This document shows positions 1 to 64,000 of a DNA stretch of 64,000 nucleotides, one piece after another; position 1 is the first letter of the stretch, and each line of letters starts with the position of its first letter. Source of the DNA: Holdemania sp. Marseille-P2844 (GTDB lineage: Bacteria > Bacillota_I > Bacilli_A > Erysipelotrichales > Erysipelotrichaceae); the NCBI RefSeq assembly GCF_900120005.1, contig NZ_LT635452.1, positions 248,001-312,000 of the forward strand. Reading direction: 5' to 3'. Below the pieces are notes generated by a model. That model searched no databases. It had not been told where the DNA came from and saw only the letters and a program-made list of their open reading frames with translations. Made by a program: the position numbers and the translations under genes.

Positions 1-1681
1 CTCCGTTGTCATATTCCATTAAAATAAACGCATCGTTGCGCAGAGCCGCGCCGATGGCGGAACCCAGACCGATGTCCATACCGCCGTCGCCGCTGATCAT
101 GATGAAGGTGATCTCTCCTTTCGGTAATTCTCCGCGCTTCTGACGTTGATGAAACATTTCAGCCAGTCCGGCGACTGTCGCCGCGCCGTTTTGGAATAAA
201 TTATGCAAATAAGGAACTTTAAAGGAAGTCTTCGGATAGGAGGTCGTGACGACCATGCCGCAGCCGGTCTGAAACAACAAAACGACCAGGCCTTCGATAC
301 CTCGCAGCAACAGGTTCACATTGACGGGAATGCCGCATCCCGGACACGCTCCATGACCGGGCGCCAGCCGTTTCGGCATCGCGGTCGTCGCCGCGATCTG
401 TCCGCCCTGCACCTGCGGCCGGCCTTGTTCATTGAGCACACAGCGGGTGAATCCCAGCTCGGTATCGCCGGCGGACAACGGTTTAAAATACTCAGGCTCC
501 TGAACTGGCTGACCTTCGCTGATCTGCAGATAATCGAACTTCGGCAAATCCTGTCCAACGCATTCCTTGACCAGCTTTACCGCTTCTTCATAGTAAAAAT
601 CCTTGCCGCCCAAACCGTAGATCCGCGTATAAACCTCGCAATCCAGCTTTGCCTCCTGCAGTGCCGCCCGGATTTCCAGCGACATATTGCCGCCCTGCGC
701 CCCATAGCTGTCCTGCCGGTCCAGGATGATTAACGTCTGAGCGTGCGCGATCTTCTCGATCAGCTTTGCTTTGGGAAATGGCCGGATCATCGTGAGGGTC
801 GCCGCTCCCGCTTCGATGCCCTCTTTGCGCAGTTGATCGACGGCTTCTTTTAAGGTGTGGAACGTTGAGCCGAGCGCGAAAATCACGACGGCGGCGTCCT
901 CGGCCCGATAGGTTTCGACCAGATGCTGCGGCCGTCCGCTCAGTTCCTCAAATTCCTCAAACAACGGTTCGATTTCATTCAGCGCCTGTTCCATCGCTTC
1001 GTGCAGCTGATATTTGTTATTGATCAGATCCGGCTCATTCATATAGGATCCGATCGTCACCGGATGTTCTGTGTCCAAGATGTTAGTGCGTTTTCTGACC
1101 GGCCCGACGTAATCCTGAACGTCCTGATCGTCTGCGAAAATCATGCAGCGGCGTTTCTGATGACTGGTGAAGAAACCGTCGAAAGCGACCGCGACCGGCA
1201 GATTGACGGCTTCAGCCAGCTTCAGTCCGATCAGGTTGTAATCGTAGACCATCTGCACGCTGTTGGCGAACAGAATAATCCAGCCGCAGTTCAGCATCAT
1301 CATGATGTCGCTGTGATCGCCCTTGATCGACAGCGGTCCGGACACCGTGCGGCAGGCAACGTTCATAACCATCGGAAACCGGGTGCCTGACTGAACTGGC
1401 AGCTGCTCTAGCGCATAAAGCAGACCGTTGGCGCTGGTGGCGTTGAACACACGCCCGCCGCCGGTGCTGGCGCCGTAACAAATGCCGGCGGCGCTGTGCT
1501 CGCCTTCAGCCGCGATCAGGGAAATATCATGCAGTCCCTGGGCTTTCATGAGATCGAGGTTTTCGGCGATCTGCGTCGACGGGGTGATCGGATAATAGCC
1601 CATCACATGATAGTTGATCTGTTTGGCGGCCATCGCGGCCAGCTCGTTGCCGCTTTCGTACAGACTGATCTGTTTTTTCAT
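1..1681 (-). CDS. 2-oxoacid:ferredoxin oxidoreductase, fused alpha-beta chain (partial, runs off left edge)
   Basis: Open reading frame from ATG at 1681 to the window edge, about 560 codons without a stop (frame checked near 600 and 112). The first half is PorA-like: YYPITPSTQIAEN near the start, an AAEGEHSAAG segment, and a DRQDSYGAQGG region near residue 320. It continues in frame into a PorB-like half with HGACPGCGIP (Fe-S/TPP cysteines) and the TPP/Mg motif GDGGMDIGLGSA. Members of this family oxidise a 2-oxoacid such as pyruvate with CoA and ferredoxin, giving acyl-CoA, CO2 and reduced ferredoxin in the cytoplasm. Start and upstream stop overlap as ATGA with the gamma-delta gene, so the two are translationally coupled. 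Alpha and beta are usually separate genes in four-subunit enzymes. Substrate (pyruvate or a branched 2-oxoacid) cannot be told from sequence. Confidence 0.88.
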   Translation of the reverse strand, partial: MKKQISLYESGNELAAMAAKQINYHVMGYYPITPSTQIAENLDLMKAQGLHDISLIAAEGEHSAAGICYGASTGGGRVFNATSANGLLYALEQLPVQSGTRFPMVMNVACRTVSGPLSIKGDHSDIMMMLNCGWIILFANSVQMVYDYNLIGLKLAEAVNLPVAVAFDGFFTSHQKRRCMIFADDQDVQDYVGPVRKRTNILDTEHPVTIGSYMNEPDLINNKYQLHEAMEQALNEIEPLFEEFEELSGRPQHLVETYRAEDAAVVIFALGSTFHTLKEAVDQLRKEGIEAGAATLTMIRPFPKAKLIEKIAHAQTLIILDRQDSYGAQGGNMSLEIRAALQEAKLDCEVYTRIYGLGGKDFYYEEAVKLVKECVGQDLPKFDYLQISEGQPVQEPEYFKPLSAGDTELGFTRCVLNEQGRPQVQGGQIAATTAMPKRLAPGHGACPGCGIPVNVNLLLRGIEGLVVLLFQTGCGMVVTTSYPKTSFKVPYLHNLFQNGAATVAGLAEMFHQRQKRGELPKGEITFIMISGDGGMDIGLGSAIGAALRNDAFILMEYDNG

Positions 1682-2772
1682 CGCGCGGTTCCTCCTTTTT
1701 CCAGTATTTCTTCATTCGGCGATTCACTGGTAACCCAGCTGTTGGCACCGGTATGCGTCTGCCGCAGGTCTGGCGTTAACAGATCGCGCACCGGGGTAAA
1801 ATAATCCGGATGCGGATGTTCTTTTTCCTCACCGCGGGTCAGCGCGTGGGTCGGGCAGATGTCGACGCAGCGCAGGCAGCCTTTGCAGAACCGATAGTCC
1901 AGACCGCGGTTAAGCATCGTTTTCCGGCCTTTCAGCTCACCGGGGAAGAACTGAAACACCATATCCGGGCAGGTAGAATCGCACAGACCGCAGTGAATGC
2001 ATTTTTCCGGCTCAAACAAAGGCAGATAGCCTTCGCGGCTGGCGGACAGGTCGTTGCGGACGGAACTGCCGGGAATCGGGTTAACGCCGCCGATCGGCGC
2101 GGTTTTCCAGCCCCAGCCGCCGCTTTCGTTGTCAAAGGGAATCTCGGGATAGCGGTCGTCATCGAAATGATAGGCCCGGACTTCATCGTAGCCGCGCTGC
2201 ACGCCTTCCAAGTTGGCGCCTAAAAGATCCGGCGCTTTTGTGCCCAGCGTGGCGATCACGGCCTGTTTTACAGCGTCTAACGGGATAAAGCCGCTGACCT
2301 TCGCAATCGCGCCAAGCATGACCATGTTCACGCGGGATTTGGACTGCAAGGCCAGTGCGAGGGCGTCGACGCAGTAGATATCCCGGGCGGCCAGCTGCAT
2401 CCGCTCGCGGATGGCCGCGCCCTCGAGCGCGGTGTTGACGACAACCTGACAATGCCGCTGCACGCCGGCGTTCACCGGCAGCTTGCCGGCCATCGCTTCG
2501 TGGAACAATGCCAGGCAGTCGGGATGGCGGACCGGTGAATTGATGCGGATCTCCTGTGTCGGAGCGCTGTAACGGATAAAGGCCTTGACGGGCGAGCCGC
2601 GTTTCTCCGAGCCGTAGCTGGAAAAGCTGGCGGCGTTTAAGCCCAGCTGCACCGCGCCCAGCTCGCCCAGCAGCTTGCCGCACAGATTTGCGCCCAGACC
2701 GCCGATGCTTTCCAGCCGCATTTCATAATACCCCAGCTCATTGACCCGGGGCAGAGTGGTTTGGATGGTCAT
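1678..2772 (-). CDS. 2-oxoacid:ferredoxin oxidoreductase, fused gamma-delta chain
   Basis: 364 residues. The N-terminal part carries the PorG-like RLESIGGLGANLCGKLL segment typical of the gamma domain. The C-terminal part is a two-cluster ferredoxin (delta) with CIHCGLCDSTCP and CKGCLRCVDICP, each ligating a [4Fe-4S] cluster that passes electrons from the TPP site to external ferredoxin. The start at 2772 follows a clear AAGGAGG ribosome site. Its stop overlaps the start of the alpha-beta gene, so this is the first gene of a two-gene operon coding the whole enzyme. The upstream gap of about 210 bp is shared with the divergent M18 aminopeptidase. Confidence 0.88.
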   Translation of the reverse strand: MTIQTTLPRVNELGYYEMRLESIGGLGANLCGKLLGELGAVQLGLNAASFSSYGSEKRGSPVKAFIRYSAPTQEIRINSPVRHPDCLALFHEAMAGKLPVNAGVQRHCQVVVNTALEGAAIRERMQLAARDIYCVDALALALQSKSRVNMVMLGAIAKVSGFIPLDAVKQAVIATLGTKAPDLLGANLEGVQRGYDEVRAYHFDDDRYPEIPFDNESGGWGWKTAPIGGVNPIPGSSVRNDLSASREGYLPLFEPEKCIHCGLCDSTCPDMVFQFFPGELKGRKTMLNRGLDYRFCKGCLRCVDICPTHALTRGEEKEHPHPDYFTPVRDLLTPDLRQTHTGANSWVTSESPNEEILEKGGTAR

Positions 2773-2896
2773 GTCGTTTCCTCCTTGAATTCGTTCTTCA
2801 TGATTCTGCTAGTCATTCTGTCCGTTTTGCGTTGTTTTAACAGTCAAATCCGCCGGGAATTGATGTTTTTTATGTGTCGCTGACGGGGAAAATGAG

Positions 2897-2902
2897 TATA
2901 AT
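2897..2902 (+). promoter_or_regulatory. -10 box before M18 aminopeptidase gene
   Basis: A perfect TATAAT lies 82 bp before the chosen start codon at 2984. No convincing -35 is present 16-18 bp upstream, so the assignment rests mostly on the -10. Confidence 0.4.
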
Positions 2903-2983
2903 TGAGATGACGCAGTTTTCTGCGGCTAAGTTTTAGGAATGAAAATTTCGGGAATTTCCGAAAAATCGAACGAGGTGAAGAAA

Positions 2984-4300
2984 ATGGAATACACAGAAAT
3001 TCAAGACATGCTTGATTTTATTGCGGCCAGTCCAACCAGCTTTCAGGCGGTGGAGCAGCTGAAAGCGCGGTTAGCGGAAGCCGGGTATGAAGAACAAGTG
3101 GAGAGCGCAGCCTGGACATTGACGCCGGGCGGCCGTTATTTTACGATCCGCAATCATTCGAGTCTGCTGGCATGGCAGATGCCGGAAACGCTGGACCAGC
3201 TGAGCTTCAACATCGTCGCTTCCCACAGCGATGCTCCGACCTTTAAGCTGAAGCCGAATGCCGTTATTTGTGAAAACGGATATCTCAAGCTGAACACGGA
3301 GGGCTACGGCGGCATGCTTTGCAGCACCTGGATGGACCGTCCGCTGGGGCTGGCCGGCCGGGTAATCGTGCGCGAGGGCGAACAGATTGTCAGCCGGTAT
3401 CTCAATATAGAACGGCCGTTGCTGACGATTCCTTCTTTAGCGATCCACATGAACCGGGAAGCCAATACCAACGCCAGCTACAACGCTCAGAAGGATATGC
3501 TTCCGCTGATCGGCCTGGGCAGCGAGCCGTTTGACATGAAAGCGCTGCTGGCGGAAGAACTGGGGATCGCTCAGGCGGATGTGCTCAGCTTTGATCTGTA
3601 CTTAACTTGTCTGCAGAAAGGCTATGTCTGGGGCCGGCATCACGAGTTTATTTCGAGTCCGCATCTCGATGATCTGCAATGCGCCTATACGACGCTGCAG
3701 GGATTTCTGCAGGGACACAGCCGCCGGTCGCTGAACGTGTACTGCTGCTTCGATAACGAGGAAGTTGGCAGCCGCACGCGTCAGGGCGCGGCCTCGGCCT
3801 TTTTGATCGACACGCTGCGGCGGATTTTGTCCGCGGTGCAGCTGAAAGAAGAGGAGCTGCAGCGGGCATTGGCCTCGTCGCTGATGATTTCCGCCGATAA
3901 TGCTCACGCCGTTCATCCCAATGTGCCGGAGAAATCCGATCCGACCAACCGCGTCTATTTGAACCAGGGCATCGTGATCAAATACAACGCCAACCAGAGC
4001 TATACCTCCGATGCGATCAGCTCCGCGTTGTTTGTCGAGCTGTGCCGTCAGGCCGGCGTCAAAACGCAGTATTTCACCAACCGCTCGGATTTGAAGGGCG
4101 GCGGAACGCTCGGCAGCATCAGCACTTCGCAGGTCAGCATCGCTTCAGTCGATATCGGATTACCGCAGCTGGCCATGCATTCGTGCAATGAAACAGCCGG
4201 GATCGAAGACAGCGCGGCGATGATCCGGGCGATCAGGCAGTTTTACAGCACGCACCGCTGCATGCCGGAGGAAGGCGTGCTGATTCAGCAGGCGGATTAA
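2984..4300 (+). CDS. apeB: M18 family aminopeptidase
   Basis: 438 residues from ATG 2984, chosen because GAGGTG sits 7 bp upstream; a longer in-frame start at 2939 has no ribosome site. Family M18 metallopeptidase, a cytosolic di-zinc enzyme removing N-terminal (often acidic) residues from peptides. Visible metal and catalytic residues are His81 in VASHSDAP, Asp229 in SSPHLDD, the Glu pair in DNEEVGSRTRQGA near 259-263, the aspartate in SADNAHAVHP, and the His in MHSCNETAG near the C-terminus. Length matches the family. It is followed 57 bp later by an HD hydrolase gene on the same strand. Confidence 0.93.
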   Translation: MEYTEIQDMLDFIAASPTSFQAVEQLKARLAEAGYEEQVESAAWTLTPGGRYFTIRNHSSLLAWQMPETLDQLSFNIVASHSDAPTFKLKPNAVICENGYLKLNTEGYGGMLCSTWMDRPLGLAGRVIVREGEQIVSRYLNIERPLLTIPSLAIHMNREANTNASYNAQKDMLPLIGLGSEPFDMKALLAEELGIAQADVLSFDLYLTCLQKGYVWGRHHEFISSPHLDDLQCAYTTLQGFLQGHSRRSLNVYCCFDNEEVGSRTRQGAASAFLIDTLRRILSAVQLKEEELQRALASSLMISADNAHAVHPNVPEKSDPTNRVYLNQGIVIKYNANQSYTSDAISSALFVELCRQAGVKTQYFTNRSDLKGGGTLGSISTSQVSIASVDIGLPQLAMHSCNETAGIEDSAAMIRAIRQFYSTHRCMPEEGVLIQQAD

Positions 4301-4357
4301 AACGCGGCTGCCGGTCCATAGTAAAAACAGCGGAAACCGCGGGAAGGAGCGAGGCCG

Positions 4358-5017
4358 ATGATTACCGTTGAACAAGTCAGAAACAATCCCCAGGTCAGAA
4401 CTTATATCCAGAAGGCGGACGAAGCGTTGGCGGCACTGGGGTACACAGAGCACAGCTTCGCGCATGTCGGCAAGGTTGCCAAGGAAGCCCGGGAAATTTT
4501 ATTAACGCTCGGCTACAGTCCGCGGGAAGCAGAGCTGGCGGAGATCGCCGGATGGCTGCACGATATCGGCAACGTGATCAACCGGGTCGATCATGCGCAG
4601 AGCGGCGCGGTCATGGCTTTCCGCATTCTGGACAAGCTGGGTGCAGAGGCGGAGGAAATCTCGACGATCATCAGCGCGATCGGCAATCATGACGAAAGCA
4701 CGGCTTATCCGGTCAACCCGATTGCGGCGGCGTTGATCCTGGCGGATAAAACCGACGTCCGGCGCTCGCGTGTGCGCAACCGCGACTTCGCGACGTTTGA
4801 CATTCACGACCGGGTCAACTATGCGGTTCATCAATCGCGGACGGAAATTACTGCCGATCATCAGAAGATCATTCTGGACTTAAAAATTGATACGCAGATT
4901 TCCGCGGTCATGGATTATTTTGAAATTTTTATGCAGCGCATGCTGCTGTGCCGCAAAGCGGCGGAAAAACTCGGTCTGACGTTTTCGCTGGTGATTAACG
5001 ATCAGATCATCTTATAG
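4358..5017 (+). CDS. HD domain-containing phosphohydrolase
   Basis: 219 residues, ATG at 4358 with GGAAGGAG upstream. HD-superfamily metal ligands are visible: His in EHSFAHV near residue 33, the HD doublet in GWLHDIGNV, a later His in IGNHDES and an Asp in LADKTDVRRSR. Such proteins hydrolyse phosphate esters, often of nucleotides, but the substrate cannot be inferred. Its stop is 14 bp before the methionine aminopeptidase start, so the two are probably co-transcribed. Confidence 0.85.
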   Translation: MITVEQVRNNPQVRTYIQKADEALAALGYTEHSFAHVGKVAKEAREILLTLGYSPREAELAEIAGWLHDIGNVINRVDHAQSGAVMAFRILDKLGAEAEEISTIISAIGNHDESTAYPVNPIAAALILADKTDVRRSRVRNRDFATFDIHDRVNYAVHQSRTEITADHQKIILDLKIDTQISAVMDYFEIFMQRMLLCRKAAEKLGLTFSLVINDQIIL

Positions 5018-5031
5018 AGAGAAGGCGAAAT

Positions 5032-5910
5032 ATGAAGCGAATTCATCTTAAACCCCAGGATCCATGCTGGTGCGGCAGCGGCCGTCCGTATGGCGAATGT
5101 CATCAGGCGTTCGATCAGAAAATTGCGTATTATAAAAAACGCGGCCACATCGTTCCCCCGCACAGCCTGATTCGCACTCCGGCAGAAATCGCCGGGATCC
5201 AAGCCAGTGCCGAGATCAATACCGCGGTGCTGGATGCCGTTGCGGCGGCGATTCATGAAGGAATGAGCACGGAGGAGATCGACAAGATTGTCGATGAGAC
5301 GACGACTGCGCGCGGGGCAATCTGCGCTCCGCTGAACTACGAGGGCTATCCGAAAAGCGTCTGCACCTCCGTCAACAACGAGGTCTGCCATGGAATTCCC
5401 AGCCACCGGCGGAAGCTGAAGTCCGGCGATATCGTCAATGTCGACGTTTCGACGATTTACAACGGATTTTATTCCGATGCTTCAAGGATGTTTATGATCG
5501 GACAGGTCAGCGACGAAAACCGCCGGCTGGTTGAAGAAACGAAAGAATGCCTCAACCGCGGCATCGCGGCGGCTCAGGCCTGGCATTTTGTCGGCGATAT
5601 CGGCGCGGCCGTGCAGAGCTATGCGGAAAGCTGCGGTTATTCCGTCGTGCGCGAGCTGGGCGGCCACGGCGTCGGTATCAAGTTCCACGACGATCCGTTT
5701 GTTTCCCACGTCGGCAAGAAAAACACCGGGATGCTTTTGGTGCCGGGGATGGTGATGACGGTTGAGCCGATGATCAACATGGGCGGCGCACGCGTGGAAA
5801 TGGACCGCTACAACGGCTGGACGATTTACACGCAGGACGGCAAATCGTCGGCGCAATGGGAGCATACGATCCTCATCACCGAGGAAGGCCCGCAGATTCT
5901 GACGTATTAA
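5032..5910 (+). CDS. map: Type I methionine aminopeptidase with N-terminal SEC-C zinc motif
   Basis: 292 residues. The N-terminus holds PCWCGSGRPYGECH, a SEC-C metal-binding motif, followed by a pita-bread peptidase domain. Metal ligands visible are Asp in NVDVST, Asp in FYSDASR, His in GGHGVG, Glu in MTVEPM and Glu in QWEHT. The enzyme removes the initiator methionine from nascent proteins. SEC-C zinc motifs are also seen on SecA and are thought to assist ribosome docking; that role here is inference. GAGAAGG ribosome site precedes the ATG. Confidence 0.93.
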   Translation: MKRIHLKPQDPCWCGSGRPYGECHQAFDQKIAYYKKRGHIVPPHSLIRTPAEIAGIQASAEINTAVLDAVAAAIHEGMSTEEIDKIVDETTTARGAICAPLNYEGYPKSVCTSVNNEVCHGIPSHRRKLKSGDIVNVDVSTIYNGFYSDASRMFMIGQVSDENRRLVEETKECLNRGIAAAQAWHFVGDIGAAVQSYAESCGYSVVRELGGHGVGIKFHDDPFVSHVGKKNTGMLLVPGMVMTVEPMINMGGARVEMDRYNGWTIYTQDGKSSAQWEHTILITEEGPQILTY

Positions 5911-5959
5911 CGTGCTGTTCAAGCAGCACGACGATGAAAATCCGAAGGGAGATCTACGC

Positions 5960-6469
5960 ATGGAAAATCAAGTTTTAGACGCGATCTTTAACCGCCGCAG
6001 TATCCGCCGGTACACAGATCAGCCCGTCAGCAGCGATCAGCTGGATTTAATTCTCAAAGCGGGGCAGGCGGCGCCGAGCGCGATGAATCAACAGCCATGG
6101 TATTTTGTGGCGATCCAGCGTAAGGATATGATCGAACAGCTGGCTTCCTTATTGACGGAGAACGAAGATCCCTATTATAACGCGCCGTTGTTAATCGTCG
6201 TGTTCGCCGATAAAAAGGCTTATTCGCCGGTAACCGACGCTGCGCTGGCGATTGCCAATATGATGCTGGCGGCGCAGGCGCTGCAGTTGGGGACGTGCTG
6301 GATCGATTACAGCCGCCACGTGTTCAATCATCCGAAGTTTGCCGGATTATCCGCCTCGCTGGGCGTGCCGCAGGACTATCTCTGCGTCGGTTCGTTGGTC
6401 GTAGGAACCCCGGCAGAACAGCCGGAAGCGCATCCGGTCAAGTCGGAAACGATGACGGTCGTGGCCTGA
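5960..6469 (+). CDS. Nitroreductase family protein
   Basis: 169 residues from ATG 5960, chosen over an upstream in-frame ATG at 5912 because AGGGAGA lies just before it. The N-terminus shows the family signature NRRSIRRYTDQPV and the FMN-contacting APSAMNQQPW stretch; the C-terminal part includes LCVGSLVVGTPAEQP. These are FMN-dependent NAD(P)H oxidoreductases acting on nitroaromatics, quinones or other acceptors. A strong terminator follows at 6497, so this gene ends the transcription unit begun upstream. Confidence 0.88.
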   Translation: MENQVLDAIFNRRSIRRYTDQPVSSDQLDLILKAGQAAPSAMNQQPWYFVAIQRKDMIEQLASLLTENEDPYYNAPLLIVVFADKKAYSPVTDAALAIANMMLAAQALQLGTCWIDYSRHVFNHPKFAGLSASLGVPQDYLCVGSLVVGTPAEQPEAHPVKSETMTVVA

Positions 6470-6496
6470 TCATTTATCCCCAAATATAAAATAAAG

Positions 6497-6537
6497 CCGC
6501 AGTTTCACGGGTTGTTAACCTGAAACTGTGGTTTTTC
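6497..6537 (+). terminator. Intrinsic terminator after nitroreductase gene
   Basis: An 11-bp stem (6497-6507 with 6521-6531, one G-U pair), with a smaller GGTT/AACC helix inside the loop, followed by TTTTTCT. Confidence 0.85.
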
Positions 6538-6630
6538 TATTGTTTAACGAATTTTGCGTTTGAGTTTCCTCATTTCTGTTCATCCTAATACCAGCGAACA
6601 AAGCTTGAAAATACCGAAGGAGGAAACATC

Positions 6631-7293
6631 ATGTTTAAACATCAGAAGAAACTGCTGCATCCGGTCAAGGTCAAGAAACCGAATCCTACTTATGCCGCAT
6701 TGCTGCAGGAACAGTTAGGCGGGCCGCAGGGTGAGATGAAGGCGGCAATGCAGTATTTCGCCCAGAGTCTGCGGATTCAGGATAAGGAAATCAAGGATTT
6801 ATTTCTCGATATTGCGGCGGAGGAATTATGCCACATGGAAATTGTCGCCGAGATGATCAATCAGCTCAACGGCGATCAGCTCAACGCCAAGGAAGCAACC
6901 GTCGGCGGCATGGAAGCTCATGTGCTGACCGGCTTGACGCCGATTTTAGCTAATGCGTCCGGTTTTCTGTGGACAGCGGCATATGTGAATGAAACCGGCG
7001 ATCTGGCTGCTGATTTATTGTCCGATATCGCGGCGGAGCAGCGGGCAAAGGTCGTTTATCAGTATTTATACCGGCAGATTGAGGACGAAGGCGTGCGCGA
7101 GGTCATCGACTTTTTATTAAACCGTGAGGAAGCACACAACACGATGTTCCGGCAGGCGTTTAACCGGATTGTTGACAGCGGTTCTCAGAAAGACTGGGGC
7201 GTGACTTCCGATTCCCGGATTTATTTCGATTTGTCGGGCGATGGCCAGCATTTCGATCCCGCACGTAAAAATCCGCCGGAATTCAAGGAATAA
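6631..7293 (+). CDS. Manganese catalase family protein (CotJC-like)
   Basis: 220 residues after an AAGGAGG site. A four-helix ferritin-like fold is indicated by the di-metal ligands: Glu in QGEMKAAMQYF, the EELCHME motif near residues 66-72, a later Glu in AAEQRAK, and NREEAHN near 168. Family members dismutate hydrogen peroxide with a di-manganese centre; short ones resemble the spore-coat protein CotJC. The role is probably peroxide protection. It stands alone between two terminators. Confidence 0.85.
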   Translation: MFKHQKKLLHPVKVKKPNPTYAALLQEQLGGPQGEMKAAMQYFAQSLRIQDKEIKDLFLDIAAEELCHMEIVAEMINQLNGDQLNAKEATVGGMEAHVLTGLTPILANASGFLWTAAYVNETGDLAADLLSDIAAEQRAKVVYQYLYRQIEDEGVREVIDFLLNREEAHNTMFRQAFNRIVDSGSQKDWGVTSDSRIYFDLSGDGQHFDPARKNPPEFKE

Positions 7294-7377
7294 AGGGCGT
7301 CGAGAAGAACCGGAGGGCTGCGAGTATGGCGTGAAATGCCGGCTTTCTGTTCAGGATTAATGTAAAATATCAAAATG

Positions 7378-7416
7378 AAACCGCGCTTCAATTTTCGATC
7401 CCAGCGCGGTTTTTTG
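7378..7416. terminator. Bidirectional terminator between Mn-catalase and azlD
   Basis: Perfect 10-bp stem AAACCGCGCT / AGCGCGGTTT with a T-run on the plus side and an A/T-rich flank on the other, lying between convergent genes. Confidence 0.85.
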
Positions 7417-7444
7417 AATGTATACGTTTTTTGATTCTATTTTA

Positions 7445-7756
7445 TTATAAAAGGATCAGTTCCACCACATATACCGCGGCGCAAGCCGCCAGCGCAACGG
7501 TCAGCAGCCCCTTGCCGCGCCACCCCAGCGTTAATGCTGTCACCAGCCCAGCCACAGCACTGGGCCAGCAGCGGGTACTTGTTAAAATCGCCGGGAAGGT
7601 CATCGCCGCCAGCACGGCATAGGGAACATAGAACAAAAAGCTTTGGATAAACGGATTTTCAATCTTCTTCTGAAAGATGAGAATCGGCGCTGCGCGCAGA
7701 AGATAGGTGACCCCGGCCATGACCAGCGTATAAATCAAGATCGACGGATTATTCAT
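7445..7756 (-). CDS. azlD: AzlD family branched-chain amino acid export subunit
   Basis: 103 residues from ATG 7756, preceded by AGGAGGTG; the longer frame upstream lies inside azlC and has no ribosome site. About four hydrophobic segments are visible, beginning with ILIYTLVMAGVTYLLRAAP, which carries the family's RxxP region. AzlD is the small partner of AzlC in a membrane exporter of branched-chain amino acids. Its start overlaps the azlC stop by 8 nt (ATGAATAA), showing coupled translation. Confidence 0.9.
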   Translation of the reverse strand: MNNPSILIYTLVMAGVTYLLRAAPILIFQKKIENPFIQSFLFYVPYAVLAAMTFPAILTSTRCWPSAVAGLVTALTLGWRGKGLLTVALAACAAVYVVELILL

Positions 7757-8474
7757 GATCGTGCACCTCCTGAACCGGGAACAGCCAGGCGCCCAAAGCT
7801 GCCGCGGCCAGCGTAGAGAGAATGATTGAAAAACCTTCGGAAATCCAGCTGAACAGCGGACAGACATGAAGCGTCACGCTCATTGCCACGGCGATTCCCA
7901 CGACGATGGCCACGGACTTTAACTGCCGGGCAACCGGAGCGACGATCGCGATAAACATCCCGTAAATCGCAACGGCGAAGGCCGCGCGCACCGCTTCCGG
8001 AAGCAGGGCGCTGAACGCACAGCCTAAAAACGTGCCGCCGACCCAGCCTGCCATAGGCGTCAGGATCAGCCCCAGCATATAGTGAAATTGGACGACTGGG
8101 TGGCTGACGGCAACCGCGAAGATTTCATCGGTATTGCCAAACGCCAGCATGGCTTTTTGCAGACGGGACATCGCCGGATCCAGCTTCTGCGCCAGAGAGA
8201 GAGACATCAGGGCATAGCGTAAATTGATCACCAGCGTGGTCAGCGCCATTTCGAATAACGATGCCTGCGACTGAATCAAAGTCAAGCCGGCAAACTGGCC
8301 GGCGGAGGTGAGATTGGTCGCCGAGATCATCACCGCTTCGCCTGCGGACAAACCCGCCGCCGCAGCCGCCATGCCGAAGGTAAACGACACTGAAAGATAA
8401 CCCAGCGCGATCGGCAGCCCATCTTTTGCACCCTGTTTCCACCCCAAATTGTTCTGCATCATCGTGTTCCACAT
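7749..8474 (-). CDS. azlC: AzlC family branched-chain amino acid permease
   Basis: About 241 residues. The family signature GLPIALGYLSVSFTFG is near the N-terminus and there are about six membrane spans. The start is uncertain: in-frame ATG codons lie at 8531, 8504, 8474 and 8462, but a promoter (8503-8531) overlaps the first two, so initiation at 8474 or 8462 is more likely; neither has a textbook ribosome site. AzlC forms the larger subunit of the AzlCD exporter and is coupled to azlD. Confidence 0.88.
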   Translation of the reverse strand: MWNTMMQNNLGWKQGAKDGLPIALGYLSVSFTFGMAAAAAGLSAGEAVMISATNLTSAGQFAGLTLIQSQASLFEMALTTLVINLRYALMSLSLAQKLDPAMSRLQKAMLAFGNTDEIFAVAVSHPVVQFHYMLGLILTPMAGWVGGTFLGCAFSALLPEAVRAAFAVAIYGMFIAIVAPVARQLKSVAIVVGIAVAMSVTLHVCPLFSWISEGFSIILSTLAAAALGAWLFPVQEVHDHE

Positions 8475-8502
8475 CCCCCAACTCTGTTTTGATTTATCTT
8501 TC

Positions 8503-8531
8503 ATTCTAGGTTTTTCACACTTTTTCGTCAA
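8503..8531 (-). promoter_or_regulatory. azlCD promoter
   Basis: On the minus strand TTGACG (8526-8531), a 17-bp spacer and TAGAAT (8503-8508). The -10 covers an in-frame ATG at 8504, arguing for a downstream start. Confidence 0.65.
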
Positions 8532-8583
8532 CGGTCAGGATCAAAAAAATGCGCTTTCCGCTTAAAAAATTGAGCATCGGCGG

Positions 8584-8611
8584 TTGGCGAAGGGCGGCTT
8601 TATGCTATAAT
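8584..8611 (+). promoter_or_regulatory. ppaC promoter
   Basis: TTGGCG (8584-8589), 16-bp spacer, extended TGCTATAAT with the -10 at 8606-8611, 64 bp before the start codon. Confidence 0.7.
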
Positions 8612-8674
8612 AACGCTATAAGGAAGACCGCCGCTCAATCGAGACGGCGCAGGAAAAAATGATAGGGTGAATTT

Positions 8675-10306
8675 ATGCAGCAATATGTTTATATCGTCGG
8701 TCATAAGAATCCGGACACCGATTCGATTTGTTCTGCCCTGGCGTACGCTGAACTCAAGCAGCGGCTGGGCGTTCATGCGATTCCGTGTCGCTTGGGACCG
8801 CTCAACGAAGAAACCAAATATGTACTGAAACGTTTCGGATTGGAAAATCCGCTGTTATTAAAAGACGCGCGGTCTCAGCTGCGCGATATCGACATCGACG
8901 AACCAACCTTGATCACGACCAAGACCTCGTTGAAGGAAGCTTGGGACGTTTTGTTCAAGGCCCGCAACAAATCGCTGTTCGTACTGGATGAGCAGCAGAA
9001 GCTGACCGGGATTGTGTCCACGTCCAACCTGGCGTCGCCGCGGATGATGAGCGACGAGCTGATGCATAAGCTGATGAAAACCGCTTCGCTGTCCGCGCTG
9101 GCCAAAACGATCAACGGCGAGATCGACTACGAACCGAAGAATTTCAAGACCAACGGCAAGGTGTTCATCGTCACGCTCAACGACGGCACAAAGTTTGAGG
9201 AGAACTTCCGCCATTCGATCACGATTCTCTCCGATGGCAACCGCAAGCAGCGGCAGCTGCTGGAAATGGGCACGCGGTGCATGATCATCACATGCAATCA
9301 GGAGATCAGCCCGGACAATCTTGAACTTGCGCGTAAACAGGACTGTGCGGTGATCCGCACGCCATGGGATACGATGAAGGTCGCCAAGGTCATCAACGAA
9401 GCCTTCCCGGTGGAAAGCCTGATGAGCCGCAATCCAATCACATTCCAGGACGACGAATATGTTGACGACGTTGCGAAGAAAATGGCGAACACCCGCTACC
9501 GCAGCTATCCGGTGCTGGATATCGAAGGCAAAGCGGTCGGCGCGGTTTCCCGCTATCACCTGCTGAACTATCGCCGCAAGAAGTTTATTCTGGTCGATCA
9601 CTCGGCTAAAAATCAGGCGATCAACAACATTGACGACGCGGAGATCGAGGAAATTATTGATCACCATCACATTGGCAATATTGAAACCTCCTATCCGATT
9701 TTTTACCGCAATCAGCGCTGCGGCTGTACCTGTACGATCATCGCGCAGCTGTATAAGGAAAACGGCATCATCCCGTCGGCGCAGATGGCCGGAATTATGA
9801 TGAGCGCGATCATCTCCGATACGCTGCATTTTAAATCCGCAACCACAACCCGGCTGGATAAGGATGTCGCTTACGGGCTGGCGGAGATCGCCGGGGTGGA
9901 TCTTGATCATTACGCTGATGAAATGCTGAGCGCCTCGGTGGCCTTGAAGGAATCGACGCCGACGCAGATCCTTAACCGCGACTTGAAGACCTACGATATG
10001 GGAAAATACAAGATTGCGATCGGTCAGACCAACTATAAGAATATTGAAGATATCCAGGCAATTCTGCCGGCTTTCCGTCAGCAGCTGGAAAAGGAACAGA
10101 CTGCCAAGCAGTTTGATTTAATGGTTATGATGTTTTCGCATATCATGGCGGAAGGCACGATGTTTGTTTACAGCGGTCCGCTTTCCTATGTGATGAACGA
10201 AATCATTGATACGAAATTCGACGACAATTCCGGTTATGATCATGAGATCATTTCCCGGAAGCAGCAGCTGATGCCGAAGCTTTCCGTCATTCTGAAACAG
10301 ATGTAA
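8675..10306 (+). CDS. ppaC: Manganese-dependent inorganic pyrophosphatase with CBS and DRTGG regulatory domains
   Basis: 543 residues, the length of the regulated subclass of family II pyrophosphatases. The DHH-type catalytic domain opens with VGHKNPDTDSICSA. A long insert (about residues 70-305) contains two CBS halves, the second seen as MSRNPITFQDDEYVDD, around a DRTGG-like domain; the catalytic part resumes with VDHS and IDHHHIGNIE, then the C-terminal DHHA2-like domain. It hydrolyses pyrophosphate to phosphate in the cytoplasm; CBS domains in this subclass bind adenine nucleotides and control activity. The gene has its own promoter and is followed 19 bp later by a small membrane protein gene. 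Confidence 0.95.
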   Translation: MQQYVYIVGHKNPDTDSICSALAYAELKQRLGVHAIPCRLGPLNEETKYVLKRFGLENPLLLKDARSQLRDIDIDEPTLITTKTSLKEAWDVLFKARNKSLFVLDEQQKLTGIVSTSNLASPRMMSDELMHKLMKTASLSALAKTINGEIDYEPKNFKTNGKVFIVTLNDGTKFEENFRHSITILSDGNRKQRQLLEMGTRCMIITCNQEISPDNLELARKQDCAVIRTPWDTMKVAKVINEAFPVESLMSRNPITFQDDEYVDDVAKKMANTRYRSYPVLDIEGKAVGAVSRYHLLNYRRKKFILVDHSAKNQAINNIDDAEIEEIIDHHHIGNIETSYPIFYRNQRCGCTCTIIAQLYKENGIIPSAQMAGIMMSAIISDTLHFKSATTTRLDKDVAYGLAEIAGVDLDHYADEMLSASVALKESTPTQILNRDLKTYDMGKYKIAIGQTNYKNIEDIQAILPAFRQQLEKEQTAKQFDLMVMMFSHIMAEGTMFVYSGPLSYVMNEIIDTKFDDNSGYDHEIISRKQQLMPKLSVILKQM

Positions 10307-10325
10307 AGCCGGCGGGAGGAACTCC

Positions 10326-10586
10326 ATGAAAAAAATGACGGTCATGCGTTGGCTCGGCTCTGCCGCTACGGTGTTGTTTCTCATGATGTTGATTGTCAAC
10401 GATTGCAACATCGGTTTTGACGTCGCATTGTACGATGATTACGGAATTCATGACCGGCCGAATCCGTTTACGCTGGCACAGCTGATCCTGCCGCTGGCCG
10501 GCCTGATTCTCAGCAGCGTTTTAACCTGGCAGCTGAATCATTGGGAAACGGCTGTGGAAAATAAATCGGATTCATCAAATGGATAA
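10326..10586 (+). CDS. Small membrane protein of unknown function
   Basis: 86 residues with a GGGAGGA site before ATG. Two hydrophobic segments (about residues 9-27 and 49-70) are separated by a polar, acidic loop; the C-terminus is charged and probably cytoplasmic. No family is recognised. It lies 19 bp after ppaC and is probably co-transcribed with it. Confidence 0.7.
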   Translation: MKKMTVMRWLGSAATVLFLMMLIVNDCNIGFDVALYDDYGIHDRPNPFTLAQLILPLAGLILSSVLTWQLNHWETAVENKSDSSNG

Positions 10587-10697
10587 TTCATGGAGGGTAA
10601 ATCCGGGCATACTCACAGTGAGAGGCTGTCTGGATAACGGGGAAAAAACTTGAAAACGGCACGCAGAATCAAAGAAGATTGGATGAAATCAACACCG

Positions 10698-10719
10698 AAG
10701 GGCAGCAATGCCCTTTTTT
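10698..10719 (+). terminator. Intrinsic terminator downstream of ppaC unit
   Basis: Perfect 7-bp stem AAGGGCA / TGCCCTT with a GCAA tetraloop and six T residues. Confidence 0.75.
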
Positions 10720-10879
10720 AGTACTTGCGCTGGGCTGAAAAGAGAAGATTGTCGGAGAGAATCCTGTGCCCCTGCGGTTCGGCTGGGCTTCGCTTTGGAC
10801 AACAGATAAAGAAGAAATCAAGAAATCGGAATGATTTCGCTTCACTTTCGTTTCTCTCATTTAAGAGCTATCAGAAAAG

Positions 10880-10943
10880 TGTAAAGTTCGCTTGACAGAA
10901 TATGTAAAGTTGACTATACTAAAAATGTAAAGCTAGCTATACT
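10880..10943 (+). promoter_or_regulatory. Promoter with three 23-bp-phased direct repeats upstream of Xre gene
   Basis: TTGACA (10892-10897), 17-bp spacer, TATACT (10915-10920). TGTAAAG recurs at 10880, 10903 and 10926, exactly 23 bp apart, and the last two repeats extend through CTATACT. The repeats bracket and overlap the promoter, as expected for operator sites, probably for the Xre protein encoded next. Confidence 0.7.
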
Positions 10944-10959
10944 ATGGAGTGTGATCAAG

Positions 10960-11160
10960 TTGAAGAATCGAGTTCAGGAGCTGCGCAAACAGCGCCGCTT
11001 ATCGCAAAGTGAACTGGCCGATGCGGTCGAGGTTACCCGCCAGACGATCATTTCGCTGGAAAACGGAAAATACAACGCCTCGCTGATGTTGGCGCACAAA
11101 ATCGCCCGGTATTTTGACCTGACGATCGAAGAAGTCTTTTTATTTGAGGAGGATGAATGA
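10960..11160 (+). CDS. Xre-type helix-turn-helix transcriptional regulator
   Basis: 66 residues if started at TTG 10960, which lies 9 bp after GGAG; the GTG at 10951 is an alternative but is too near that site. A single Cro/CI-type HTH fills the protein: RVQELRKQRRLSQSELADAV, then VTRQTIISLENGKYNASL as recognition helix region. Small regulators of this kind commonly repress their own operon. The next gene encodes a membrane protein and starts 2 bp after this stop, so the two are one transcription unit. Confidence 0.88.
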   Translation: MKNRVQELRKQRRLSQSELADAVEVTRQTIISLENGKYNASLMLAHKIARYFDLTIEEVFLFEEDE

Positions 11161-11161
11161 A

Positions 11162-11641
11162 ATGTTGGTTAAAGTTTTAAGTCATGCGCTGGCCAGCGGC
11201 GTGGATTATGAAAAAACATTAAAAGCCCGTCGGAATCTTTCCGTTCTGGGGATCGTTTTGGGATTGGTTGTTTTGGTGATCGTGAACTTGTGGAAGCCGG
11301 AAGCGGATCTTGCCTTCGCGGATTTTCTCAAGGGTGTTTATACAGGAACCGGTATCGGCTTAATGTTATTCTCCGCCCTGTTCTGGGTGAAGGTAAGAAA
11401 ATTGCTGAAGGATCCGGAATTACAGAAGAAGACCCGGATTCAAGAGCAGGATGAACGCCAGACGTTGATCGCGATGAAGACAAGTTCCTCGGCGTTATTG
11501 ATTCTGATCGGCCTGGAATATTTCGCTCTGTTATTAAGCGGAATGTTCAATGCCACGGTATTCTTCACATTGTTGGCAGTGTTGATCGCCGTCCTTGTCG
11601 TGATGATTGGCTGTAAGCTCTATTACAGCCGCCGGATTTAG
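11162..11641 (+). CDS. Four-span membrane protein next to Xre regulator, unknown function
   Basis: 159 residues from ATG 11162, chosen because GAGGAGG lies 9 bp upstream; earlier in-frame ATGs at 11144 and 11153 overlap that site. Two pairs of hydrophobic segments (about 21-39, 51-71, 105-126, 129-152) are separated by a charged cytoplasmic stretch with KTRIQEQDERQ. Resembles membrane partners often encoded beside small Xre regulators in Firmicutes. Function unknown. Confidence 0.75.
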   Translation: MLVKVLSHALASGVDYEKTLKARRNLSVLGIVLGLVVLVIVNLWKPEADLAFADFLKGVYTGTGIGLMLFSALFWVKVRKLLKDPELQKKTRIQEQDERQTLIAMKTSSSALLILIGLEYFALLLSGMFNATVFFTLLAVLIAVLVVMIGCKLYYSRRI

Positions 11642-11652
11642 AGGTGATCCGC

Positions 11653-11835
11653 ATGGGCAAATGTGAAAAGCGGGCATGGCCGCTGACATTGGGGTTATTG
11701 GTGAATGCCGCCGCGCTGACGGTGCATGGCCTGATCGAGAATCTCCCGGAGGGATTGTTCATCCTGATGGAACTGGCCGCGATTGTGCTGATGTTGTGGG
11801 GAATTGTGGAAACTCGCCGGCGGGCCGGTCTGTGA
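11653..11835 (+). CDS. Small two-span membrane protein
   Basis: 60 residues from ATG 11653 behind GAGGTG; nearly all hydrophobic with a short charged tail ETRRRAGL. Third gene of the Xre unit, starting 11 bp after the previous stop. No family recognised. Confidence 0.6.
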   Translation: MGKCEKRAWPLTLGLLVNAAALTVHGLIENLPEGLFILMELAAIVLMLWGIVETRRRAGL

Positions 11836-11903
11836 TCGGTTGAAAAGTCTGCGGATCGCAGTGAACCGCGGCTGTCATTGGATTGATTTGAATGCGGATT
11901 CAC

Positions 11904-11939
11904 AAAGCCAGATTTGCCGGAAGCGATCTGGCTTTTTCC
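11904..11939 (+). terminator. Terminator of Xre unit and insertion target of intron copy 1
   Basis: Perfect 10-bp stem AAAGCCAGAT / ATCTGGCTTT followed by TTTTCC; the group II intron begins at the next base. Confidence 0.85.
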
Positions 11940-13861
11940 GTGTGCCGGGCATGGCATACATCTAGTTGGTGAAAATCCAACCACGGGTATTTACCGCCAA
12001 GTGTAGTGAACCACAAGTCGTTAGCAGTGATGTTAAGGGTGAAGGAAGTGGTGTAGCAAAATCTTCGAGGTTACGAACAGAAACCTGATGAGGCTAAATG
12101 GTGGATAAGGTTGCGAAACAAACCAAAGTCCAAAAGGTAAACGTAAAACCAAGACAGTAAATCAGGAACTTGTGAAGATAGGAAAGAGATGTATGTCTTA
12201 CCCCGGGAGGTCTTGTGAACGATGAAGTCCAATAAACTTTAAAATCAGGGATGGTAGCATCGGTCGAAAAAGGTTTATCACAAGAAGTCAGCTGAGGTCA
12301 TATTAGTTATCCAGCCTAGATAACGAAGGACTTAATGTATGTATAGTGTGAATCACTATGAGAAAATGTTCAAGCAATCCGAAAATGAGGATACTCTGAA
12401 ACAATGAATCGTAATCATTGATGAGGAAAGTAGTGGGGATGGTCTTGGATAAATCTACGAGTAGAGGAGGAACAGCGAATGAGATTGATAGAAAAGATGC
12501 TAAGTAAAAGAAATATGGAACTGGCGATAAAGAAAGTCAAGAGTAACAAAGGCGCACCGGGTGTTGATAACATGATGGTGGAAGAAATTGACAAATATTT
12601 TGAAATACATGGAGAGGAAATTATAACCGCAATCATGAATATGAAATATAAACCAAAGCCAGTAAGGAGAGTCTATATACCAAAAGCAGATGGAAAGCAA
12701 AGACCGCTAGGTATACCGACAGTAACAGATAGAGTAATACAACAAGCATTAGCGCAGATACTGAGCGAAATATATGAACCACATTTCAGTGAAAACAGTT
12801 ATGGGTTTCGCCCCAATAGAAGTGCACATAATGCGATGGAACAAGTATTAGAATATCTAAACGAAGGATACGAATGGGTTATTGACATAGATATAGAAAA
12901 ATATTTCGATACAGTACATCATGACAAGTTAATCTCAATACTTAGAGAACATGTGAATGAAAGAGAAATACTGCATCTGATACGTTCGTTCTTAAAAGCA
13001 GGAGTTATGGAAGATGGACTAGTAAGTCCAAATGAAGCAGGAGTACCACAAGGAGGACCACTCAGTCCAGTACTATCAAATATATATTTAGATAAGCTTG
13101 ATAAAGAACTTGAAGAGAGAGGGCTGCGCTTTGTGAGGTACGCTGATGATGGTAACATCTTCGTAAAGAGCGAAATGGCAGCAGAAAGAGTAATGAAATC
13201 AATCACATGGTGGCTAGAAAGAAAACTATTCTTAAAAGTGAGTGCGACAAAGACCAAAATCGTAAGACCGACGAAAAGTAATTTTCTAGGTTTTACGTTC
13301 TGGAAAGGAAGTATGGGATGGAAGTGTAGGCCAAGCGATAACAGGAAAGCGAAGTTATGCATGAAAATCAAAGAAATACTAAAACGGAAACACGCAGTAG
13401 CAAGACCATTAGCAGAGACATTTAAAAGAATAAACCAAATTATACGAGGATGGATAAACTATTTCCGTATCGGAAGTATGAAACAATTCTTGGATAAATT
13501 CGGACAATGGTTAAGACACAAAATAAGAGTGGTTATTATTAAGCAATGGAAGATACCGAAACGGATTTATATAAATCTGCAAAGACTGAATAAACTGCAA
13601 AATTTTTCCTTTACAGAGGAAGACATATTTAAAGTAGCAAATTCAAGACTAGGATGGTATCGAAGATGTGGAATGAATGTGGTAAACTACATCTTAAATC
13701 CCAGAATACTAGCCATAAAGAAAAAGGAAAGACAAGGCTTAGTCAATCCTTTAGAGTACTATCTAAGTTATTCGTGACAGCAATACATATGTAGCGCCGT
13801 ATACGAGATCCGTACGTACGGTGCAATGGGAGGGGCGAAATTTATTTTCCCTCTACCCTAT
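11940..13861 (+). mobile_element. Group II intron (class IIC-like), copy 1
   Basis: 1,922 bp. The 5' end is GTGTGCC, matching the GUGYG rule. Domain V is visible near 13793-13825: an AGC triad strand, an 8-bp lower helix GCGCCGTA / TACGGTGC, a two-base CG bulge and a 4-bp upper helix. Domain VI follows, with a bulged A seven bases from the end in CTACCCTAT, and the intron ends in AT. Ends were fixed by comparing the flanks of the two copies, which diverge outside this interval. It encodes one reverse transcriptase. The element lies immediately after an intrinsic terminator, which is how class C introns choose targets. Confidence 0.92.
12479..13777 (+). CDS. ltrA: Group II intron reverse transcriptase/maturase, copy 1
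   Basis: 432 residues behind GAGGAGGAAC. Reverse transcriptase blocks run from KGAPGVDNM through RPLGIPTVTDRVIQQ, YGFRPNRSAHNAM, the first catalytic Asp region VIDIDIEKYFD, PQGGPLSPVLSNIYL and the YADD box at residues 221-224. A maturase (X) region with IIRGWINYFRIGS and SRLGWYRRCG follows. No HNH endonuclease domain is present after it, as in class C introns. The protein splices and re-mobilises its own intron. Base composition is clearly more AT-rich than its neighbours, consistent with transfer. Confidence 0.95.
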   Translation: MRLIEKMLSKRNMELAIKKVKSNKGAPGVDNMMVEEIDKYFEIHGEEIITAIMNMKYKPKPVRRVYIPKADGKQRPLGIPTVTDRVIQQALAQILSEIYEPHFSENSYGFRPNRSAHNAMEQVLEYLNEGYEWVIDIDIEKYFDTVHHDKLISILREHVNEREILHLIRSFLKAGVMEDGLVSPNEAGVPQGGPLSPVLSNIYLDKLDKELEERGLRFVRYADDGNIFVKSEMAAERVMKSITWWLERKLFLKVSATKTKIVRPTKSNFLGFTFWKGSMGWKCRPSDNRKAKLCMKIKEILKRKHAVARPLAETFKRINQIIRGWINYFRIGSMKQFLDKFGQWLRHKIRVVIIKQWKIPKRIYINLQRLNKLQNFSFTEEDIFKVANSRLGWYRRCGMNVVNYILNPRILAIKKKERQGLVNPLEYYLSYS

Positions 13862-13954
13862 TTTTTCAGCGGATCTACATCGCGGGGAACCTCATTTTTG
13901 ACGACTTTGCGTATTCTGAACCGGAAACCTCTGGAAGCCGGCGCAGGAAACCAG

Positions 13955-13960
13955 TATAAT
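13955..13960 (+). promoter_or_regulatory. -10 box before amidohydrolase pair
   Basis: TATAAT 29 bp before the start at 13989, between the intron end and the gene; -35 not convincing (CTGGAA region). Confidence 0.4.
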
Positions 13961-13988
13961 GGACATCAGGGAAAGGATGATGAATTCG

Positions 13989-15149
13989 ATGATTTTATTA
14001 AAAAACGGCTGTGTTCATAACGGCCGGGGACAGGTAAGCACCACGGATCTGTTGATTGACGGCGGAAAGATCGTCAAAATCGGCGAACATCTGGAAGCCT
14101 CCGGCGCAGACGTGATTGACGCTGCCGGGATGCATGTGTTTCCAGGCTTTATTGATCCGCTGAGCGATTGGGGAATTCTTGGCCCGGGCCGGGAAATCCG
14201 CGGCAACGCCAACGACAACGATGAACGCTCCGACGTGTTTACGCCGCAGCTGGACGTCAAATATGCCTTTAACGGCCGGGGAATTACCCGGCAGCAGATC
14301 TACGCCTTCGGCATCACCGCGGTCGGCGTCGCGCCGTCCAACAACAATGTGTTCGGCGGTCAGATGGCGGCTTTTGAGGTGCACGGCGTCAATCCGATGA
14401 AAATGTTGATCCGGGAAAAGGTCGGCATGAAAGCTTCGGTCACAGAGGCGGTGAAGGAAGCTTACGGTTCCCGCAATCTCGCGCCGATGACCAAAATGGG
14501 GATTTTTGCGATGCTGAAAGAAAAACTGGCGGCCGCGAAGGATTACCATCCGGAAGAAGATAAGGTTGAACGCGATGAAAAGCTGGCGGCCTTGAAACAG
14601 GTCGTCGATAAGCAGATGCCGCTGTTTGTCAGCTGCAACACGCCGGCGGAAATCCGTTCGGTGCTGCGGGCAGTCGCGGATTATGACCTCGATCTTGTGT
14701 TCTGCGGCGGCTTCGGCGTCGATGGTTCATTGCAGGAGCTGGCGGAAAAGCGCTGCGGTTTGATCGTTGCCAATCCCGCTAACGGTTTCAACAAATATAC
14801 GCGCAATACCGATTACGTGGGAATTGCCCAGCTGGCGAAGCAGGGCGCGACGGTGGCGTTCAGCGCGGCGGATAATGGTTTTGGCGGCCGCGAGGATCTG
14901 TTGTGGTCGGCGTTGGAAATGCAGAAAGCGATTCATGACAGCGAAACCGTGCTGACGATGCTGACCTACAACGCGGCGAAGCTCTTGGGGATCGAACAGC
15001 TGACCGGTTCGTTGGAAGAAGGCAAGCGCGCCGATCTCGTCTTGTGGAGCGCCAATCCGATCACCAGCTACAAGGGCGCCGTGGAAATGACGATCGCCAA
15101 CGGTGAAATTCTGTATCGGAAAGGAGATGCGATGAAATGCTTCTTATAA
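13989..15149 (+). CDS. Amidohydrolase-family protein lacking the metal ligands (probable pseudoenzyme)
   Basis: 386 residues from ATG 13989 (AAAGGATG upstream; ATGs at 13959 and 13980 also in frame). The fold is that of imidazolonepropionase/dihydroorotase-like amidohydrolases: N-terminal beta-sandwich with DLLIDGGKIVKIGEHLEA, barrel, and C-terminal LTGSLEEGKRADLVLWSANP. Where relatives have DxHxH this protein reads DPLSD (residues 56-60); the barrel histidines align with VSCNT and FCGGFG. Only the late Asp in SAADNGF remains. It is thus unlikely to be a metal hydrolase and may be a structural or regulatory partner of the next gene product, with which it shares general organisation and a 13-nt overlap. 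Confidence 0.85.
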   Translation: MILLKNGCVHNGRGQVSTTDLLIDGGKIVKIGEHLEASGADVIDAAGMHVFPGFIDPLSDWGILGPGREIRGNANDNDERSDVFTPQLDVKYAFNGRGITRQQIYAFGITAVGVAPSNNNVFGGQMAAFEVHGVNPMKMLIREKVGMKASVTEAVKEAYGSRNLAPMTKMGIFAMLKEKLAAAKDYHPEEDKVERDEKLAALKQVVDKQMPLFVSCNTPAEIRSVLRAVADYDLDLVFCGGFGVDGSLQELAEKRCGLIVANPANGFNKYTRNTDYVGIAQLAKQGATVAFSAADNGFGGREDLLWSALEMQKAIHDSETVLTMLTYNAAKLLGIEQLTGSLEEGKRADLVLWSANPITSYKGAVEMTIANGEILYRKGDAMKCFL

Positions 15150-16297
15150 AAAATGGCAAAGTCCTGACGATGGGGCCGCAGGGCGTTCTGGAACAGGCCG
15201 ACGTGCTGATCGGCGACGATGGCAAAATCATCGAGGTGGCCGCGAATCTGGAAGCCCCCGGGGCAGAAATTCTGGATGCGAGCGGTAAAATCGTCATGCC
15301 GGGGCTGGTCGACGCGCATTCGCATATCGGCGGCTTCGATACGGATACCGGAGCACAGGATCTCAATGAACTGACCAAACCGCAGACGCCGGAAATTCAG
15401 GCTTACGACGGCATCAATCCGCTTGACCGTTCCTTTATGGAATCTGCAAAGGCCGGAATTACGACCAGCGCGATTACGCCGGGCAGCGGCAACGTGATCT
15501 GCGGCTTAGCGTGCGCCGTCAAATCAGCGGGGACGTCGCTGGCCAGCCGGACGCTGCGCAATCCGATCGCGCTGAAAGCGGCGATGGGCGTGAACCCGAA
15601 GGGCGTTTACGGACCGCGCACAGCGCTGCCGATGTCGCGTTTAGGCGTGGCGGATCTGTTTCGCGATTACTTCCTCAAAGTAAAGGACTATCAGGCGAAA
15701 AAAGTTCTGGGTGTAAGTGATCCGGAGAAAATGCCGAAGTTCGATCAGGGGATGGAAAACGGACTGCTGGTTCTGGAAAAGAAAATTCCGCTCAAGGTGC
15801 ATTGTTATCAGCACGACATGATGTCATTGCTGCAGCTGGCGGATGAATTTGATTTCGACGTGACGCTTGATCATGCGTTAGGGTCCAGCGATTTCTATGA
15901 TGAGATCGCTTCGAGCAAGCATGTCCGCGGCGTGATTTACGGTCCGCTGGGTGCGCCGCTGTTTGGCGGCGAGGGCTGCAAGGTTGATATCGACTGTCTG
16001 GCTGAGCTGGACCGGCGGGGCGTCTGCTGCGCAATCATGACGGACGGCCCGTGCTTTGTTCCGTATATGATCATCACGCAGGCCGGCGAAGCGGTGCGTA
16101 CCGGTCTGGATGAGCTGCGTGCGCTGGCGATGATTACGATCAACGCCGCAAAGATCATCGGCTGCGACGACTGGGTCGGTTCGTTAGAAGCGGGCAAAGA
16201 CGGCGACGTGCTGATTTTTGACGGTATGCCGGCAGTTGATACCGATGCGCGCAACCTCTGCACGATCATCGACGGCAAGATCGTTTATCAGGCGTAA
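15137..16297 (+). CDS. Amidohydrolase (imidazolonepropionase-like), metal ligands intact
   Basis: 386 residues; ATG 15137 lies inside the end of the previous gene behind AAGGAGATG. Metal-site residues are present: HSH at 61-63 in LVDAHSHIGGF, His222 in LKVHCYQHD, His246 in TLDHALGS and an Asp in CCAIMTDGPCF. The C-terminal beta-sandwich strand VGSLEAGKDGDVLIFDG is typical. It probably hydrolyses a cyclic amide or related C-N bond in the cytoplasm; the substrate is unknown. Paired with the ligand-less paralogue upstream as an overlapping two-gene operon. Confidence 0.88.
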   Translation: MLLIKNGKVLTMGPQGVLEQADVLIGDDGKIIEVAANLEAPGAEILDASGKIVMPGLVDAHSHIGGFDTDTGAQDLNELTKPQTPEIQAYDGINPLDRSFMESAKAGITTSAITPGSGNVICGLACAVKSAGTSLASRTLRNPIALKAAMGVNPKGVYGPRTALPMSRLGVADLFRDYFLKVKDYQAKKVLGVSDPEKMPKFDQGMENGLLVLEKKIPLKVHCYQHDMMSLLQLADEFDFDVTLDHALGSSDFYDEIASSKHVRGVIYGPLGAPLFGGEGCKVDIDCLAELDRRGVCCAIMTDGPCFVPYMIITQAGEAVRTGLDELRALAMITINAAKIIGCDDWVGSLEAGKDGDVLIFDGMPAVDTDARNLCTIIDGKIVYQA

Positions 16298-16310
16298 CGA
16301 ATAAACAAAC

Positions 16311-16336
16311 AAGGCTTGCCCGCTGCGGTAAGCCTT
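16311..16336 (+). terminator. Terminator after amidohydrolase operon
   Basis: 10-bp stem AAGGCTTGCC / GGTAAGCCTT with one G-U pair and a 6-base loop; weak T tract TTTGCTTGCTTT. Confidence 0.6.
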
Positions 16337-16393
16337 TGCTTGCTTTCGTGATTCAGACAAAAAGAGAGCGAGGCGGCAGGCGCGGCAATGCCG

Positions 16394-16423
16394 CAAAAAA
16401 AACACGCCGGCAAAGGCGTGTTT
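16394..16423 (-). terminator. Terminator of HD-like gene
   Basis: Perfect 9-bp stem AAACACGCC / GGCGTGTTT; read on the minus strand it is followed by eight T residues. Confidence 0.8.
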
Positions 16424-16456
16424 CAAGGAAAGGCTATCGCAACGATCCGGACCGGT

Positions 16457-17005
16457 TTAATACCGGGCGGCAATCGCCGAGACCATCAGTGCTTTCAGCT
16501 TGACCGGACTGAGGCGGCGGGCTGACTGCGTGCCCATTTCCATGGCGGCGCACAGCTTATCCACCCCCTGGACGACCCAGCCTTCCTTTGTCTGCGGACG
16601 CTGGCGGGACATCGGCCACATGTGGTTGAGAATACAATCTTCCATGATCGGATCCACCGCGGTGTATTGCCGGGCCATCGCCAGCGCGACCTGCGGATGC
16701 ACGACGCTGTGACGGCCTTCGATCGGCTGCTCGTTATTCTTCCAGTCATACAGATAAAAGTCGCGCAGCAGCGCGCCGCGGGTGGCGCTGCGGACGTTCA
16801 GGTTCAGCCGGCGGCTGATTAAAAATGTATAATAAGCGACGTTGACGCAGTGCTGCAGGCGCGTGGTCTTGCAATGCTGGACATAATCGCGCAGCTCCTG
16901 AACGTCGTCGATATGCAGTATATCCTGTACCAATTCCATGAATTCGCTGACCAGCGCTTCTTCGGAATCAGTAAAATTCAACCGGGATCCAATGGGTTTT
17001 TCCAA
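16457..17005 (-). CDS. HD-domain-like protein with altered HD doublet
   Basis: 182 residues if initiated at TTG 17005, 8 bp after AAGGAG; GTG 17014 is an in-frame alternative too close to the site. The pattern LQHCVNVAYYTFLISRR, LLRDFYLYDW, HPQVALAMA and NHMWPMS matches a Firmicutes HD-hydrolase family in which, as far as I recall, the second motif normally reads LLHDFFLYDW. Here the doublet is Arg-Asp, so one metal ligand is missing and phosphohydrolase activity is doubtful. Monocistronic, with its own promoter and terminator. Confidence 0.75.
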   Translation of the reverse strand: MEKPIGSRLNFTDSEEALVSEFMELVQDILHIDDVQELRDYVQHCKTTRLQHCVNVAYYTFLISRRLNLNVRSATRGALLRDFYLYDWKNNEQPIEGRHSVVHPQVALAMARQYTAVDPIMEDCILNHMWPMSRQRPQTKEGWVVQGVDKLCAAMEMGTQSARRLSPVKLKALMVSAIAARY

Positions 17006-17038
17006 TGAAATCACTCCTTTTGAAAAACTACAAGTCCC

Positions 17039-17067
17039 ATCATAGCAACATTCACACAGAAAAACAA
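17039..17067 (-). promoter_or_regulatory. Promoter of HD-like gene
   Basis: Minus strand TTGTTT (17062-17067), 17-bp spacer, TATGAT (17039-17044). Confidence 0.55.
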
Positions 17068-17118
17068 GTTATCCATCGTGAATAATTCATGAAAAACAAG
17101 GAAAGGAAGGGAGAAATC

Positions 17119-18516
17119 ATGTTTTTAGACACAAAAAAAGCGCAGCGGTATCTCGACCGGGCATTGGCGCGGGGCGGCGATTTCGCGGAGCTGTTTGAGG
17201 AAGAAAAGTGGACGTGCAGCGCTTCGATGCTCAACGGGAAACTGGAGGCGGCCAACAGCGGATTACGCTGGGGGCTGTCGATTAGGATCTTTGACGGGCT
17301 GCGCACGGTGTACGGCTATACCAACGAGCAGGAGGAGGAAAAGATCCTCACGGTGATCGATCAGCTGACCGCGGCGATCGGCCGCAAACGTGAGGCGGAA
17401 TGTCCGGCGATTCAGGAACAAATTATTCAGGATCAGCACGCCCCGGAAATTCCCGTGCAAAGCGTGACGTTAGCCCAGCGCCGGGCTTTGATGCAGCGGG
17501 CCAACGACGCGCTGCTGAACTACGATCCGGTGATCAAAAAAGCGATAGTCAATCTGGCTGATGAAGACCAGACCGTCATCATCGCCTCCAGCGACGGCAG
17601 GCTGGTGCGCGATAACCGCCAGCGGACGCGGCTGCGCATGCAGGCGGTCGCGATGGACGGCGACCGGATGCAGAATTCTGCGAAAGCACCGGGCGCGCAT
17701 GCCGGCTATGAATTCTATGATCAGATCGACGTCGAAGCGATGGCACGGGACGCTGCCCGCACGGCCAAGGTGATGCTGAACGCCGACGAATGCCCGAGCG
17801 GGGAAATGACCGTCGTGATCGACAACGGTTTTGGCGGCGTCATCTTCCATGAAGCCTGCGGCCATTCCTTAGAAGCCACCAGCGTTGCTTACGGCAATTC
17901 TGTCTTCTGCGGCAAGCTGGGTCAAAAGGTGGCCAGCGAGCTGGTCAACGCCGTTGACGACGGAACGATTCCGCATGCCTGGGGTTCCAACAATATCGAC
18001 GATGAAGGCCAGGCCACCCGCCGCAATCTGTTGATCGAAAACGGCGTGCTGAAGGGCTATTTGATCGATCCGCTGAATGCCCGGCGGATGGGTATGGAAG
18101 CGACCGGCTCCGCGCGCCGTCAGGATTACACCTTTGAACCGACGTCGCGGATGACCAATACCTTCTTGTTGAACGGCACGTCGACGTTTGAGGAAATTAT
18201 CGCCGATACGCCGTTAGGGTTGTATGCCAAGCGTTTAGGCGGCGGATCCGTGAATCCGGTCACCGGTGATTTCAACTTCGCGGTCCTGGAAGCCTATATG
18301 ATCCGCGACGGCAAGCTGGCTGAACCGGTGCGGGGCGCGACCCTGATTGGCAACGGCGCGGAAATTCTGTTCAGAATTGATAAGATTGCGGACAACGGTT
18401 CGCGCGAGCAGGGGATGTGCGGTTCCAAGAGCGGTTCGATTCCGACGGATGTCGGCCAGCCGACGATCCGCGTTACGCACATGACGGTCGGCGGCAAAGG
18501 AGGAAAATTGAAATGA
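17119..18516 (+). CDS. tldD: TldD metalloprotease
   Basis: 465 residues from ATG 17119, behind AGGGAGA; an upstream ATG at 17089 lacks a ribosome site. The TldD zinc motif HEACGH is at about 244-249 within GFGGVIFHEACGHSLEA, with the expected glycine-rich GNSVFCGKLGQ following and a C-terminal GxCGSKSGSIP region. TldD pairs with TldE to form a cytosolic protease that degrades unfolded peptides and matures some modified peptides. Its stop overlaps tldE as ATGA. Confidence 0.94.
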   Translation: MFLDTKKAQRYLDRALARGGDFAELFEEEKWTCSASMLNGKLEAANSGLRWGLSIRIFDGLRTVYGYTNEQEEEKILTVIDQLTAAIGRKREAECPAIQEQIIQDQHAPEIPVQSVTLAQRRALMQRANDALLNYDPVIKKAIVNLADEDQTVIIASSDGRLVRDNRQRTRLRMQAVAMDGDRMQNSAKAPGAHAGYEFYDQIDVEAMARDAARTAKVMLNADECPSGEMTVVIDNGFGGVIFHEACGHSLEATSVAYGNSVFCGKLGQKVASELVNAVDDGTIPHAWGSNNIDDEGQATRRNLLIENGVLKGYLIDPLNARRMGMEATGSARRQDYTFEPTSRMTNTFLLNGTSTFEEIIADTPLGLYAKRLGGGSVNPVTGDFNFAVLEAYMIRDGKLAEPVRGATLIGNGAEILFRIDKIADNGSREQGMCGSKSGSIPTDVGQPTIRVTHMTVGGKGGKLK

Positions 18517-19841
18517 TCGCGGAAACAATTTTAAGCTACGCAAAAGAAGAAGGCCTGGAAGAAGCGGAGGTCTATCAGAGTCAGACCCGGACGCTGCGCT
18601 TTGACATTCTGGACGGGCAGCCGCGCCAGTTTGTCGTTTCGGATAAAAATGGTCTCTCGCTGCGGGGGACGCGTCAGGGCCGCTGCGCCAGCGCCTATAC
18701 GGAGAAAACCGATGAAGCGTCATTGCGGGCCTTGGCGATTCAATGCCGCCAGCTGGCCGACGCTTTGGAAACAGAAGACACTGTGTTGTTAACGCCGGGA
18801 CAGACGCCGATGAACGACGACCGCGGCGATGATACACTCGCCCGCCGAACCGTGAGCGAGAAGATCGAATTCATGAAAAAGGTGGAAGCTGCGGCCCTGA
18901 AGCAGGATTCGCGAATCCTGCGGGTATCGGCCTGCGGTTATCAGGAAACGGAGTCCTTAACGACGCTGGCCAATACACAGGGGCTGAAGGCGATGCGGCG
19001 CTCGACGCTGGGCTTGATCACGCTGAGCGGCATCGCTTCCAATGGGAAAGAACAGACCAACGGCTTCAGCTGGCGTGCGATCAAGGATTTGGATGAGGAT
19101 AAAGCGGCTGAATTCGTTGAGGAAGCGGTTCGGGAAGCGGTGAACAAGCTGGACGCTGTGCGGATTCCTTCCGGCAGGTACCGGACAATTTTACGTTATG
19201 ACGTCGCGACGGATCTGTTGGCTTCCTTATGGGCAATGTTCAGCGCTGACCAGATTCAAAAGGATTTATCCATTCTGAAAGACCGGCAGGGTGAGAACAT
19301 CATGAGTCCGCTGATCACTATCGTTGACGAACCGCAGTTGCCCGATGGCTTTTCCAGCTGTGATTTCGATGATGAAGGCGTGCCGACCCAGCGCACAGTG
19401 ATCGTCGAAAACGGTGTATTCAAGGAAGCTTTATATGACCGCAAGAGCGCGCTGAAAGGCAGCCGGACTTCGACGGGCAACGGGTTTAAAAACGGCTGCA
19501 GCGCTCCGGTTCAGGTTTCGCCGACCAACCTGCTTGTAAAACCGGGGGATTTATCCCTGGATGAAATGATCACGCAGATCGAGGACGGCGTGCTGATTAC
19601 CGACTTACAAGGTCTGCACGCGGGACTGAACCCGCTGACGAGTGATTTCTCATTGCAGGCCAGCGGTTTTAAAATCGAACAGGGCAAGCTGGCCTATCCG
19701 GTTCATTTGATCACGATTGCGGGGAACTATCTTGAAATGATGAATTCAATTCTTGCCTTAGGCCATGACGGCCGTCAGGATTTGAACAGCGTGTGCTGTG
19801 GATCCCTGCTTGTCGATCAACTCGCAATATCTGGAGAATAA
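18513..19841 (+). CDS. tldE: TldE/PmbA protease subunit
   Basis: 442 residues from ATG 18513, behind AAAGGAGG; a longer frame from 18417 lies inside tldD. It has the overall TldD/PmbA fold but no HExxxH, as expected for TldE, which is the non-metal subunit of the heterodimer. Recognisable stretches are TGNGFKNGCSAPVQVSPTN and the C-terminal AGNYLEMMNSI. No precursor peptide gene was seen nearby, so a housekeeping or quality-control role is likelier than a dedicated peptide-maturation role. Confidence 0.92.
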   Translation: MIAETILSYAKEEGLEEAEVYQSQTRTLRFDILDGQPRQFVVSDKNGLSLRGTRQGRCASAYTEKTDEASLRALAIQCRQLADALETEDTVLLTPGQTPMNDDRGDDTLARRTVSEKIEFMKKVEAAALKQDSRILRVSACGYQETESLTTLANTQGLKAMRRSTLGLITLSGIASNGKEQTNGFSWRAIKDLDEDKAAEFVEEAVREAVNKLDAVRIPSGRYRTILRYDVATDLLASLWAMFSADQIQKDLSILKDRQGENIMSPLITIVDEPQLPDGFSSCDFDDEGVPTQRTVIVENGVFKEALYDRKSALKGSRTSTGNGFKNGCSAPVQVSPTNLLVKPGDLSLDEMITQIEDGVLITDLQGLHAGLNPLTSDFSLQASGFKIEQGKLAYPVHLITIAGNYLEMMNSILALGHDGRQDLNSVCCGSLLVDQLAISGE

Positions 19842-19868
19842 TTGTTAAAATAATTATTACATTTATTT

Positions 19869-19898
19869 AAAACACAGAGAAATCTGTGTTTTAATTTT
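19869..19898 (+). terminator. tldDE terminator and insertion target of intron copy 2
   Basis: Perfect 10-bp stem AAAACACAGA / TCTGTGTTTT with a GAAA tetraloop, then AATTTT; intron copy 2 starts at the next base. Confidence 0.85.
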
Positions 19899-21820
19899 GT
19901 GTGCCGGGCATGGCATACATCTAGTTGGTGAAAATCCAACCACGGGTATTTACCGCCAAGTGTAGTGAACCACAAGTCGTTAGCAGTGATGTTAAGGGTG
20001 AAGGAAGTGGTGTAGCAAAATCTTCGAGGTTACGAACAGAAACCTGATGAGGCTAAATGGTGGATAAGGTTGCGAAACAAACCAAAGTCCAAAAGGTAAA
20101 CGTAAAACCAAGACAGTAAATCAGGAACTTGTGAAGATAGGAAAGAGATGTATGTCTTACCCCGGGAGGTCTTGTGAACGATGAAGTCCAATAAACTTTA
20201 AAATCAGGGATGGTAGCATCGGTCGAAAAAGGTTTATCACAAGAAGTCAGCTGAGGTCATATTAGTTATCCAGCCTAGATAACGAAGGACTTAATGTATG
20301 TATAGTGTGAATCACTATGAGAAAATGTTCAAGCAATCCGAAAATGAGGATACTCTGAAACAATGAATCGTAATCATTGATGAGGAAAGTAGTGGGGATG
20401 GTCTTGGATAAATCTACGAGTAGAGGAGGAACAGCGAATGAGATTGATAGAAAAGATGCTAAGTAAAAGAAATATGGAACTGGCGATAAAGAAAGTCAAG
20501 AGTAACAAAGGCGCACCGGGTGTTGATAACATGATGGTGGAAGAAATTGACAAATATTTTGAAATACATGGAGAGGAAATTATAACCGCAATCATGAATA
20601 TGAAATATAAACCAAAGCCAGTAAGGAGAGTCTATATACCAAAAGCAGATGGAAAGCAAAGACCGCTAGGTATACCGACAGTAACAGATAGAGTAATACA
20701 ACAAGCATTAGCGCAGATACTGAGCGAAATATATGAACCACATTTCAGTGAAAACAGTTATGGGTTTCGCCCCAATAGAAGTGCACATAATGCGATGGAA
20801 CAAGTATTAGAATATCTAAACGAAGGATACGAATGGGTTATTGACATAGATATAGAAAAATATTTCGATACAGTACATCATGACAAGTTAATCTCAATAC
20901 TTAGAGAACATGTGAATGAAAGAGAAATACTGCATCTGATACGTTCGTTCTTAAAAGCAGGAGTTATGGAAGATGGACTAGTAAGTCCAAATGAAGCAGG
21001 AGTACCACAAGGAGGACCACTCAGTCCAGTACTATCAAATATATATTTAGATAAGCTTGATAAAGAACTTGAAGAGAGAGGGCTGCGCTTTGTGAGGTAC
21101 GCTGATGATGGTAACATCTTCGTAAAGAGCGAAATGGCAGCAGAAAGAGTAATGAAATCAATCACATGGTGGCTAGAAAGAAAACTATTCTTAAAAGTGA
21201 GTGCGACAAAGACCAAAATCGTAAGACCGACGAAAAGTAATTTTCTAGGTTTTACGTTCTGGAAAGGAAGTATGGGATGGAAGTGTAGGCCAAGCGATAA
21301 CAGGAAAGCGAAGTTATGCATGAAAATCAAAGAAATACTAAAACGGAAACACGCAGTAGCAAGACCATTAGCAGAGACATTTAAAAGAATAAACCAAATT
21401 ATACGAGGATGGATAAACTATTTCCGTATCGGAAGTATGAAACAATTCTTGGATAAATTCGGACAATGGTTAAGACACAAAATAAGAGTGGTTATTATTA
21501 AGCAATGGAAGATACCGAAACGGATTTATATAAATCTGCAAAGACTGAATAAACTGCAAAATTTTTCCTTTACAGAGGAAGACATATTTAAAGTAGCAAA
21601 TTCAAGACTAGGATGGTATCGAAGATGTGGAATGAATGTGGTAAACTACATCTTAAATCCCAGAATACTAGCCATAAAGAAAAAGGAAAGACAAGGCTTA
21701 GTCAATCCTTTAGAGTACTATCTAAGTTATTCGTGACAGCAATACATATGTAGCGCCGTATACGAGATCCGTACGTACGGTGCAATGGGAGGGGCGAAAT
21801 TTATTTTCCCTCTACCCTAT
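19899..21820 (+). mobile_element. Group II intron (class IIC-like), copy 2
   Basis: 1,922 bp, same length and same orientation as copy 1 and, as far as compared, the same sequence, displaced by exactly 7,959 bp. Begins GTGTGCC behind the tldDE terminator and ends CTACCCTAT. Identity of the copies points to recent retrotransposition. Confidence 0.92.
20438..21736 (+). CDS. ltrA: Group II intron reverse transcriptase/maturase, copy 2
   Basis: 432 residues, identical in translation to the protein of copy 1, including the YADD box at 221-224 and the maturase region, again without an endonuclease domain. Both copies therefore look functional. Confidence 0.95.
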   Translation: MRLIEKMLSKRNMELAIKKVKSNKGAPGVDNMMVEEIDKYFEIHGEEIITAIMNMKYKPKPVRRVYIPKADGKQRPLGIPTVTDRVIQQALAQILSEIYEPHFSENSYGFRPNRSAHNAMEQVLEYLNEGYEWVIDIDIEKYFDTVHHDKLISILREHVNEREILHLIRSFLKAGVMEDGLVSPNEAGVPQGGPLSPVLSNIYLDKLDKELEERGLRFVRYADDGNIFVKSEMAAERVMKSITWWLERKLFLKVSATKTKIVRPTKSNFLGFTFWKGSMGWKCRPSDNRKAKLCMKIKEILKRKHAVARPLAETFKRINQIIRGWINYFRIGSMKQFLDKFGQWLRHKIRVVIIKQWKIPKRIYINLQRLNKLQNFSFTEEDIFKVANSRLGWYRRCGMNVVNYILNPRILAIKKKERQGLVNPLEYYLSYS

Positions 21821-21854
21821 TTCTTAAATATGCTGGAAAATTTTACCTTTGGCG

Positions 21855-21860
21855 TATAAT
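21855..21860 (+). promoter_or_regulatory. -10 box before serine recombinase gene
   Basis: TATAAT 48 bp before the start at 21909; -35 weak. It lies 35 bp past the intron end, so it was not supplied by the intron. Confidence 0.4.
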
Positions 21861-21908
21861 TGCGTTTTGTATAGGGTTTTATATAGAATTGAAAAAGGAG
21901 GAAAGATC

Positions 21909-22505
21909 ATGACATGCCAAATCTATGGCTACGTACGCGTATCGACAAAGGATCAAAACGAAGACCGGCAGATGATTGCGATGTTGGAGTTCCCGGTACC
22001 TGAGAAAAACATCGTCGTTGAAAAGCAGAGCGGAAAAGATTTCAACCGGCCACGTTACCGGCGGCTTATCCGCAAGATGAAAAAAGGCGATCTGCTTGTG
22101 ATTAAAAGTATCGACCGCCTGGGCCGCAACTATGAAGAAATTATCCAGCAGTGGCGGTATCTGACCAAGGAAAAAGGGATTGATATCGTCGTTCTGGATA
22201 TGGCGCTGCTGGACACCCGGGAGGGAAAAGACCTGACCGGCACCTTGATCGCCGATCTGGTGCTGCAGCTGCTGAGCTATGTCGCGCAGACGGAGCGTGA
22301 GAATATCCGCCAGCGGCAGAAAGAAGGCATTCAAGCCGCGAAGCGCAAAGGCGTCCAATTCGGAAGACCCAAAATTCCAGTTCCCGATCAATTTACCGAG
22401 CTCAAGCAACAGTGGAAAAACAACGAAATTTCATCACGGCAGGCCGCTTCCCAGCTTGGCGTTTCGCACGAAACCTTTCTGCGGTGGTGCAAGCGTCAGG
22501 CTTAG
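21909..22505 (+). CDS. Small serine recombinase (resolvase/invertase family)
   Basis: 198 residues from ATG 21909 behind AAAGGAGGA. Catalytic Ser lies in YVRVSTKDQNEDRQ near residue 10; the arginines IDRLGRNYEE and ETERENIRQR of the resolvase active site are present. The C-terminus carries a helix-turn-helix, SSRQAASQLGVSHETFLRWC, for site binding. Such enzymes resolve cointegrates or invert DNA. No inverted repeat pair flanking an invertible segment was seen nearby. It may be a relic or driver of the accessory segment to its right. Confidence 0.9.
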   Translation: MTCQIYGYVRVSTKDQNEDRQMIAMLEFPVPEKNIVVEKQSGKDFNRPRYRRLIRKMKKGDLLVIKSIDRLGRNYEEIIQQWRYLTKEKGIDIVVLDMALLDTREGKDLTGTLIADLVLQLLSYVAQTERENIRQRQKEGIQAAKRKGVQFGRPKIPVPDQFTELKQQWKNNEISSRQAASQLGVSHETFLRWCKRQA

Positions 22506-22657
22506 TTTTCAGCCTGCCATCTAAAAAAGTAGACTTTTTATTACTGATCATTCCATCCCGAAACAGCCTGAAAATCAGCTGGTTTCACTTGTAAATTTAT
22601 TATATTCTGAATGTCACAAAAAGTCTGATTTAATTGACAAAAGGGGGGCAGAAAACA

Positions 22658-22900
22658 ATGCCGAAACCAAGTTTACTAGAGCTTCTGGCAAATCAATGCG
22701 AGTGTCCTTATCTGTCCGATCTGCATACGCAGCCCTATCATTACCCATTGAGGAATGTTGTTCTTCAGCTTGCCGCAGACAATTACAGCGATCAGGAATG
22801 GCGCGATAGCTTTGCGTATATTCTGGGACGGAAACCTCGCGCCCAAACGGCGGAAGAAATCAAACAGGAGCTGATTCAGACGATCGGCGAAAAAAAATAG
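22658..22900 (+). CDS. Small hypothetical protein
   Basis: 80 residues from ATG 22658 behind AAGGGGGGC. Soluble and acidic, rich in Gln and Glu, with CECPYLSDLH near residue 15 and a C-terminal helix RAQTAEEIKQELIQTIGE. The composition and ribosome site support a real gene, but no family is recognised. Followed directly by a terminator. Confidence 0.65.
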   Translation: MPKPSLLELLANQCECPYLSDLHTQPYHYPLRNVVLQLAADNYSDQEWRDSFAYILGRKPRAQTAEEIKQELIQTIGEKK

Positions 22901-22932
22901 AGATCCGGGTGTCCGGATCTTATTGCGTTTTT
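22901..22932. terminator. Bidirectional terminator
   Basis: 8-bp stem AGATCCGG / CCGGATCT with loop GTGT; T-rich on the plus side and eight A residues on the left, which become a T-run for the convergent GNAT gene. Confidence 0.75.
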
Positions 22933-23497
22933 AAAGCAGATTTTCAAGTTTATCAGCACATAGCGGAAAAGGCAGGATCGGCTGCGGATCTTTATCCGGA
23001 GTGCGCAGCGTTTTTCCCCATTCCACCACGTCATACCAGCTGCCGAGCTTGTATCCGGCTTGTTTTAGACAGCCCATCGGTTGAAAACCGGCTTTTTGAT
23101 GCAGATGCTCGCTGGCGGGATTGGGGCAGGTGACGACGGAAACCAGAGTGTAGTAGCCCTGAATTCGGGCCAGCTGCTCCAGTTTACTCAACAGCTGCGT
23201 CCCCAAACCCCGGCCGCGCTGATCCGCCCGCAGATAAATTGAAACTTCAGTCCACCATTGATAGGCGGCACGTGTCCGGAATGGATGATAATAGCCATAG
23301 CCAAGGATCGTCTGATTTTCATCGGTCATTACGATCCAGGGATTCAGCGCCGTCACTTCCGCAATCCGTCGACGAAACTCCTCGGCATCCGGCGCTTCTG
23401 TTTCAAAGGTGATCGCCGTTTCTTCAATATATGGCCGATATATATCTGCGAGCGATTGTGCATCCTCCATCTTTGCCCAGCGAAAATAAAATGTCAT
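22931..23497 (-). CDS. GNAT acetyltransferase, phosphinothricin acetyltransferase-like
   Basis: 188 residues from ATG 23497, 8 bp after GGGGG (ATG 23503 is a closer alternative). The N-terminal YRPYIEETAITFETEAP and the pyrophosphate loop RADQRGRGLGTQLL, followed by NPASEHLHQKAGF, are characteristic of the phosphinothricin/methionine sulfoximine acetyltransferase group. It probably acetylates an amino group of an amino-acid-like toxin or metabolite using acetyl-CoA. Single gene. Confidence 0.85.
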   Translation of the reverse strand: MTFYFRWAKMEDAQSLADIYRPYIEETAITFETEAPDAEEFRRRIAEVTALNPWIVMTDENQTILGYGYYHPFRTRAAYQWWTEVSIYLRADQRGRGLGTQLLSKLEQLARIQGYYTLVSVVTCPNPASEHLHQKAGFQPMGCLKQAGYKLGSWYDVVEWGKTLRTPDKDPQPILPFPLCADKLENLL

Positions 23498-23677
23498 TTT
23501 CATTCCCCCAATGTTTCAGATTTTGGTCTTATTATAAGCTATAAGTTGGAAACCGTAAATGCAGGCGTTAAACTTAATTATGAATTATTCATGAAGTCGA
23601 TGCAACACGGCTTTTGCGGCTTTTCGGAACATGTTAAAATAGAAACAAATAAGGAATTGCCGATTTGAGGTGAAAGT

Positions 23678-24373
23678 ATGAAAGAAAGGGGTTTTTTACG
23701 GAATTATCCATTAATAAGTTTAGACATTGCTTTATTTATCTTTGTTTTGTTGGACTTATTATTAATACCTTTAGGAATTGGTAAAATTATCAGAGCAAAT
23801 TGGTTGCCAGCTCTTGCTCTTTTGGTTTTTCAATACTTCTGTCTGAGTGATTATAGAATAAAAAGATGGAAAGGCATGGTTATTTTAACTGTTGATTTCC
23901 TTCTGGGAGGTTTATTTCTCAATATCTTTCCTGATCAAATCTTAGGAGGGCCCATGCTTGCCAGCGGTCTGGGTGTTGTTGTCTTTGCTGGAATTGAAAA
24001 AATATTTCCGTTCAAGAAAAATCAGCGCGAAAAGCTTTTATGCTTTGTCAATTTGTTTACTTTAGTTTATTTTCTCTTCTTTCCTTCCATACACGGAATT
24101 AAAAGTATATGTGAAGTTACTCAACAACTAAAAAATCAAAGGCAATCTGAAGTCCGCTTTGTAAATACAGTCAATTATACAAAAGCAGAAGTTTTCTTTG
24201 AGGATGAAATCAGTGAATTGACTTCGAAGGAACGAGTCCTTAATTACTATGGTTTTATCACCTTTGAAAATGGTAAGAATATTGGATTGATTGTTAGTCC
24301 CCATACCGGTGAAATTATTGTGGAGAAAGCTTTGAAAGAAAGTCCGGAAATTATGTTTTTAATGCTAAAATAA
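23678..24373 (+). CDS. Membrane protein of unknown function, tandem paralogue 1
   Basis: 231 residues behind GAGGTG. About five hydrophobic spans fill residues 9-150, followed by a polar C-terminal domain of about 80 residues ending GLIVSPHTGEIIVEKAL. The same layout recurs in the next two genes. The AT content is visibly higher than in flanking housekeeping genes. The tail pattern (..G.IVSP.TG.I..) recalls the end of PepSY-type domains, but this is a weak resemblance. No function can be assigned. Confidence 0.7.
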   Translation: MKERGFLRNYPLISLDIALFIFVLLDLLLIPLGIGKIIRANWLPALALLVFQYFCLSDYRIKRWKGMVILTVDFLLGGLFLNIFPDQILGGPMLASGLGVVVFAGIEKIFPFKKNQREKLLCFVNLFTLVYFLFFPSIHGIKSICEVTQQLKNQRQSEVRFVNTVNYTKAEVFFEDEISELTSKERVLNYYGFITFENGKNIGLIVSPHTGEIIVEKALKESPEIMFLMLK

Positions 24374-24398
24374 GTAAAAACGAGATGGGGGATATAAA

Positions 24399-25112
24399 AT
24401 GAAAGGAAAAGAATGGAAGAAGTACATTCTGATAGTTCTTATTATTTTGTTGTATGTTTTGGAATTAGGTCTTTTATGGAATTATTCTCATCGTATGTAT
24501 AAAGAAATTATTGAATTTAATTCGATTTTCTTAATTGGCCCGATCCTTTTTCTCATTTGGTTATTTTTTAGTAAAGAAAAATCTCAAGCTTGGATGAAGA
24601 ATGAGAAATTTGGAAGGGTTTTAGCAGTCGGACATTTATGTTTTGGAGTGCTTATTTTGTTAATCCCGTATGATCTTTCCTATCTGTATTTTATTTCTTT
24701 TGCCGTAGGATATGGGATCTATTATTATAGCTCTATAAATCAGATTTTGAACAGGGGTAAGCGTCTGTCAGTGTGCGCTCTATGTATATTGATGACAGAA
24801 CTCATTATGACTGTTACTTTTCCGCTTATAACTAATTTAAGAACTGTTGATAAAGCTGAAGAAGTTTTAATACGAATGGGATATACCGAGATTGAATATC
24901 ATACGAATACTTCGCCCATTAGTATCAGTTGGGTCTTTTCTGATCCTGTACCGGAAATGAGTGAACAAGAGAAGAAAACAGATTTATACGTTTATACAGC
25001 GATTCGGCAAGGGGAAAAGCTTGGAATTCTGATCAGTCCGACAACAGGACGGATTATAGCTCAAGCGCCCATTTCTGAGAATAAAGTTTTAAATCTATTA
25101 ATTCAATATTAA
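24399..25112 (+). CDS. Membrane protein of unknown function, tandem paralogue 2
   Basis: 237 residues behind GATGGGGG. About five spans (the first around 9-28), then a C-terminal domain beginning RTVDKAEEVLIRMGY and ending LGILISPTTGRIIAQ. Closest to paralogue 3: the two share the NLRTVDKAE/GMKTVNQAE boundary and VP-E-S/T-EKKT motifs. AT-rich like paralogue 1. Starts 25 bp after the previous stop, so one operon. Confidence 0.7.
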   Translation: MKGKEWKKYILIVLIILLYVLELGLLWNYSHRMYKEIIEFNSIFLIGPILFLIWLFFSKEKSQAWMKNEKFGRVLAVGHLCFGVLILLIPYDLSYLYFISFAVGYGIYYYSSINQILNRGKRLSVCALCILMTELIMTVTFPLITNLRTVDKAEEVLIRMGYTEIEYHTNTSPISISWVFSDPVPEMSEQEKKTDLYVYTAIRQGEKLGILISPTTGRIIAQAPISENKVLNLLIQY

Positions 25113-25140
25113 ACTCAAAAAAACATAGAAAGAGGTTATC

Positions 25141-25875
25141 ATGGAAGGGAAGACTAGTTTTTGGAACCGATATGGCCTGATGCTTTTGGGAATCCTGCTT
25201 TATGGAATAGATCTCGCATTGATCATTTTCGTTACACAGCGGTTGTATAAGAATATCGTAGAGGTGTCATTTGTTATGGCACTGCCTCCGATATATTTTG
25301 TGTTCTGGCTTATGCGCGGTAAAGAGGGCCGGGAAAAAAGACGCGAAGATGAGCTCAATTCCAGGCTGTCCCGATGGCTGGTGCCGCCGTTATTCTTTGC
25401 CATGGCGCTTTATATATGGGTCGAGATGCCCTATATGTTAGAATGGGGTTATAGTCTTGCCATGGGCGCTGGCACTTTATTGTATCATGCTTGTTTACGC
25501 AAACGGATTCCGGGCTGGGGACAGCGAATCTCTGAAATATATATCTGCATTTTGGTTTTAGAATTCTTTCTCATTCTTTCTTTTCCATTGATCACGGGAA
25601 TGAAAACTGTAAATCAGGCGGAAGCGATCTTAACGCGGCAAGGCGATGAAGACATCCACTATACGGCCAACATTTCTCCATCTGAGCTGGAACGGATCTT
25701 TAAAGCTGACGTGCCCGAGTTGACGCGCAGTGAAAAGAAAACTGGATTTTATGTGTTTTCAGCTCTGGATCAGGGAGAAGCGGTCGGCGTGATAGTCAGT
25801 CCGGCCAGCGGCCGGATTGTCAGGCAGGCTGCGTTATCCGACAATTTAGTATTGGATCTGATGATTCATCAGTAA
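25141..25875 (+). CDS. Membrane protein of unknown function, tandem paralogue 3
   Basis: 244 residues behind AGAGG. Same architecture as paralogues 1 and 2: membrane spans to about residue 155, then a domain with MKTVNQAEAILTRQG, DVPELTRSEKKTGFYVF and VGVIVSPASGRIV. Its GC content is nearer to the chromosome average than that of its two paralogues, suggesting different ages or origins of the copies. Function unknown. Confidence 0.7.
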   Translation: MEGKTSFWNRYGLMLLGILLYGIDLALIIFVTQRLYKNIVEVSFVMALPPIYFVFWLMRGKEGREKRREDELNSRLSRWLVPPLFFAMALYIWVEMPYMLEWGYSLAMGAGTLLYHACLRKRIPGWGQRISEIYICILVLEFFLILSFPLITGMKTVNQAEAILTRQGDEDIHYTANISPSELERIFKADVPELTRSEKKTGFYVFSALDQGEAVGVIVSPASGRIVRQAALSDNLVLDLMIHQ

Positions 25876-25885
25876 GGAGGACGGC

Positions 25886-26335
25886 ATGGATACGCTTAAA
25901 ACGATGGGGAAACGAATGAAACCGATTTTTGTCTTCGTGCTTTTGGAAGTCCTGCTGGCCGGCGTATTGATCGGCTGTCAGACGCAGGGCCTGGATTTGG
26001 ATGGAGATCTGCGGCTGATTCTTAGTTACTGCTTTGTTTTATTTGTCGCTTTGTTTCAATGCCTGGATTGTCCGGATAGGAAAATGGATCCGAAGAAATG
26101 GAAACATGCCATCTTGGCTTTTATTGCCGTTCTGGTTTTCGCGCTGTTGTATGACCTGCGCTGGGTAGATAATTGGAATTCGGTGAGGAACTTGCTTTCT
26201 ACGATAGGCACGGTAAGTACGCTGATTCTCCTTCTGATTCGTTTTATCCGTAAGCGGAAACTTTCCGTTGTCACAGGCTCGATGCTGCTGATGGCCAGCG
26301 ATGGAATTGCCGCTCTGCTTCTGACCTTCCTGTAA
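25886..26335 (+). CDS. Small multi-span membrane protein
   Basis: 149 residues behind AAGGAGG, 10 bp after paralogue 3 and so part of that operon. About five hydrophobic spans; a LLAGVLIGCQTQ segment in the first span looks lipobox-like but lies within a long hydrophobic stretch and is probably not processed. No homology recognised. Confidence 0.65.
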   Translation: MDTLKTMGKRMKPIFVFVLLEVLLAGVLIGCQTQGLDLDGDLRLILSYCFVLFVALFQCLDCPDRKMDPKKWKHAILAFIAVLVFALLYDLRWVDNWNSVRNLLSTIGTVSTLILLLIRFIRKRKLSVVTGSMLLMASDGIAALLLTFL

Positions 26336-26349
26336 CCGGAAGGATTTTT
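26325..26349 (+). terminator. Terminator of membrane protein operon
   Basis: 6-bp stem CCTTCC / GGAAGG overlapping the stop codon, then ATTTTTA. Confidence 0.6.
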
Positions 26350-26383
26350 AAGCAAATTACCTTTATTTTATTACCAGTCATGA

Positions 26384-26389
26384 TATAAT
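26384..26389 (+). promoter_or_regulatory. Extended -10 before cobalamin riboswitch
   Basis: TGATATAAT, with TATAAT at 26384-26389 just upstream of the riboswitch; no clear -35. Confidence 0.5.
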
Positions 26390-26394
26390 GGATT

Positions 26395-26590
26395 CGCATT
26401 TCAGGTGCAGGAAACTGCTTAATCGGGAACAGAGTGAATTTCTCTGACTGCCCCAGCAACCGTGAAGCGGACAAACTTCCAACAGCCACTGTATATTGAT
26501 ATGGGAAGGCGGAAGGGCGGATGAAGCGAAGTCGGTAGACCGGCCTTAAATGAAAGAAGTCTTGTCTTCTGGGTGAAGGATGAAAGGCTA
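26395..26590 (+). promoter_or_regulatory. Cobalamin riboswitch
   Basis: Conserved blocks occur in the right order: CAGGTGC at the 5' side, GACTGCCCCAGCAACCG near 26447-26462, GCCACTG at 26485-26491, GGGAAGGC at 26503-26510, and a B12-box variant AGTCGGTAGACCGGCC at 26530-26545. It binds adenosylcobalamin or a related form and should switch off the downstream genes when B12 is plentiful. A terminator hairpin follows at 26633, suggesting control of transcription, possibly with masking of the ribosome site as well. Confidence 0.95.
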
Positions 26591-26632
26591 GGCTGTGATT
26601 AGCTCTGTTTTAATCATGGAATAGTCAAACTC

Positions 26633-26664
26633 ACTCATTCTGAATTCAGGAATGAGTTTTTATT
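26633..26664 (+). terminator. Riboswitch expression-platform terminator
   Basis: Stem ACTCATTC / GAATGAGT extended inward by CTGAATTCAG, followed by TTTTTATTT, ending 18 bp before the first gene of the operon. Confidence 0.75.
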
Positions 26665-26682
26665 TGGAAAGGGGGATTGGGA

Positions 26683-27183
26683 ATGGATCAACGCTGTTGC
26701 GCTTATTCGTTTCTAAAAGAAACTTCGCGGCAATGTGATTATGAGGTTGCCAGCGATGAACTGGCGTCGCTGATCGCCCAGGCGGCGCATTCAGCCAGGC
26801 ATCAGCCGGAACTGCTGAAGCTGTGCGAACTGGTCTATCATGCCAACGGCTCAATCCGGGGACGCCTGGCGATTCGGGACGAGGACTTTGAATGGCTTGA
26901 TCAGCTGTATGTCCGTCTGACGCAGGAAAACGGACCACTCCGGCAATTTGTGCTGCCGGCTGGCTGCGAAGGGGCCTGCGCGCTGCATGTGCTGCGCAGC
27001 CGGTGCAAGGCGGTGCTGCGGATCGCGTACGCCATCGACCGGGAAGAAAAACCGGTACCGGCGATCCTGCTGGATTTCTGGAATCTGTTGTCCAACGTTT
27101 TCTTCCAGATGGCACTGAAGGAAAACCGGTTGGAAGGCGTGAGCGAGATTCCGTTTGCTTCCCGCAGCTACGATGTCGGTTAA
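26683..27183 (+). CDS. Cobalamin adenosyltransferase-like protein (PduO/EutT fold)
   Basis: 166 residues from ATG 26683 behind AAAGGGGGA. The region GPLRQFVLPAGCEGACALH (about 85-102) and the following arginine-rich helix match the core of ATP:cob(I)alamin adenosyltransferases, which convert cobalamin to adenosylcobalamin. The N-terminal TKTGDxG ATP-binding segment of standard PduO enzymes is not present, so catalysis by the usual route is uncertain; it could be a divergent transferase or a B12-binding chaperone. First gene under the cobalamin riboswitch, overlapping the transporter gene by 11 nt. Confidence 0.75.
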   Translation: MDQRCCAYSFLKETSRQCDYEVASDELASLIAQAAHSARHQPELLKLCELVYHANGSIRGRLAIRDEDFEWLDQLYVRLTQENGPLRQFVLPAGCEGACALHVLRSRCKAVLRIAYAIDREEKPVPAILLDFWNLLSNVFFQMALKENRLEGVSEIPFASRSYDVG

Positions 27184-27664
27184 ACAAATCGCGCGAATCG
27201 CGATCATGGCGGCGATGATGGCCGTGGTGTTCACGATGTTTTCGCAGGTGCTGTATCTGGAAGCGATCACGCTGACGATCGCGGTGCTGGCGCTGACGTT
27301 TGAGCGGCGCGAGGTCTTCTATGGCGCGTTGGTATTTACGCTGGTGAACATGTTGGTGCAGGGTGTTTCCATCTGGACCTTCGCTTACTGCCTGATCTAT
27401 CCCGTCTATGCGCTTCTGTTCGGCAGCTTGAAGCCGGTGCTGCGGCGGTATCGGTGGTCGGCGGTCGTGCTTGTCGGTCTGTGCTCGTTTGCGACGGGTC
27501 AGCTGCTCGATCTGCCGTTTATTCTGTTCTCGCCGAAAGTGACTCTGATTTACATTGTTCTGGGCTTAAAAACGTCGGTTATTCAGGGATTAGTGAGCGC
27601 GCTGGAAGCACTGTTTCTGCTTGATCCGCTGCTTGACCGGCTGGAAAAGATGGAGAGGAAATAA
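27173..27664 (+). CDS. ECF transporter S component, probable cobalamin uptake
   Basis: 163 residues from ATG 27173, inside the end of the previous gene, so translation is coupled. About five to six membrane spans; the first has the S-component pattern IARIAIMAAMMAVVFTMFSQ with alanine/methionine spacing used to contact the T component. Placement behind a cobalamin riboswitch makes B12 or a precursor the likely substrate. The energising EcfA/EcfT genes are not in the window and must be shared from elsewhere. Confidence 0.82.
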   Translation: MSVKQIARIAIMAAMMAVVFTMFSQVLYLEAITLTIAVLALTFERREVFYGALVFTLVNMLVQGVSIWTFAYCLIYPVYALLFGSLKPVLRRYRWSAVVLVGLCSFATGQLLDLPFILFSPKVTLIYIVLGLKTSVIQGLVSALEALFLLDPLLDRLEKMERK

Positions 27665-27667
27665 AAA

Positions 27668-28087
27668 ATGAAAAAGAAATGGATTGCCGCAGCCGCGATT
27701 TTGGCTGCAATTCTGGTCTGTGTGCTGGGCTTCAACGCGCTAAAACCGAAGACGGTGGCCGGCGCAAAAACGATCAACGTTACCGTCGTTAATGAAATCG
27801 ACGGCACTGAACTGTTTTCCGGAGCGATCAAAACCGATGCGGAAACCTTAGGCAAAATGCTGGAGGAGGCGCCGGAGCTGAAAGCGAAAATGGAAACAAG
27901 CACGTACGGCCGACTTTTAACCGCGCTGCTGGACGTAGAACAGGGGGATATGGCGACTGGCCCGTGGTGGCTGTACGAATCGGAAAATAACGAAGCCTGC
28001 AAGGCGGCGGGATTCTGTCCGGCCGTTGATGAAACCCCGATTCAGGATCAGGATCATTTCACATTTAAATACACGGACAGCTATTAA
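27668..28087 (+). CDS. DUF4430 domain exported protein
   Basis: 139 residues. An N-terminal hydrophobic segment (about 5-23, AAAILAAILVCVLGFNAL) acts as signal or anchor; a lipobox is not clear. The rest resembles the DUF4430 domain, including GPWWLYESENNEACKAAGF and the closing DQDHFTFKYT. This domain is related to the C-terminal cobalamin-binding part of transcobalamin and intrinsic factor. Being third in the B12-riboswitch operon, 3 bp after the S component, it probably captures cobalamin at the cell surface. Confidence 0.82.
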   Translation: MKKKWIAAAAILAAILVCVLGFNALKPKTVAGAKTINVTVVNEIDGTELFSGAIKTDAETLGKMLEEAPELKAKMETSTYGRLLTALLDVEQGDMATGPWWLYESENNEACKAAGFCPAVDETPIQDQDHFTFKYTDSY

Positions 28088-28184
28088 AACCGCGATAACC
28101 AAACTTCGTTTTTTGCAGGACGCAATTATCCCCACCGGCCGGATATCGGGTAAGAATTTGTTGGATTTTCCAGAAGCATCCGGC

Positions 28185-28212
28185 TTTGATCTGCGGAAAA
28201 ATATGGTATAAT
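28185..28212 (+). promoter_or_regulatory. nrdDG promoter
   Basis: TTTGAT (28185-28190), 16-bp spacer, extended TGGTATAAT with the -10 at 28207-28212; start codon 160 bp downstream leaves a long leader. Confidence 0.65.
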
Positions 28213-28297
28213 AAAAACCATTCAGGCTGAAGAAACGAAGGTCAGGATTCATGGGGAATGTTACAAACCCAAAGCAACGTTAGGAAAATGAATGAGA

Positions 28298-28342
28298 AAC
28301 AAGGTGCGACAGGACGGATGTCTTCGCCGGCCTTGTTTTTCT
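28298..28342 (+). promoter_or_regulatory. Candidate leader terminator (attenuator) before nrdD
   Basis: 7-bp stem AACAAGG / CCTTGTT (28298-28304 with 28331-28337), an inner GACA / TGTC helix, then TTTTTCTT, all between the promoter and nrdD. No known riboswitch class was recognised in the upstream 80 nt. Confidence 0.45.
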
Positions 28343-28371
28343 TGCCCATAGACAGTAGGAGGAATGCAGAA

Positions 28372-30645
28372 ATGGAAATTGAAGTCATAAAACGCGACGG
28401 CCGGACGGTCCGCTTTCACAAGGAAAAAATTCAAAATGTCATTGAAAAGGGGTTTGCCAACGTCGGCACACATTGCAGCGAGGAGAACGTCAGGAAAGTC
28501 CTGAACCGGGCTTTGAATCAGATTGAGGCTGCCGATCTGCCGCAGATTGAAATCGAGAAGATTCAGGATCAGGTTGAGGAAGCTTTTGTCGAGGAAGGCT
28601 TCATTGAGGAATACAAAGCGTTTAAGAACTACCGTCAGAAGCGCGCGCTGGCCCGCGATTGTTTCTCATCCCGCCAGCACCGGCTGATGAAAACGCTGGA
28701 AAACTTCGGGATCAAGGACTCGAAGGAAGTCAATGAAAAGCGGGAGAACGCCAACATCAACGGCGACAGCGCGATGGGGATGATGCTGCAGTACGGCAGC
28801 ACGCTGACCAAGGCCTATACGACCTCCTATTGTCTGGATCCGAAGGTGGCGGCCGCGCATGAAAACGGCGATATCCACATTCATGACATGGATTTCTATC
28901 CGATGGGCACGACAACCTGTCTGCAGATTCCGCTGGACAAGCTGTTTCAGGGTGGTTTCAATACCGGCCACGGTTTTCTGCGCGAGCCAAAGGACATCGC
29001 TTCTTACGCGGCGCTGGCGGCGATTGCAATCCAGTCCAATCAGAATGATCAGCACGGCGGTCAGTCGATTCCGCTGTTTGATTACTATCTGGCTCCGGGC
29101 GTCATGCATACCTTTAAGAAAAACTACCGTCAGGCGTTGACCGATTATGTCGATTACACCCAGGCGCTGGACTTGGAAACGCTGAATTTGGCGCTGAGCC
29201 AGATTGAGGGTCTAAACGATTTGCGGGCGGTGGAGCTGACCGGCGATCAGTTGCCGTTAGTCTATGAAAAAGCGTTGGCGAAAACGGAACGCGCGACATA
29301 TCAGGCAATGGAAGGTCTGATCCACAATTTGAATACGATGCATTCCCGGGCTGGCGCGCAGGTTCCGTTCAGTTCGATCAACTTCGGAACGGATACGAGC
29401 GAAGCGGGCAGAATGGTTTCACGGCAGCTGCTGCTGGCCATGGAGAGCGGTCTGGGCAATCATGAAACGCCGATTTTCCCGATCCTGATCTTCAAGATTA
29501 AAGAAGGCGTCAACTACAATCCGGGTGATCCGAACTATGATCTGTTCCAGCTTTCCTGCCGCGTTTCTGCCAAGCGGATGTTCCCGAACTTCGCATTCAT
29601 CGACGCGCCGTTCAATAAGCAATATTACAAGGAAGGCCGGCCGGAAACGGAAATCGCCTACATGGGCTGCCGGACGCGCGTGATCGGCAATGAGATCGAT
29701 CCGGAAAACGAAGTCGTCGTCGGCCGGGGCAACCTCAGCTTCACCTCGATCAACCTGCCGCGTCTGGGCTTAAAGCATGGCGAGGTCTTGCAAGGGCAGT
29801 GCGATCTGGCGGGCTTCTATCAGGAACTGGACGAAAAGATGGATCTGGTAAAGGATCAGCTGTTGGAACGTTACCGTGTTCAGTGCGCCCGCCGGGTCAA
29901 GAATTTCCCGTTCCTGATGGCGCAGGGCAACTGGCTGAATTCAGATCAGCTGGATATTGAAGATACGCTGGAATCGGTGCTGAAGCATGGCACATTGACG
30001 ATCGGCTTCATCGGTCTGGCGGAATGTCTGAAAGCTTTGATCGGCAAGCATCATGGCGAAAGTGAGGACGCTCAGCAGCTGGGACTGACGATCGTCACCC
30101 GGATGCGTGAGCGCTGTGATCACTATACGAAGCAATACGGCTTGAATTTCTCTCTGATCGCGACTCCGGCGGAAGGTCTGTCGGGCCGGTTCATCAAGAT
30201 GGATCAGGAAGAATACGGTAAGATCGAAGGGGTGACGGATAAGGAATACTACACGAATTCATTCCATGTCCCGGTTTACTATCCAACCGATTTCTACCAC
30301 AAGTTGTCGGTGGAAGCCCCGTATCACGCTTTGACCAACGGCGGGCATATCTCTTATGTGGAGATGGACGGCGATCCGTCGACCAATCTGGCGGCGTTTG
30401 AGAAGGTCGTCCGGATGATGAAGGAGCTGGGGATCGGCTACGGGGCGATCAACCACCCGATCGACCGCGATCCGGTCTGCGGCTTTAACGGAATTATCAA
30501 CGACGAATGCCCGTGCTGCGGAAGAACGGAGGACGGCGTGCCGTTTGAGCGGATCCGCCGGATCACCGGATATCTGGTCGGGACGCTGGACCGGTTTAAC
30601 GATGCGAAGCGGGCGGAAGTCCGCGATCGCGTGAAGCATGGCTGA
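28372..30645 (+). CDS. nrdD: Anaerobic ribonucleoside-triphosphate reductase (class III)
   Basis: 757 residues from ATG 28372, behind TAGGAGGA; the frame extends upstream to 28258 without a ribosome site. An ATP-cone lies at residues 1-95 (IEVIKRDGRTVRF). The glycyl-radical loop RRITGYL is near the C-terminus, with Gly at about 733, and the zinc-binding CGFNG...ECPCCGR region precedes it. It reduces ribonucleotides to deoxyribonucleotides without oxygen, after activation by NrdG. The nrdG start lies inside its last codons. Confidence 0.96.
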   Translation: MEIEVIKRDGRTVRFHKEKIQNVIEKGFANVGTHCSEENVRKVLNRALNQIEAADLPQIEIEKIQDQVEEAFVEEGFIEEYKAFKNYRQKRALARDCFSSRQHRLMKTLENFGIKDSKEVNEKRENANINGDSAMGMMLQYGSTLTKAYTTSYCLDPKVAAAHENGDIHIHDMDFYPMGTTTCLQIPLDKLFQGGFNTGHGFLREPKDIASYAALAAIAIQSNQNDQHGGQSIPLFDYYLAPGVMHTFKKNYRQALTDYVDYTQALDLETLNLALSQIEGLNDLRAVELTGDQLPLVYEKALAKTERATYQAMEGLIHNLNTMHSRAGAQVPFSSINFGTDTSEAGRMVSRQLLLAMESGLGNHETPIFPILIFKIKEGVNYNPGDPNYDLFQLSCRVSAKRMFPNFAFIDAPFNKQYYKEGRPETEIAYMGCRTRVIGNEIDPENEVVVGRGNLSFTSINLPRLGLKHGEVLQGQCDLAGFYQELDEKMDLVKDQLLERYRVQCARRVKNFPFLMAQGNWLNSDQLDIEDTLESVLKHGTLTIGFIGLAECLKALIGKHHGESEDAQQLGLTIVTRMRERCDHYTKQYGLNFSLIATPAEGLSGRFIKMDQEEYGKIEGVTDKEYYTNSFHVPVYYPTDFYHKLSVEAPYHALTNGGHISYVEMDGDPSTNLAAFEKVVRMMKELGIGYGAINHPIDRDPVCGFNGIINDECPCCGRTEDGVPFERIRRITGYLVGTLDRFNDAKRAEVRDRVKHG

Positions 30646-31144
30646 GCTGCGTTTATCCGCGCCGGTGCAGTTTGACAGTATTGTCGACGGCGAGGGTCTG
30701 CGGGCGGTCATCTGGACACAGGGCTGTCCGCATGGCTGCCCGGGCTGTCACAATCCCCAGACGCACCCGTTTGACGGGGGAACAAGCGTCGCATCCGAGA
30801 TCCTTCTAAAACAGCTGAAGGCTCATTTCTATCTGGACGGCGTGACGTTTTCCGGAGGCGAGCCAATGGCACAGGCCGCGGCCTGCGGCGAATTGGCGCA
30901 GGCTGTGCATCAGCTGGGAATGAATGTGTGGTGCTATACCGGTTATACGTGGGAAGCGTTGATGGAAGCGAAGGATCCAGATCAAAGGGCGTTTTTGGAA
31001 CAGATCGACGTCTTGATCGACGGGCCGTTTCTGCTTGCGCAGAAATCCCTGAATTTGCGGTTCCGGGGGTCGGCGAATCAGCGGCTGATCGACGTGCAGG
31101 CCAGCTTAAAAGCGCAGTGTGTTGTTTTAGCTGAGAAATACTGA
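30638..31144 (+). CDS. nrdG: Anaerobic ribonucleotide reductase activating protein (radical SAM)
   Basis: 168 residues; ATG overlaps the nrdD end by 8 nt. The radical SAM cluster motif CPHGCPGCH is at about 30-38, and VTFSGGEPMAQ provides SAM contacts. It generates the glycyl radical on NrdD. Operon partner of nrdD, ending at a strong terminator. Confidence 0.95.
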   Translation: MAELRLSAPVQFDSIVDGEGLRAVIWTQGCPHGCPGCHNPQTHPFDGGTSVASEILLKQLKAHFYLDGVTFSGGEPMAQAAACGELAQAVHQLGMNVWCYTGYTWEALMEAKDPDQRAFLEQIDVLIDGPFLLAQKSLNLRFRGSANQRLIDVQASLKAQCVVLAEKY

Positions 31145-31170
31145 AAGAAAAGCGAAGCCTGAAGGAGAAG

Positions 31171-31207
31171 AAAGCGGGAGCGGATTTTCAACATCGCCCC
31201 GCTTTTG
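31171..31207 (+). terminator. nrdDG terminator
   Basis: Stem AAAGCGGG(A)GCG / CGCCCCGCTTT followed by TTTTGTC. Confidence 0.75.
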
Positions 31208-31219
31208 TCGATGCGGGAG

Positions 31220-31247
31220 TTGCATCCCTTGTCAGTTTGTGTATAAT
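31220..31247 (+). promoter_or_regulatory. Promoter of small membrane protein gene
   Basis: TTGCAT (31220-31225), 16-bp spacer, TATAAT (31242-31247) preceded by TGTG. Confidence 0.6.
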
Positions 31248-31276
31248 TACGATGGATAACGGTCGGGAGGATGAAC

Positions 31277-31633
31277 ATGCGGGATAAGATCCGGTTTGAT
31301 GCTTATAAAGAATTAAAGATCGTCAATATTGAAAGTCTGTTTTTTGCTTTTCTGCTTGGGTTTACGCTCATTGACAACGGTCTGTCGCCGATCGCGGGCG
31401 TAGCGGCCGGCCTGGTTTCGGTGCTGGTCATTAAATTTCTGTTCCGGTTTAAAATCGGATATTTTCTGGTATCCACGGTATTCAGCGGATTCTGGGCGGC
31501 AGCGTTCAGCTCAGGCTGGCTGCGGGATGGAAACTGGCTGATCGGCGGCGGTCTGGCATTGGGCATTTTTGCGGCGTGCCTGTACGGGCATAAATTAAAT
31601 TATGAGGAAGAAAAAAATCGCGAGGACGACTAA
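31277..31633 (+). CDS. Membrane protein of unknown function
   Basis: 118 residues from ATG 31277; GGGAGG is 6 bp upstream and directly abuts the alternative ATG at 31271. Four hydrophobic segments beginning around IESLFFAFLLGFTLI; charged C-terminus EEEKNREDD. Monocistronic with its own promoter and terminator. No family recognised. Confidence 0.7.
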   Translation: MRDKIRFDAYKELKIVNIESLFFAFLLGFTLIDNGLSPIAGVAAGLVSVLVIKFLFRFKIGYFLVSTVFSGFWAAAFSSGWLRDGNWLIGGGLALGIFAACLYGHKLNYEEEKNREDD

Positions 31634-31664
31634 GAACAAGGCGGTGTTTCGTGGTGAAAAGGTC

Positions 31665-31694
31665 CCTGCGGGCAAGGCTGCCGCAGGTTTTTTT
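31665..31694 (+). terminator. Intrinsic terminator
   Basis: 7-bp stem CCTGCGG / CCGCAGG with a 9-base loop and seven T residues. Confidence 0.8.
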
Positions 31695-31699
31695 GTGGA

Positions 31700-32067
31700 A
31701 AGTTCCAGCGGGTTATGAGGAAAACGAAGAGAGTATTTCAGGTTTGTCCTGTACTTCGCTGAGCATTTTGATCTGATTTCTAACAGCGCATATTTGATTT
31801 CAAAGGTTTCCTTCATCATCGAAGAAATTCCCCTTTTGTGCCCTATTGGACTAAAATGGAAAAAGAAAATATAGGGAATAATGAAATAATATCTAGGTAA
31901 TATATCGAAGGAATGTCATGAGCCGCGTCCCGCTGGTTTTCATCCGGGAGTTATGATATAGTTACAATGTATAAACAAATTGTGGAAATTCAAGTTGAAC
32001 CATGCGGTCAAATTTGGTTTTTCGAGGCAGTCTGCGGCGCATATCCCGCGGGAGAACGGAGGAACTT
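31700..32067. other. AT-rich gap and leader before GntR gene
   Basis: About 370 bp without a supported gene. An extended -10 (TGATATAGT, 31954-31962) is followed by ACAAT...ATTGT arms around 31964-31983 that may be an operator for the GntR-type regulator. Confidence 0.5.
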
Positions 32068-32790
32068 ATGAAAGAAATGCCGAAGTATAAAATTATTGAA
32101 AATTACATCATTGACCGGATCCAGTCCGGTGATTTAAAGCCGGGCGATCAGATCGAAACTGAAAAACAGCTGAGTGAAAAGTTTGATATCGGCCGGCTGA
32201 CCGTCAACAAAGCGCTGATTAACCTGGCTCAGGAGGGCTATATCGAACGCACGGCCGGCAAGGGGTCGTTCGTGCTGCCGCGGATGGTGACCAAAAGCAT
32301 CAGTCAGGGCGGCAGTTTCACCGACGATATGGCTTCGGTCGGCATGAAAGCTGGTTCGCAGCTGATCGAATACAAGGTTTATAAAGCGTCGGACGTCCCG
32401 GAGGTCGCGGAATATCTGGAGCTGGCGGATGATGAACTGATCCATTACTTCGTGCGGCTGCGGACCGGGGATGGGGAACCGATTGCGTTGAGCTATACTT
32501 ACATTTCCGCCAAGATCGTTCCGGCGATCAACGTCAAGGCGCTGGAAGGCTCATTAACGGAATATCTCCATTCCGTCGGTGTTTACCGGGGCGGCGCGCT
32601 GCATAAGATGTCGGCGCATCTGCCCAGCGAGTCGCAGAAAAAGCTGCTCGGCGTCGGCAATGTCGCTTTGCTTTTAAACGAGCATATCACCTATGACGAA
32701 CAGCGGCGCCCGTATGAATACATCAAAACCTACTACATCAGCAGCCAATATGCCTATACCTTCAGGACAGGATTTCTGGCGGAGCGTTAA
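32068..32790 (+). CDS. GntR family regulator with UTRA domain
   Basis: 240 residues from ATG 32068 behind CGGAGGAAC; the upstream frame from 32002 has no site. Winged-helix domain at 8-75 with QIETEKQLSEKFDIGRLTVN and GYIERTAGKGSFV. The UTRA ligand domain follows and ends with a typical YEYIKTYYISSQYAYTF. Members of the HutC/FarR subgroup sense sugar phosphates or amines and usually repress the neighbouring catabolic operon. It sits before the SIS-domain and PTS genes, which it probably controls. Confidence 0.92.
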   Translation: MKEMPKYKIIENYIIDRIQSGDLKPGDQIETEKQLSEKFDIGRLTVNKALINLAQEGYIERTAGKGSFVLPRMVTKSISQGGSFTDDMASVGMKAGSQLIEYKVYKASDVPEVAEYLELADDELIHYFVRLRTGDGEPIALSYTYISAKIVPAINVKALEGSLTEYLHSVGVYRGGALHKMSAHLPSESQKKLLGVGNVALLLNEHITYDEQRRPYEYIKTYYISSQYAYTFRTGFLAER

Positions 32791-32818
32791 AAAAATAGTA
32801 AAACTGTTCGTTCTCCTC

Positions 32819-32846
32819 TTGAGATCTTTTTAAAATAGTATATAAT
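32819..32846 (+). promoter_or_regulatory. Promoter of SIS-domain gene
   Basis: TTGAGA (32819-32824), 16-bp spacer, TATAAT (32841-32846). Confidence 0.65.
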
Positions 32847-32857
32847 GAAGTTGTAAA

Positions 32858-32873
32858 TGTATATATAAATACA
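32858..32873 (+). promoter_or_regulatory. Candidate GntR operator
   Basis: Imperfect palindrome TGTATATATAAATACA just past the predicted transcription start of the SIS gene; it has the GT..TA..AC form used by UTRA-type GntR regulators. Confidence 0.5.
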
Positions 32874-32945
32874 GATACACATTATTCCTCAGAAAACTTG
32901 CTGGTCACAATGTTTGCGCTGGAAAATCTCAAGGAGGACAAGAGA

Positions 32946-34022
32946 ATGAAAAAATGGATGGTTGACTGCGTGCTGGAAACCCCGGCGACCGCTGAAGCAA
33001 TGTTCAAAAACAAGGACGCCCTGGTCGGCAAGCTTGTCGATCTGTTTTTGGCGAAGGATTACAAGAAGATCGTCATGGTCGCTTCCGGTTCTTCCTACAA
33101 CATCGCCAACTGCTCGAGGTATGCGATCCAGAACTATCTGGGCGTCAAGGTTGATCTGATCAACTCCGTCACCTATGCCAAATATGATTATAAGTTCCAT
33201 GAAAACGCGCTGGTCATCTGTATGTCGCAGAGCGGCAAGAGCACCAACACGATTGAAGCCGTCGTCAAGGCAAAGGAATGCGGCAACGACGTCGTCGCGA
33301 TCTCGATGGTTCCAAACAGCCCGATCACGCGGTATTGCGATACCGTGCTGGAATACGGTTCCTATGGCCCGGGTGACGATGTATTTGTTTGCCGCGGCGT
33401 TCCGACGTCCACGCTTTACTTCATTTTGTTTGCGTTGGAAGCCGGTGTGAAAAAGGGGACGTATCCGAAAGACAGCTATAAAAAACGCATGAAGGAAATC
33501 GAAACGATCATCCATGAAATGCCGCGGATCCACGAAAAGATCAATCAATGGTATGATGCGAACAAGGAAGAACTGTGGTCGATGAAACGGGCGATGACCG
33601 TCGGGATCGGTCCGAGCTTTGGCCCGGCGATCGAAGGTGCGCTGAAAATGGAAGAAACGATCGGGATTCCGTCCAACGTCTATGAAACGGAAGAGTTCCT
33701 GCATGGTCCGGTCTATGAAATTAAAAAGGACAACGCTGTTTTCCTGCTGGACATGGACGATACGATGCACGATCGCGTGATGATGATTTACGAAGGTCTG
33801 CATCAGCTGACCGACCGTGTTTATCTGATCACCCGGCATCCGGGCAACAGTGATAAGCGGGTCATGACGATTGATGTCGATGCCTGCAGCCTGCTTCTGC
33901 CGATGTTGTTTGTCATGCCGTTTCAGATTTTATCCAGCCGGATCTGTGACGATTGCCGGATCAGTGCGATCACCGTGTATAACTACCGCTTTTCCCAGGC
34001 GATTAAAACCAAGGCGAATTGA
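32946..34022 (+). CDS. SIS-domain sugar isomerase/deglycase (FrlB/GfrE-like)
   Basis: 358 residues from ATG 32946 behind AAGGAGGAC. Two SIS halves are visible: VMVASGSSYNIANCSRYA and CMSQSGKSTNTIEAV in the first, TVGIGPSFGPAIEGALKMEET in the second, then EEFLHGP, the loop shared with glucosamine-6-phosphate synthase isomerase domains. No glutaminase domain is present. Such stand-alone proteins include fructoselysine- and glucoselysine-6-phosphate deglycases, which release an amino acid and a sugar phosphate from Amadori compounds. The mannose-type PTS nearby supports a phosphorylated sugar-amine substrate, but the exact one is inferred. Confidence 0.85.
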   Translation: MKKWMVDCVLETPATAEAMFKNKDALVGKLVDLFLAKDYKKIVMVASGSSYNIANCSRYAIQNYLGVKVDLINSVTYAKYDYKFHENALVICMSQSGKSTNTIEAVVKAKECGNDVVAISMVPNSPITRYCDTVLEYGSYGPGDDVFVCRGVPTSTLYFILFALEAGVKKGTYPKDSYKKRMKEIETIIHEMPRIHEKINQWYDANKEELWSMKRAMTVGIGPSFGPAIEGALKMEETIGIPSNVYETEEFLHGPVYEIKKDNAVFLLDMDDTMHDRVMMIYEGLHQLTDRVYLITRHPGNSDKRVMTIDVDACSLLLPMLFVMPFQILSSRICDDCRISAITVYNYRFSQAIKTKAN

Positions 34023-34051
34023 CGCCTGAAGACATCCTTCCCTTTCTTTTC

Positions 34052-34078
34052 AGAAGCCGCAGCCCGGCTTCTTTTTTT
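34052..34078 (+). terminator. Terminator after SIS gene
   Basis: 8-bp stem AGAAGCCG / CGGCTTCT with seven T residues. Confidence 0.85.
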
Positions 34079-34142
34079 ATCGGGCTCAAGCCTTGCCAAT
34101 CTGAAAAATATTTTGTAGTTCGATTTACAATGAAAATAACTC

Positions 34143-34172
34143 TTGCCAAATGCTGGAATTTAATGGTAGAAT
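34143..34172 (+). promoter_or_regulatory. Promoter of Ntn-hydrolase-like gene
   Basis: TTGCCA (34143-34148), 18-bp spacer, TAGAAT (34167-34172) with upstream TGG. Confidence 0.5.
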
Positions 34173-34208
34173 CATTTCTGTTTGAAATTCAAAATATTTG
34201 GAGGAGTT

Positions 34209-35282
34209 ATGAAAAAGATATTGAAAAGAGTCGGGATCGGTCTGCTTGCGGCGGTTGTTCTGCTTGCGGCCGGGTTGGGATGGATGTTTCGAAAAGAGAT
34301 TCAGACGTTGAATTCGATCCGGAAAGTGGACGATTACGGAATGTATCAGATCGAGTACAGCGCGGATTACGGACTGGATCAGCTGGTGGCATCCGGCGGC
34401 GCGTCCAGCGATTCCGAGCTGGTTTCTTATGTGGCTGGGAATTTATTGAAGGGCCTGCCGCTGAAATTCAATATTCCGGATTTCGGATGCAGCACGTTTC
34501 AGGCGCAAAATGAGGATGGAGACTGGTTGTTCGGCCGGAATTACGATCTGAACTATGTTCCAAGCATGATCGTCAAATCCAATCCGGATCAGGGTTATGC
34601 TTCAATCTCCATCGCGAACATCTCAGTTCTGGGCTACAACGAGGAAAAGCGGCCGGACAGCTTCCTGTCGTCGATCATGAGTCTGGCCGCTCCGTATGTC
34701 ATGATGGATGGCATGAACGAGATGGGCTTTTCGATCGGCGTGCTGCTGATCCGCGGCGTGGAGCCGACCCATCAGGAAACGGACAAGCTGGACTTGACGA
34801 CGACGTCCGCAATGCGCTGGCTGCTGGACAAAGCGGCGACGGTCGAGGAAGCGATCGGCATGCTGGAAAACATGGATATGCACGCTTCGGCCAACGCTTC
34901 CTATCACTTCCAGATGGCCGATGCGCAAGGCGACAGTGCGGTCATCGAATATATCGACAACCAGCTGCGCGTCATCCGTAAGGAAGACGGCGAGTTCCAG
35001 ATGCTGACAAACTTTCTGATCAGCGAGGATGTTTACGGCTTTGGCAAGGGGCAGGACCGGTATGCGATTCTGGCGGATACGCTGCAGGAAAACAACGGCA
35101 TTTTATCGGAAAATGAAGCGATGTCCTTATTGGAAGCCGTCAGTCAGAATAAGGTGAACGAGGAAACCGGCGCGCTGACCGCAACCCAGTGGTCTGTCGT
35201 TTACAACAACACGCAAAAGACCGCGAAGATCGTAGCCGGCGGCCAGTTCGGCAAAGTCATCGAGATTTCGCTGGGACAATAA
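34209..35282 (+). CDS. Exported/anchored linear-amide C-N hydrolase (choloylglycine hydrolase/C45-like)
   Basis: 357 residues from ATG 34209 behind TTGGAGGAG. A hydrophobic N-terminal segment (about 9-27) is a signal or membrane anchor. The catalytic domain shows FGCSTFQAQ with candidate nucleophile Cys94 and GRNYDLN downstream, then DGMNEMGFSIGV and a C-terminal TQWSVVYNNTQKTAKI strand, as in Ntn hydrolases of the bile-salt hydrolase/acyltransferase group. These cut or form amide bonds. The nucleophile is not at the mature N-terminus unless the leader is removed autocatalytically. Substrate unknown; bile salts, acyl amines or peptides are possible. Between the SIS gene and the PTS operon, but with its own promoter and terminator. 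Confidence 0.8.
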   Translation: MKKILKRVGIGLLAAVVLLAAGLGWMFRKEIQTLNSIRKVDDYGMYQIEYSADYGLDQLVASGGASSDSELVSYVAGNLLKGLPLKFNIPDFGCSTFQAQNEDGDWLFGRNYDLNYVPSMIVKSNPDQGYASISIANISVLGYNEEKRPDSFLSSIMSLAAPYVMMDGMNEMGFSIGVLLIRGVEPTHQETDKLDLTTTSAMRWLLDKAATVEEAIGMLENMDMHASANASYHFQMADAQGDSAVIEYIDNQLRVIRKEDGEFQMLTNFLISEDVYGFGKGQDRYAILADTLQENNGILSENEAMSLLEAVSQNKVNEETGALTATQWSVVYNNTQKTAKIVAGGQFGKVIEISLGQ

Positions 35283-35305
35283 CAACGGGAAAATCTTTCG
35301 CTGCG

Positions 35306-35332
35306 GCAGTGATGAAAATCACTGCTTTTTTT
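35306..35332 (+). terminator. Intrinsic terminator
   Basis: Perfect 8-bp stem GCAGTGAT / ATCACTGC with GAAA loop and eight T residues. Confidence 0.88.
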
Positions 35333-35653
35333 GTTTGGAAAAGTGGAAAGAGAGCGGTTTTCCGACGCAAAAAGCACACTTATTATGACTGTTCTATAAA
35401 GCCGGGATTTCTTTGAAAATCATGCGGATTTGTCCTTTAACTTGATTATAGGATGGGAAAAAGCAGCTTGTCAATAAAAGTGTACCTATTGTTACAGCCA
35501 AAATTGACAGATTTATATATTGTTAATGATTTTAAATATCTAAGAAAATATAAAATGAAATTCTATGAAATGCTATAAATATATAGACAATATAAATTGA
35601 TTATGCTATATTAAGTTTACAAAAATGATAGCGCTTACCAGGAGGGATCGAAT
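35333..35653 (+). promoter_or_regulatory. Promoter region of mannose-family PTS operon
   Basis: AT-rich gap. Promoter TAGACA (35584-35589), 17-bp spacer, extended TGCTATATT (-10 at 35607-35612). A palindrome CTATAAATATATAG (35573-35586) overlaps the -35 and resembles the candidate operator before the SIS gene in 11 of 16 positions. Confidence 0.5.
35626..35640 (+). promoter_or_regulatory. cre-like site (CcpA)
   Basis: TGATAGCGCTTACCA matches the catabolite-responsive element core TGNNANCGNTNNC closely; it lies just after the predicted transcription start, a position suited to repression by glucose. Confidence 0.65.
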
Positions 35654-36064
35654 ATGAAACATGTCGTTTTACTGACTCATGGCCATTTGTGCGAAGGCTT
35701 CGCTTCTGCTCTGCAGGTCATTTCCGGCTCAGACAATCCGCTGACGCTGCTCTGCATGGAAGCCCAGGATTCGCCGGACACGATGCACAGCCGGGTTCGT
35801 CAGGTTCTTGAGCGCTTCCCGGCGGAGGATCCGGTCATTCTGATGACGGATATCCCCGTTGGCAGCACGACGCAGATCGCGATTCCATTTCTGGAAGACT
35901 ACGCCAACCTCTACATTGTGACAGGCTTGAATTTGGGCCTGTTGCTGGAGGTGGCGCTGAATCCGATGGAAGACGATGTCAGCACGATCCTGCGGGAAGC
36001 GGTTGAAGCCAGTCGCCAAACATTACTGTTCATCAATGACCAGCTGGACAGCAATGAGGAATAA
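35654..36064 (+). CDS. PTS mannose/fructose/sorbose family IIA component
   Basis: 136 residues behind AGGAGGGA. The phosphorylation-site His9 lies in LLTHGHLCEG, and the TDIPVGSTTQIA loop is typical of the family. It accepts phosphate from HPr-His and passes it to IIB. First gene of a four-gene PTS operon with IIA, IIB, IIC and IID encoded separately. Confidence 0.92.
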   Translation: MKHVVLLTHGHLCEGFASALQVISGSDNPLTLLCMEAQDSPDTMHSRVRQVLERFPAEDPVILMTDIPVGSTTQIAIPFLEDYANLYIVTGLNLGLLLEVALNPMEDDVSTILREAVEASRQTLLFINDQLDSNEE

Positions 36065-36085
36065 AAAAGAAAGGGAGATGTTTCC

Positions 36086-36580
36086 ATGATTAAACTTCTC
36101 AGAATTGATGATCGTTTGATCCACGGGCAGGTCGCTGTCTATTGGGTCAATGCGACCGGCGCGGACACGATTGTCATCGCCAACGACAAGCACGCTACCA
36201 ACGCCATGCTTAAGATGTCCTTAACCGTCGGGAAGCCGGCCGGCTCCAAAATGGAGGTGCTGACCGTAGCCAAAGCGGTGGACTATCTCAACAACGCCGC
36301 CCATGCCAAGCGTAAAATCTTATTGATCTGCGGCAGCTGCGAAGACGCGGCAACGCTGTGCGCCGGGGCGGCGGAAATTAAGGAAGTCGATTTAGGGGGG
36401 ATCCGGTTCGCAGAGGGACGCACCTCGATTTCCAATCAGGTCTTCTTAGTCGAGGACGATCTGCGGCATCTGGATGCGATCGCCAGGCAAGGCGGAACGG
36501 TTTACATTCAGGAAGCCCCGTCAAAGCCGAAGATCCCGCTGTCTGAAATTCATTCCATATTTGAAAAAAATAAAAAGTAA
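36086..36580 (+). CDS. PTS mannose/fructose/sorbose family IIB component
   Basis: 164 residues behind AAAGGGAG. The phospho-acceptor His13 lies in RIDDRLIHGQV, the family signature. It transfers phosphate from IIA to the incoming sugar. Starts 21 bp after the IIA stop. Confidence 0.94.
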   Translation: MIKLLRIDDRLIHGQVAVYWVNATGADTIVIANDKHATNAMLKMSLTVGKPAGSKMEVLTVAKAVDYLNNAAHAKRKILLICGSCEDAATLCAGAAEIKEVDLGGIRFAEGRTSISNQVFLVEDDLRHLDAIARQGGTVYIQEAPSKPKIPLSEIHSIFEKNKK

Positions 36581-36604
36581 AAACACTCGGAAAGGGGAAA
36601 AATT

Positions 36605-37345
36605 ATGTTTTTAATCCAGTGTATCCTGGTATCCATGGTGCATGTCCTGAGTATTCTCGACGGCCGGATTCTGGGTCAGAATTTATTGAACACACCGATC
36701 GTGGAAGCCACGTTAGTCGGTCTGATCTGCGGCGACGTCCAGACGGGTTTAGTCATGGGCGCGACCTTACAGCTGATCTTCATGGGGTTTGTCGGCATCG
36801 GCGTCACCTCGCTGCCAAACTCCTCCGCCGGCACGATTCTGGCGGTGGCCTTCGCGATCATGTCGCATCTTTCGGCGGATTCCGCGATTGCGCTGTCCAT
36901 GCCGATCGCACTGTTATTCCAGCCCTGCGGCATCATCCCGCGGATCATCAACAACATCTGGAATCCAAAGTGCGACGCGGCGGCGGAGCGCGGCGACTTC
37001 AAGGCGATTGAACGGTATTACTGGCTGGGCGTTGTCGTCTTTGCCATCATCTATTTTGTTCCGATGTTCTTAGCGCTGTACTTCGGCTCCGGCGCGGTGG
37101 AAACGATTATCAACTTCATTCCGGAAGTTGTGATGAACGGACTGACCAAGGCTTCCAGCGTGCTGCCGGCCTTAGGTATCGCTTTATTGATGAATTACAT
37201 CATGGATAAGGACGCGACGCCGTTTATCTTCCTGGGCTTCATCTTAGCCGCGTTTTTGGGCGTCAGTTCCCTGGGCGTCGCGGGCTTGGGCGCTGTGATC
37301 GCTGTGGTTTATTATAATATGGTTCAGAGAAAGGCTAACGAGTAA
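36605..37345 (+). CDS. PTS mannose/fructose/sorbose family IIC component
   Basis: 246 residues behind AAAGGGG; strongly hydrophobic with about six to eight spans, including GLICGDVQTGLVMGATLQL and GLTKASSVLPALGIALLMNY, both typical of family IIC. Forms the sugar-translocating membrane unit with IID. Confidence 0.93.
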   Translation: MFLIQCILVSMVHVLSILDGRILGQNLLNTPIVEATLVGLICGDVQTGLVMGATLQLIFMGFVGIGVTSLPNSSAGTILAVAFAIMSHLSADSAIALSMPIALLFQPCGIIPRIINNIWNPKCDAAAERGDFKAIERYYWLGVVVFAIIYFVPMFLALYFGSGAVETIINFIPEVVMNGLTKASSVLPALGIALLMNYIMDKDATPFIFLGFILAAFLGVSSLGVAGLGAVIAVVYYNMVQRKANE

Positions 37346-37359
37346 AGGGGGAAGCCACG

Positions 37360-38193
37360 ATGACAACTGGAAAAATGGAAAAGAAAGAATTCATGAGCGG
37401 TTTCTGGCGTTCCTGCTGCCTGCAGGGCTGCTTCAATTATGAACGTCAGCAGGGTTTGGGCTTCGGCTACGCGATGATTCCGCATCTGCGCCGGATTTAC
37501 AAGGATGATCCGGAAGGCTTTAAGGAAGCGATGAAACGGCACTTAGTTTTCTACAACATCACGCCGCAGTGCACGACGTTCGTTCAGGGCATCGCCGTCG
37601 CGATGGAAGAAGAGGCGGCCTCCAATCCGGACTTCGACGCCTCTTCGATCAACGCCATCAAGACCGCGCTGATGGGACCGCTCTCCGGCATCGGCGATTC
37701 GATTTTCTGGGGTACGCTCAGAACGATCGGCCTGGGCGTCGGGATTTCCTTCTGCATGCAGGGCAACATCCTCGGTCCGATTTTGTTCCTTCTGATTCAC
37801 AACATTCCGCATTGGTTTGTACGGTATAAAGGTCTGCAGGTCGGCTATGAGCAGGGCTTGTCGTTTATGGAAAATGCAACGGAAGGCGGCATGCTGGAAA
37901 CCTTCTCGATGGCGGCGAAAATGCTAGGCGCTACGGTTGTCGGCTGCATGATCGCGACGATGATCAACTTTACCACGACGATCACGTTGAACATGGGCAA
38001 CCATCAGACCTTGGCGATCCAGTCGATCTTTGATGAAATCGCCCCGAAGCTGCTGCCGTTATTGCTGGCCTTCGGCTGCTTCGCACTGATCCGCAAGGGT
38101 AAGAAGACCACGACCGTCATGCTGCTGTTGTTCTTGCTGGGCTTCGTGCTGGCCTTTCTGGAAGGGTTGCCGATGTTCGCACCGATGGTTTAA
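37360..38193 (+). CDS. PTS mannose/fructose/sorbose family IID component
   Basis: 277 residues; ATG 37360. Signature stretches are SCCLQGCFNYERQQGLGFGY and LMGPLSGIGDSIFWGTLR, with C-terminal membrane spans. Completes the permease with IIC. Last gene of the operon. Confidence 0.94.
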   Translation: MTTGKMEKKEFMSGFWRSCCLQGCFNYERQQGLGFGYAMIPHLRRIYKDDPEGFKEAMKRHLVFYNITPQCTTFVQGIAVAMEEEAASNPDFDASSINAIKTALMGPLSGIGDSIFWGTLRTIGLGVGISFCMQGNILGPILFLLIHNIPHWFVRYKGLQVGYEQGLSFMENATEGGMLETFSMAAKMLGATVVGCMIATMINFTTTITLNMGNHQTLAIQSIFDEIAPKLLPLLLAFGCFALIRKGKKTTTVMLLLFLLGFVLAFLEGLPMFAPMV

Positions 38194-38249
38194 GAAAGAA
38201 GCTTGACGCAAAGTCCGCGGGTAGAACACTGCGGGGTAAAAATAAAGGA

Positions 38250-38284
38250 AAAGGCTCCTTGTCGGACTTGCCGCGGGAGCCTTT
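38250..38284 (+). terminator. Probable terminator of PTS operon
   Basis: 9-bp stem AAAGGCTCC / GGAGCCTTT; T tract short. Confidence 0.55.
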
Positions 38285-38306
38285 CGCTTAGAAAAGAGGG
38301 AAAGTC

Positions 38307-39329
38307 ATGATTGATTTACGCAGCGATACCGTCACGCAGCCTTCGCCGGCGATGCGCCGGGCAATGGCGGAAGCGGTCGTCGGGGATGATGTGTACAGGG
38401 ATGACCCGACGGTCCAAAAGCTGGAACAGCGGGCTGCCGCGCTTATGGGAAAGGAAGCCGGTCTGTTTGTCAGCAGCGGCACTTTGGGCAACCTGCTGGC
38501 CCTCATGAGCCAGACAGAACGAGGCGATGAAATCATTGCCGGCCGGCACAGCCACATCGTTACGCATGAAGTCGGCGGAGCGGCGCAGATCGCTCAGGTG
38601 ATGGTGCATCCGCTCGATCATCCGCAGGATTGGATTGAAGCGGATGCAATACGCAATGCCGTACACAGCGAAGATATCCATGAGCCGCGAACACGCTTAG
38701 TTTGTCTGGAAAACGCGCTGTCAAACGGCGGGGTTGTACCGCTGCCGGTTCTGCGTTCTGCCTATGCCGCCGCCAAAGCGCTGGGACTGCGCGTTCATCT
38801 GGACGGTGCGCGGGTCTTAAACGCCGCTTTAGCCAGCGGCTGCTCTGTTCAAAGGATTGCGGACTGCGCGGATACAGTGACATTCTGCCTGTCCAAAGGA
38901 CTGGCGGCGCCGGTCGGATCGGTTTTAACCGGGGATCAGGCCTTCATTGAAAGAGCGCGGCGCAACCGCAAACTGCTGGGCGGCGGGCTGCGGCAGGCTG
39001 GAATTCTGGCTGCGGCCGGACTGGTGGCCCTGGATTCGATGACAGAGCGATTGGCGGAGGATCATGCCCACGCGAAGCTGTTAGGAGAATTATTAGCGGC
39101 GATTGATGGAATTTCCGTGAAAACGGAACGGATTCAGGTCAATATGGTGTTCTTTAAAGTCGATCGTGAAAGGCGGACCCCGGAGGATTTTCTGAACAAA
39201 TTGAAAGAAAAAGGAATTTTAACGAATCCGGACGATCATGGACTGTTCCGCTTTGTCACACATTATGGTATCATGGAAAGCGACGTCCGGGCTGCGGCGC
39301 AGGTAGTCCGGGAAATCATGGAGGGATAG
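38307..39329 (+). CDS. ltaE: Low-specificity L-threonine aldolase
   Basis: 340 residues behind GAGGGAAAG. Begins IDLRSDTVTQPSPAMRRAM, the family hallmark, with GDDVYRDDPTV and the PLP-lysine in TFCLSKGLAAPVGS. Splits L-threonine or L-allo-threonine into glycine and acetaldehyde. Length is normal. The next gene starts 1 bp after the stop. Confidence 0.94.
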   Translation: MIDLRSDTVTQPSPAMRRAMAEAVVGDDVYRDDPTVQKLEQRAAALMGKEAGLFVSSGTLGNLLALMSQTERGDEIIAGRHSHIVTHEVGGAAQIAQVMVHPLDHPQDWIEADAIRNAVHSEDIHEPRTRLVCLENALSNGGVVPLPVLRSAYAAAKALGLRVHLDGARVLNAALASGCSVQRIADCADTVTFCLSKGLAAPVGSVLTGDQAFIERARRNRKLLGGGLRQAGILAAAGLVALDSMTERLAEDHAHAKLLGELLAAIDGISVKTERIQVNMVFFKVDRERRTPEDFLNKLKEKGILTNPDDHGLFRFVTHYGIMESDVRAAAQVVREIMEG

Positions 39330-39330
39330 A

Positions 39331-39996
39331 ATGACAAAGTTAAAAGCGGTGATGTTTGACATGGATGGGGTTTTGATCGACAGTGAGCGGCTGAGCTTGT
39401 CGATGTGGGAAAAGGTGAACGAAGCGCGGGGGCACGTCTTCGACGTTTCCGTCATGACAAACATGATGGGCGGTTCGCAGCAGGAGAACTTTGAACGATT
39501 CGGGCATCTGCTTCCGCCGATGGAAGTGTACGAAGCGATGTGGCAGGAGAAGAAACAGATGACGGACGCCTGGATTGAGGCTAACGGCATGCCGCTGCGG
39601 CCGGGAGTGAAGGAAATTCTGGCGGCATTAAAAGAAAACGGCATCCGGCGCCTGATCGTTTCCTCGACACCGCGCGAATATGCGTTGTATCTGTTGGAAA
39701 AAGCAGGATTAACCGGCTGTTATGACAACGGGATTTTCGGCGATGAAGCCGGCCGGCGCAAGCCGCATCCGGATCTGTATAACAAGATGATGGAGATGGA
39801 GGGGCTGCGGCCAGAGGAATGCATTATCGTGGAAGACTCCGCCAACGGCGTCAAGGCGGGCTATGCCGCGGGCGTGCGGGTGTTCGCGGTTCCCGATACC
39901 GCTTGTCTGGAACAATTCCGCGGCCGGGAAGCCTACGCAATCGTTGATTCCATGGACGATGTGCGGCGCTGGGCGCTGGAACAGACAGCCGCATAA
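39331..39996 (+). CDS. HAD family hydrolase (beta-phosphoglucomutase-like)
   Basis: 221 residues. Motif I DMDGVLIDSE holds the nucleophile Asp, motif II is SSTPREYAL, motif III Lys lies in GRRKPHPDLY, and motif IV is VEDSANGVKAG. Subgroup of sugar phosphatases and phosphoglucomutases; the substrate is not predictable. Co-transcribed with ltaE. Confidence 0.9.
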   Translation: MTKLKAVMFDMDGVLIDSERLSLSMWEKVNEARGHVFDVSVMTNMMGGSQQENFERFGHLLPPMEVYEAMWQEKKQMTDAWIEANGMPLRPGVKEILAALKENGIRRLIVSSTPREYALYLLEKAGLTGCYDNGIFGDEAGRRKPHPDLYNKMMEMEGLRPEECIIVEDSANGVKAGYAAGVRVFAVPDTACLEQFRGREAYAIVDSMDDVRRWALEQTAA

Positions 39997-40053
39997 TCGC
40001 GGAGAATTCCAGCTAGAACAGACAATCTGATCTGTTGAAATCAAGCAAAAAGA

Positions 40054-40133
40054 AAAAGACGGCGATTAAAATGAACGCTTCTTCTCCGGATCTTTTATTC
40101 GGAGCGGTTCACTTTCGTTTCCGTCTTTTTTTC
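40054..40133. terminator. Long bidirectional hairpin between convergent genes
   Basis: Outer stem AAAAGACGG / CCGTCTTTT with an inner GAACGCT...AGCGGTTC and TCCG/CGGA helix; T-runs on both strands. Confidence 0.75.
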
Positions 40134-40219
40134 TGTTTCTGCCTTTCTGCTCTTTCCGCTGCGACCAGTTTCCTCGCAATTTTATGCGCGGGAGCTTACG
40201 GTGTGGGATCTTTTCAAGC

Positions 40220-41875
40220 TTAACGGATCTGGATCAGTCTTGCCTCATAAGGCCGCAATAGCCGTGGCTGAGGATCGGCGTAGGAATCCATCAGAACCCG
40301 GCCTTCCGTCTTGAGGTCAAAGCGGGCTGGGGAGCCGCTGAGGTTGATCAGAATCAAAAATTCTGCCTGTTCGTCAGAACGTTGATAAGCGAGAATTTGT
40401 TTGTGATGAACCAAAACCGGTTTCATCGCTCCGGTGTTGAAGGCTGAATACGCTTTGCGCAGAGCGATAACCTGTTTATACCAGCGATTGATGCTCGTCT
40501 CTGAAACCAGATCAGATTTCAGGTTGATCTGCTTATAATTGGGATTCACCTTGATCCAGGGCTGATGATCGCTGAAGCCGGCATATTCACTGTCATCCCA
40601 CTGCACCGGCGTGCGGGCGTGATCGCGGGTCATGCGCTGCACGATCTTTCTGGCGATGACCTTGGGCAGATGCATCATCGTCTGCAAGGTGTCGTAAATA
40701 TTGATCGCTTCATAATCCCGCCATTCATCCTGTTCCAGATGACAGTTGGTCATGCCGATCTCCTCGCCCTGATACACCAGCGGCGTTCCTCTTAACGTCA
40801 GGTTCATCAAAGCGAATGCCTTCGCGCTTTCAACGCGGTATTGCCTGTCGTTGCCGAAACGGGAGATCGAGCGGGGCTGGTCATGATTGTTCATGTAGTT
40901 GGCAACCCAGTAATTTCGTTTCTGGCTGTCGGTCTGCCATCGGAAAATAATCGACTTGAAGCCGGGAATCGTCCAGTGATACAGCTTGCGGAAATCATAT
41001 TTGCCTAACGGTCCGCAGTCCTGCAGATGCAGATCAAACACGATCATCATGTTCAACTCGCCGCGTTGTTCACCGGCATACAGCGCGCACGCGTCGTTGT
41101 CCGCCATCATGCCTTCGCCGATCGTGATGAAATCATAATCGTCCGCCAGCTTCCCGATCAGTTCCTGAATGTAAGCGTGGGATTGCGGCAGATTGGTCAT
41201 GAACTCTTTGGCAAACTGATAACCCTTCTTTTCCGGATGCCAGCTCGGCAATCCCGGCTGCTTGGCGATCGTGTTGATGACGTCCATGCGGAAGCCGCTG
41301 ACGCCTTTGTCCAGCCAGAACCGCATGACGTTGGCAATTTCTTCGCGGACCCGCGGATTTTCCCAGTTGAGATCACACTGATGCGGCGTGAAGGTGGTCA
41401 GATACCAGCTGTGCGGCTTCAGCGGATCCTTTGTCCATGCGCTGCCGCCGAACATGCTGATCCAGTTGTTTGGTTCCTTGTCGTTGACGCCTTCGCGGAA
41501 GTAGTAACAATCCCGGTATGGACTGTTCGGATCGTTTAAGCAGGCCTGAAACCAGGGATGCTGATCGCTGGTGTGATTTGCGACTAGATCCATCACGATC
41601 CCCATGCCCCGTTTCTTGCATTCTGCCAACAGTGCGTCAAAATCTGCCATCGTTCCAAAATCGGGATGGATATTGTAATAATCGCTGATGTCATAGCCAA
41701 AGTCGGTGTTGGGGGAACAATACACCGGCGAGAGCCAGATCAGATCCACACCCAGATCCTGCAGATGATCCAGCCGGCGCAGGATGCCCTTGAGATCCCC
41801 GATTCCGTCATGATTGGAATCCTGGAATGAACGCGGCCAGATCTGATAAATAATTTTATTTTTGTAATCCATCAT
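40220..41875 (-). CDS. GH13 alpha-glucosidase (oligo-1,6-glucosidase type)
   Basis: 551 residues; ATG 41875 (or 41872) behind GGGGTG. GH13 motifs: MDLVANHTSDQHPWF, GFRMDVINTI with the nucleophile Asp, ITIGEGMMAD with the acid/base Glu, and NNHDQPRS. Cleaves alpha-1,6 (or short alpha-glucoside) links in the cytoplasm. A gap of about 315 bp separates it from the 6-phospho-beta-glucosidase gene upstream, so it may be transcribed independently. Confidence 0.93.
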   Translation of the reverse strand: MMDYKNKIIYQIWPRSFQDSNHDGIGDLKGILRRLDHLQDLGVDLIWLSPVYCSPNTDFGYDISDYYNIHPDFGTMADFDALLAECKKRGMGIVMDLVANHTSDQHPWFQACLNDPNSPYRDCYYFREGVNDKEPNNWISMFGGSAWTKDPLKPHSWYLTTFTPHQCDLNWENPRVREEIANVMRFWLDKGVSGFRMDVINTIAKQPGLPSWHPEKKGYQFAKEFMTNLPQSHAYIQELIGKLADDYDFITIGEGMMADNDACALYAGEQRGELNMMIVFDLHLQDCGPLGKYDFRKLYHWTIPGFKSIIFRWQTDSQKRNYWVANYMNNHDQPRSISRFGNDRQYRVESAKAFALMNLTLRGTPLVYQGEEIGMTNCHLEQDEWRDYEAINIYDTLQTMMHLPKVIARKIVQRMTRDHARTPVQWDDSEYAGFSDHQPWIKVNPNYKQINLKSDLVSETSINRWYKQVIALRKAYSAFNTGAMKPVLVHHKQILAYQRSDEQAEFLILINLSGSPARFDLKTEGRVLMDSYADPQPRLLRPYEARLIQIR

Positions 41876-42191
41876 ATCACCCCTGTCATTGTATCATAAT
41901 GTTCGGGTAAAAGCTCTGGATTTCCATAACGAGGGAGGTTCTAAAGATGGTGCAGAACAGCCCTGACGAAGTCTTCGATCTACGTTTGAGGATATCGTTG
42001 AAAGTCAGGAAAGTCAAAAGGAATAAGAAGGAATCAAGGCAATAAGAAAAACGGGGGAAGACTGGAAAAAAGAAAGTTGGTTGGGGAAAGCAGGACTTTT
42101 TACAGTTGTTGAAGTACGTTTTAAGTTTGAGTACAGGCTGCGGAAACTTCCGTTTTTAAGTTTCGGAAGACAAACTGCGGAATCTTCTGTT
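41876..42191. other. Gap between GH13 and GH1 genes
   Basis: No supported gene. Contains an imperfect CTTCCG / CGGAAG hairpin at about 42144-42170 that could weakly terminate the GH1 transcript. No clear promoter for the GH13 gene was identified. Confidence 0.4.
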
Positions 42192-45085
<2,894 letters not shown>

Positions 45086-45114
45086 TGTTTTCTCCTCTAT
45101 TGATTCAGAAGGGC

Positions 45115-45417
45115 TTACTCCCCCATCAGCTTTTGCGCGGCGGCTAAGACCTTGGCGCCGTCCAGCCTCCCGTAGGCAACCATGTCGATGACGTCGACCG
45201 GCAGATCCGGGCATTGTTTCCGAACGTTGTCCAGCTCATAGCGGACCTGCGGTCCGATCAGGATGCAGTCGGCGGTTTCCGCGGCGGTTTTCGCCTGGCT
45301 GACCGACGAAGCGCTGATCGTGCATTCGTAGCCGGACGCTTTCGCGGCGGCGCGCATTTTGTTCATCAGCATGCCGGTTGACATGCCCTGGGCGCAAAGC
45401 AGAACGATATTTTTCAT
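45115..45417 (-). CDS. PTS lactose/cellobiose family IIB component
   Basis: 100 residues. Phospho-cysteine Cys8 in IVLLCAQGMSTGMLM; small Rossmann-like fold. Lies between IIA and IIC in the operon. Confidence 0.94.
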   Translation of the reverse strand: MKNIVLLCAQGMSTGMLMNKMRAAAKASGYECTISASSVSQAKTAAETADCILIGPQVRYELDNVRKQCPDLPVDVIDMVAYGRLDGAKVLAAAQKLMGE

Positions 45418-45448
45418 AGTTTACTCCTCTTACAGTATTCTTTGTGGT

Positions 45449-45760
45449 TTAAGCGGCGGTGCGGATCATTTCGATCATCTCCGCGGCCAGATCTTTTACG
45501 GTCATGGCATTCATCACGTGATCCTGCGCGTGGATCATCAGTAAGGAAAGCGGGACCGGGCTGCCGTTGGTTTCCGCAAAGATCAGACCGGTTTGACATT
45601 GGTGCGCATCCACCATTTTTTTATCGCATTCGATCATCAGCGCGTCCGCTTCGTCAAAGTGTCCGGCACGAGCGGCGCGGATCGCCTGAATCGCCAGGCT
45701 GCGGGCGTCGCCGGCCGCGGTAATCAGCCGCATGATCGTCAGTTCCATTTCATTTTCCAT
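45449..45760 (-). CDS. PTS lactose/cellobiose family IIA component
   Basis: 103 residues behind AAGGAGC. The phospho-acceptor is His77 in LLMIHAQDHVMNA. All-helical trimeric IIA type. First gene of the beta-glucoside PTS operon. Confidence 0.94.
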   Translation of the reverse strand: MENEMELTIMRLITAAGDARSLAIQAIRAARAGHFDEADALMIECDKKMVDAHQCQTGLIFAETNGSPVPLSLLMIHAQDHVMNAMTVKDLAAEMIEMIRTAA

Positions 45761-45847
45761 TTCCTAAGCTCCTTTCCGTGTTGGGATCAAATCCGTCCGT
45801 TCCTTCTCTGCAGCGAAGGCCGGACCGGACTTCCGGTTGACAAATTC

Positions 45848-45877
45848 AGTCTAGCATGACTTTTTCAGCAACTCCAA
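45848..45877 (-). promoter_or_regulatory. Promoter of beta-glucoside PTS operon with shared motif
   Basis: Minus strand TTGGAG (45872-45877), 18-bp spacer, TGC-extended TAGACT (45848-45853). The 10-mer GGTTGGAGTT covering the -35 occurs also at the same place in the regulator's promoter. Confidence 0.5.
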
Positions 45878-45917
45878 CCGGAATGTTGCCGGGAAAGCTG
45901 CGGTATTTTTTGAAAGA

Positions 45918-47825
45918 TCATCGCCGCCACGCTTCCTTCAGACAGTCCATCAGACAACTGAAGGTGCGGTGCGCAACCGTTTTTTCGACCAGCTCGATTT
46001 CGGAAAGATAATTGGTAATCGTGCGGTAAAATGCTTCCGCATCAGGATCCTGTTCAGCCAGCGAGATCAGAAAGACAACCTGAACGTCGTGATGTCCCCA
46101 GAAGACAGGCTGTTCCAGGATTGCCGCCATCACAAACTTGCCGTTGCCCAGAATCTGACTGGGATGCGGAATCGCCACGCGATTGCCAAAGTCGGTTTGT
46201 CCCATTTCTTCCCGCTGCATGACCAGTTCGAAAAAATTATCTGGTACGGACCGATAACGATTGACCGCCTGACAGATCGCCGTCAGCGCCTGTTCTTTGG
46301 TCTGCGCTTTCACGCAGGGCAGAAACAGCCGGCTGTCAAAATAACGATAGAGGAAACGATCGTCGCTCTTTTCAAAGATTTTCTGGCAGCTGTTGATTTC
46401 CTTATCGCTTAACAGCAGAGAAACTTCGTAGACCGGTACCGGCAGGGAAATATTGAGCGGCACAGTCGTGAAAACAAAGTCGATCTGCAAGCCTTTGAAA
46501 TCCAGCTCTTCCAGATCGAAGACCGTGGCTTCGACGATCCGGTTGATGTACTTGCCGAAGGCTCGTTTATAATTGTAAAGAAACAGCTGCGAGGTCCCCC
46601 GCCCGGACACGCACACAACCACGATGTTATAGCGGCGTGAGGGCCGGTCGCGCTGTTCCATCGCCAAAGCGAACAGCACGGCCAGATAGGCGATTTCATC
46701 CTCCGGCATCGCTTTGCCATAATGGCTCGACAGCACAGAGCAGGCGCAGACCGCAACGGTATAGGCGAACGCGTATTGCCGCTGGATTTGAGCGAGGATC
46801 GGATTTTTCAGCGGGATGTTGTAGCGCATGCGGATATCCAGCGGCACCATGTGCTGGTTGAGGGAAACGCGCAGTTCCAGATTATCGCGGAAATCAAGAA
46901 GCATGCCTTCGTAAACGGCGTTGAGCATCTTTAAGACAAGTTCGTCGATCTGTGCGCTGATGACGAGATTGCTTCCGTATTTCCCCTGTGAATCCGAGCT
47001 GGCTTTGCCGCTGATATGCAGCGCGATATACAGCTGTTCGTCTTCCGAATACGTCACGCCCAGCTGCTTTCGGATCGCCTCGCACACCGCTTTCGCCGTC
47101 TGCAGAATTTGTTCGCCGACTAACTGACGCATTTCTGAGCGCGCGCTGTTGGAGTAGATCATTGGCTGATGACTGCGGATCCGTTGATTGGCAATGACCA
47201 GGTGGACGATCAAATTCTCAAAGGAAGTTTCCGAGATTCGGATGTGATGGACGCGGAAGACTGCGCTGAGAATTTCAAAGAGGATCTGGCCGTCTGCTTT
47301 CTGGGGCGGGCTTGTGAAGCTCATGTTGTTTTTATACAGGCAGTTGGCGATGCACAGCCGGCGGTTGAACTCGCTGCCTTCAACACGGATTCCATAATTC
47401 GGACGGCGGCTGATCGTCAGATGATACAGATTCAGAATTGCTTCCACCTGTTTCAGATCGGCGGTGACCGTATTGCGCGAAACGTAGATCATCTGGCTCA
47501 GTTCCTCCAACTTGACATAGTCCGGATGATATAACAGATACCCTAATAGAAAATCTACCCGTTGGGCGAAGGTGGAAGGAATGTGCGTTTGCGGCGTTTC
47601 CTTCAGCCAGCGATGCAAAGCGTCGTCATTTGTAATCCTGAGCTGATATCCGATGCCGGGTTTGGCGATCAGCTGCGCGCCGTGTTCATCCAGGACTTCC
47701 GCCAGAAGCTTTAACCGCGAGCGCACGGTTTTTTCACTGAGATGCATTGCGGCGGCAAGCTGAGCGGAAGTGATCGGCTGGTCGGTTTTTAACAACGCGA
47801 ATAATCGTTTCATTTCCGGTTCCAT
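45918..47825 (-). CDS. LicR/BglG-type PRD transcriptional activator with PTS IIB and IIA domains
   Basis: 635 residues from ATG 47825 behind AAGGGGGAC. Layout: two N-terminal helix-turn-helix domains (PITSAQLAAAMHLSEKTVRS and KLEELSQMIYVSRNTVTADL), two PRD domains with His residues (NLIVHLVIANQRIRSHQ and AYLAVLFALAME), a IIB-like domain with VVVCVSGRGTSQLF, and a C-terminal IIA-like domain with RVAIPHPSQI. Such proteins activate beta-glucoside operons when PTS phosphorylation signals that sugar is present. It is encoded directly upstream of the operon in the same direction. Confidence 0.93.
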   Translation of the reverse strand: MEPEMKRLFALLKTDQPITSAQLAAAMHLSEKTVRSRLKLLAEVLDEHGAQLIAKPGIGYQLRITNDDALHRWLKETPQTHIPSTFAQRVDFLLGYLLYHPDYVKLEELSQMIYVSRNTVTADLKQVEAILNLYHLTISRRPNYGIRVEGSEFNRRLCIANCLYKNNMSFTSPPQKADGQILFEILSAVFRVHHIRISETSFENLIVHLVIANQRIRSHQPMIYSNSARSEMRQLVGEQILQTAKAVCEAIRKQLGVTYSEDEQLYIALHISGKASSDSQGKYGSNLVISAQIDELVLKMLNAVYEGMLLDFRDNLELRVSLNQHMVPLDIRMRYNIPLKNPILAQIQRQYAFAYTVAVCACSVLSSHYGKAMPEDEIAYLAVLFALAMEQRDRPSRRYNIVVVCVSGRGTSQLFLYNYKRAFGKYINRIVEATVFDLEELDFKGLQIDFVFTTVPLNISLPVPVYEVSLLLSDKEINSCQKIFEKSDDRFLYRYFDSRLFLPCVKAQTKEQALTAICQAVNRYRSVPDNFFELVMQREEMGQTDFGNRVAIPHPSQILGNGKFVMAAILEQPVFWGHHDVQVVFLISLAEQDPDAEAFYRTITNYLSEIELVEKTVAHRTFSCLMDCLKEAWRR

Positions 47826-47865
47826 GGAACTGTCCCCCTTTTCGTGATGCTGAACTTTCAATTTT

Positions 47866-47895
47866 AAAATAACATTTTTTTAAAGAAAACTCCAA
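47866..47895 (-). promoter_or_regulatory. Promoter of LicR-type regulator gene
   Basis: Minus strand TTGGAG (47890-47895), 18-bp spacer, TATTTT (47866-47871); contains GGTTGGAGTT as in the PTS operon promoter. Confidence 0.45.
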
Positions 47896-48080
47896 CCAAG
47901 ATAAACGGAAAACAGCTCCGGTAAAAACTGTGCGGCGCTTAAGAAAGATGATTGGAAAATCGGGTGAATTCACTTCAATTCAGAGAATGTAACCGGGTGA
48001 CCGGTGTATAAATTGAACAGGATCATTGATCCGAGAATCAAAAAAGCAATGCCCATTCACGCTTGCAAAAAAAAACGGCA

Positions 48081-48112
48081 TAAAGAAAAACAGCCGGATC
48101 GGCAGGCTGTTT
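48081..48112 (-). terminator. Terminator of small membrane protein gene
   Basis: 8-bp stem AAACAGCC / GGCTGTTT; on the minus strand followed by TTTTTCTTT. Confidence 0.75.
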
Positions 48113-48190
48113 CTTTGCGCATTGATTATTTTTTATGCTGTGGCTTGCCAGGTATGAAAAAGAGAGCAGCGAATAAATACTGAATTGAGC

Positions 48191-48508
48191 TTAATGGAAA
48201 AACTGGTAAGCGATCACCAGATTGATTGCCAGCGGCAACGCTGCGAAAAGGTATGGAAGGAAAGGAACGGAGACAAAATCATTCTGTTGCATTCTTTCAT
48301 GAGACCGCCGCGTAAGCTGATAGGCAGAGCCTTGAAGAAAATCCATCGAAATGTGGCTTGCCCCGGCATAGGCAAAAACGATCAATGCCAATCCGATCAG
48401 CCAGAGCATGTCCCACCGTTTATGAAATCCCCATAATAAGACAATCTGGACAAGCAGGCAAAGGATGAAATAAAGTCCGCCGAGCAGCAGGATTTGTTTT
48501 CGTTTCAT
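48191..48508 (-). CDS. Small three-span membrane protein
   Basis: 105 residues behind AGAGGGG. Hydrophobic segments at about 7-27, 35-50 and 82-102, with a polar middle QLTRRSHERMQQND. No family recognised. Monocistronic, with a TATAAT on the minus strand near 48594-48599. Confidence 0.7.
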   Translation of the reverse strand: MKRKQILLLGGLYFILCLLVQIVLLWGFHKRWDMLWLIGLALIVFAYAGASHISMDFLQGSAYQLTRRSHERMQQNDFVSVPFLPYLFAALPLAINLVIAYQFFH

Positions 48509-49265
48509 GATAACCCCTCTTTTCTGAATGTGCTCTTAATTTTCTTCTTTTCCATAGTAATGAAACTTTTGACAGACACTTCTTCTTAATCTTATTATAA
48601 CGTCATTACCGGTTTTAAGCTAACTTTTCTTTTCTGTTTTCCAATTCGTTTTTCTCTGTCCGGCATGTCGGATGAAGTTGATAAAGAACAAGATCCAAGC
48701 TAAAATAAAGAAGGATATAATGGAAACAAGTCCGAATTGAAATGTTAGGCAGAATTAAAATAAAATCGGGGAAATCATCAGAAATGATCGAAGAGCCTGT
48801 TCAAAAACAGATTGGCAGGGGAGAAATGGCGGCAGAACTGCTTGCGTCGCAGAGAATAAAACAGGGGGAAAGGCTGCCCAATCCGATCTGATCCGCCGCG
48901 GATATCGAGTCCTTGCAGCCAAAGCAGTGAATCGAAACGGCGCAGATAGGAGAATTATGGAATTCCAGACTATAACGGGAAGCTAAAGGCTTTCTGGAGA
49001 TTAATGAGACAGCGGTTGAAATTCAAACAGAGAAAACGCTCGCAGAAGATGAAGATGACAGGGGAGAAGTTCCTGATTTTGGAGTATAATCCCCTTCTTT
49101 GTCTAAGCGGTCTCCATTTGATTCAGGCGAACGCCGATTTAAAACACTGGATGTCTGAACAGGACGTGTACAATTTTCGGGGCGGTTTTCGGATAGGCGA
49201 CGACCGTTACTTATAAATGGGAGTACATGGGGAAAAAGGATACGAAGAAAGAGGGGCTTAAGATT
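48509..49265. other. Long gap before ansA, with a decayed gene
   Basis: About 750 bp. Contains the promoter zone of the small membrane protein, the GntR remnant at 48784-48986 and no other convincing gene. A 70-codon plus frame at 49004-49216 has no ribosome site. Confidence 0.5.
48784..48986 (+). pseudogene. Remnant of a GntR-family regulator (YtrA-like N-terminus)
   Basis: From ATG 48784 the frame reads PVQKQIGRGEMAAELLASQR then IKQGERLP before a stop at 48889. Shifted by two bases, 48909-48986 reads VLAAKAVNRNGADRRIMEFQ up to a stop. Joined, these match the winged-helix pattern of short GntR regulators (QI...L..G.I..GERLPS.R.LA...VN.NTV.RAY.ELE..G). One frameshift and early stops make it inactive. 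Confidence 0.5.
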
Positions 49266-50285
49266 ATGAATTCTGCTCGAAAAAGAATCGCATGGCTGAC
49301 CACCGGCGGTACGATTGCCTGCGCCCAACAGGAGGAAGGGCTGACGCCGCAGCTGGACGCCGGGGGATTACGCCGGTTATTAGGCACATTGATCGATCAA
49401 TATGAAATCAGAACGTGGGATTTATTCACGCTGGACAGCTCCAATATTCAGCCGGAAGAATGGCAGCGGATTGCGGAAAAAGTGGCTGAGCTGATTGAAG
49501 AGGGCTGGGCCGAGGGCGTGATTTTGACCCATGGCACCGATACGATGGCCTATACCGCTTCCGCCTTGAGCTTCATGTTGGAAAATGTTACGCTGCCGGT
49601 TGTGCTGACGGGTTCTCAGCTGCCTCTGGCAGACCCCTTAAGCGATGGTCTGGAGAATATCCGGACGGCGCTGGCGATGGCGGCGAGCGGTCATGCCGGA
49701 GTTTTCGTGGCGTTTAACCGGCAGATTTTATTAGGGACCCGCGCGGTGAAAGTCCGTACGACCAATTTCCAGGCGTTTGAAAGTGTCAACGTCAAACCGG
49801 TCGGCTGGATTGACAGCCGGGGATTGAATATCCGGGCCGGGTTGCTTCCGCATATCGACGGTCCGTTTCAGCTGCGCAGCCAGCTGTGCAAGGAAGTCGT
49901 GCTGATCAAGCTGATCCCGGGCATGAATCCGAAGCTGTTCGACGCGTTGATCCAGATGGCCTGCCGCGGCGTGGTGATCGAAGCCTTCGGCATCGGCGGG
50001 CTGTCGTTTATCCGGCGGGATCTGACGGCGAAGCTGCAGGAGATGACCCAGGCCGGCATCACGGTCGTTGTGTGCAGCCAGTGTCTGTATGAACAAAGTG
50101 ATTTCAGCGTCTATGAGGTCGGGCAGAAGGCGCTGCGCTACGGCGTGCTGGAAGGCAAGGATATGACCAGCGAGGCGGCGGTCACCAAGCTGATGTGGGT
50201 GTTGGGACAAAGCGAGGATCCGCAGATGATCCGGCGTTTGTTTGAAACCAACCGGATTCATGAACGCAACGAGAGTTTCGATTGA
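49266..50285 (+). CDS. ansA: Type I L-asparaginase
   Basis: 339 residues from ATG 49266 (GAGGGG 10 bp upstream); ATG 49227 is an in-frame alternative. Threonine motifs TTGGTIA near the N-terminus and ILTHGTDTMAYTA near residue 85 provide the two catalytic Thr residues; VLTGSQLPLADP and QCLYEQSDFSVYEVG are family typical. Converts asparagine to aspartate and ammonia in the cytoplasm. No signal peptide, consistent with type I. Confidence 0.93.
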   Translation: MNSARKRIAWLTTGGTIACAQQEEGLTPQLDAGGLRRLLGTLIDQYEIRTWDLFTLDSSNIQPEEWQRIAEKVAELIEEGWAEGVILTHGTDTMAYTASALSFMLENVTLPVVLTGSQLPLADPLSDGLENIRTALAMAASGHAGVFVAFNRQILLGTRAVKVRTTNFQAFESVNVKPVGWIDSRGLNIRAGLLPHIDGPFQLRSQLCKEVVLIKLIPGMNPKLFDALIQMACRGVVIEAFGIGGLSFIRRDLTAKLQEMTQAGITVVVCSQCLYEQSDFSVYEVGQKALRYGVLEGKDMTSEAAVTKLMWVLGQSEDPQMIRRLFETNRIHERNESFD

Positions 50286-50310
50286 CAAAGCCGGTTAAAC
50301 GGCGTAACCT
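50282..50310 (+). promoter_or_regulatory. Possible add promoter
   Basis: TTGACA (50282-50287) overlapping the ansA stop, 17-bp spacer, weak -10 TAACCT (50305-50310). Confidence 0.35.
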
Positions 50311-50325
50311 TAATTTCAATAAAAG

Positions 50326-50388
50326 CAGGTTTATCCTGTTCAGGCAGAAGCCATCCGCTTTAAGGATGAATGCGGCATCGGGATAAAC
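50326..50388 (+). ncRNA. Structured leader upstream of add
   Basis: Outer helix GTTTATCC (50329-50336) with GGATAAAC (50381-50388), perfect over 8 bp; inside, CATCC / GGATG (50352-50356, 50364-50368) competes with CCGC / GCGG. Located between the possible promoter and the adenosine deaminase start. No known RNA class recognised. Confidence 0.35.
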
Positions 50389-50432
50389 AGAGGTAAACAA
50401 ACAATAAAGAGAAACAGAATGGGGGTTTTACC

Positions 50433-51446
50433 ATGGAATATTCATTCCCGAAGATTGATTTACACGTCCATTTAGACGGCTCGCTGCCGTTAAAGCTGGC
50501 CTATGCCTTAGCTCAGGACCGCCAGCTGATCACCCCGGACTGCACGCTGGAACAATTCCGTGAGCGGATTGTCGTCGGCCGCGACAACGGCAGTCTGAAC
50601 GAGTTTCTGGCACGCTTTGAGCTGCCGATCGCGATTCTGCAGGATGAAGAAGCGTTGGTGCTCTGTACCCGTGAGCTGATCAAGACGCTGGCTCTGCAGG
50701 GGTTGGCATATGTGGAATTGCGATTTGCACCGCAGTTTCATACGCAGAAGGGATTGACGCAGCATCAGGCGGTCAAAGCAGTGATCAAGGGCATGCGGAT
50801 CGCAATGTGCGAGCATCCGCAGATCAAGGCCGGTTTGATTTTGTGCATGATGACGCTGGGCGAACCATCGCTCAATCATGAAGCCAATCTGGAAACGATC
50901 CGGACGGCTCGGGACTTTAAGGGTAAGGGCGTCGTCGCGGTGGATCTGGCTGGTGCGGAAGGCATCACGCCGATGGAAGGCTACCGCGATTGTTTTGAAC
51001 TGGCGAAGGAATATGGCATTCCGTTTACGATCCATGCCGGAGAAAGCGGTCCGGCCGCTTCAGTCAAGGCGGCGCTGGACCTGGGGGCCAGTCGGATCGG
51101 GCATGGCGGTCATTGTCTGGAGGACAGCGCAGTAATGCAGGAAGTGATCGACAAGAAAATTCCGCTGGAAATGTGCCTGACGAGCAACGTGCAGTGCCGC
51201 AATCAGCTTTCCTACAGCGATCATGCGCTGAAGCCGTTGATGGAACACGGCGCGGTTGTGACGCTGAACACCGATAACATGACGATCAGCGATACGACGC
51301 TGGATCAGGAATATGATAAAGCGGTGCGGTATCTGGGGCTGACCCGGGAGGATCTGATTCATCTGAATCTCAACAGCGTGCGCGCGGCGTTTGCGGATAA
51401 AGAGCTGAAGCAGCAGCTGACGCGCCAGCTGATGGAATGTCTGTAA
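50433..51446 (+). CDS. add: Adenosine deaminase
   Basis: 337 residues behind ATGGGGG. Zinc and catalytic residues: DLHVHLDGSL near the N-terminus, IHAGESGP with the catalytic Glu region, IGHGGHCLED, and LNTDNMTIS with the final Asp. Deaminates adenosine or deoxyadenosine to inosine; length is typical. Downstream of the asparaginase gene on the same strand; both release ammonia. Confidence 0.95.
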   Translation: MEYSFPKIDLHVHLDGSLPLKLAYALAQDRQLITPDCTLEQFRERIVVGRDNGSLNEFLARFELPIAILQDEEALVLCTRELIKTLALQGLAYVELRFAPQFHTQKGLTQHQAVKAVIKGMRIAMCEHPQIKAGLILCMMTLGEPSLNHEANLETIRTARDFKGKGVVAVDLAGAEGITPMEGYRDCFELAKEYGIPFTIHAGESGPAASVKAALDLGASRIGHGGHCLEDSAVMQEVIDKKIPLEMCLTSNVQCRNQLSYSDHALKPLMEHGAVVTLNTDNMTISDTTLDQEYDKAVRYLGLTREDLIHLNLNSVRAAFADKELKQQLTRQLMECL

Positions 51447-51468
51447 GCGGAGAACAAATATAAATAAG

Positions 51469-51523
51469 AAACCAGGAAACAGCCGTCGGGGTTTGGGATA
51501 TCAAGCGGTGTTCCTGGTTTTTC
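51469..51523 (+). terminator. add terminator
   Basis: 10-bp stem AAACCAGGAA / TTCCTGGTTT around a 32-base loop, followed by TTCTT. Confidence 0.8.
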
Positions 51524-51596
51524 TTCGGTTTGTTATCTGACGTTGGCTGTGATTGTGGACTTTGGAACATCTTTCAGACTCTTAAAATGGGATGAT

Positions 51597-51625
51597 TTGA
51601 CAGACTTCGCGGATCGTTCTATAAT
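51597..51625 (+). promoter_or_regulatory. marR-MATE promoter
   Basis: Consensus TTGACA (51597-51602), 17-bp spacer, TATAAT (51620-51625). Confidence 0.85.
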
Positions 51626-51652
51626 TAGGAAGCTAACTATTAGGTGCCTAAT
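51625..51652 (+). promoter_or_regulatory. Two tandem palindromes, candidate MarR operator
   Basis: TTAGGAAGCTAA (51625-51636) and ATTAGGTGCCTAAT (51639-51652) share TTAG/CTAA arms and lie from the -10 to just past the transcription start, ideal for autorepression. Confidence 0.65.
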
Positions 51653-51668
51653 GAAAGGGGTTGGACTT

Positions 51669-52115
51669 ATGAATAAACCTTTTTGTATTTTATTTTCCCG
51701 GGCTTACCGCGCGCAGACGGCGCAGATTCGCCCGCGCATGGCCGACCAGGGCATATCAATGGGACAACCGAAAATCCTGCATCTGTTAACGCGCGGCTCG
51801 CAAACGCAGGTGGAACTGGCGCGGGCCTGCGATATCGAACCGGCGACAGTGTCTAAAATTCTGGATTTGATGGAACAGGCCGGGATGATCGAAAGGGTGC
51901 GCAGCGACAAGGACCGCCGCAGCATTCAGGTGCAGATCACGCAGTTCGGCGCACAGCAGCATGCCAGAATGAGCGAAATTCACGCGGAAGTCGAAGCGCT
52001 GGCCCTGAAAGGTTTCAGCGTGGAGGAACGCGAGCAGTTTATCGGCTACATCCAGCGGATGACGGATAATCTGCGCGGTGAGAAAACGACGCCGGAAGGG
52101 GAAAATCGGGCATGA
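51669..52115 (+). CDS. MarR family transcriptional regulator
   Basis: 148 residues from ATG 51669 behind AAAGGGG; the upstream frame covers the promoter. Winged helix at about 38-100: QTQVELARACDIEPATVSKI then MEQAGMIERVRSDKDRRSIQ. Likely represses itself and the coupled MATE pump, being released by a drug-like ligand. Its stop overlaps the pump start as ATGA. Confidence 0.92.
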   Translation: MNKPFCILFSRAYRAQTAQIRPRMADQGISMGQPKILHLLTRGSQTQVELARACDIEPATVSKILDLMEQAGMIERVRSDKDRRSIQVQITQFGAQQHARMSEIHAEVEALALKGFSVEEREQFIGYIQRMTDNLRGEKTTPEGENRA

Positions 52116-53485
52116 GCGGTCAGGCGACGTTGAGTCAGGTCGAGAAAATGACAACACAGCCGATCCCGAAGCTGATTACAACGTTGGCGGTGCCGACGAT
52201 TATCAGTATGTTGATCACCTCGATTTACAACATGGCGGATACGTTTTTCGTCTCCCGGCTGGGTACCAGCGCGACCGGTGCAGTGGGGATCGTCTTTTCC
52301 CTGATGGCGATCATTCAGGCAGTCGGCTTCACGCTGGGCATCGGCTCAGGCAGTCTGATCTCCCGTTTATTGGGAGCACGGGAACATGAGGAAGCGGAGA
52401 AGATTGCGAGCACCGGTTTTTTTGCGGCGATCGCATTCGGACTGGCACTGACGGTGTTTGGTCTGATTTTCATCGATCCGCTCATGGCGTCGTTGGGTGC
52501 GACGAAGACGATCCTGCCGTATGCCCGCGATTATGCCAAATACATCCTGCTGGGTGCAGCGATCATGTCGTCCTCTTTTGTGCTGAACAATGTGCTGCGT
52601 TCAGAAGGTAAAGCGACACTGGCGATGGTCGGCATTACGGCTGGCGGTTTGTTGAATATTGTGCTGGATCCGATTTTTATCTTTACCTTCCATTTGGGGA
52701 TTGCCGGGGCGGCGATCGCGACGATTCTCAGTCAGATCATCAGTTTTCTGATTCTGCTGGGTTGTTTTCTGACGCATAAGAGTCTGCTTCATCTCAGCTT
52801 TCGAAATATCTCATGGAAGTGGAAAGACCTGTCGGCGATCATCAAAACGGGTCTTCCGTCTTTTTTCCGGCAGGGCTTGGCGAGCATTGCGACGGTGATG
52901 CTGAACGTCAACGCGGCGGTTTATGGGGACGCGGCCGTGGCGGCGATGTCGGTTGTCGGTAAGGTGTTCATGTTAATCCTGTCCGTTTTGATCGGCTTTG
53001 GTCAGGGCTATCAGCCGGTTGTCGGTTTCAATTACGGCGCGGGCTGCTACAAGCGGGTGAAGCAGTCGTTTACGTTTACCACGATCGTCAGCTTTGTGAT
53101 GATGGGCATTCTGGCGGTTGCCGGCTTCATATTTGCGCCGCAGGTGATCCAGCTGTTTACCAAGGCTGACGCTCAGGTGCTGGAAATCGGGACGTATGCA
53201 ATGCGGGCGCAGTGTCTGGCGTTGTTTATCCAGCCGCTGGGCGTCATTGCCAACATGACGTTCCAGTCGATCGGCAAGCCGGCGGAGGCGACGTTTTTGT
53301 CCGCCTGCCGTCAGGGTGTATTCTTTCTGCCGCTGATCCTCATTTTGCCTCAGCTGTGGCAGCTGCGCGGCGTTGAATTGACGCAGCCGTTGGCCGACGT
53401 GCTGACGTTTGTCGTCTGTTTTCCGTTTTTGTTCAAATTTTTTAACGATCTGAACCAGAAGATCGTAAAGCAGGAAGGCGAATAA
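52112..53485 (+). CDS. MATE family multidrug efflux transporter
   Basis: 457 residues with about twelve spans in two halves, each beginning with the repeated pattern (ALAVPTIISMLITSIYNMAD and GLPSFFRQGLASIATVMLN). Exports drugs or metabolites using a sodium or proton gradient. Coupled to the MarR gene upstream. Confidence 0.94.
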   Translation: MSGQATLSQVEKMTTQPIPKLITTLAVPTIISMLITSIYNMADTFFVSRLGTSATGAVGIVFSLMAIIQAVGFTLGIGSGSLISRLLGAREHEEAEKIASTGFFAAIAFGLALTVFGLIFIDPLMASLGATKTILPYARDYAKYILLGAAIMSSSFVLNNVLRSEGKATLAMVGITAGGLLNIVLDPIFIFTFHLGIAGAAIATILSQIISFLILLGCFLTHKSLLHLSFRNISWKWKDLSAIIKTGLPSFFRQGLASIATVMLNVNAAVYGDAAVAAMSVVGKVFMLILSVLIGFGQGYQPVVGFNYGAGCYKRVKQSFTFTTIVSFVMMGILAVAGFIFAPQVIQLFTKADAQVLEIGTYAMRAQCLALFIQPLGVIANMTFQSIGKPAEATFLSACRQGVFFLPLILILPQLWQLRGVELTQPLADVLTFVVCFPFLFKFFNDLNQKIVKQEGE

Positions 53486-54030
53486 TTCGCACTCTGGATA
53501 GAATATTGAATAAAAAATTGACACTGGTTAAATTGTAAAAGATCAAAGCCTGAAAAGGATACGCAGTGAGATCAAAGCCGGACCATGACTGAAAACTTCG
53601 CAACGAACAGTATTGGTATAACATCAGCCGCTGTTCGTTGCTTGTTTTTGTGATGAATGACCGCTTATAAAAAAGTCAGTTCGCGATCAGAGCTGGGCGT
53701 CGTTATACTATTCATTCTAAAATGTGTTTGTTTCTGCCGGGGACGTCAATCTTGTCCTATTGTCTGCCATTGATGATTTGTTTTTTAAGAGAATGCCGGC
53801 TGGCTGGATTTCAATTACGGAGTATAATAGAAGTAAAGGAAAGACTTGTCAGCTTCTTGATTAAAATAAGATCGGAGTATATCTTTATCGGGGTGTTCTT
53901 GTTTCTCGCTTTGATTCTTTCAGCTTAAGCAAAATATTACGGGCCTGTAAAAGGAATCGTTGGATCGTTATCTCGCCGGCGTTATTGCCGTGATGATAGA
54001 AGCGAATACTGGAAAAGGAGGAGTTCGAGG
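53486..54030. other. Gap between MATE and kinase-like genes
   Basis: Holds the terminator at 53600 and a plus-strand TATAAT near 53822-53829. A 68-codon frame (53722-53928) ends with a hydrophobic IFIGVFLFLALILSA; it has no good start or ribosome site and was not accepted as a gene. Confidence 0.5.
53600..53647 (+). terminator. Intrinsic terminator after MATE gene
   Basis: Perfect 11-bp stem GCAACGAACAG / CTGTTCGTTGC and TTGTTTTT. Confidence 0.85.
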
Positions 54031-54627
54031 ATGACAAACAACAGAATTGTAACAATCAGCCGTCAATTCGGCAGCGGAGGACGGACCGTGGGAAAACAGC
54101 TGGCAGCCCGGCTGGGGATTCCGTGCTATGATCAGGAACTGATTGAAAAACTGGCGCAGGCCAGTGGTTTTACGCCGGAGATGGTGGCGAAGCAGCAGGA
54201 GGCGTCGCCTTACAGCAGTCACTGGGCATTCGCGTTATCGGAGGGGCAGTTCATGGGGGCTTCAATCCAGGATCAGCTGTGGCAGCTGCAGCGAAAGATT
54301 ATCCTGGAATTGGCAGAAAAGGAATCCTGCGTGATCGTCGGCCGATGTGCGGATGTGATTCTTAAGGATCATGCGGATTGTCTGACAGCGTTTATCCACG
54401 CAAAAAAAGAAAAACGGGCGAAACGGATTGTCGAGGTGTATGGCGAAACGAATGTCGAAATTGAAAAGCGGATTCGGGATAAGGATAAGCGTCGTGCAGT
54501 TTATTATGAGTTTTACACAGGCCAGACCTGGGGACTGGCTGAGAATTTCCATGTTGCGCTGGACAGCGGCGAGCTTGGCATCGAGCGGTGTGTCGATATT
54601 CTGGCGGATTTATATCAGTGTCGTTAA
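54031..54627 (+). CDS. Cytidylate kinase-like family protein
   Basis: 198 residues behind AAGGAGGAG. N-terminal P-loop variant ISRQFGSGGRTVGKQLAARL, then IPCYDQELIEKLA, SCVIVGRCADVIL and a lid-like RIRDKDKRRAVYYEFYTGQ; matches the cytidylate kinase-like Pfam group found alongside true Cmk in Firmicutes. It probably phosphorylates a nucleotide or similar small molecule; its substrate is not established. Monocistronic. Confidence 0.87.
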   Translation: MTNNRIVTISRQFGSGGRTVGKQLAARLGIPCYDQELIEKLAQASGFTPEMVAKQQEASPYSSHWAFALSEGQFMGASIQDQLWQLQRKIILELAEKESCVIVGRCADVILKDHADCLTAFIHAKKEKRAKRIVEVYGETNVEIEKRIRDKDKRRAVYYEFYTGQTWGLAENFHVALDSGELGIERCVDILADLYQCR

Positions 54628-54673
54628 AAAAGATTCCGGACTTGGAGAATATCCAATACCGGAATCTTTTTTG
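54626..54673 (+). terminator. Intrinsic terminator
   Basis: 14-base arms AAAAAAGATTCCGG / CCGGAATCTTTTTT, perfect, with a 19-base loop; T-rich on both strands. Confidence 0.88.
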
Positions 54674-54963
54674 CTTTGGACAATGCTTAGATCCGAACTT
54701 CGAGGTCGCAAAGTATTTTTTTTGTTCATGCAGGGCATTTTACAGAGTACAGATGCCTCGGATATCGACGTGTTATAGGATTTCCTATCCAGGAGAATCA
54801 GTTTTTCTTCGTACTGGATTGTTAAGTTTGTTTTTTTGATGATTTCTTCCTTCACCTATAAAGGAGTGAGGGTAAATTTCTGCTTGTTTTGTTGAAATTC
54901 TTATGTAATTTAGAACACTATCAAAGACATCTGTTGCCGGATGAGTTTTGGCAGAAAGTTAGG

Positions 54964-55335
54964 TTATTCTCCTGCTATCGTGTTATCCGCCGACTGGAAT
55001 TGTGATTCTGTCATGGCTTGGTTTGGTTTCGAGCGTTCTTCTATTTTTAACTGTTCCAGTTGTTGAAGACTGATCTTGGTGCAAAGCTGGATGAGCTGAT
55101 CATTACAATGATTTCTTAGCATTTCCCTTGCGGTTTCTAATCGTTGCTTTTCGATGCCTTGTTCAATGCCTTTCTCAATGCCTTCTGCCAAGCCTTCCCG
55201 TTTGCCTTCATAGCGCAGCTGCGCCATATCCATCAACCGGCGGTTATGCTCAAACGCCGCATCCCGCATTGCCGGATCACTGCTCATTCGCTTCATTACG
55301 CTGTCCGCCTCCTTAAAGATTTCCTGCCCGATCAA
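54964..55335 (-). pseudogene. Truncated duplicate of transposase-family gene 3' end
   Basis: The frame begins at a TTG without ribosome site and reads EIFKEADSVMKRMSSDPAMR through to LQQLEQLK, almost the same as the C-terminal third of the neighbouring full-length gene, but without its nuclease domain. It differs by lacking two of the four-residue GIEQ-type repeat units and in its last 25 residues. A partial tandem duplication, unlikely to be functional. Confidence 0.75.
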
Positions 55336-55386
55336 GGATTTAGATCATACTACTCATTAAACTTCATTTGGATCAGCTTCCTCTTT

Positions 55387-56415
55387 TTAGTCGCTTGTCC
55401 GATGGGATTTCTCCGAATCGTCCTCGGTTTGATTGAAACCGAAAACGATTTCTTTCTTTAACTGCTCCAGTTGTTGAAGACTGATCTTGGTGCAAAGCTG
55501 GATAAGCTGATCATTACAATGATTTCTCAACATTTCCCTTGCGGTTTCTAATCGTTGCTTTTCGATGCCTTGTTCGACACCTTGTTCAATGCCTTGTTTG
55601 ATGCCTTTCTCAATGCCTTCTGCCAAGCCTTCCCGTTTGCCTTCATAGCGCAGCTGCGCCATGTCCATCATCCGCCGGTTATGCTCAAACGCCGCATCCC
55701 GCATTGCCGGATCACTGCTCATTCTCTTCATTACGCTGTCCGCCTCCTTAAAGATTTCATCTTCTTCCACTAACCGGACTGCCACCGAATCACTGTGTTC
55801 CTCGTCATACCGTTCGAGAAACCAGCACCACTTTTCCGCCCGGCTCAGCTCTTCATAACTATGATTCATCTGAATTATCTTCTTCATCTCTATGATAACC
55901 ACCGTGATCAGATTTGTCAAGATGTCATGATCCAGGATCTCCGCTAACTGATAGACATGAATCGCTTTCTCCGGCTGATCTGCTTTCGCCGGAAAGTCGA
56001 AGTCCAGCAGAAACAGCTGATCCACCGGCGTCAGCGCAGTATACGCCAGGCCTTTGTTGTCCGGCCGGTTGACAAGCGTCGCGGCGTAATAAGCGCTGCG
56101 GTTGGGAATCTCCATCTTGTTGGAGCCGCACTGCATCTCAAAATCGATCAACCGGTCCGGCGTTAAGCGGGCGCAGATATCCAGACGGATATCCTTGGCC
56201 TGGAAGCCTTCGGTCAACAGCTCCGTGGAAGTCAAATCGACCTTATCCACGACATAATCCCGGATACTTTCGGTCAGATCCTTCACCAGCCGTTTCCCAA
56301 TCTTCGGATCATAAGTCATCAGGGATTTGAACACAAAGTCATTCGTACAGCGCAGCTTGTAGTTGGATGGAGCCTGAGGCTTGGAACGTTGCTTTTTCGC
56401 TTTTATTAAAGTCAT
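55387..56415 (-). CDS. PD-(D/E)XK nuclease family transposase (Rpn-like)
   Basis: 342 residues from ATG 56415 behind AAGGGAGGG; the frame upstream to 56487 has no site. Begins with YKLRCTNDFVFKSLM, then DIRLDICARL...LIDFEMQ, the PD-(D/E)XK-type active-site strands of this family, then WCWFLERYDEE. The C-terminal half has RYEGKREGLAEG and short tandem GI(E/K)(K/Q) repeats followed by a helix. Proteins of this group are common in gut Firmicutes as multicopy genes related to recombination-promoting nucleases; independent transposition is not proven. A partial duplicate lies downstream. Confidence 0.85.
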   Translation of the reverse strand: MTLIKAKKQRSKPQAPSNYKLRCTNDFVFKSLMTYDPKIGKRLVKDLTESIRDYVVDKVDLTSTELLTEGFQAKDIRLDICARLTPDRLIDFEMQCGSNKMEIPNRSAYYAATLVNRPDNKGLAYTALTPVDQLFLLDFDFPAKADQPEKAIHVYQLAEILDHDILTNLITVVIIEMKKIIQMNHSYEELSRAEKWCWFLERYDEEHSDSVAVRLVEEDEIFKEADSVMKRMSSDPAMRDAAFEHNRRMMDMAQLRYEGKREGLAEGIEKGIKQGIEQGVEQGIEKQRLETAREMLRNHCNDQLIQLCTKISLQQLEQLKKEIVFGFNQTEDDSEKSHRTSD

Positions 56416-56650
56416 AGGTTTTATCCCTCCCTTATACCTATTGCGCTTTTTTGCGAAAAGCCCCGCTATTTCTTCATTTTTCATCATTCTTTCACAGTAT
56501 GAAGGTTCTTTTTCACAAGCTGTAAGGTACGGATCCCGGATAGAAATCGAAAGACGAAATCAGTCTGTCAAAACAGCCCAAGATAAGAAAGCCTGAGGCG
56601 TAAAAAAAGAAGGTTGATCCAACCTTCTTGCTTTGATATTGAAATCTGAG

Positions 56651-57943
56651 CTATTCAGCCTGGGGTACAGGCATGGAAGCCGTGTCAGTTTCTGCTTTTT
56701 TCATATTTTCCCGCGCGATGGACAACATCAGCTTAATCCGATTTTCCTGATTGACCTGCGTTGCGCTTGGGTCATAATCAATCGCGACGATGTTGCAGTC
56801 CGGATCCTGTTCGCGGATTTTGCGGATCATGCCCTTGCCAACGATATGATTGGGCAGACAGCCAAACGGCTGGGTACAGATAATATTCTTAAATCCCGAT
56901 TTATTCAGTTCAACCATCTCGCCGGTCAATAACCAGCCCTCGCCCATCTTCGCGCCCAAACCGATAATCTGCTCGGCGCCTGCTTTCATTTCAGGGAATG
57001 AGCCTGGCACGTCAAAATCGGAATAAGTGCGGATCGCGTCGATCGTCATTTTCTCCAGTTTCAGCACCAGTGAATAGACGAAACTCATCAGCTGTTTTTT
57101 GACGAAACCGCCGCCGTACAGCTTGACGTCTTCAACGCCGTTGTAGACGCAGTACAACATGAACCCCATCATCCCCGGCAGCTTTACCTCACATTGCTGC
57201 TCCGCCAGAAACTTCTCCAGGCTGTTGTTGCCCAGCGGCGAATATTTAATATAGATTTCACCGACGATGCCGACTTTGACTAAGTCCCGTTTTTGCCGCT
57301 CAATCGCGGCGTAAGACATGACGATATCGCGCATATTGCGCTTCATATCGCCGATGGATAAGCCCTGACGGTGATCAAACTGACGGCTGAGGTCGTCGAT
57401 CCAGTGCTGGCAAAGCTGATCGGCAGTGCCGGATGCCACTTCATACGGCCGCACCTGATTGGTCAGATCCATTAACAGATCGCCATAGACCAGCGCGCAC
57501 AACATCTTCTGCAGCATCGACAGGCTTAATTTAAAACCCGGCTGGGAATCCAGTCCCGATAAATTCAGAGAAATAACCGGGACAAAACCGAGATCTGCTT
57601 TTTTCAAGGCTTTGCGAAGCAGATAAATATAATTGCTCGCACGGCAGCCGCCGCCGGTCTGCGTAATGATCAGTGCCGTTTTGTGAACGTCGTATTTTCC
57701 GCTTTTCAGCGCGTCGATCATCTGGCCGATGACCAGCAGTGCCGGATAACACGTGTCGTTATGGACATATTTCAGACCCTGCTCGACAACTGAAGGACCG
57801 GTGTTTTCCAACAGCTCGACGTTGTACCGGCTGTGGACCAGCACGTTGCGCAGCAGCTGAAAGTGGATCGGCGCCATCATCGGAATCAGGATCGTGTAAT
57901 CCTTCTGCATTTCTTTTGTGAATAAAACTTTATTGTCAGTCAT
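56651..57943 (-). CDS. 2-hydroxyacyl-CoA dehydratase activase-related protein, C-terminal part
   Basis: 430 residues. Cysteine-rich blocks YVHNDTCYPALLVIGQ, TQTGGGCRASNYIYLLR and IICTQPFGCLPNHIVGKGM are those of the C-terminal portion of large activase-type proteins. In many Firmicutes this portion is, to my knowledge, fused to the upstream ASKHA and DUF2229 portions in one protein of about 1,400 residues; 968 plus 430 gives that length. Here it is a separate gene whose ATG overlaps the upstream stop by 8 nt. Function of the family is unproven. Confidence 0.82.
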   Translation of the reverse strand: MTDNKVLFTKEMQKDYTILIPMMAPIHFQLLRNVLVHSRYNVELLENTGPSVVEQGLKYVHNDTCYPALLVIGQMIDALKSGKYDVHKTALIITQTGGGCRASNYIYLLRKALKKADLGFVPVISLNLSGLDSQPGFKLSLSMLQKMLCALVYGDLLMDLTNQVRPYEVASGTADQLCQHWIDDLSRQFDHRQGLSIGDMKRNMRDIVMSYAAIERQKRDLVKVGIVGEIYIKYSPLGNNSLEKFLAEQQCEVKLPGMMGFMLYCVYNGVEDVKLYGGGFVKKQLMSFVYSLVLKLEKMTIDAIRTYSDFDVPGSFPEMKAGAEQIIGLGAKMGEGWLLTGEMVELNKSGFKNIICTQPFGCLPNHIVGKGMIRKIREQDPDCNIVAIDYDPSATQVNQENRIKLMLSIARENMKKAETDTASMPVPQAE

Positions 57944-60842
57944 GATGTTCTTCCTCCTGCTTCAGCGCGGCGAACAGGGAACGCAGACGGATTTTGACCG
58001 CGCCCAGGTTAGTGATTTCGTCGATTTTGATCTGCGTGTAAATCTTGCCGTGTTCCTCAAGAATCTCCCGCACTTCGTCGGTTGTGATCGCGTCGACGCC
58101 GCAGCCGAAGGAAACCAGCTGCACCAGATTCATCTTTTCCTGCGTCGCAACATAGCGGGCTGCGGCATACAGCCGGGAGTGATACGTCCATTGGTTCCAG
58201 ACGCCCAGCTCCTTCTTGCCGACTTCCTCGTTGATGACATCCTCGCTGATGACCGCCGCGCCGTAGCTGGTGATCAGTTTGTCGATGTCATGGGAAACCA
58301 GAGGATCGGCATGATACGGCCGGCCCGCCAGCACGATGATCTGACGGTCGTCCAGCTGGGCCTGCGTGATGATTTCCTGACCCTTTTGCCGGATTGTTTC
58401 CAGATGCTGATCATTTGCCTCATACGCCTTCTTGCTGGCCTTGATCACCTCGCGCAGACCGACGCGGAAGTGCTGGTTCAGAATCTTATGAACCTTGATC
58501 GGGAAATTTTTCTGACGATGGATGCCGACATAATCGTAGATGAAATCGCATTGCGTCACCTGCTGCATATTGGCGGCGATGACTTCCGGATAGTAAGCGA
58601 CGACCGGACAGTTATAATTGTTGTCGGCATTTTTTTCACGCATGTTGTAGGTCATGCACGGATAGAAAATCGCCGGGATCTGTTGGTCGAGCAGCGATTG
58701 GATCGCAGCGTGAACCAGCTTGGCGGGAAAACAGATTGTGTCGGAAGGAATTGAGTTCTGCGCTTTCTGGTATTTTTCCAGCGAAGCGAAGCCGGAGGTG
58801 ACGACCTCGAAGCCCAGCTCCGTGAAGAAGGTGTGCCAGAATGGAAGCAGCTCCATCATATTTAAGGCTAACGGCAGGCCGATTTTCCCCCGCGGCCCGG
58901 GAACCGGCTTATACTGACTTAACAGCTCGCGCTTGACGGCGTAGATATTCAAGTCCTGAGACGTGCTTTTTTTCGTAACCGGGCGTTCGCAGCGGTTGCC
59001 GCCGATATATTTGCGGCCATCGGAAAACTGGTTGACGGTCAGCCGGCAATGGTTGTTGCACAAACCGCACTGGACATAGCGGATCTCGTTGTGGAAATGT
59101 TCCAGCTGGTCGAGATTTAACAGCGACGACGCATCCGGGCAATGGCGCAGGGCGTGCAGCGCGCAGCCGTAAGCGCCCATCAGGCCGGCGATATTCGGCC
59201 GGATAACCTCGGTGTCGAGTTCCTGCTCGAAGGCCCGCAGCACCGCGTCGTTGTAGAAGGTGCCGCCCTGGGTGATGATGTGTTTGCCCAAAGACTTTGC
59301 GTCAGCGGTCCGGATAACCTTATATAAAGCGTTTTTAACGACGCTGATCGACAGGCCCGCGGAGATTTCGTCAATCGTTGCGCCGTCCTTCTGCGCCTGC
59401 TTGACTGAGGAATTCATGAAGACTGTGCAGCGGCTGCCCAGATCGACCGGATGTTTGGCGAACAGGCCGAGCCGCGAGAAATCCTCAATTTCATAGCCCA
59501 GCGCGTTGGCGAAGGTCTGCAGGAAGCTGCCGCAGCCGCTGGAACAGGCTTCGTTAAGGAAGATGTTGTCGATCGTGCCGTTATGAATTTTAAAGCATTT
59601 GATATCCTGACCGCCGATGTCGATGATGAAATCGACGTCCGGCATATATTTGCGGCTGGCGGTGAAATGCGCCATCGTTTCCACGATGCCGGCATCGACG
59701 CCGAAGGCGCTGCGGATCAGATCTTCGCCATAACCGGTGACGCAGCTGGACACGATTTCCATCCGCGGGTTGGCGCGCATCAATTCGATCAGCGCTTCCC
59801 GGACCAGCTGCAGCGCGTTGCCCTGATTGGGCTGATACATCGAATACAGGATTTCTTCCTGCTCGTTGATCAGCACCATTTTGACCGTCGTGCTGCCGGC
59901 GTCAATGCCCAAAGCGCAGCGGCCGATAATTTCTTTCGGTTCATGAACCCGGACCTGATTGCGCTGATGCCGCTCGCTGAACCGGCGGTATTCGTCCTCA
60001 TCCGCAAACAACGGCGGCAGGGAACGCACAAAGCTGGACGCGTCCATCGTCTGCAGCTGTTCGATCGCGTCGGCGAAATTCACCGGATCTTCCGCTAATA
60101 ACGCGGTGCCGATCGCGACGTAATACAGGCTGTTTTCCGGACAGACGCCGGTGAGCTTCAATGTTTTATCAAACGCCGCGCGCAGTTCGCTGTTGAAGGT
60201 CAGCGGTCCGCCCAGATAGACGACGCGGCCTTCGATTTTACGCCCCTGCGCCAGTCCCTGGATCGTCTGATTGACGACCGCCTGATAAATACTGGCAGCC
60301 AGATCTTCTTTATCCGCGCCCTGGTTGATCAGCGGCTGGATATCCGACTTGGCGAACACGCCGCAGCGGGAGGCGATCGTGTAGAGTTTTTCCGCCTGTT
60401 TGGCGGCTTCGTTCATTTCTTCCGCGCTTAAGTTTAAAAGCGTGGCCATCTGGTCGATAAACGCTCCGGTGCCGCCAGCGCAGGTGCCATTCATCCGGAC
60501 TTCCAGACCGCCGCTGAGAAACAAAATCTTCGCGTCTTCGCCGCCCAGCTCGATGATGCAGTCGACCTCCTCGAGTCTTTTCGTCGCGGCGATCCGGGTC
60601 GCGTACACTTCCTGCACAAACGGCAGGCTGCATTTTTCCTGCAGGCCCATCGCGGCGGAGCCCGATACTGCTAACGCCATGGCCGGCTGATTGTATTTGG
60701 CGGATACTTTCTGCAGCACCTCGATCAGCTTTTCCGTGATCTGGCAGCTGTGCCGCTGATAATCCTGATCAATGCAGCGTCCCGCGTCATCCAGGACGAC
60801 ATATTTGATCGTCGTCGAACCAATATCTATTCCTAATCGCAT
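57936..60842 (-). CDS. Acyl-CoA dehydratase activase-like protein (two ASKHA domains plus DUF2229)
   Basis: 968 residues behind CAGGGGGAC. Two BcrAD/BadFG-type ATPase domains: LGIDIGSTTIKYVVLDD at residue 3 and CALGIDAGSTTVKMVLINE near 308, with cluster or loop motifs MNGTCAGGTGAFIDQ, ASRCGVFAKSD and EACSSGCGSFLQTF. A DUF2229 region follows, with PVPGPRGKIGLPLALNMM and SIPSDTICFPAKLVHAAI. By analogy with the activator of 2-hydroxyglutaryl-CoA dehydratase it may drive ATP-dependent electron transfer, but no dehydratase subunits are next to it. Start overlaps the MarR stop by 10 nt; end overlaps the next gene by 8 nt. Confidence 0.88.
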   Translation of the reverse strand: MRLGIDIGSTTIKYVVLDDAGRCIDQDYQRHSCQITEKLIEVLQKVSAKYNQPAMALAVSGSAAMGLQEKCSLPFVQEVYATRIAATKRLEEVDCIIELGGEDAKILFLSGGLEVRMNGTCAGGTGAFIDQMATLLNLSAEEMNEAAKQAEKLYTIASRCGVFAKSDIQPLINQGADKEDLAASIYQAVVNQTIQGLAQGRKIEGRVVYLGGPLTFNSELRAAFDKTLKLTGVCPENSLYYVAIGTALLAEDPVNFADAIEQLQTMDASSFVRSLPPLFADEDEYRRFSERHQRNQVRVHEPKEIIGRCALGIDAGSTTVKMVLINEQEEILYSMYQPNQGNALQLVREALIELMRANPRMEIVSSCVTGYGEDLIRSAFGVDAGIVETMAHFTASRKYMPDVDFIIDIGGQDIKCFKIHNGTIDNIFLNEACSSGCGSFLQTFANALGYEIEDFSRLGLFAKHPVDLGSRCTVFMNSSVKQAQKDGATIDEISAGLSISVVKNALYKVIRTADAKSLGKHIITQGGTFYNDAVLRAFEQELDTEVIRPNIAGLMGAYGCALHALRHCPDASSLLNLDQLEHFHNEIRYVQCGLCNNHCRLTVNQFSDGRKYIGGNRCERPVTKKSTSQDLNIYAVKRELLSQYKPVPGPRGKIGLPLALNMMELLPFWHTFFTELGFEVVTSGFASLEKYQKAQNSIPSDTICFPAKLVHAAIQSLLDQQIPAIFYPCMTYNMREKNADNNYNCPVVAYYPEVIAANMQQVTQCDFIYDYVGIHRQKNFPIKVHKILNQHFRVGLREVIKASKKAYEANDQHLETIRQKGQEIITQAQLDDRQIIVLAGRPYHADPLVSHDIDKLITSYGAAVISEDVINEEVGKKELGVWNQWTYHSRLYAAARYVATQEKMNLVQLVSFGCGVDAITTDEVREILEEHGKIYTQIKIDEITNLGAVKIRLRSLFAALKQEEEHHD

Positions 60843-61291
60843 GCTTTGTCCCCCTGATTCTGTTTCATCATAACGGCGTTTAACAACCGCAGTCCCTCCA
60901 TTATCTTATCCATATTTTCGGGATCGGTGTATTCCAGCCGGCGCCGGATCATTTCATTAACGTTTTCCTGAACCTGATGGATCAGCTCGTGACTTTTGGC
61001 GGTGTTGATCAAAATCACGCTGCGCTGATCCTGCGGATCCCGTTTTCGCTTTAAGAAGCCGCTTTTCTCCAGCCGCTGCGCAATCAGGCAGAGATTGCTG
61101 GTAGTCATGCCCAGCCGCTGCGCCAGAAGGCTGAGTGTGACCGGACCATTTCGTTCAATTTCCGAAAGAACCATCGCCTGCGGGCGTGTTAAACCGTAGG
61201 GCGAGTAGAACTGATTCAATACATGATTCATGTGATTGTTCACGCTTCGTACAAGATTCATAAGCTCATTTTCATCAGCTTCATAGTGCAT
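60833..61291 (-). CDS. MarR family transcriptional regulator
   Basis: 152 residues from ATG 61291. Winged helix includes GPVTLSLLAQRLGMTTSNLC and EKSGFLKRKRDPQDQRSVIL. First gene of a three-gene overlapping unit with the split activase, so it probably controls that operon and itself. Confidence 0.92.
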   Translation of the reverse strand: MHYEADENELMNLVRSVNNHMNHVLNQFYSPYGLTRPQAMVLSEIERNGPVTLSLLAQRLGMTTSNLCLIAQRLEKSGFLKRKRDPQDQRSVILINTAKSHELIHQVQENVNEMIRRRLEYTDPENMDKIMEGLRLLNAVMMKQNQGDKACD

Positions 61292-61330
61292 ACACCATCA
61301 TCTCCAATTCAATTCTTAATTCTTGAATAA

Positions 61331-61370
61331 TTAATGCATTAAATATTAACCGTTTAAATAAAAAAGTCAA
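61331..61370 (-). promoter_or_regulatory. Promoter and palindrome before MarR-activase operon
   Basis: Minus strand TTGACT (61365-61370), 16-bp spacer, TAATAT (61343-61348); a perfect 12-bp palindrome TTAATGCATTAA (61331-61342) lies just downstream as a candidate operator. Confidence 0.55.
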
Positions 61371-61442
61371 TTCGATTGACTGAAATTCTTTTTCTTTTCA
61401 TCTTATTTTCACTTTCAAAATTCTATTTGCCGGGGAATTTGA

Positions 61443-61448
61443 TATAAT
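61443..61448 (+). promoter_or_regulatory. Extended -10 before DUF1349-pepT
   Basis: TTTGATATAAT, with TATAAT at 61443-61448 and TG one base upstream; -35 weak. Confidence 0.5.
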
Positions 61449-61471
61449 AAAAACAGTTAGGAAGGATAAGT

Positions 61472-62071
61472 ATGAAAAAACGGCTGGATACTTCGCTGCT
61501 GGTCTGGATGAACCGTCCGTCCCTTTGGACGATCGGGCGCAGCCGGATCATCTTCAGCACAGAACCGGCGACGGATTTCTGGATCAACCAGGCCCGTCAG
61601 CTGAATAAATTCAACGGGCACGCGCTCTTGCTTCCAATCCGTCAGGATTTTACGCTGACGGTGACGATTCGCGCGCAGCTGCATGAAGTTTATGATCAGC
61701 TGGGGATTTTTGTCATGAGCGATCCTTCCTGCTGGTGCAAGGCGGGAATTGAATATCGCGATGAACAAGCGTCATCGGTCTGTTCGACGGTGACTTACGG
61801 CGGTTTCTCTGACTGGGCCGGCATGCCGATTTCCAGCGGCATTCATACGCTGACGCTGCGGCTGCACCGGTGGCAGAATGAATTCCGCGTCGAATTTTCG
61901 TTTAATGGCCAGAAATTCAAATGGCTGCGGGAGTTTGCGCTGCCGTTGACCGAGGGTGTCGCGCAGGTTGGGTTTTATGCCTGCAGTCCCAAGAATTCGA
62001 CGTTTGACGCTGAGTTTTTTGATATGATGATTGAAAGCCTGCAATGGGAAGAAAAGAGGAATAAATTATGA
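61472..62071 (+). CDS. DUF1349 family protein
   Basis: 199 residues behind TAGGAAGG. Beta-rich protein with the features of DUF1349, a concanavalin-A-like lectin/glucanase fold: TEPATDFWINQ, DQLGIFVMSDPSCWCKAGIEY and FKWLREFALP. No signal peptide. Related to yeast YesU-like and Regulator-of-CcpA-unrelated cytosolic proteins of unknown activity; carbohydrate binding is only a guess. Stop overlaps pepT as ATGA. Confidence 0.82.
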   Translation: MKKRLDTSLLVWMNRPSLWTIGRSRIIFSTEPATDFWINQARQLNKFNGHALLLPIRQDFTLTVTIRAQLHEVYDQLGIFVMSDPSCWCKAGIEYRDEQASSVCSTVTYGGFSDWAGMPISSGIHTLTLRLHRWQNEFRVEFSFNGQKFKWLREFALPLTEGVAQVGFYACSPKNSTFDAEFFDMMIESLQWEEKRNKL

Positions 62072-63288
62072 CCCCAGAAGAGCGTTTAATTCGCTATGCG
62101 AAAATCAACACGGTTTCGGATCCGGAAAGTCCGACCGTCCCCAGCTCAGCCTGTCAGCTGGATCTGTTAAAGGTATTGAAAGAAGAAATGGAACAGCTGG
62201 GTATCCAGGAGGTTCGGGAGGATCAGGGCTATCTGTACGGCAGGATCCCGTCAAATCTGGACTATGAGGTTCCAACCGTCGGCTTTATCGCGCACATGGA
62301 CACCGCGCCGGATTTCTGCGGCGAAGGCGTCAATCCGCGGATCATTCCTCAGTACGATGGCAAGGATATCGCGCTGAACGACAAGATTACGCTGAAGGTC
62401 AGCGATTTTCCGAATATGGCGCGATATACGGGACAGGATCTGATCGTCACCGACGGCAATACGCTGCTGGGGGCGGACGATAAAGCGGGCATCGCAGATA
62501 TTCTGACGATGGCGGAAACGCTGCTGACGCACCCGGAGATCAAGCATGGCGAGATCCGGATCGGCTTTACGCCGGATGAGGAAATCGGGCGCGGCGCGGA
62601 TTTGTTCGACGTTGCGAATTTCCACGCGGATTTCGCGTATACGGTCGACGGCGGCGAGATGGAAGCGATCAGTGATGAAACGTTCAATGCGGCCAGCGCG
62701 AAGGTCACGGTTCAGGGTTTCTCGATCCATCCGGGCAGCGCGAAGCACAAGATGATCAATTCTCTGAACGTCGCGATGGAATTCCACGCGATGCTGCCGG
62801 TGTTCAACCGTCCTGAATATACCGAGGGTACCGAAGGTTTTAATCATCTGAACAATATGGAGGGCAATGTTGAACAGACGGTGATGGAATATATCATCCG
62901 CAATCATGACAGCGAGCAGTTCCAGGCGCAGATGGCGATGATGAAGGCGGCGGAGACGTATATGAATCAGAAATACGGACAGCCGCTGGTACAGGTGGAG
63001 ATCAAGGAATCGTATCGGAATATGAAGGAAATCCTGAAGGATCAGGAATGGATTGTAGATCTGGCAAAGCAGGCGATCACGGAAGCAGGGTTGCAGCCAT
63101 GGGTGGAAAAAGTCCGCGGCGGCACCGATGGAGCGCGGCTGACGTTCATGGGGCTGCCATGTCCGAACTTGGGCACGGGCGGGGCGAACTGCCATGGCCG
63201 TTACGAGGTATGCAGCGTGCAGGAGATGCACAAGGTGGTTGAGATTCTGCTGAACATCGTAAAAGCGACGACGAATTTGAAGAAATAG
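62068..63288 (+). CDS. pepT: Peptidase T (tripeptide aminopeptidase)
   Basis: 406 residues. M20 metallopeptidase with FIAHMDTAPDFCG (first metal His and catalytic Asp), LLGADDKAGIADIL (bridging Asp), GFTPDEEIGRGADLFD (catalytic Glu) and TVDGGEMEAI, then the dimerisation domain, ending at TGGANCHGRYEVC with a late metal His. Removes the N-terminal residue of tripeptides. Confidence 0.95.
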   Translation: MTPEERLIRYAKINTVSDPESPTVPSSACQLDLLKVLKEEMEQLGIQEVREDQGYLYGRIPSNLDYEVPTVGFIAHMDTAPDFCGEGVNPRIIPQYDGKDIALNDKITLKVSDFPNMARYTGQDLIVTDGNTLLGADDKAGIADILTMAETLLTHPEIKHGEIRIGFTPDEEIGRGADLFDVANFHADFAYTVDGGEMEAISDETFNAASAKVTVQGFSIHPGSAKHKMINSLNVAMEFHAMLPVFNRPEYTEGTEGFNHLNNMEGNVEQTVMEYIIRNHDSEQFQAQMAMMKAAETYMNQKYGQPLVQVEIKESYRNMKEILKDQEWIVDLAKQAITEAGLQPWVEKVRGGTDGARLTFMGLPCPNLGTGGANCHGRYEVCSVQEMHKVVEILLNIVKATTNLKK

Positions 63289-63299
63289 AAAATGAAAAG

Positions 63300-63328
63300 G
63301 CTGAACTGGAATAGTTCAGCTTTGTTTG
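63300..63328 (+). terminator. pepT terminator
   Basis: 7-bp stem GCTGAAC / GTTCAGC then TTTGTTTG. Confidence 0.65.
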
Positions 63329-63378
63329 TCTTTTGAAACTAGTTTACAGATCTGCCTGTTCTGACAACGATAAAAATA

Positions 63379-63428
63379 AAACAGGAAGTCAATCTGACCG
63401 CTGAGGCAGACGTGGACTTCCTGTTTTT
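63379..63428. terminator. Bidirectional terminator between pepT and GNAT gene
   Basis: Perfect 12-bp stem AAACAGGAAGTC / GACTTCCTGTTT with T-runs on both strands. Confidence 0.88.
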
Positions 63429-63446
63429 CTGGAGCTTTATCTTCTT

Positions 63447-63929
63447 TTACAATTTCTTTTCAAACAGGATGAAGTCAGTATCGTACATTCGGCAGCTGCC
63501 TTTCTCCTGAAAATCAGCGCCGCGATACAAGGCCAGGGTCGGTGCGTTTTCTTTGGCCGCTAACAACTGAATTCCATCAGCGCCCCGTTTGCGTACTTCT
63601 TCTATTAAACCTTGCAGCAGGAGCTTGCCATATCCCTGCCCCTGAAACTGCGGATCTACGGCTAAACGGCTTAATTCCAGAGGGTGAAGCAAAGCCGTGC
63701 GGTATTCTAAATCTTTCAGTTCATCCGCCGGCGTGATCGCACCCGCCGCGACGATCTCGCCCTGTTCGTTTTTCAACGTCATTAACCCCTGACGATGATA
63801 ATCTTGTTCCACAAAATCTCGGGTTGGGTATTCGTCATCCCAACTGCCGCGGCTTGTTTGAACACAACGTCGATACAGCTGGTAAATAAGATCGATTTCT
63901 TCTTCGAAAGCGGCTTGAAAAGTAAGCAT
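63447..63929 (-). CDS. GNAT family N-acetyltransferase
   Basis: 160 residues behind AAGGAGAACG. GNAT landmarks are ELSRLAVDPQFQGQGYGKLL, the acetyl-CoA pyrophosphate loop near residue 98, and KENAPTLALYRGADFQEKG. The acceptor substrate is unknown. Monocistronic. Confidence 0.87.
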   Translation of the reverse strand: MLTFQAAFEEEIDLIYQLYRRCVQTSRGSWDDEYPTRDFVEQDYHRQGLMTLKNEQGEIVAAGAITPADELKDLEYRTALLHPLELSRLAVDPQFQGQGYGKLLLQGLIEEVRKRGADGIQLLAAKENAPTLALYRGADFQEKGSCRMYDTDFILFEKKL

Positions 63930-64000
63930 CAGGCGTTCTCCTTCTTTCAGTAATGAATGGAATGGGGATTTTTTACAAAATAGGGGATTCTTACAATGTG

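Follow-up and report, generated by a model that had tools for sequence, protein, structure and literature searches.

A metal-ligand-less amidohydrolase encoded in tandem with a ligand-bearing paralogue in Holdemania and related genera: a candidate heteromer of peptide catabolism

The window, by which we mean the whole 64,000-nucleotide stretch of Holdemania DNA that was analysed, carries on its forward strand two amidohydrolase genes in tandem, one that encodes a protein devoid of metal ligands (gene A; 13989..15149) and one whose product keeps the HxH, His, His and Asp residues (gene B; 15137..16297). The reading frame of A is open from an ATG at 13959, with further in-frame ATGs at 13980 and 13989 and a stop at 15149; the start at 13989 gives the N-terminus seen in most relatives, and 13959 and 13980 are other possible starts. 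The two frames lie where an earlier note on this DNA had placed them and overlap by the 13 nt described there (15137..15149), and our reading of the sequence places a Shine-Dalgarno-like AAAGGAG inside A, 10 nt 5' of the B start (15120..15126). Together, the overlap and this internal motif suggest that translation of A and B may be coupled. Also on the forward strand, a terminator-like hairpin 3' of B (16311..16336), identified by consensus match only, is consistent with a two-gene operon.

The surroundings of the pair contain two kinds of element that deserve mention. About 130 bp upstream of A lies a forward-strand group II intron with a reverse transcriptase/maturase gene (intron 11937..13860; ORF 12479-13777), and because it sits so close to A and H. 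filiformis DSM 12042 lacks it at this position, expression of the A/B pair may be affected by it. A second copy of the intron, again with a reverse transcriptase, occupies approximately 19900-21825 and is 99.9% identical to the first over 1927 bp. Downstream of B, on the same strand, there follow a TldD-like metallopeptidase gene with a HEACGH motif (17089..18516) and a gene for its TldE-like partner without the HExxxH motif (18417..19841; listed from a GTG at 18417, with the true start probably near 18513). This TldD/TldE locus (17089-19841), itself encoding an enzyme/pseudoenzyme pair, adjoins A/B also in H. filiformis and H. massiliensis.

The proteins encoded by A and B are 27-28% identical (391 columns, E 4e-39 at 28%), and both match Pfam PF01979/PF07969 above the curated cut-off. 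Their AlphaFold2 predictions have a mean pLDDT of 90 for A and 95 for B, and for both the closest solved relative is a T. maritima amidohydrolase, 3ooq, by sequence (E 4e-41 for A, 1e-70 for B) as well as by predicted fold, in which it ranks far above all others (Z 48.5, rmsd 2.3 for A; Z 55.1, rmsd 1.7 for B). The proposal that A keeps the fold thus holds at the level of prediction, and sequence and fold homology make A a member of the amidohydrolase superfamily, to which B belongs by its Pfam matches, invariant ligands and 3ooq-like model. Our literature search found no paper describing 3ooq. The next fold matches, at Z of about 26, are prolidases, adenosine deaminases, imidazolonepropionase, Lys/Arg carboxypeptidase and isoaspartyl dipeptidases. 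Among them, the prolidases and L-Lys/L-Arg carboxypeptidases (3feq/3n2c, 2qs8, 3be7, 3mtw) have peptide substrates that fit the A/B neighbourhood, but these enzymes, unlike A, are catalytically complete, and we know of no pseudoenzyme partner for any of them.

The alignment places L68, D70, S225, G250 and A304 of A opposite H61, H63, H222, H246 and D303 of B, and the contrasts in motif to which the earlier note drew attention (DPLSD in A against DAHSH in B, with VSCNT and FCGGFG also in A) are present in the sequence; A therefore lacks the HxH, His, His and Asp set that would mark a catalytic amidohydrolase. None of the five ligand residues is kept in 20 of the 21 A-type proteins read, and the remaining one (from genome G145) keeps just one His, that of the second HxH position, whereas all five are invariant across the 21 B rows. 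The only His conserved in at least 85% of the aligned A rows is H20, which lies in the N-terminal sandwich domain, and no conserved His or Cys was found in the barrel of these 21 proteins. Other metal ligands in A, which would argue against its being a pseudoenzyme, thus find no support among His and Cys residues, and any metal site in A would have to be built from acids alone, those conserved being D30, D54, D86, D88, E89, D206, D285, E312 and D359.

The view that B is intact fared less uniformly, in that it stands for the five core ligands but fails for two other residues typical of the family. None of the B-type proteins read has the Glu of GENPKR or the second His of HAH, and nearly all show MGxNPKG in place of GENPKR, whereas both residues are retained in the other relatives. 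3ooq likewise keeps this Glu and all the histidines (DAHSH, HAH, EHG, CDHP), so that in comparison with it A is without any of the ligands and B is without the Glu. K147 is invariant in B and, judging from sequence, might be a carboxylated Lys; a profile alignment with dihydroorotase and a NagA-like protein singled out no residue of B as the bridging ligand of a binuclear site. Because the Glu and the second His are missing, B's own metal site is left uncertain, and their loss may count against any account in which A and B form a heteromer with B as the catalytic member.

In genomes of the order and the phylum, 92 readable amidohydrolase relatives were retrieved, which fall into three groups: A without ligands, B with the five core ligands, and C with ligands plus GENPKR, the C relatives occurring as singles or as intact tandem sets. 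Each group forms one side of a branch in the tree (SH-aLRT 100 for A, 94 for B and 99 for C), although the A protein of genome G039 is a long branch whose placement is unsure according to a warning of the tree program. The 24 A-type proteins retrieved by a profile of A, counting one interrupted form, score at least 406 bits, the best match after them scores 254, and they are distributed over 14 of the 272 genomes of the family and seven genera; a B profile retrieved 23 B-type proteins from exactly the same 14 genomes (Fisher p 1e-23 for co-occurrence, the genomes not being independent). A search of 395 genomes sampled from the class found no A-type protein outside the family, and none was found in the plasmid collection. 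A scan of genome contigs gave only four near relatives, and an A protein of H. filiformis DSM 12042 is 99% identical to that of the window.

The genome from which the window comes, a close relative of H. filiformis, has five tandem pairs of these amidohydrolases. Three are A/B pairs (C15:261959, C17:353188 and C17:424416), three being the number of A/B copies per Holdemania genome, and two bear ligands in both members (C14:266309/267461 and C15:463016/464164). This second kind of conserved tandem pair was seen at loci L004/L015, L063, L065, L066, L032, L033 and L035; in genera g1, g28 and g42 its two members fall into distinct clades, a pattern suggestive of heteromers made up of two intact paralogues. 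Elsewhere, four relatives stand in a row (L156 2627-7117, on G175:C90, and L157, on G102:C39), with successive genes overlapping by one base, with an aspartokinase-like gene adjoining the array and with the HxH motifs retained in the copies read.

In every pair read A stands immediately 5' of B, and a partner is missing only where the contig ends (G154 and G575:C34). The two genes overlap by 4, 10, 13 or 14 nt in the pairs read, the exception being G039 with a 1-nt gap. Given this order and the identical set of 14 genomes, the question of whether the pair is always linked, which the earlier note had left to phylogeny, can be answered in the affirmative. Separately built A and B trees have 15 of 18 splits in common, as opposed to a mean of 0.15 and a maximum of 2 with shuffled labels, the three differing splits being weak in one tree or in both, and we therefore conclude that A and B are inherited together. 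A and B distances are likewise correlated (r 0.885; Mantel 0 of 10,000), those of A being on average 1.5 times those of B. A natural A-B fusion was not seen.

Between Holdemania species, A has dN/dS values of 0.080 and 0.038, and B has values of 0.023, 0.035 and 0.050; outside these comparisons the ratio was saturated or had no value. By this measure A is under purifying selection, and the low ratios mean that it is functional. Together with the conservation of A, they rule out the idea that it is a decaying pseudogene; the ligand-less condition is a fixed state, due neither to chance nor to decay. One of the three A genes of H. filiformis DSM 12042 is split by approximately 6.1 kb (locus L052, G192:C28, 3636-9748) without a target duplication, and the B gene beside it stays open. 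Since this locus contains 3,046 N, the interruption may be an assembly join; if it is real, it may count against the idea that A and B form a heteromer.

Gene neighbours provide a lead to function. In six of the seven genera an S9 or M14 peptidase gene is found near at least one A/B locus, and in five of them (g4, g8, g20, g25 and g42) the pair stands beside genes of the S9 prolyl-oligopeptidase family and/or M14 carboxypeptidase genes, mostly accompanied by genes for a Dpp-type (dipeptide) ABC transporter. In g4 the S9 gene and B overlap, g20 and g25 share the order S9, M14, M14, A, B, and upstream of one Holdemania (g1) pair an S9 gene lies at a distance of about 6.6 kb (L014). Among C-type relatives an S9 gene is in reach at 1 of 26 loci. 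The peptidase enrichment at A/B loci has a Fisher p of 0.0013 by locus and of 4e-5 by genus versus loci, values that are uncorrected for kinship and come from flanks of varying length. Two tandem M14 carboxypeptidase-like paralogues, both retaining the HPNE motif, lie directly 5' of A at three loci (L056 7966-10733, L057 7599-10350 and L058 165-2941). On the other hand, neither S9 nor M14 was found in the flanks read of many Holdemania pairs or of the divergent G039 pair, and this counts against a peptide enzyme. The range of substrates, previously left open, can thus be narrowed, in that neighbouring genes point to peptides, and a peptide role for A/B is suggested by these gene neighbours and by the fold neighbours described above. 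As a clue to function we also weighed a gut bile salt hydrolase of the superfamily, which is metal-dependent, but set it aside, as the part of its description available to us offered no link to A/B (PMC13081902).

The explanation that we favour, with somewhat better than even confidence, is that A and B form a heteromer that acts in peptide catabolism and in which B alone is catalytic; contact between the two proteins, the role of A and the peptide nature of the substrate are what we infer. A and B would together make up a single heteromeric amidohydrolase, in which B would carry the only metal site and perform the hydrolysis. A would be a paralogue whose metal site was lost once, before the genera of the family split, and it would have been retained because B needs it for assembly, for stability or for shaping or gating the active-site entrance, as TldE may be taken to illustrate for TldD and the inactive pseudo-dihydroorotase for the aspartate transcarbamoylase of Pseudomonas. 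The complex would work inside the cell, most plausibly on a dipeptide or short peptide left from an imported oligopeptide that a Dpp-type transporter would bring in and that prolyl oligopeptidase and M14 carboxypeptidase would cut before it reached A/B.

TldD/TldE would be the closest analogue of this arrangement. Its metal is in TldD only, activity requires both proteins, and the two associate as an equimolar heterodimer (PMC5810440). As A and B would be, these are homologous subunits encoded by paralogous genes with metal ligands in one only (PMC5810440), and in A/B, too, the pairing is strict and the ligands are confined to one paralogue; however, the fold and family of TldD/TldE are unrelated to those of A/B, and contact is proven for TldD/TldE but only presumed for A/B. 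The pDHO of Pseudomonas aeruginosa aspartate transcarbamoylase is an inactive protein of the amidohydrolase superfamily that serves as an obligatory 1:1 subunit (PMC7053772), but its partner is an unrelated enzyme, whereas that of A would be its own homologue. In the literature, we found no paper on an amidohydrolase pseudoenzyme heterodimer or on Holdemania amidohydrolases, and the terms "amidohydrolase superfamily" and "pseudoenzyme" were joined only in a general review.

Two proteins of a shared pathway could likewise be linked and duplicated together, and the strongest competitor, to which we would give perhaps one chance in a handful, holds that A is a separate non-catalytic binding protein (a carrier, sensor or regulator) of B's pathway that is co-transcribed with B without being its subunit. 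Co-occurrence, linkage and congruent trees can all arise without contact, and A retains loop motifs of its active relatives (D86/N87/E89, N130, G133/G134 and K158), as a binding protein might. However, none of the 272 genomes of the family was found to have a B-type protein without A, and the A/B overlap is conserved across genera; for these reasons 1:1 subunits fit better than a dispensable accessory. It is improbable, in our estimate, that A is an enzyme by another route, either metal-independent or with a new site built of conserved acids (D86, D88, E89, D285 and E312). Its evolution under constraint and its own invariant residues, for example E312 and W316, would suit such an enzyme, but its barrel has no conserved His or Cys, and D86 and E89 are not new, since they belong to a segment common to B and single-copy relatives. 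Least credible of all, and disfavoured, is that A and B each form homo-oligomers only, with A as a decoy or a duplicate on its way to being lost. The larger A distances and the interrupted gene of DSM 12042 could be cited for this, but against it stand the dN/dS of A (0.04-0.08) and the fact that its frame is open in seven genera and in three paralogues.

Returning to the heteromer, it is conceivable, although we advance this only tentatively and would not expect it to hold in full, that A/B represents a new class, an obligate pseudoenzyme/enzyme amidohydrolase heteromer that as sampled belongs to one gut Firmicutes family, in which the dead subunit would complete or gate the live site and duplication of the pair would have given each cell several complexes that differ in peptide specificity. 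A/B offers a replicated natural case of an enzyme seemingly dependent on its dead sister, one that arose once, occurs in seven genera and is present as three parallel pairs in single genomes, and A can show which residues must stay in a pseudoenzyme. There is also a caution here for annotation pipelines, as A passes the Pfam cut-off and would be labelled an active amidohydrolase. For the organisms themselves, A/B is a candidate route of peptide use in Erysipelotrichales of the human gut.
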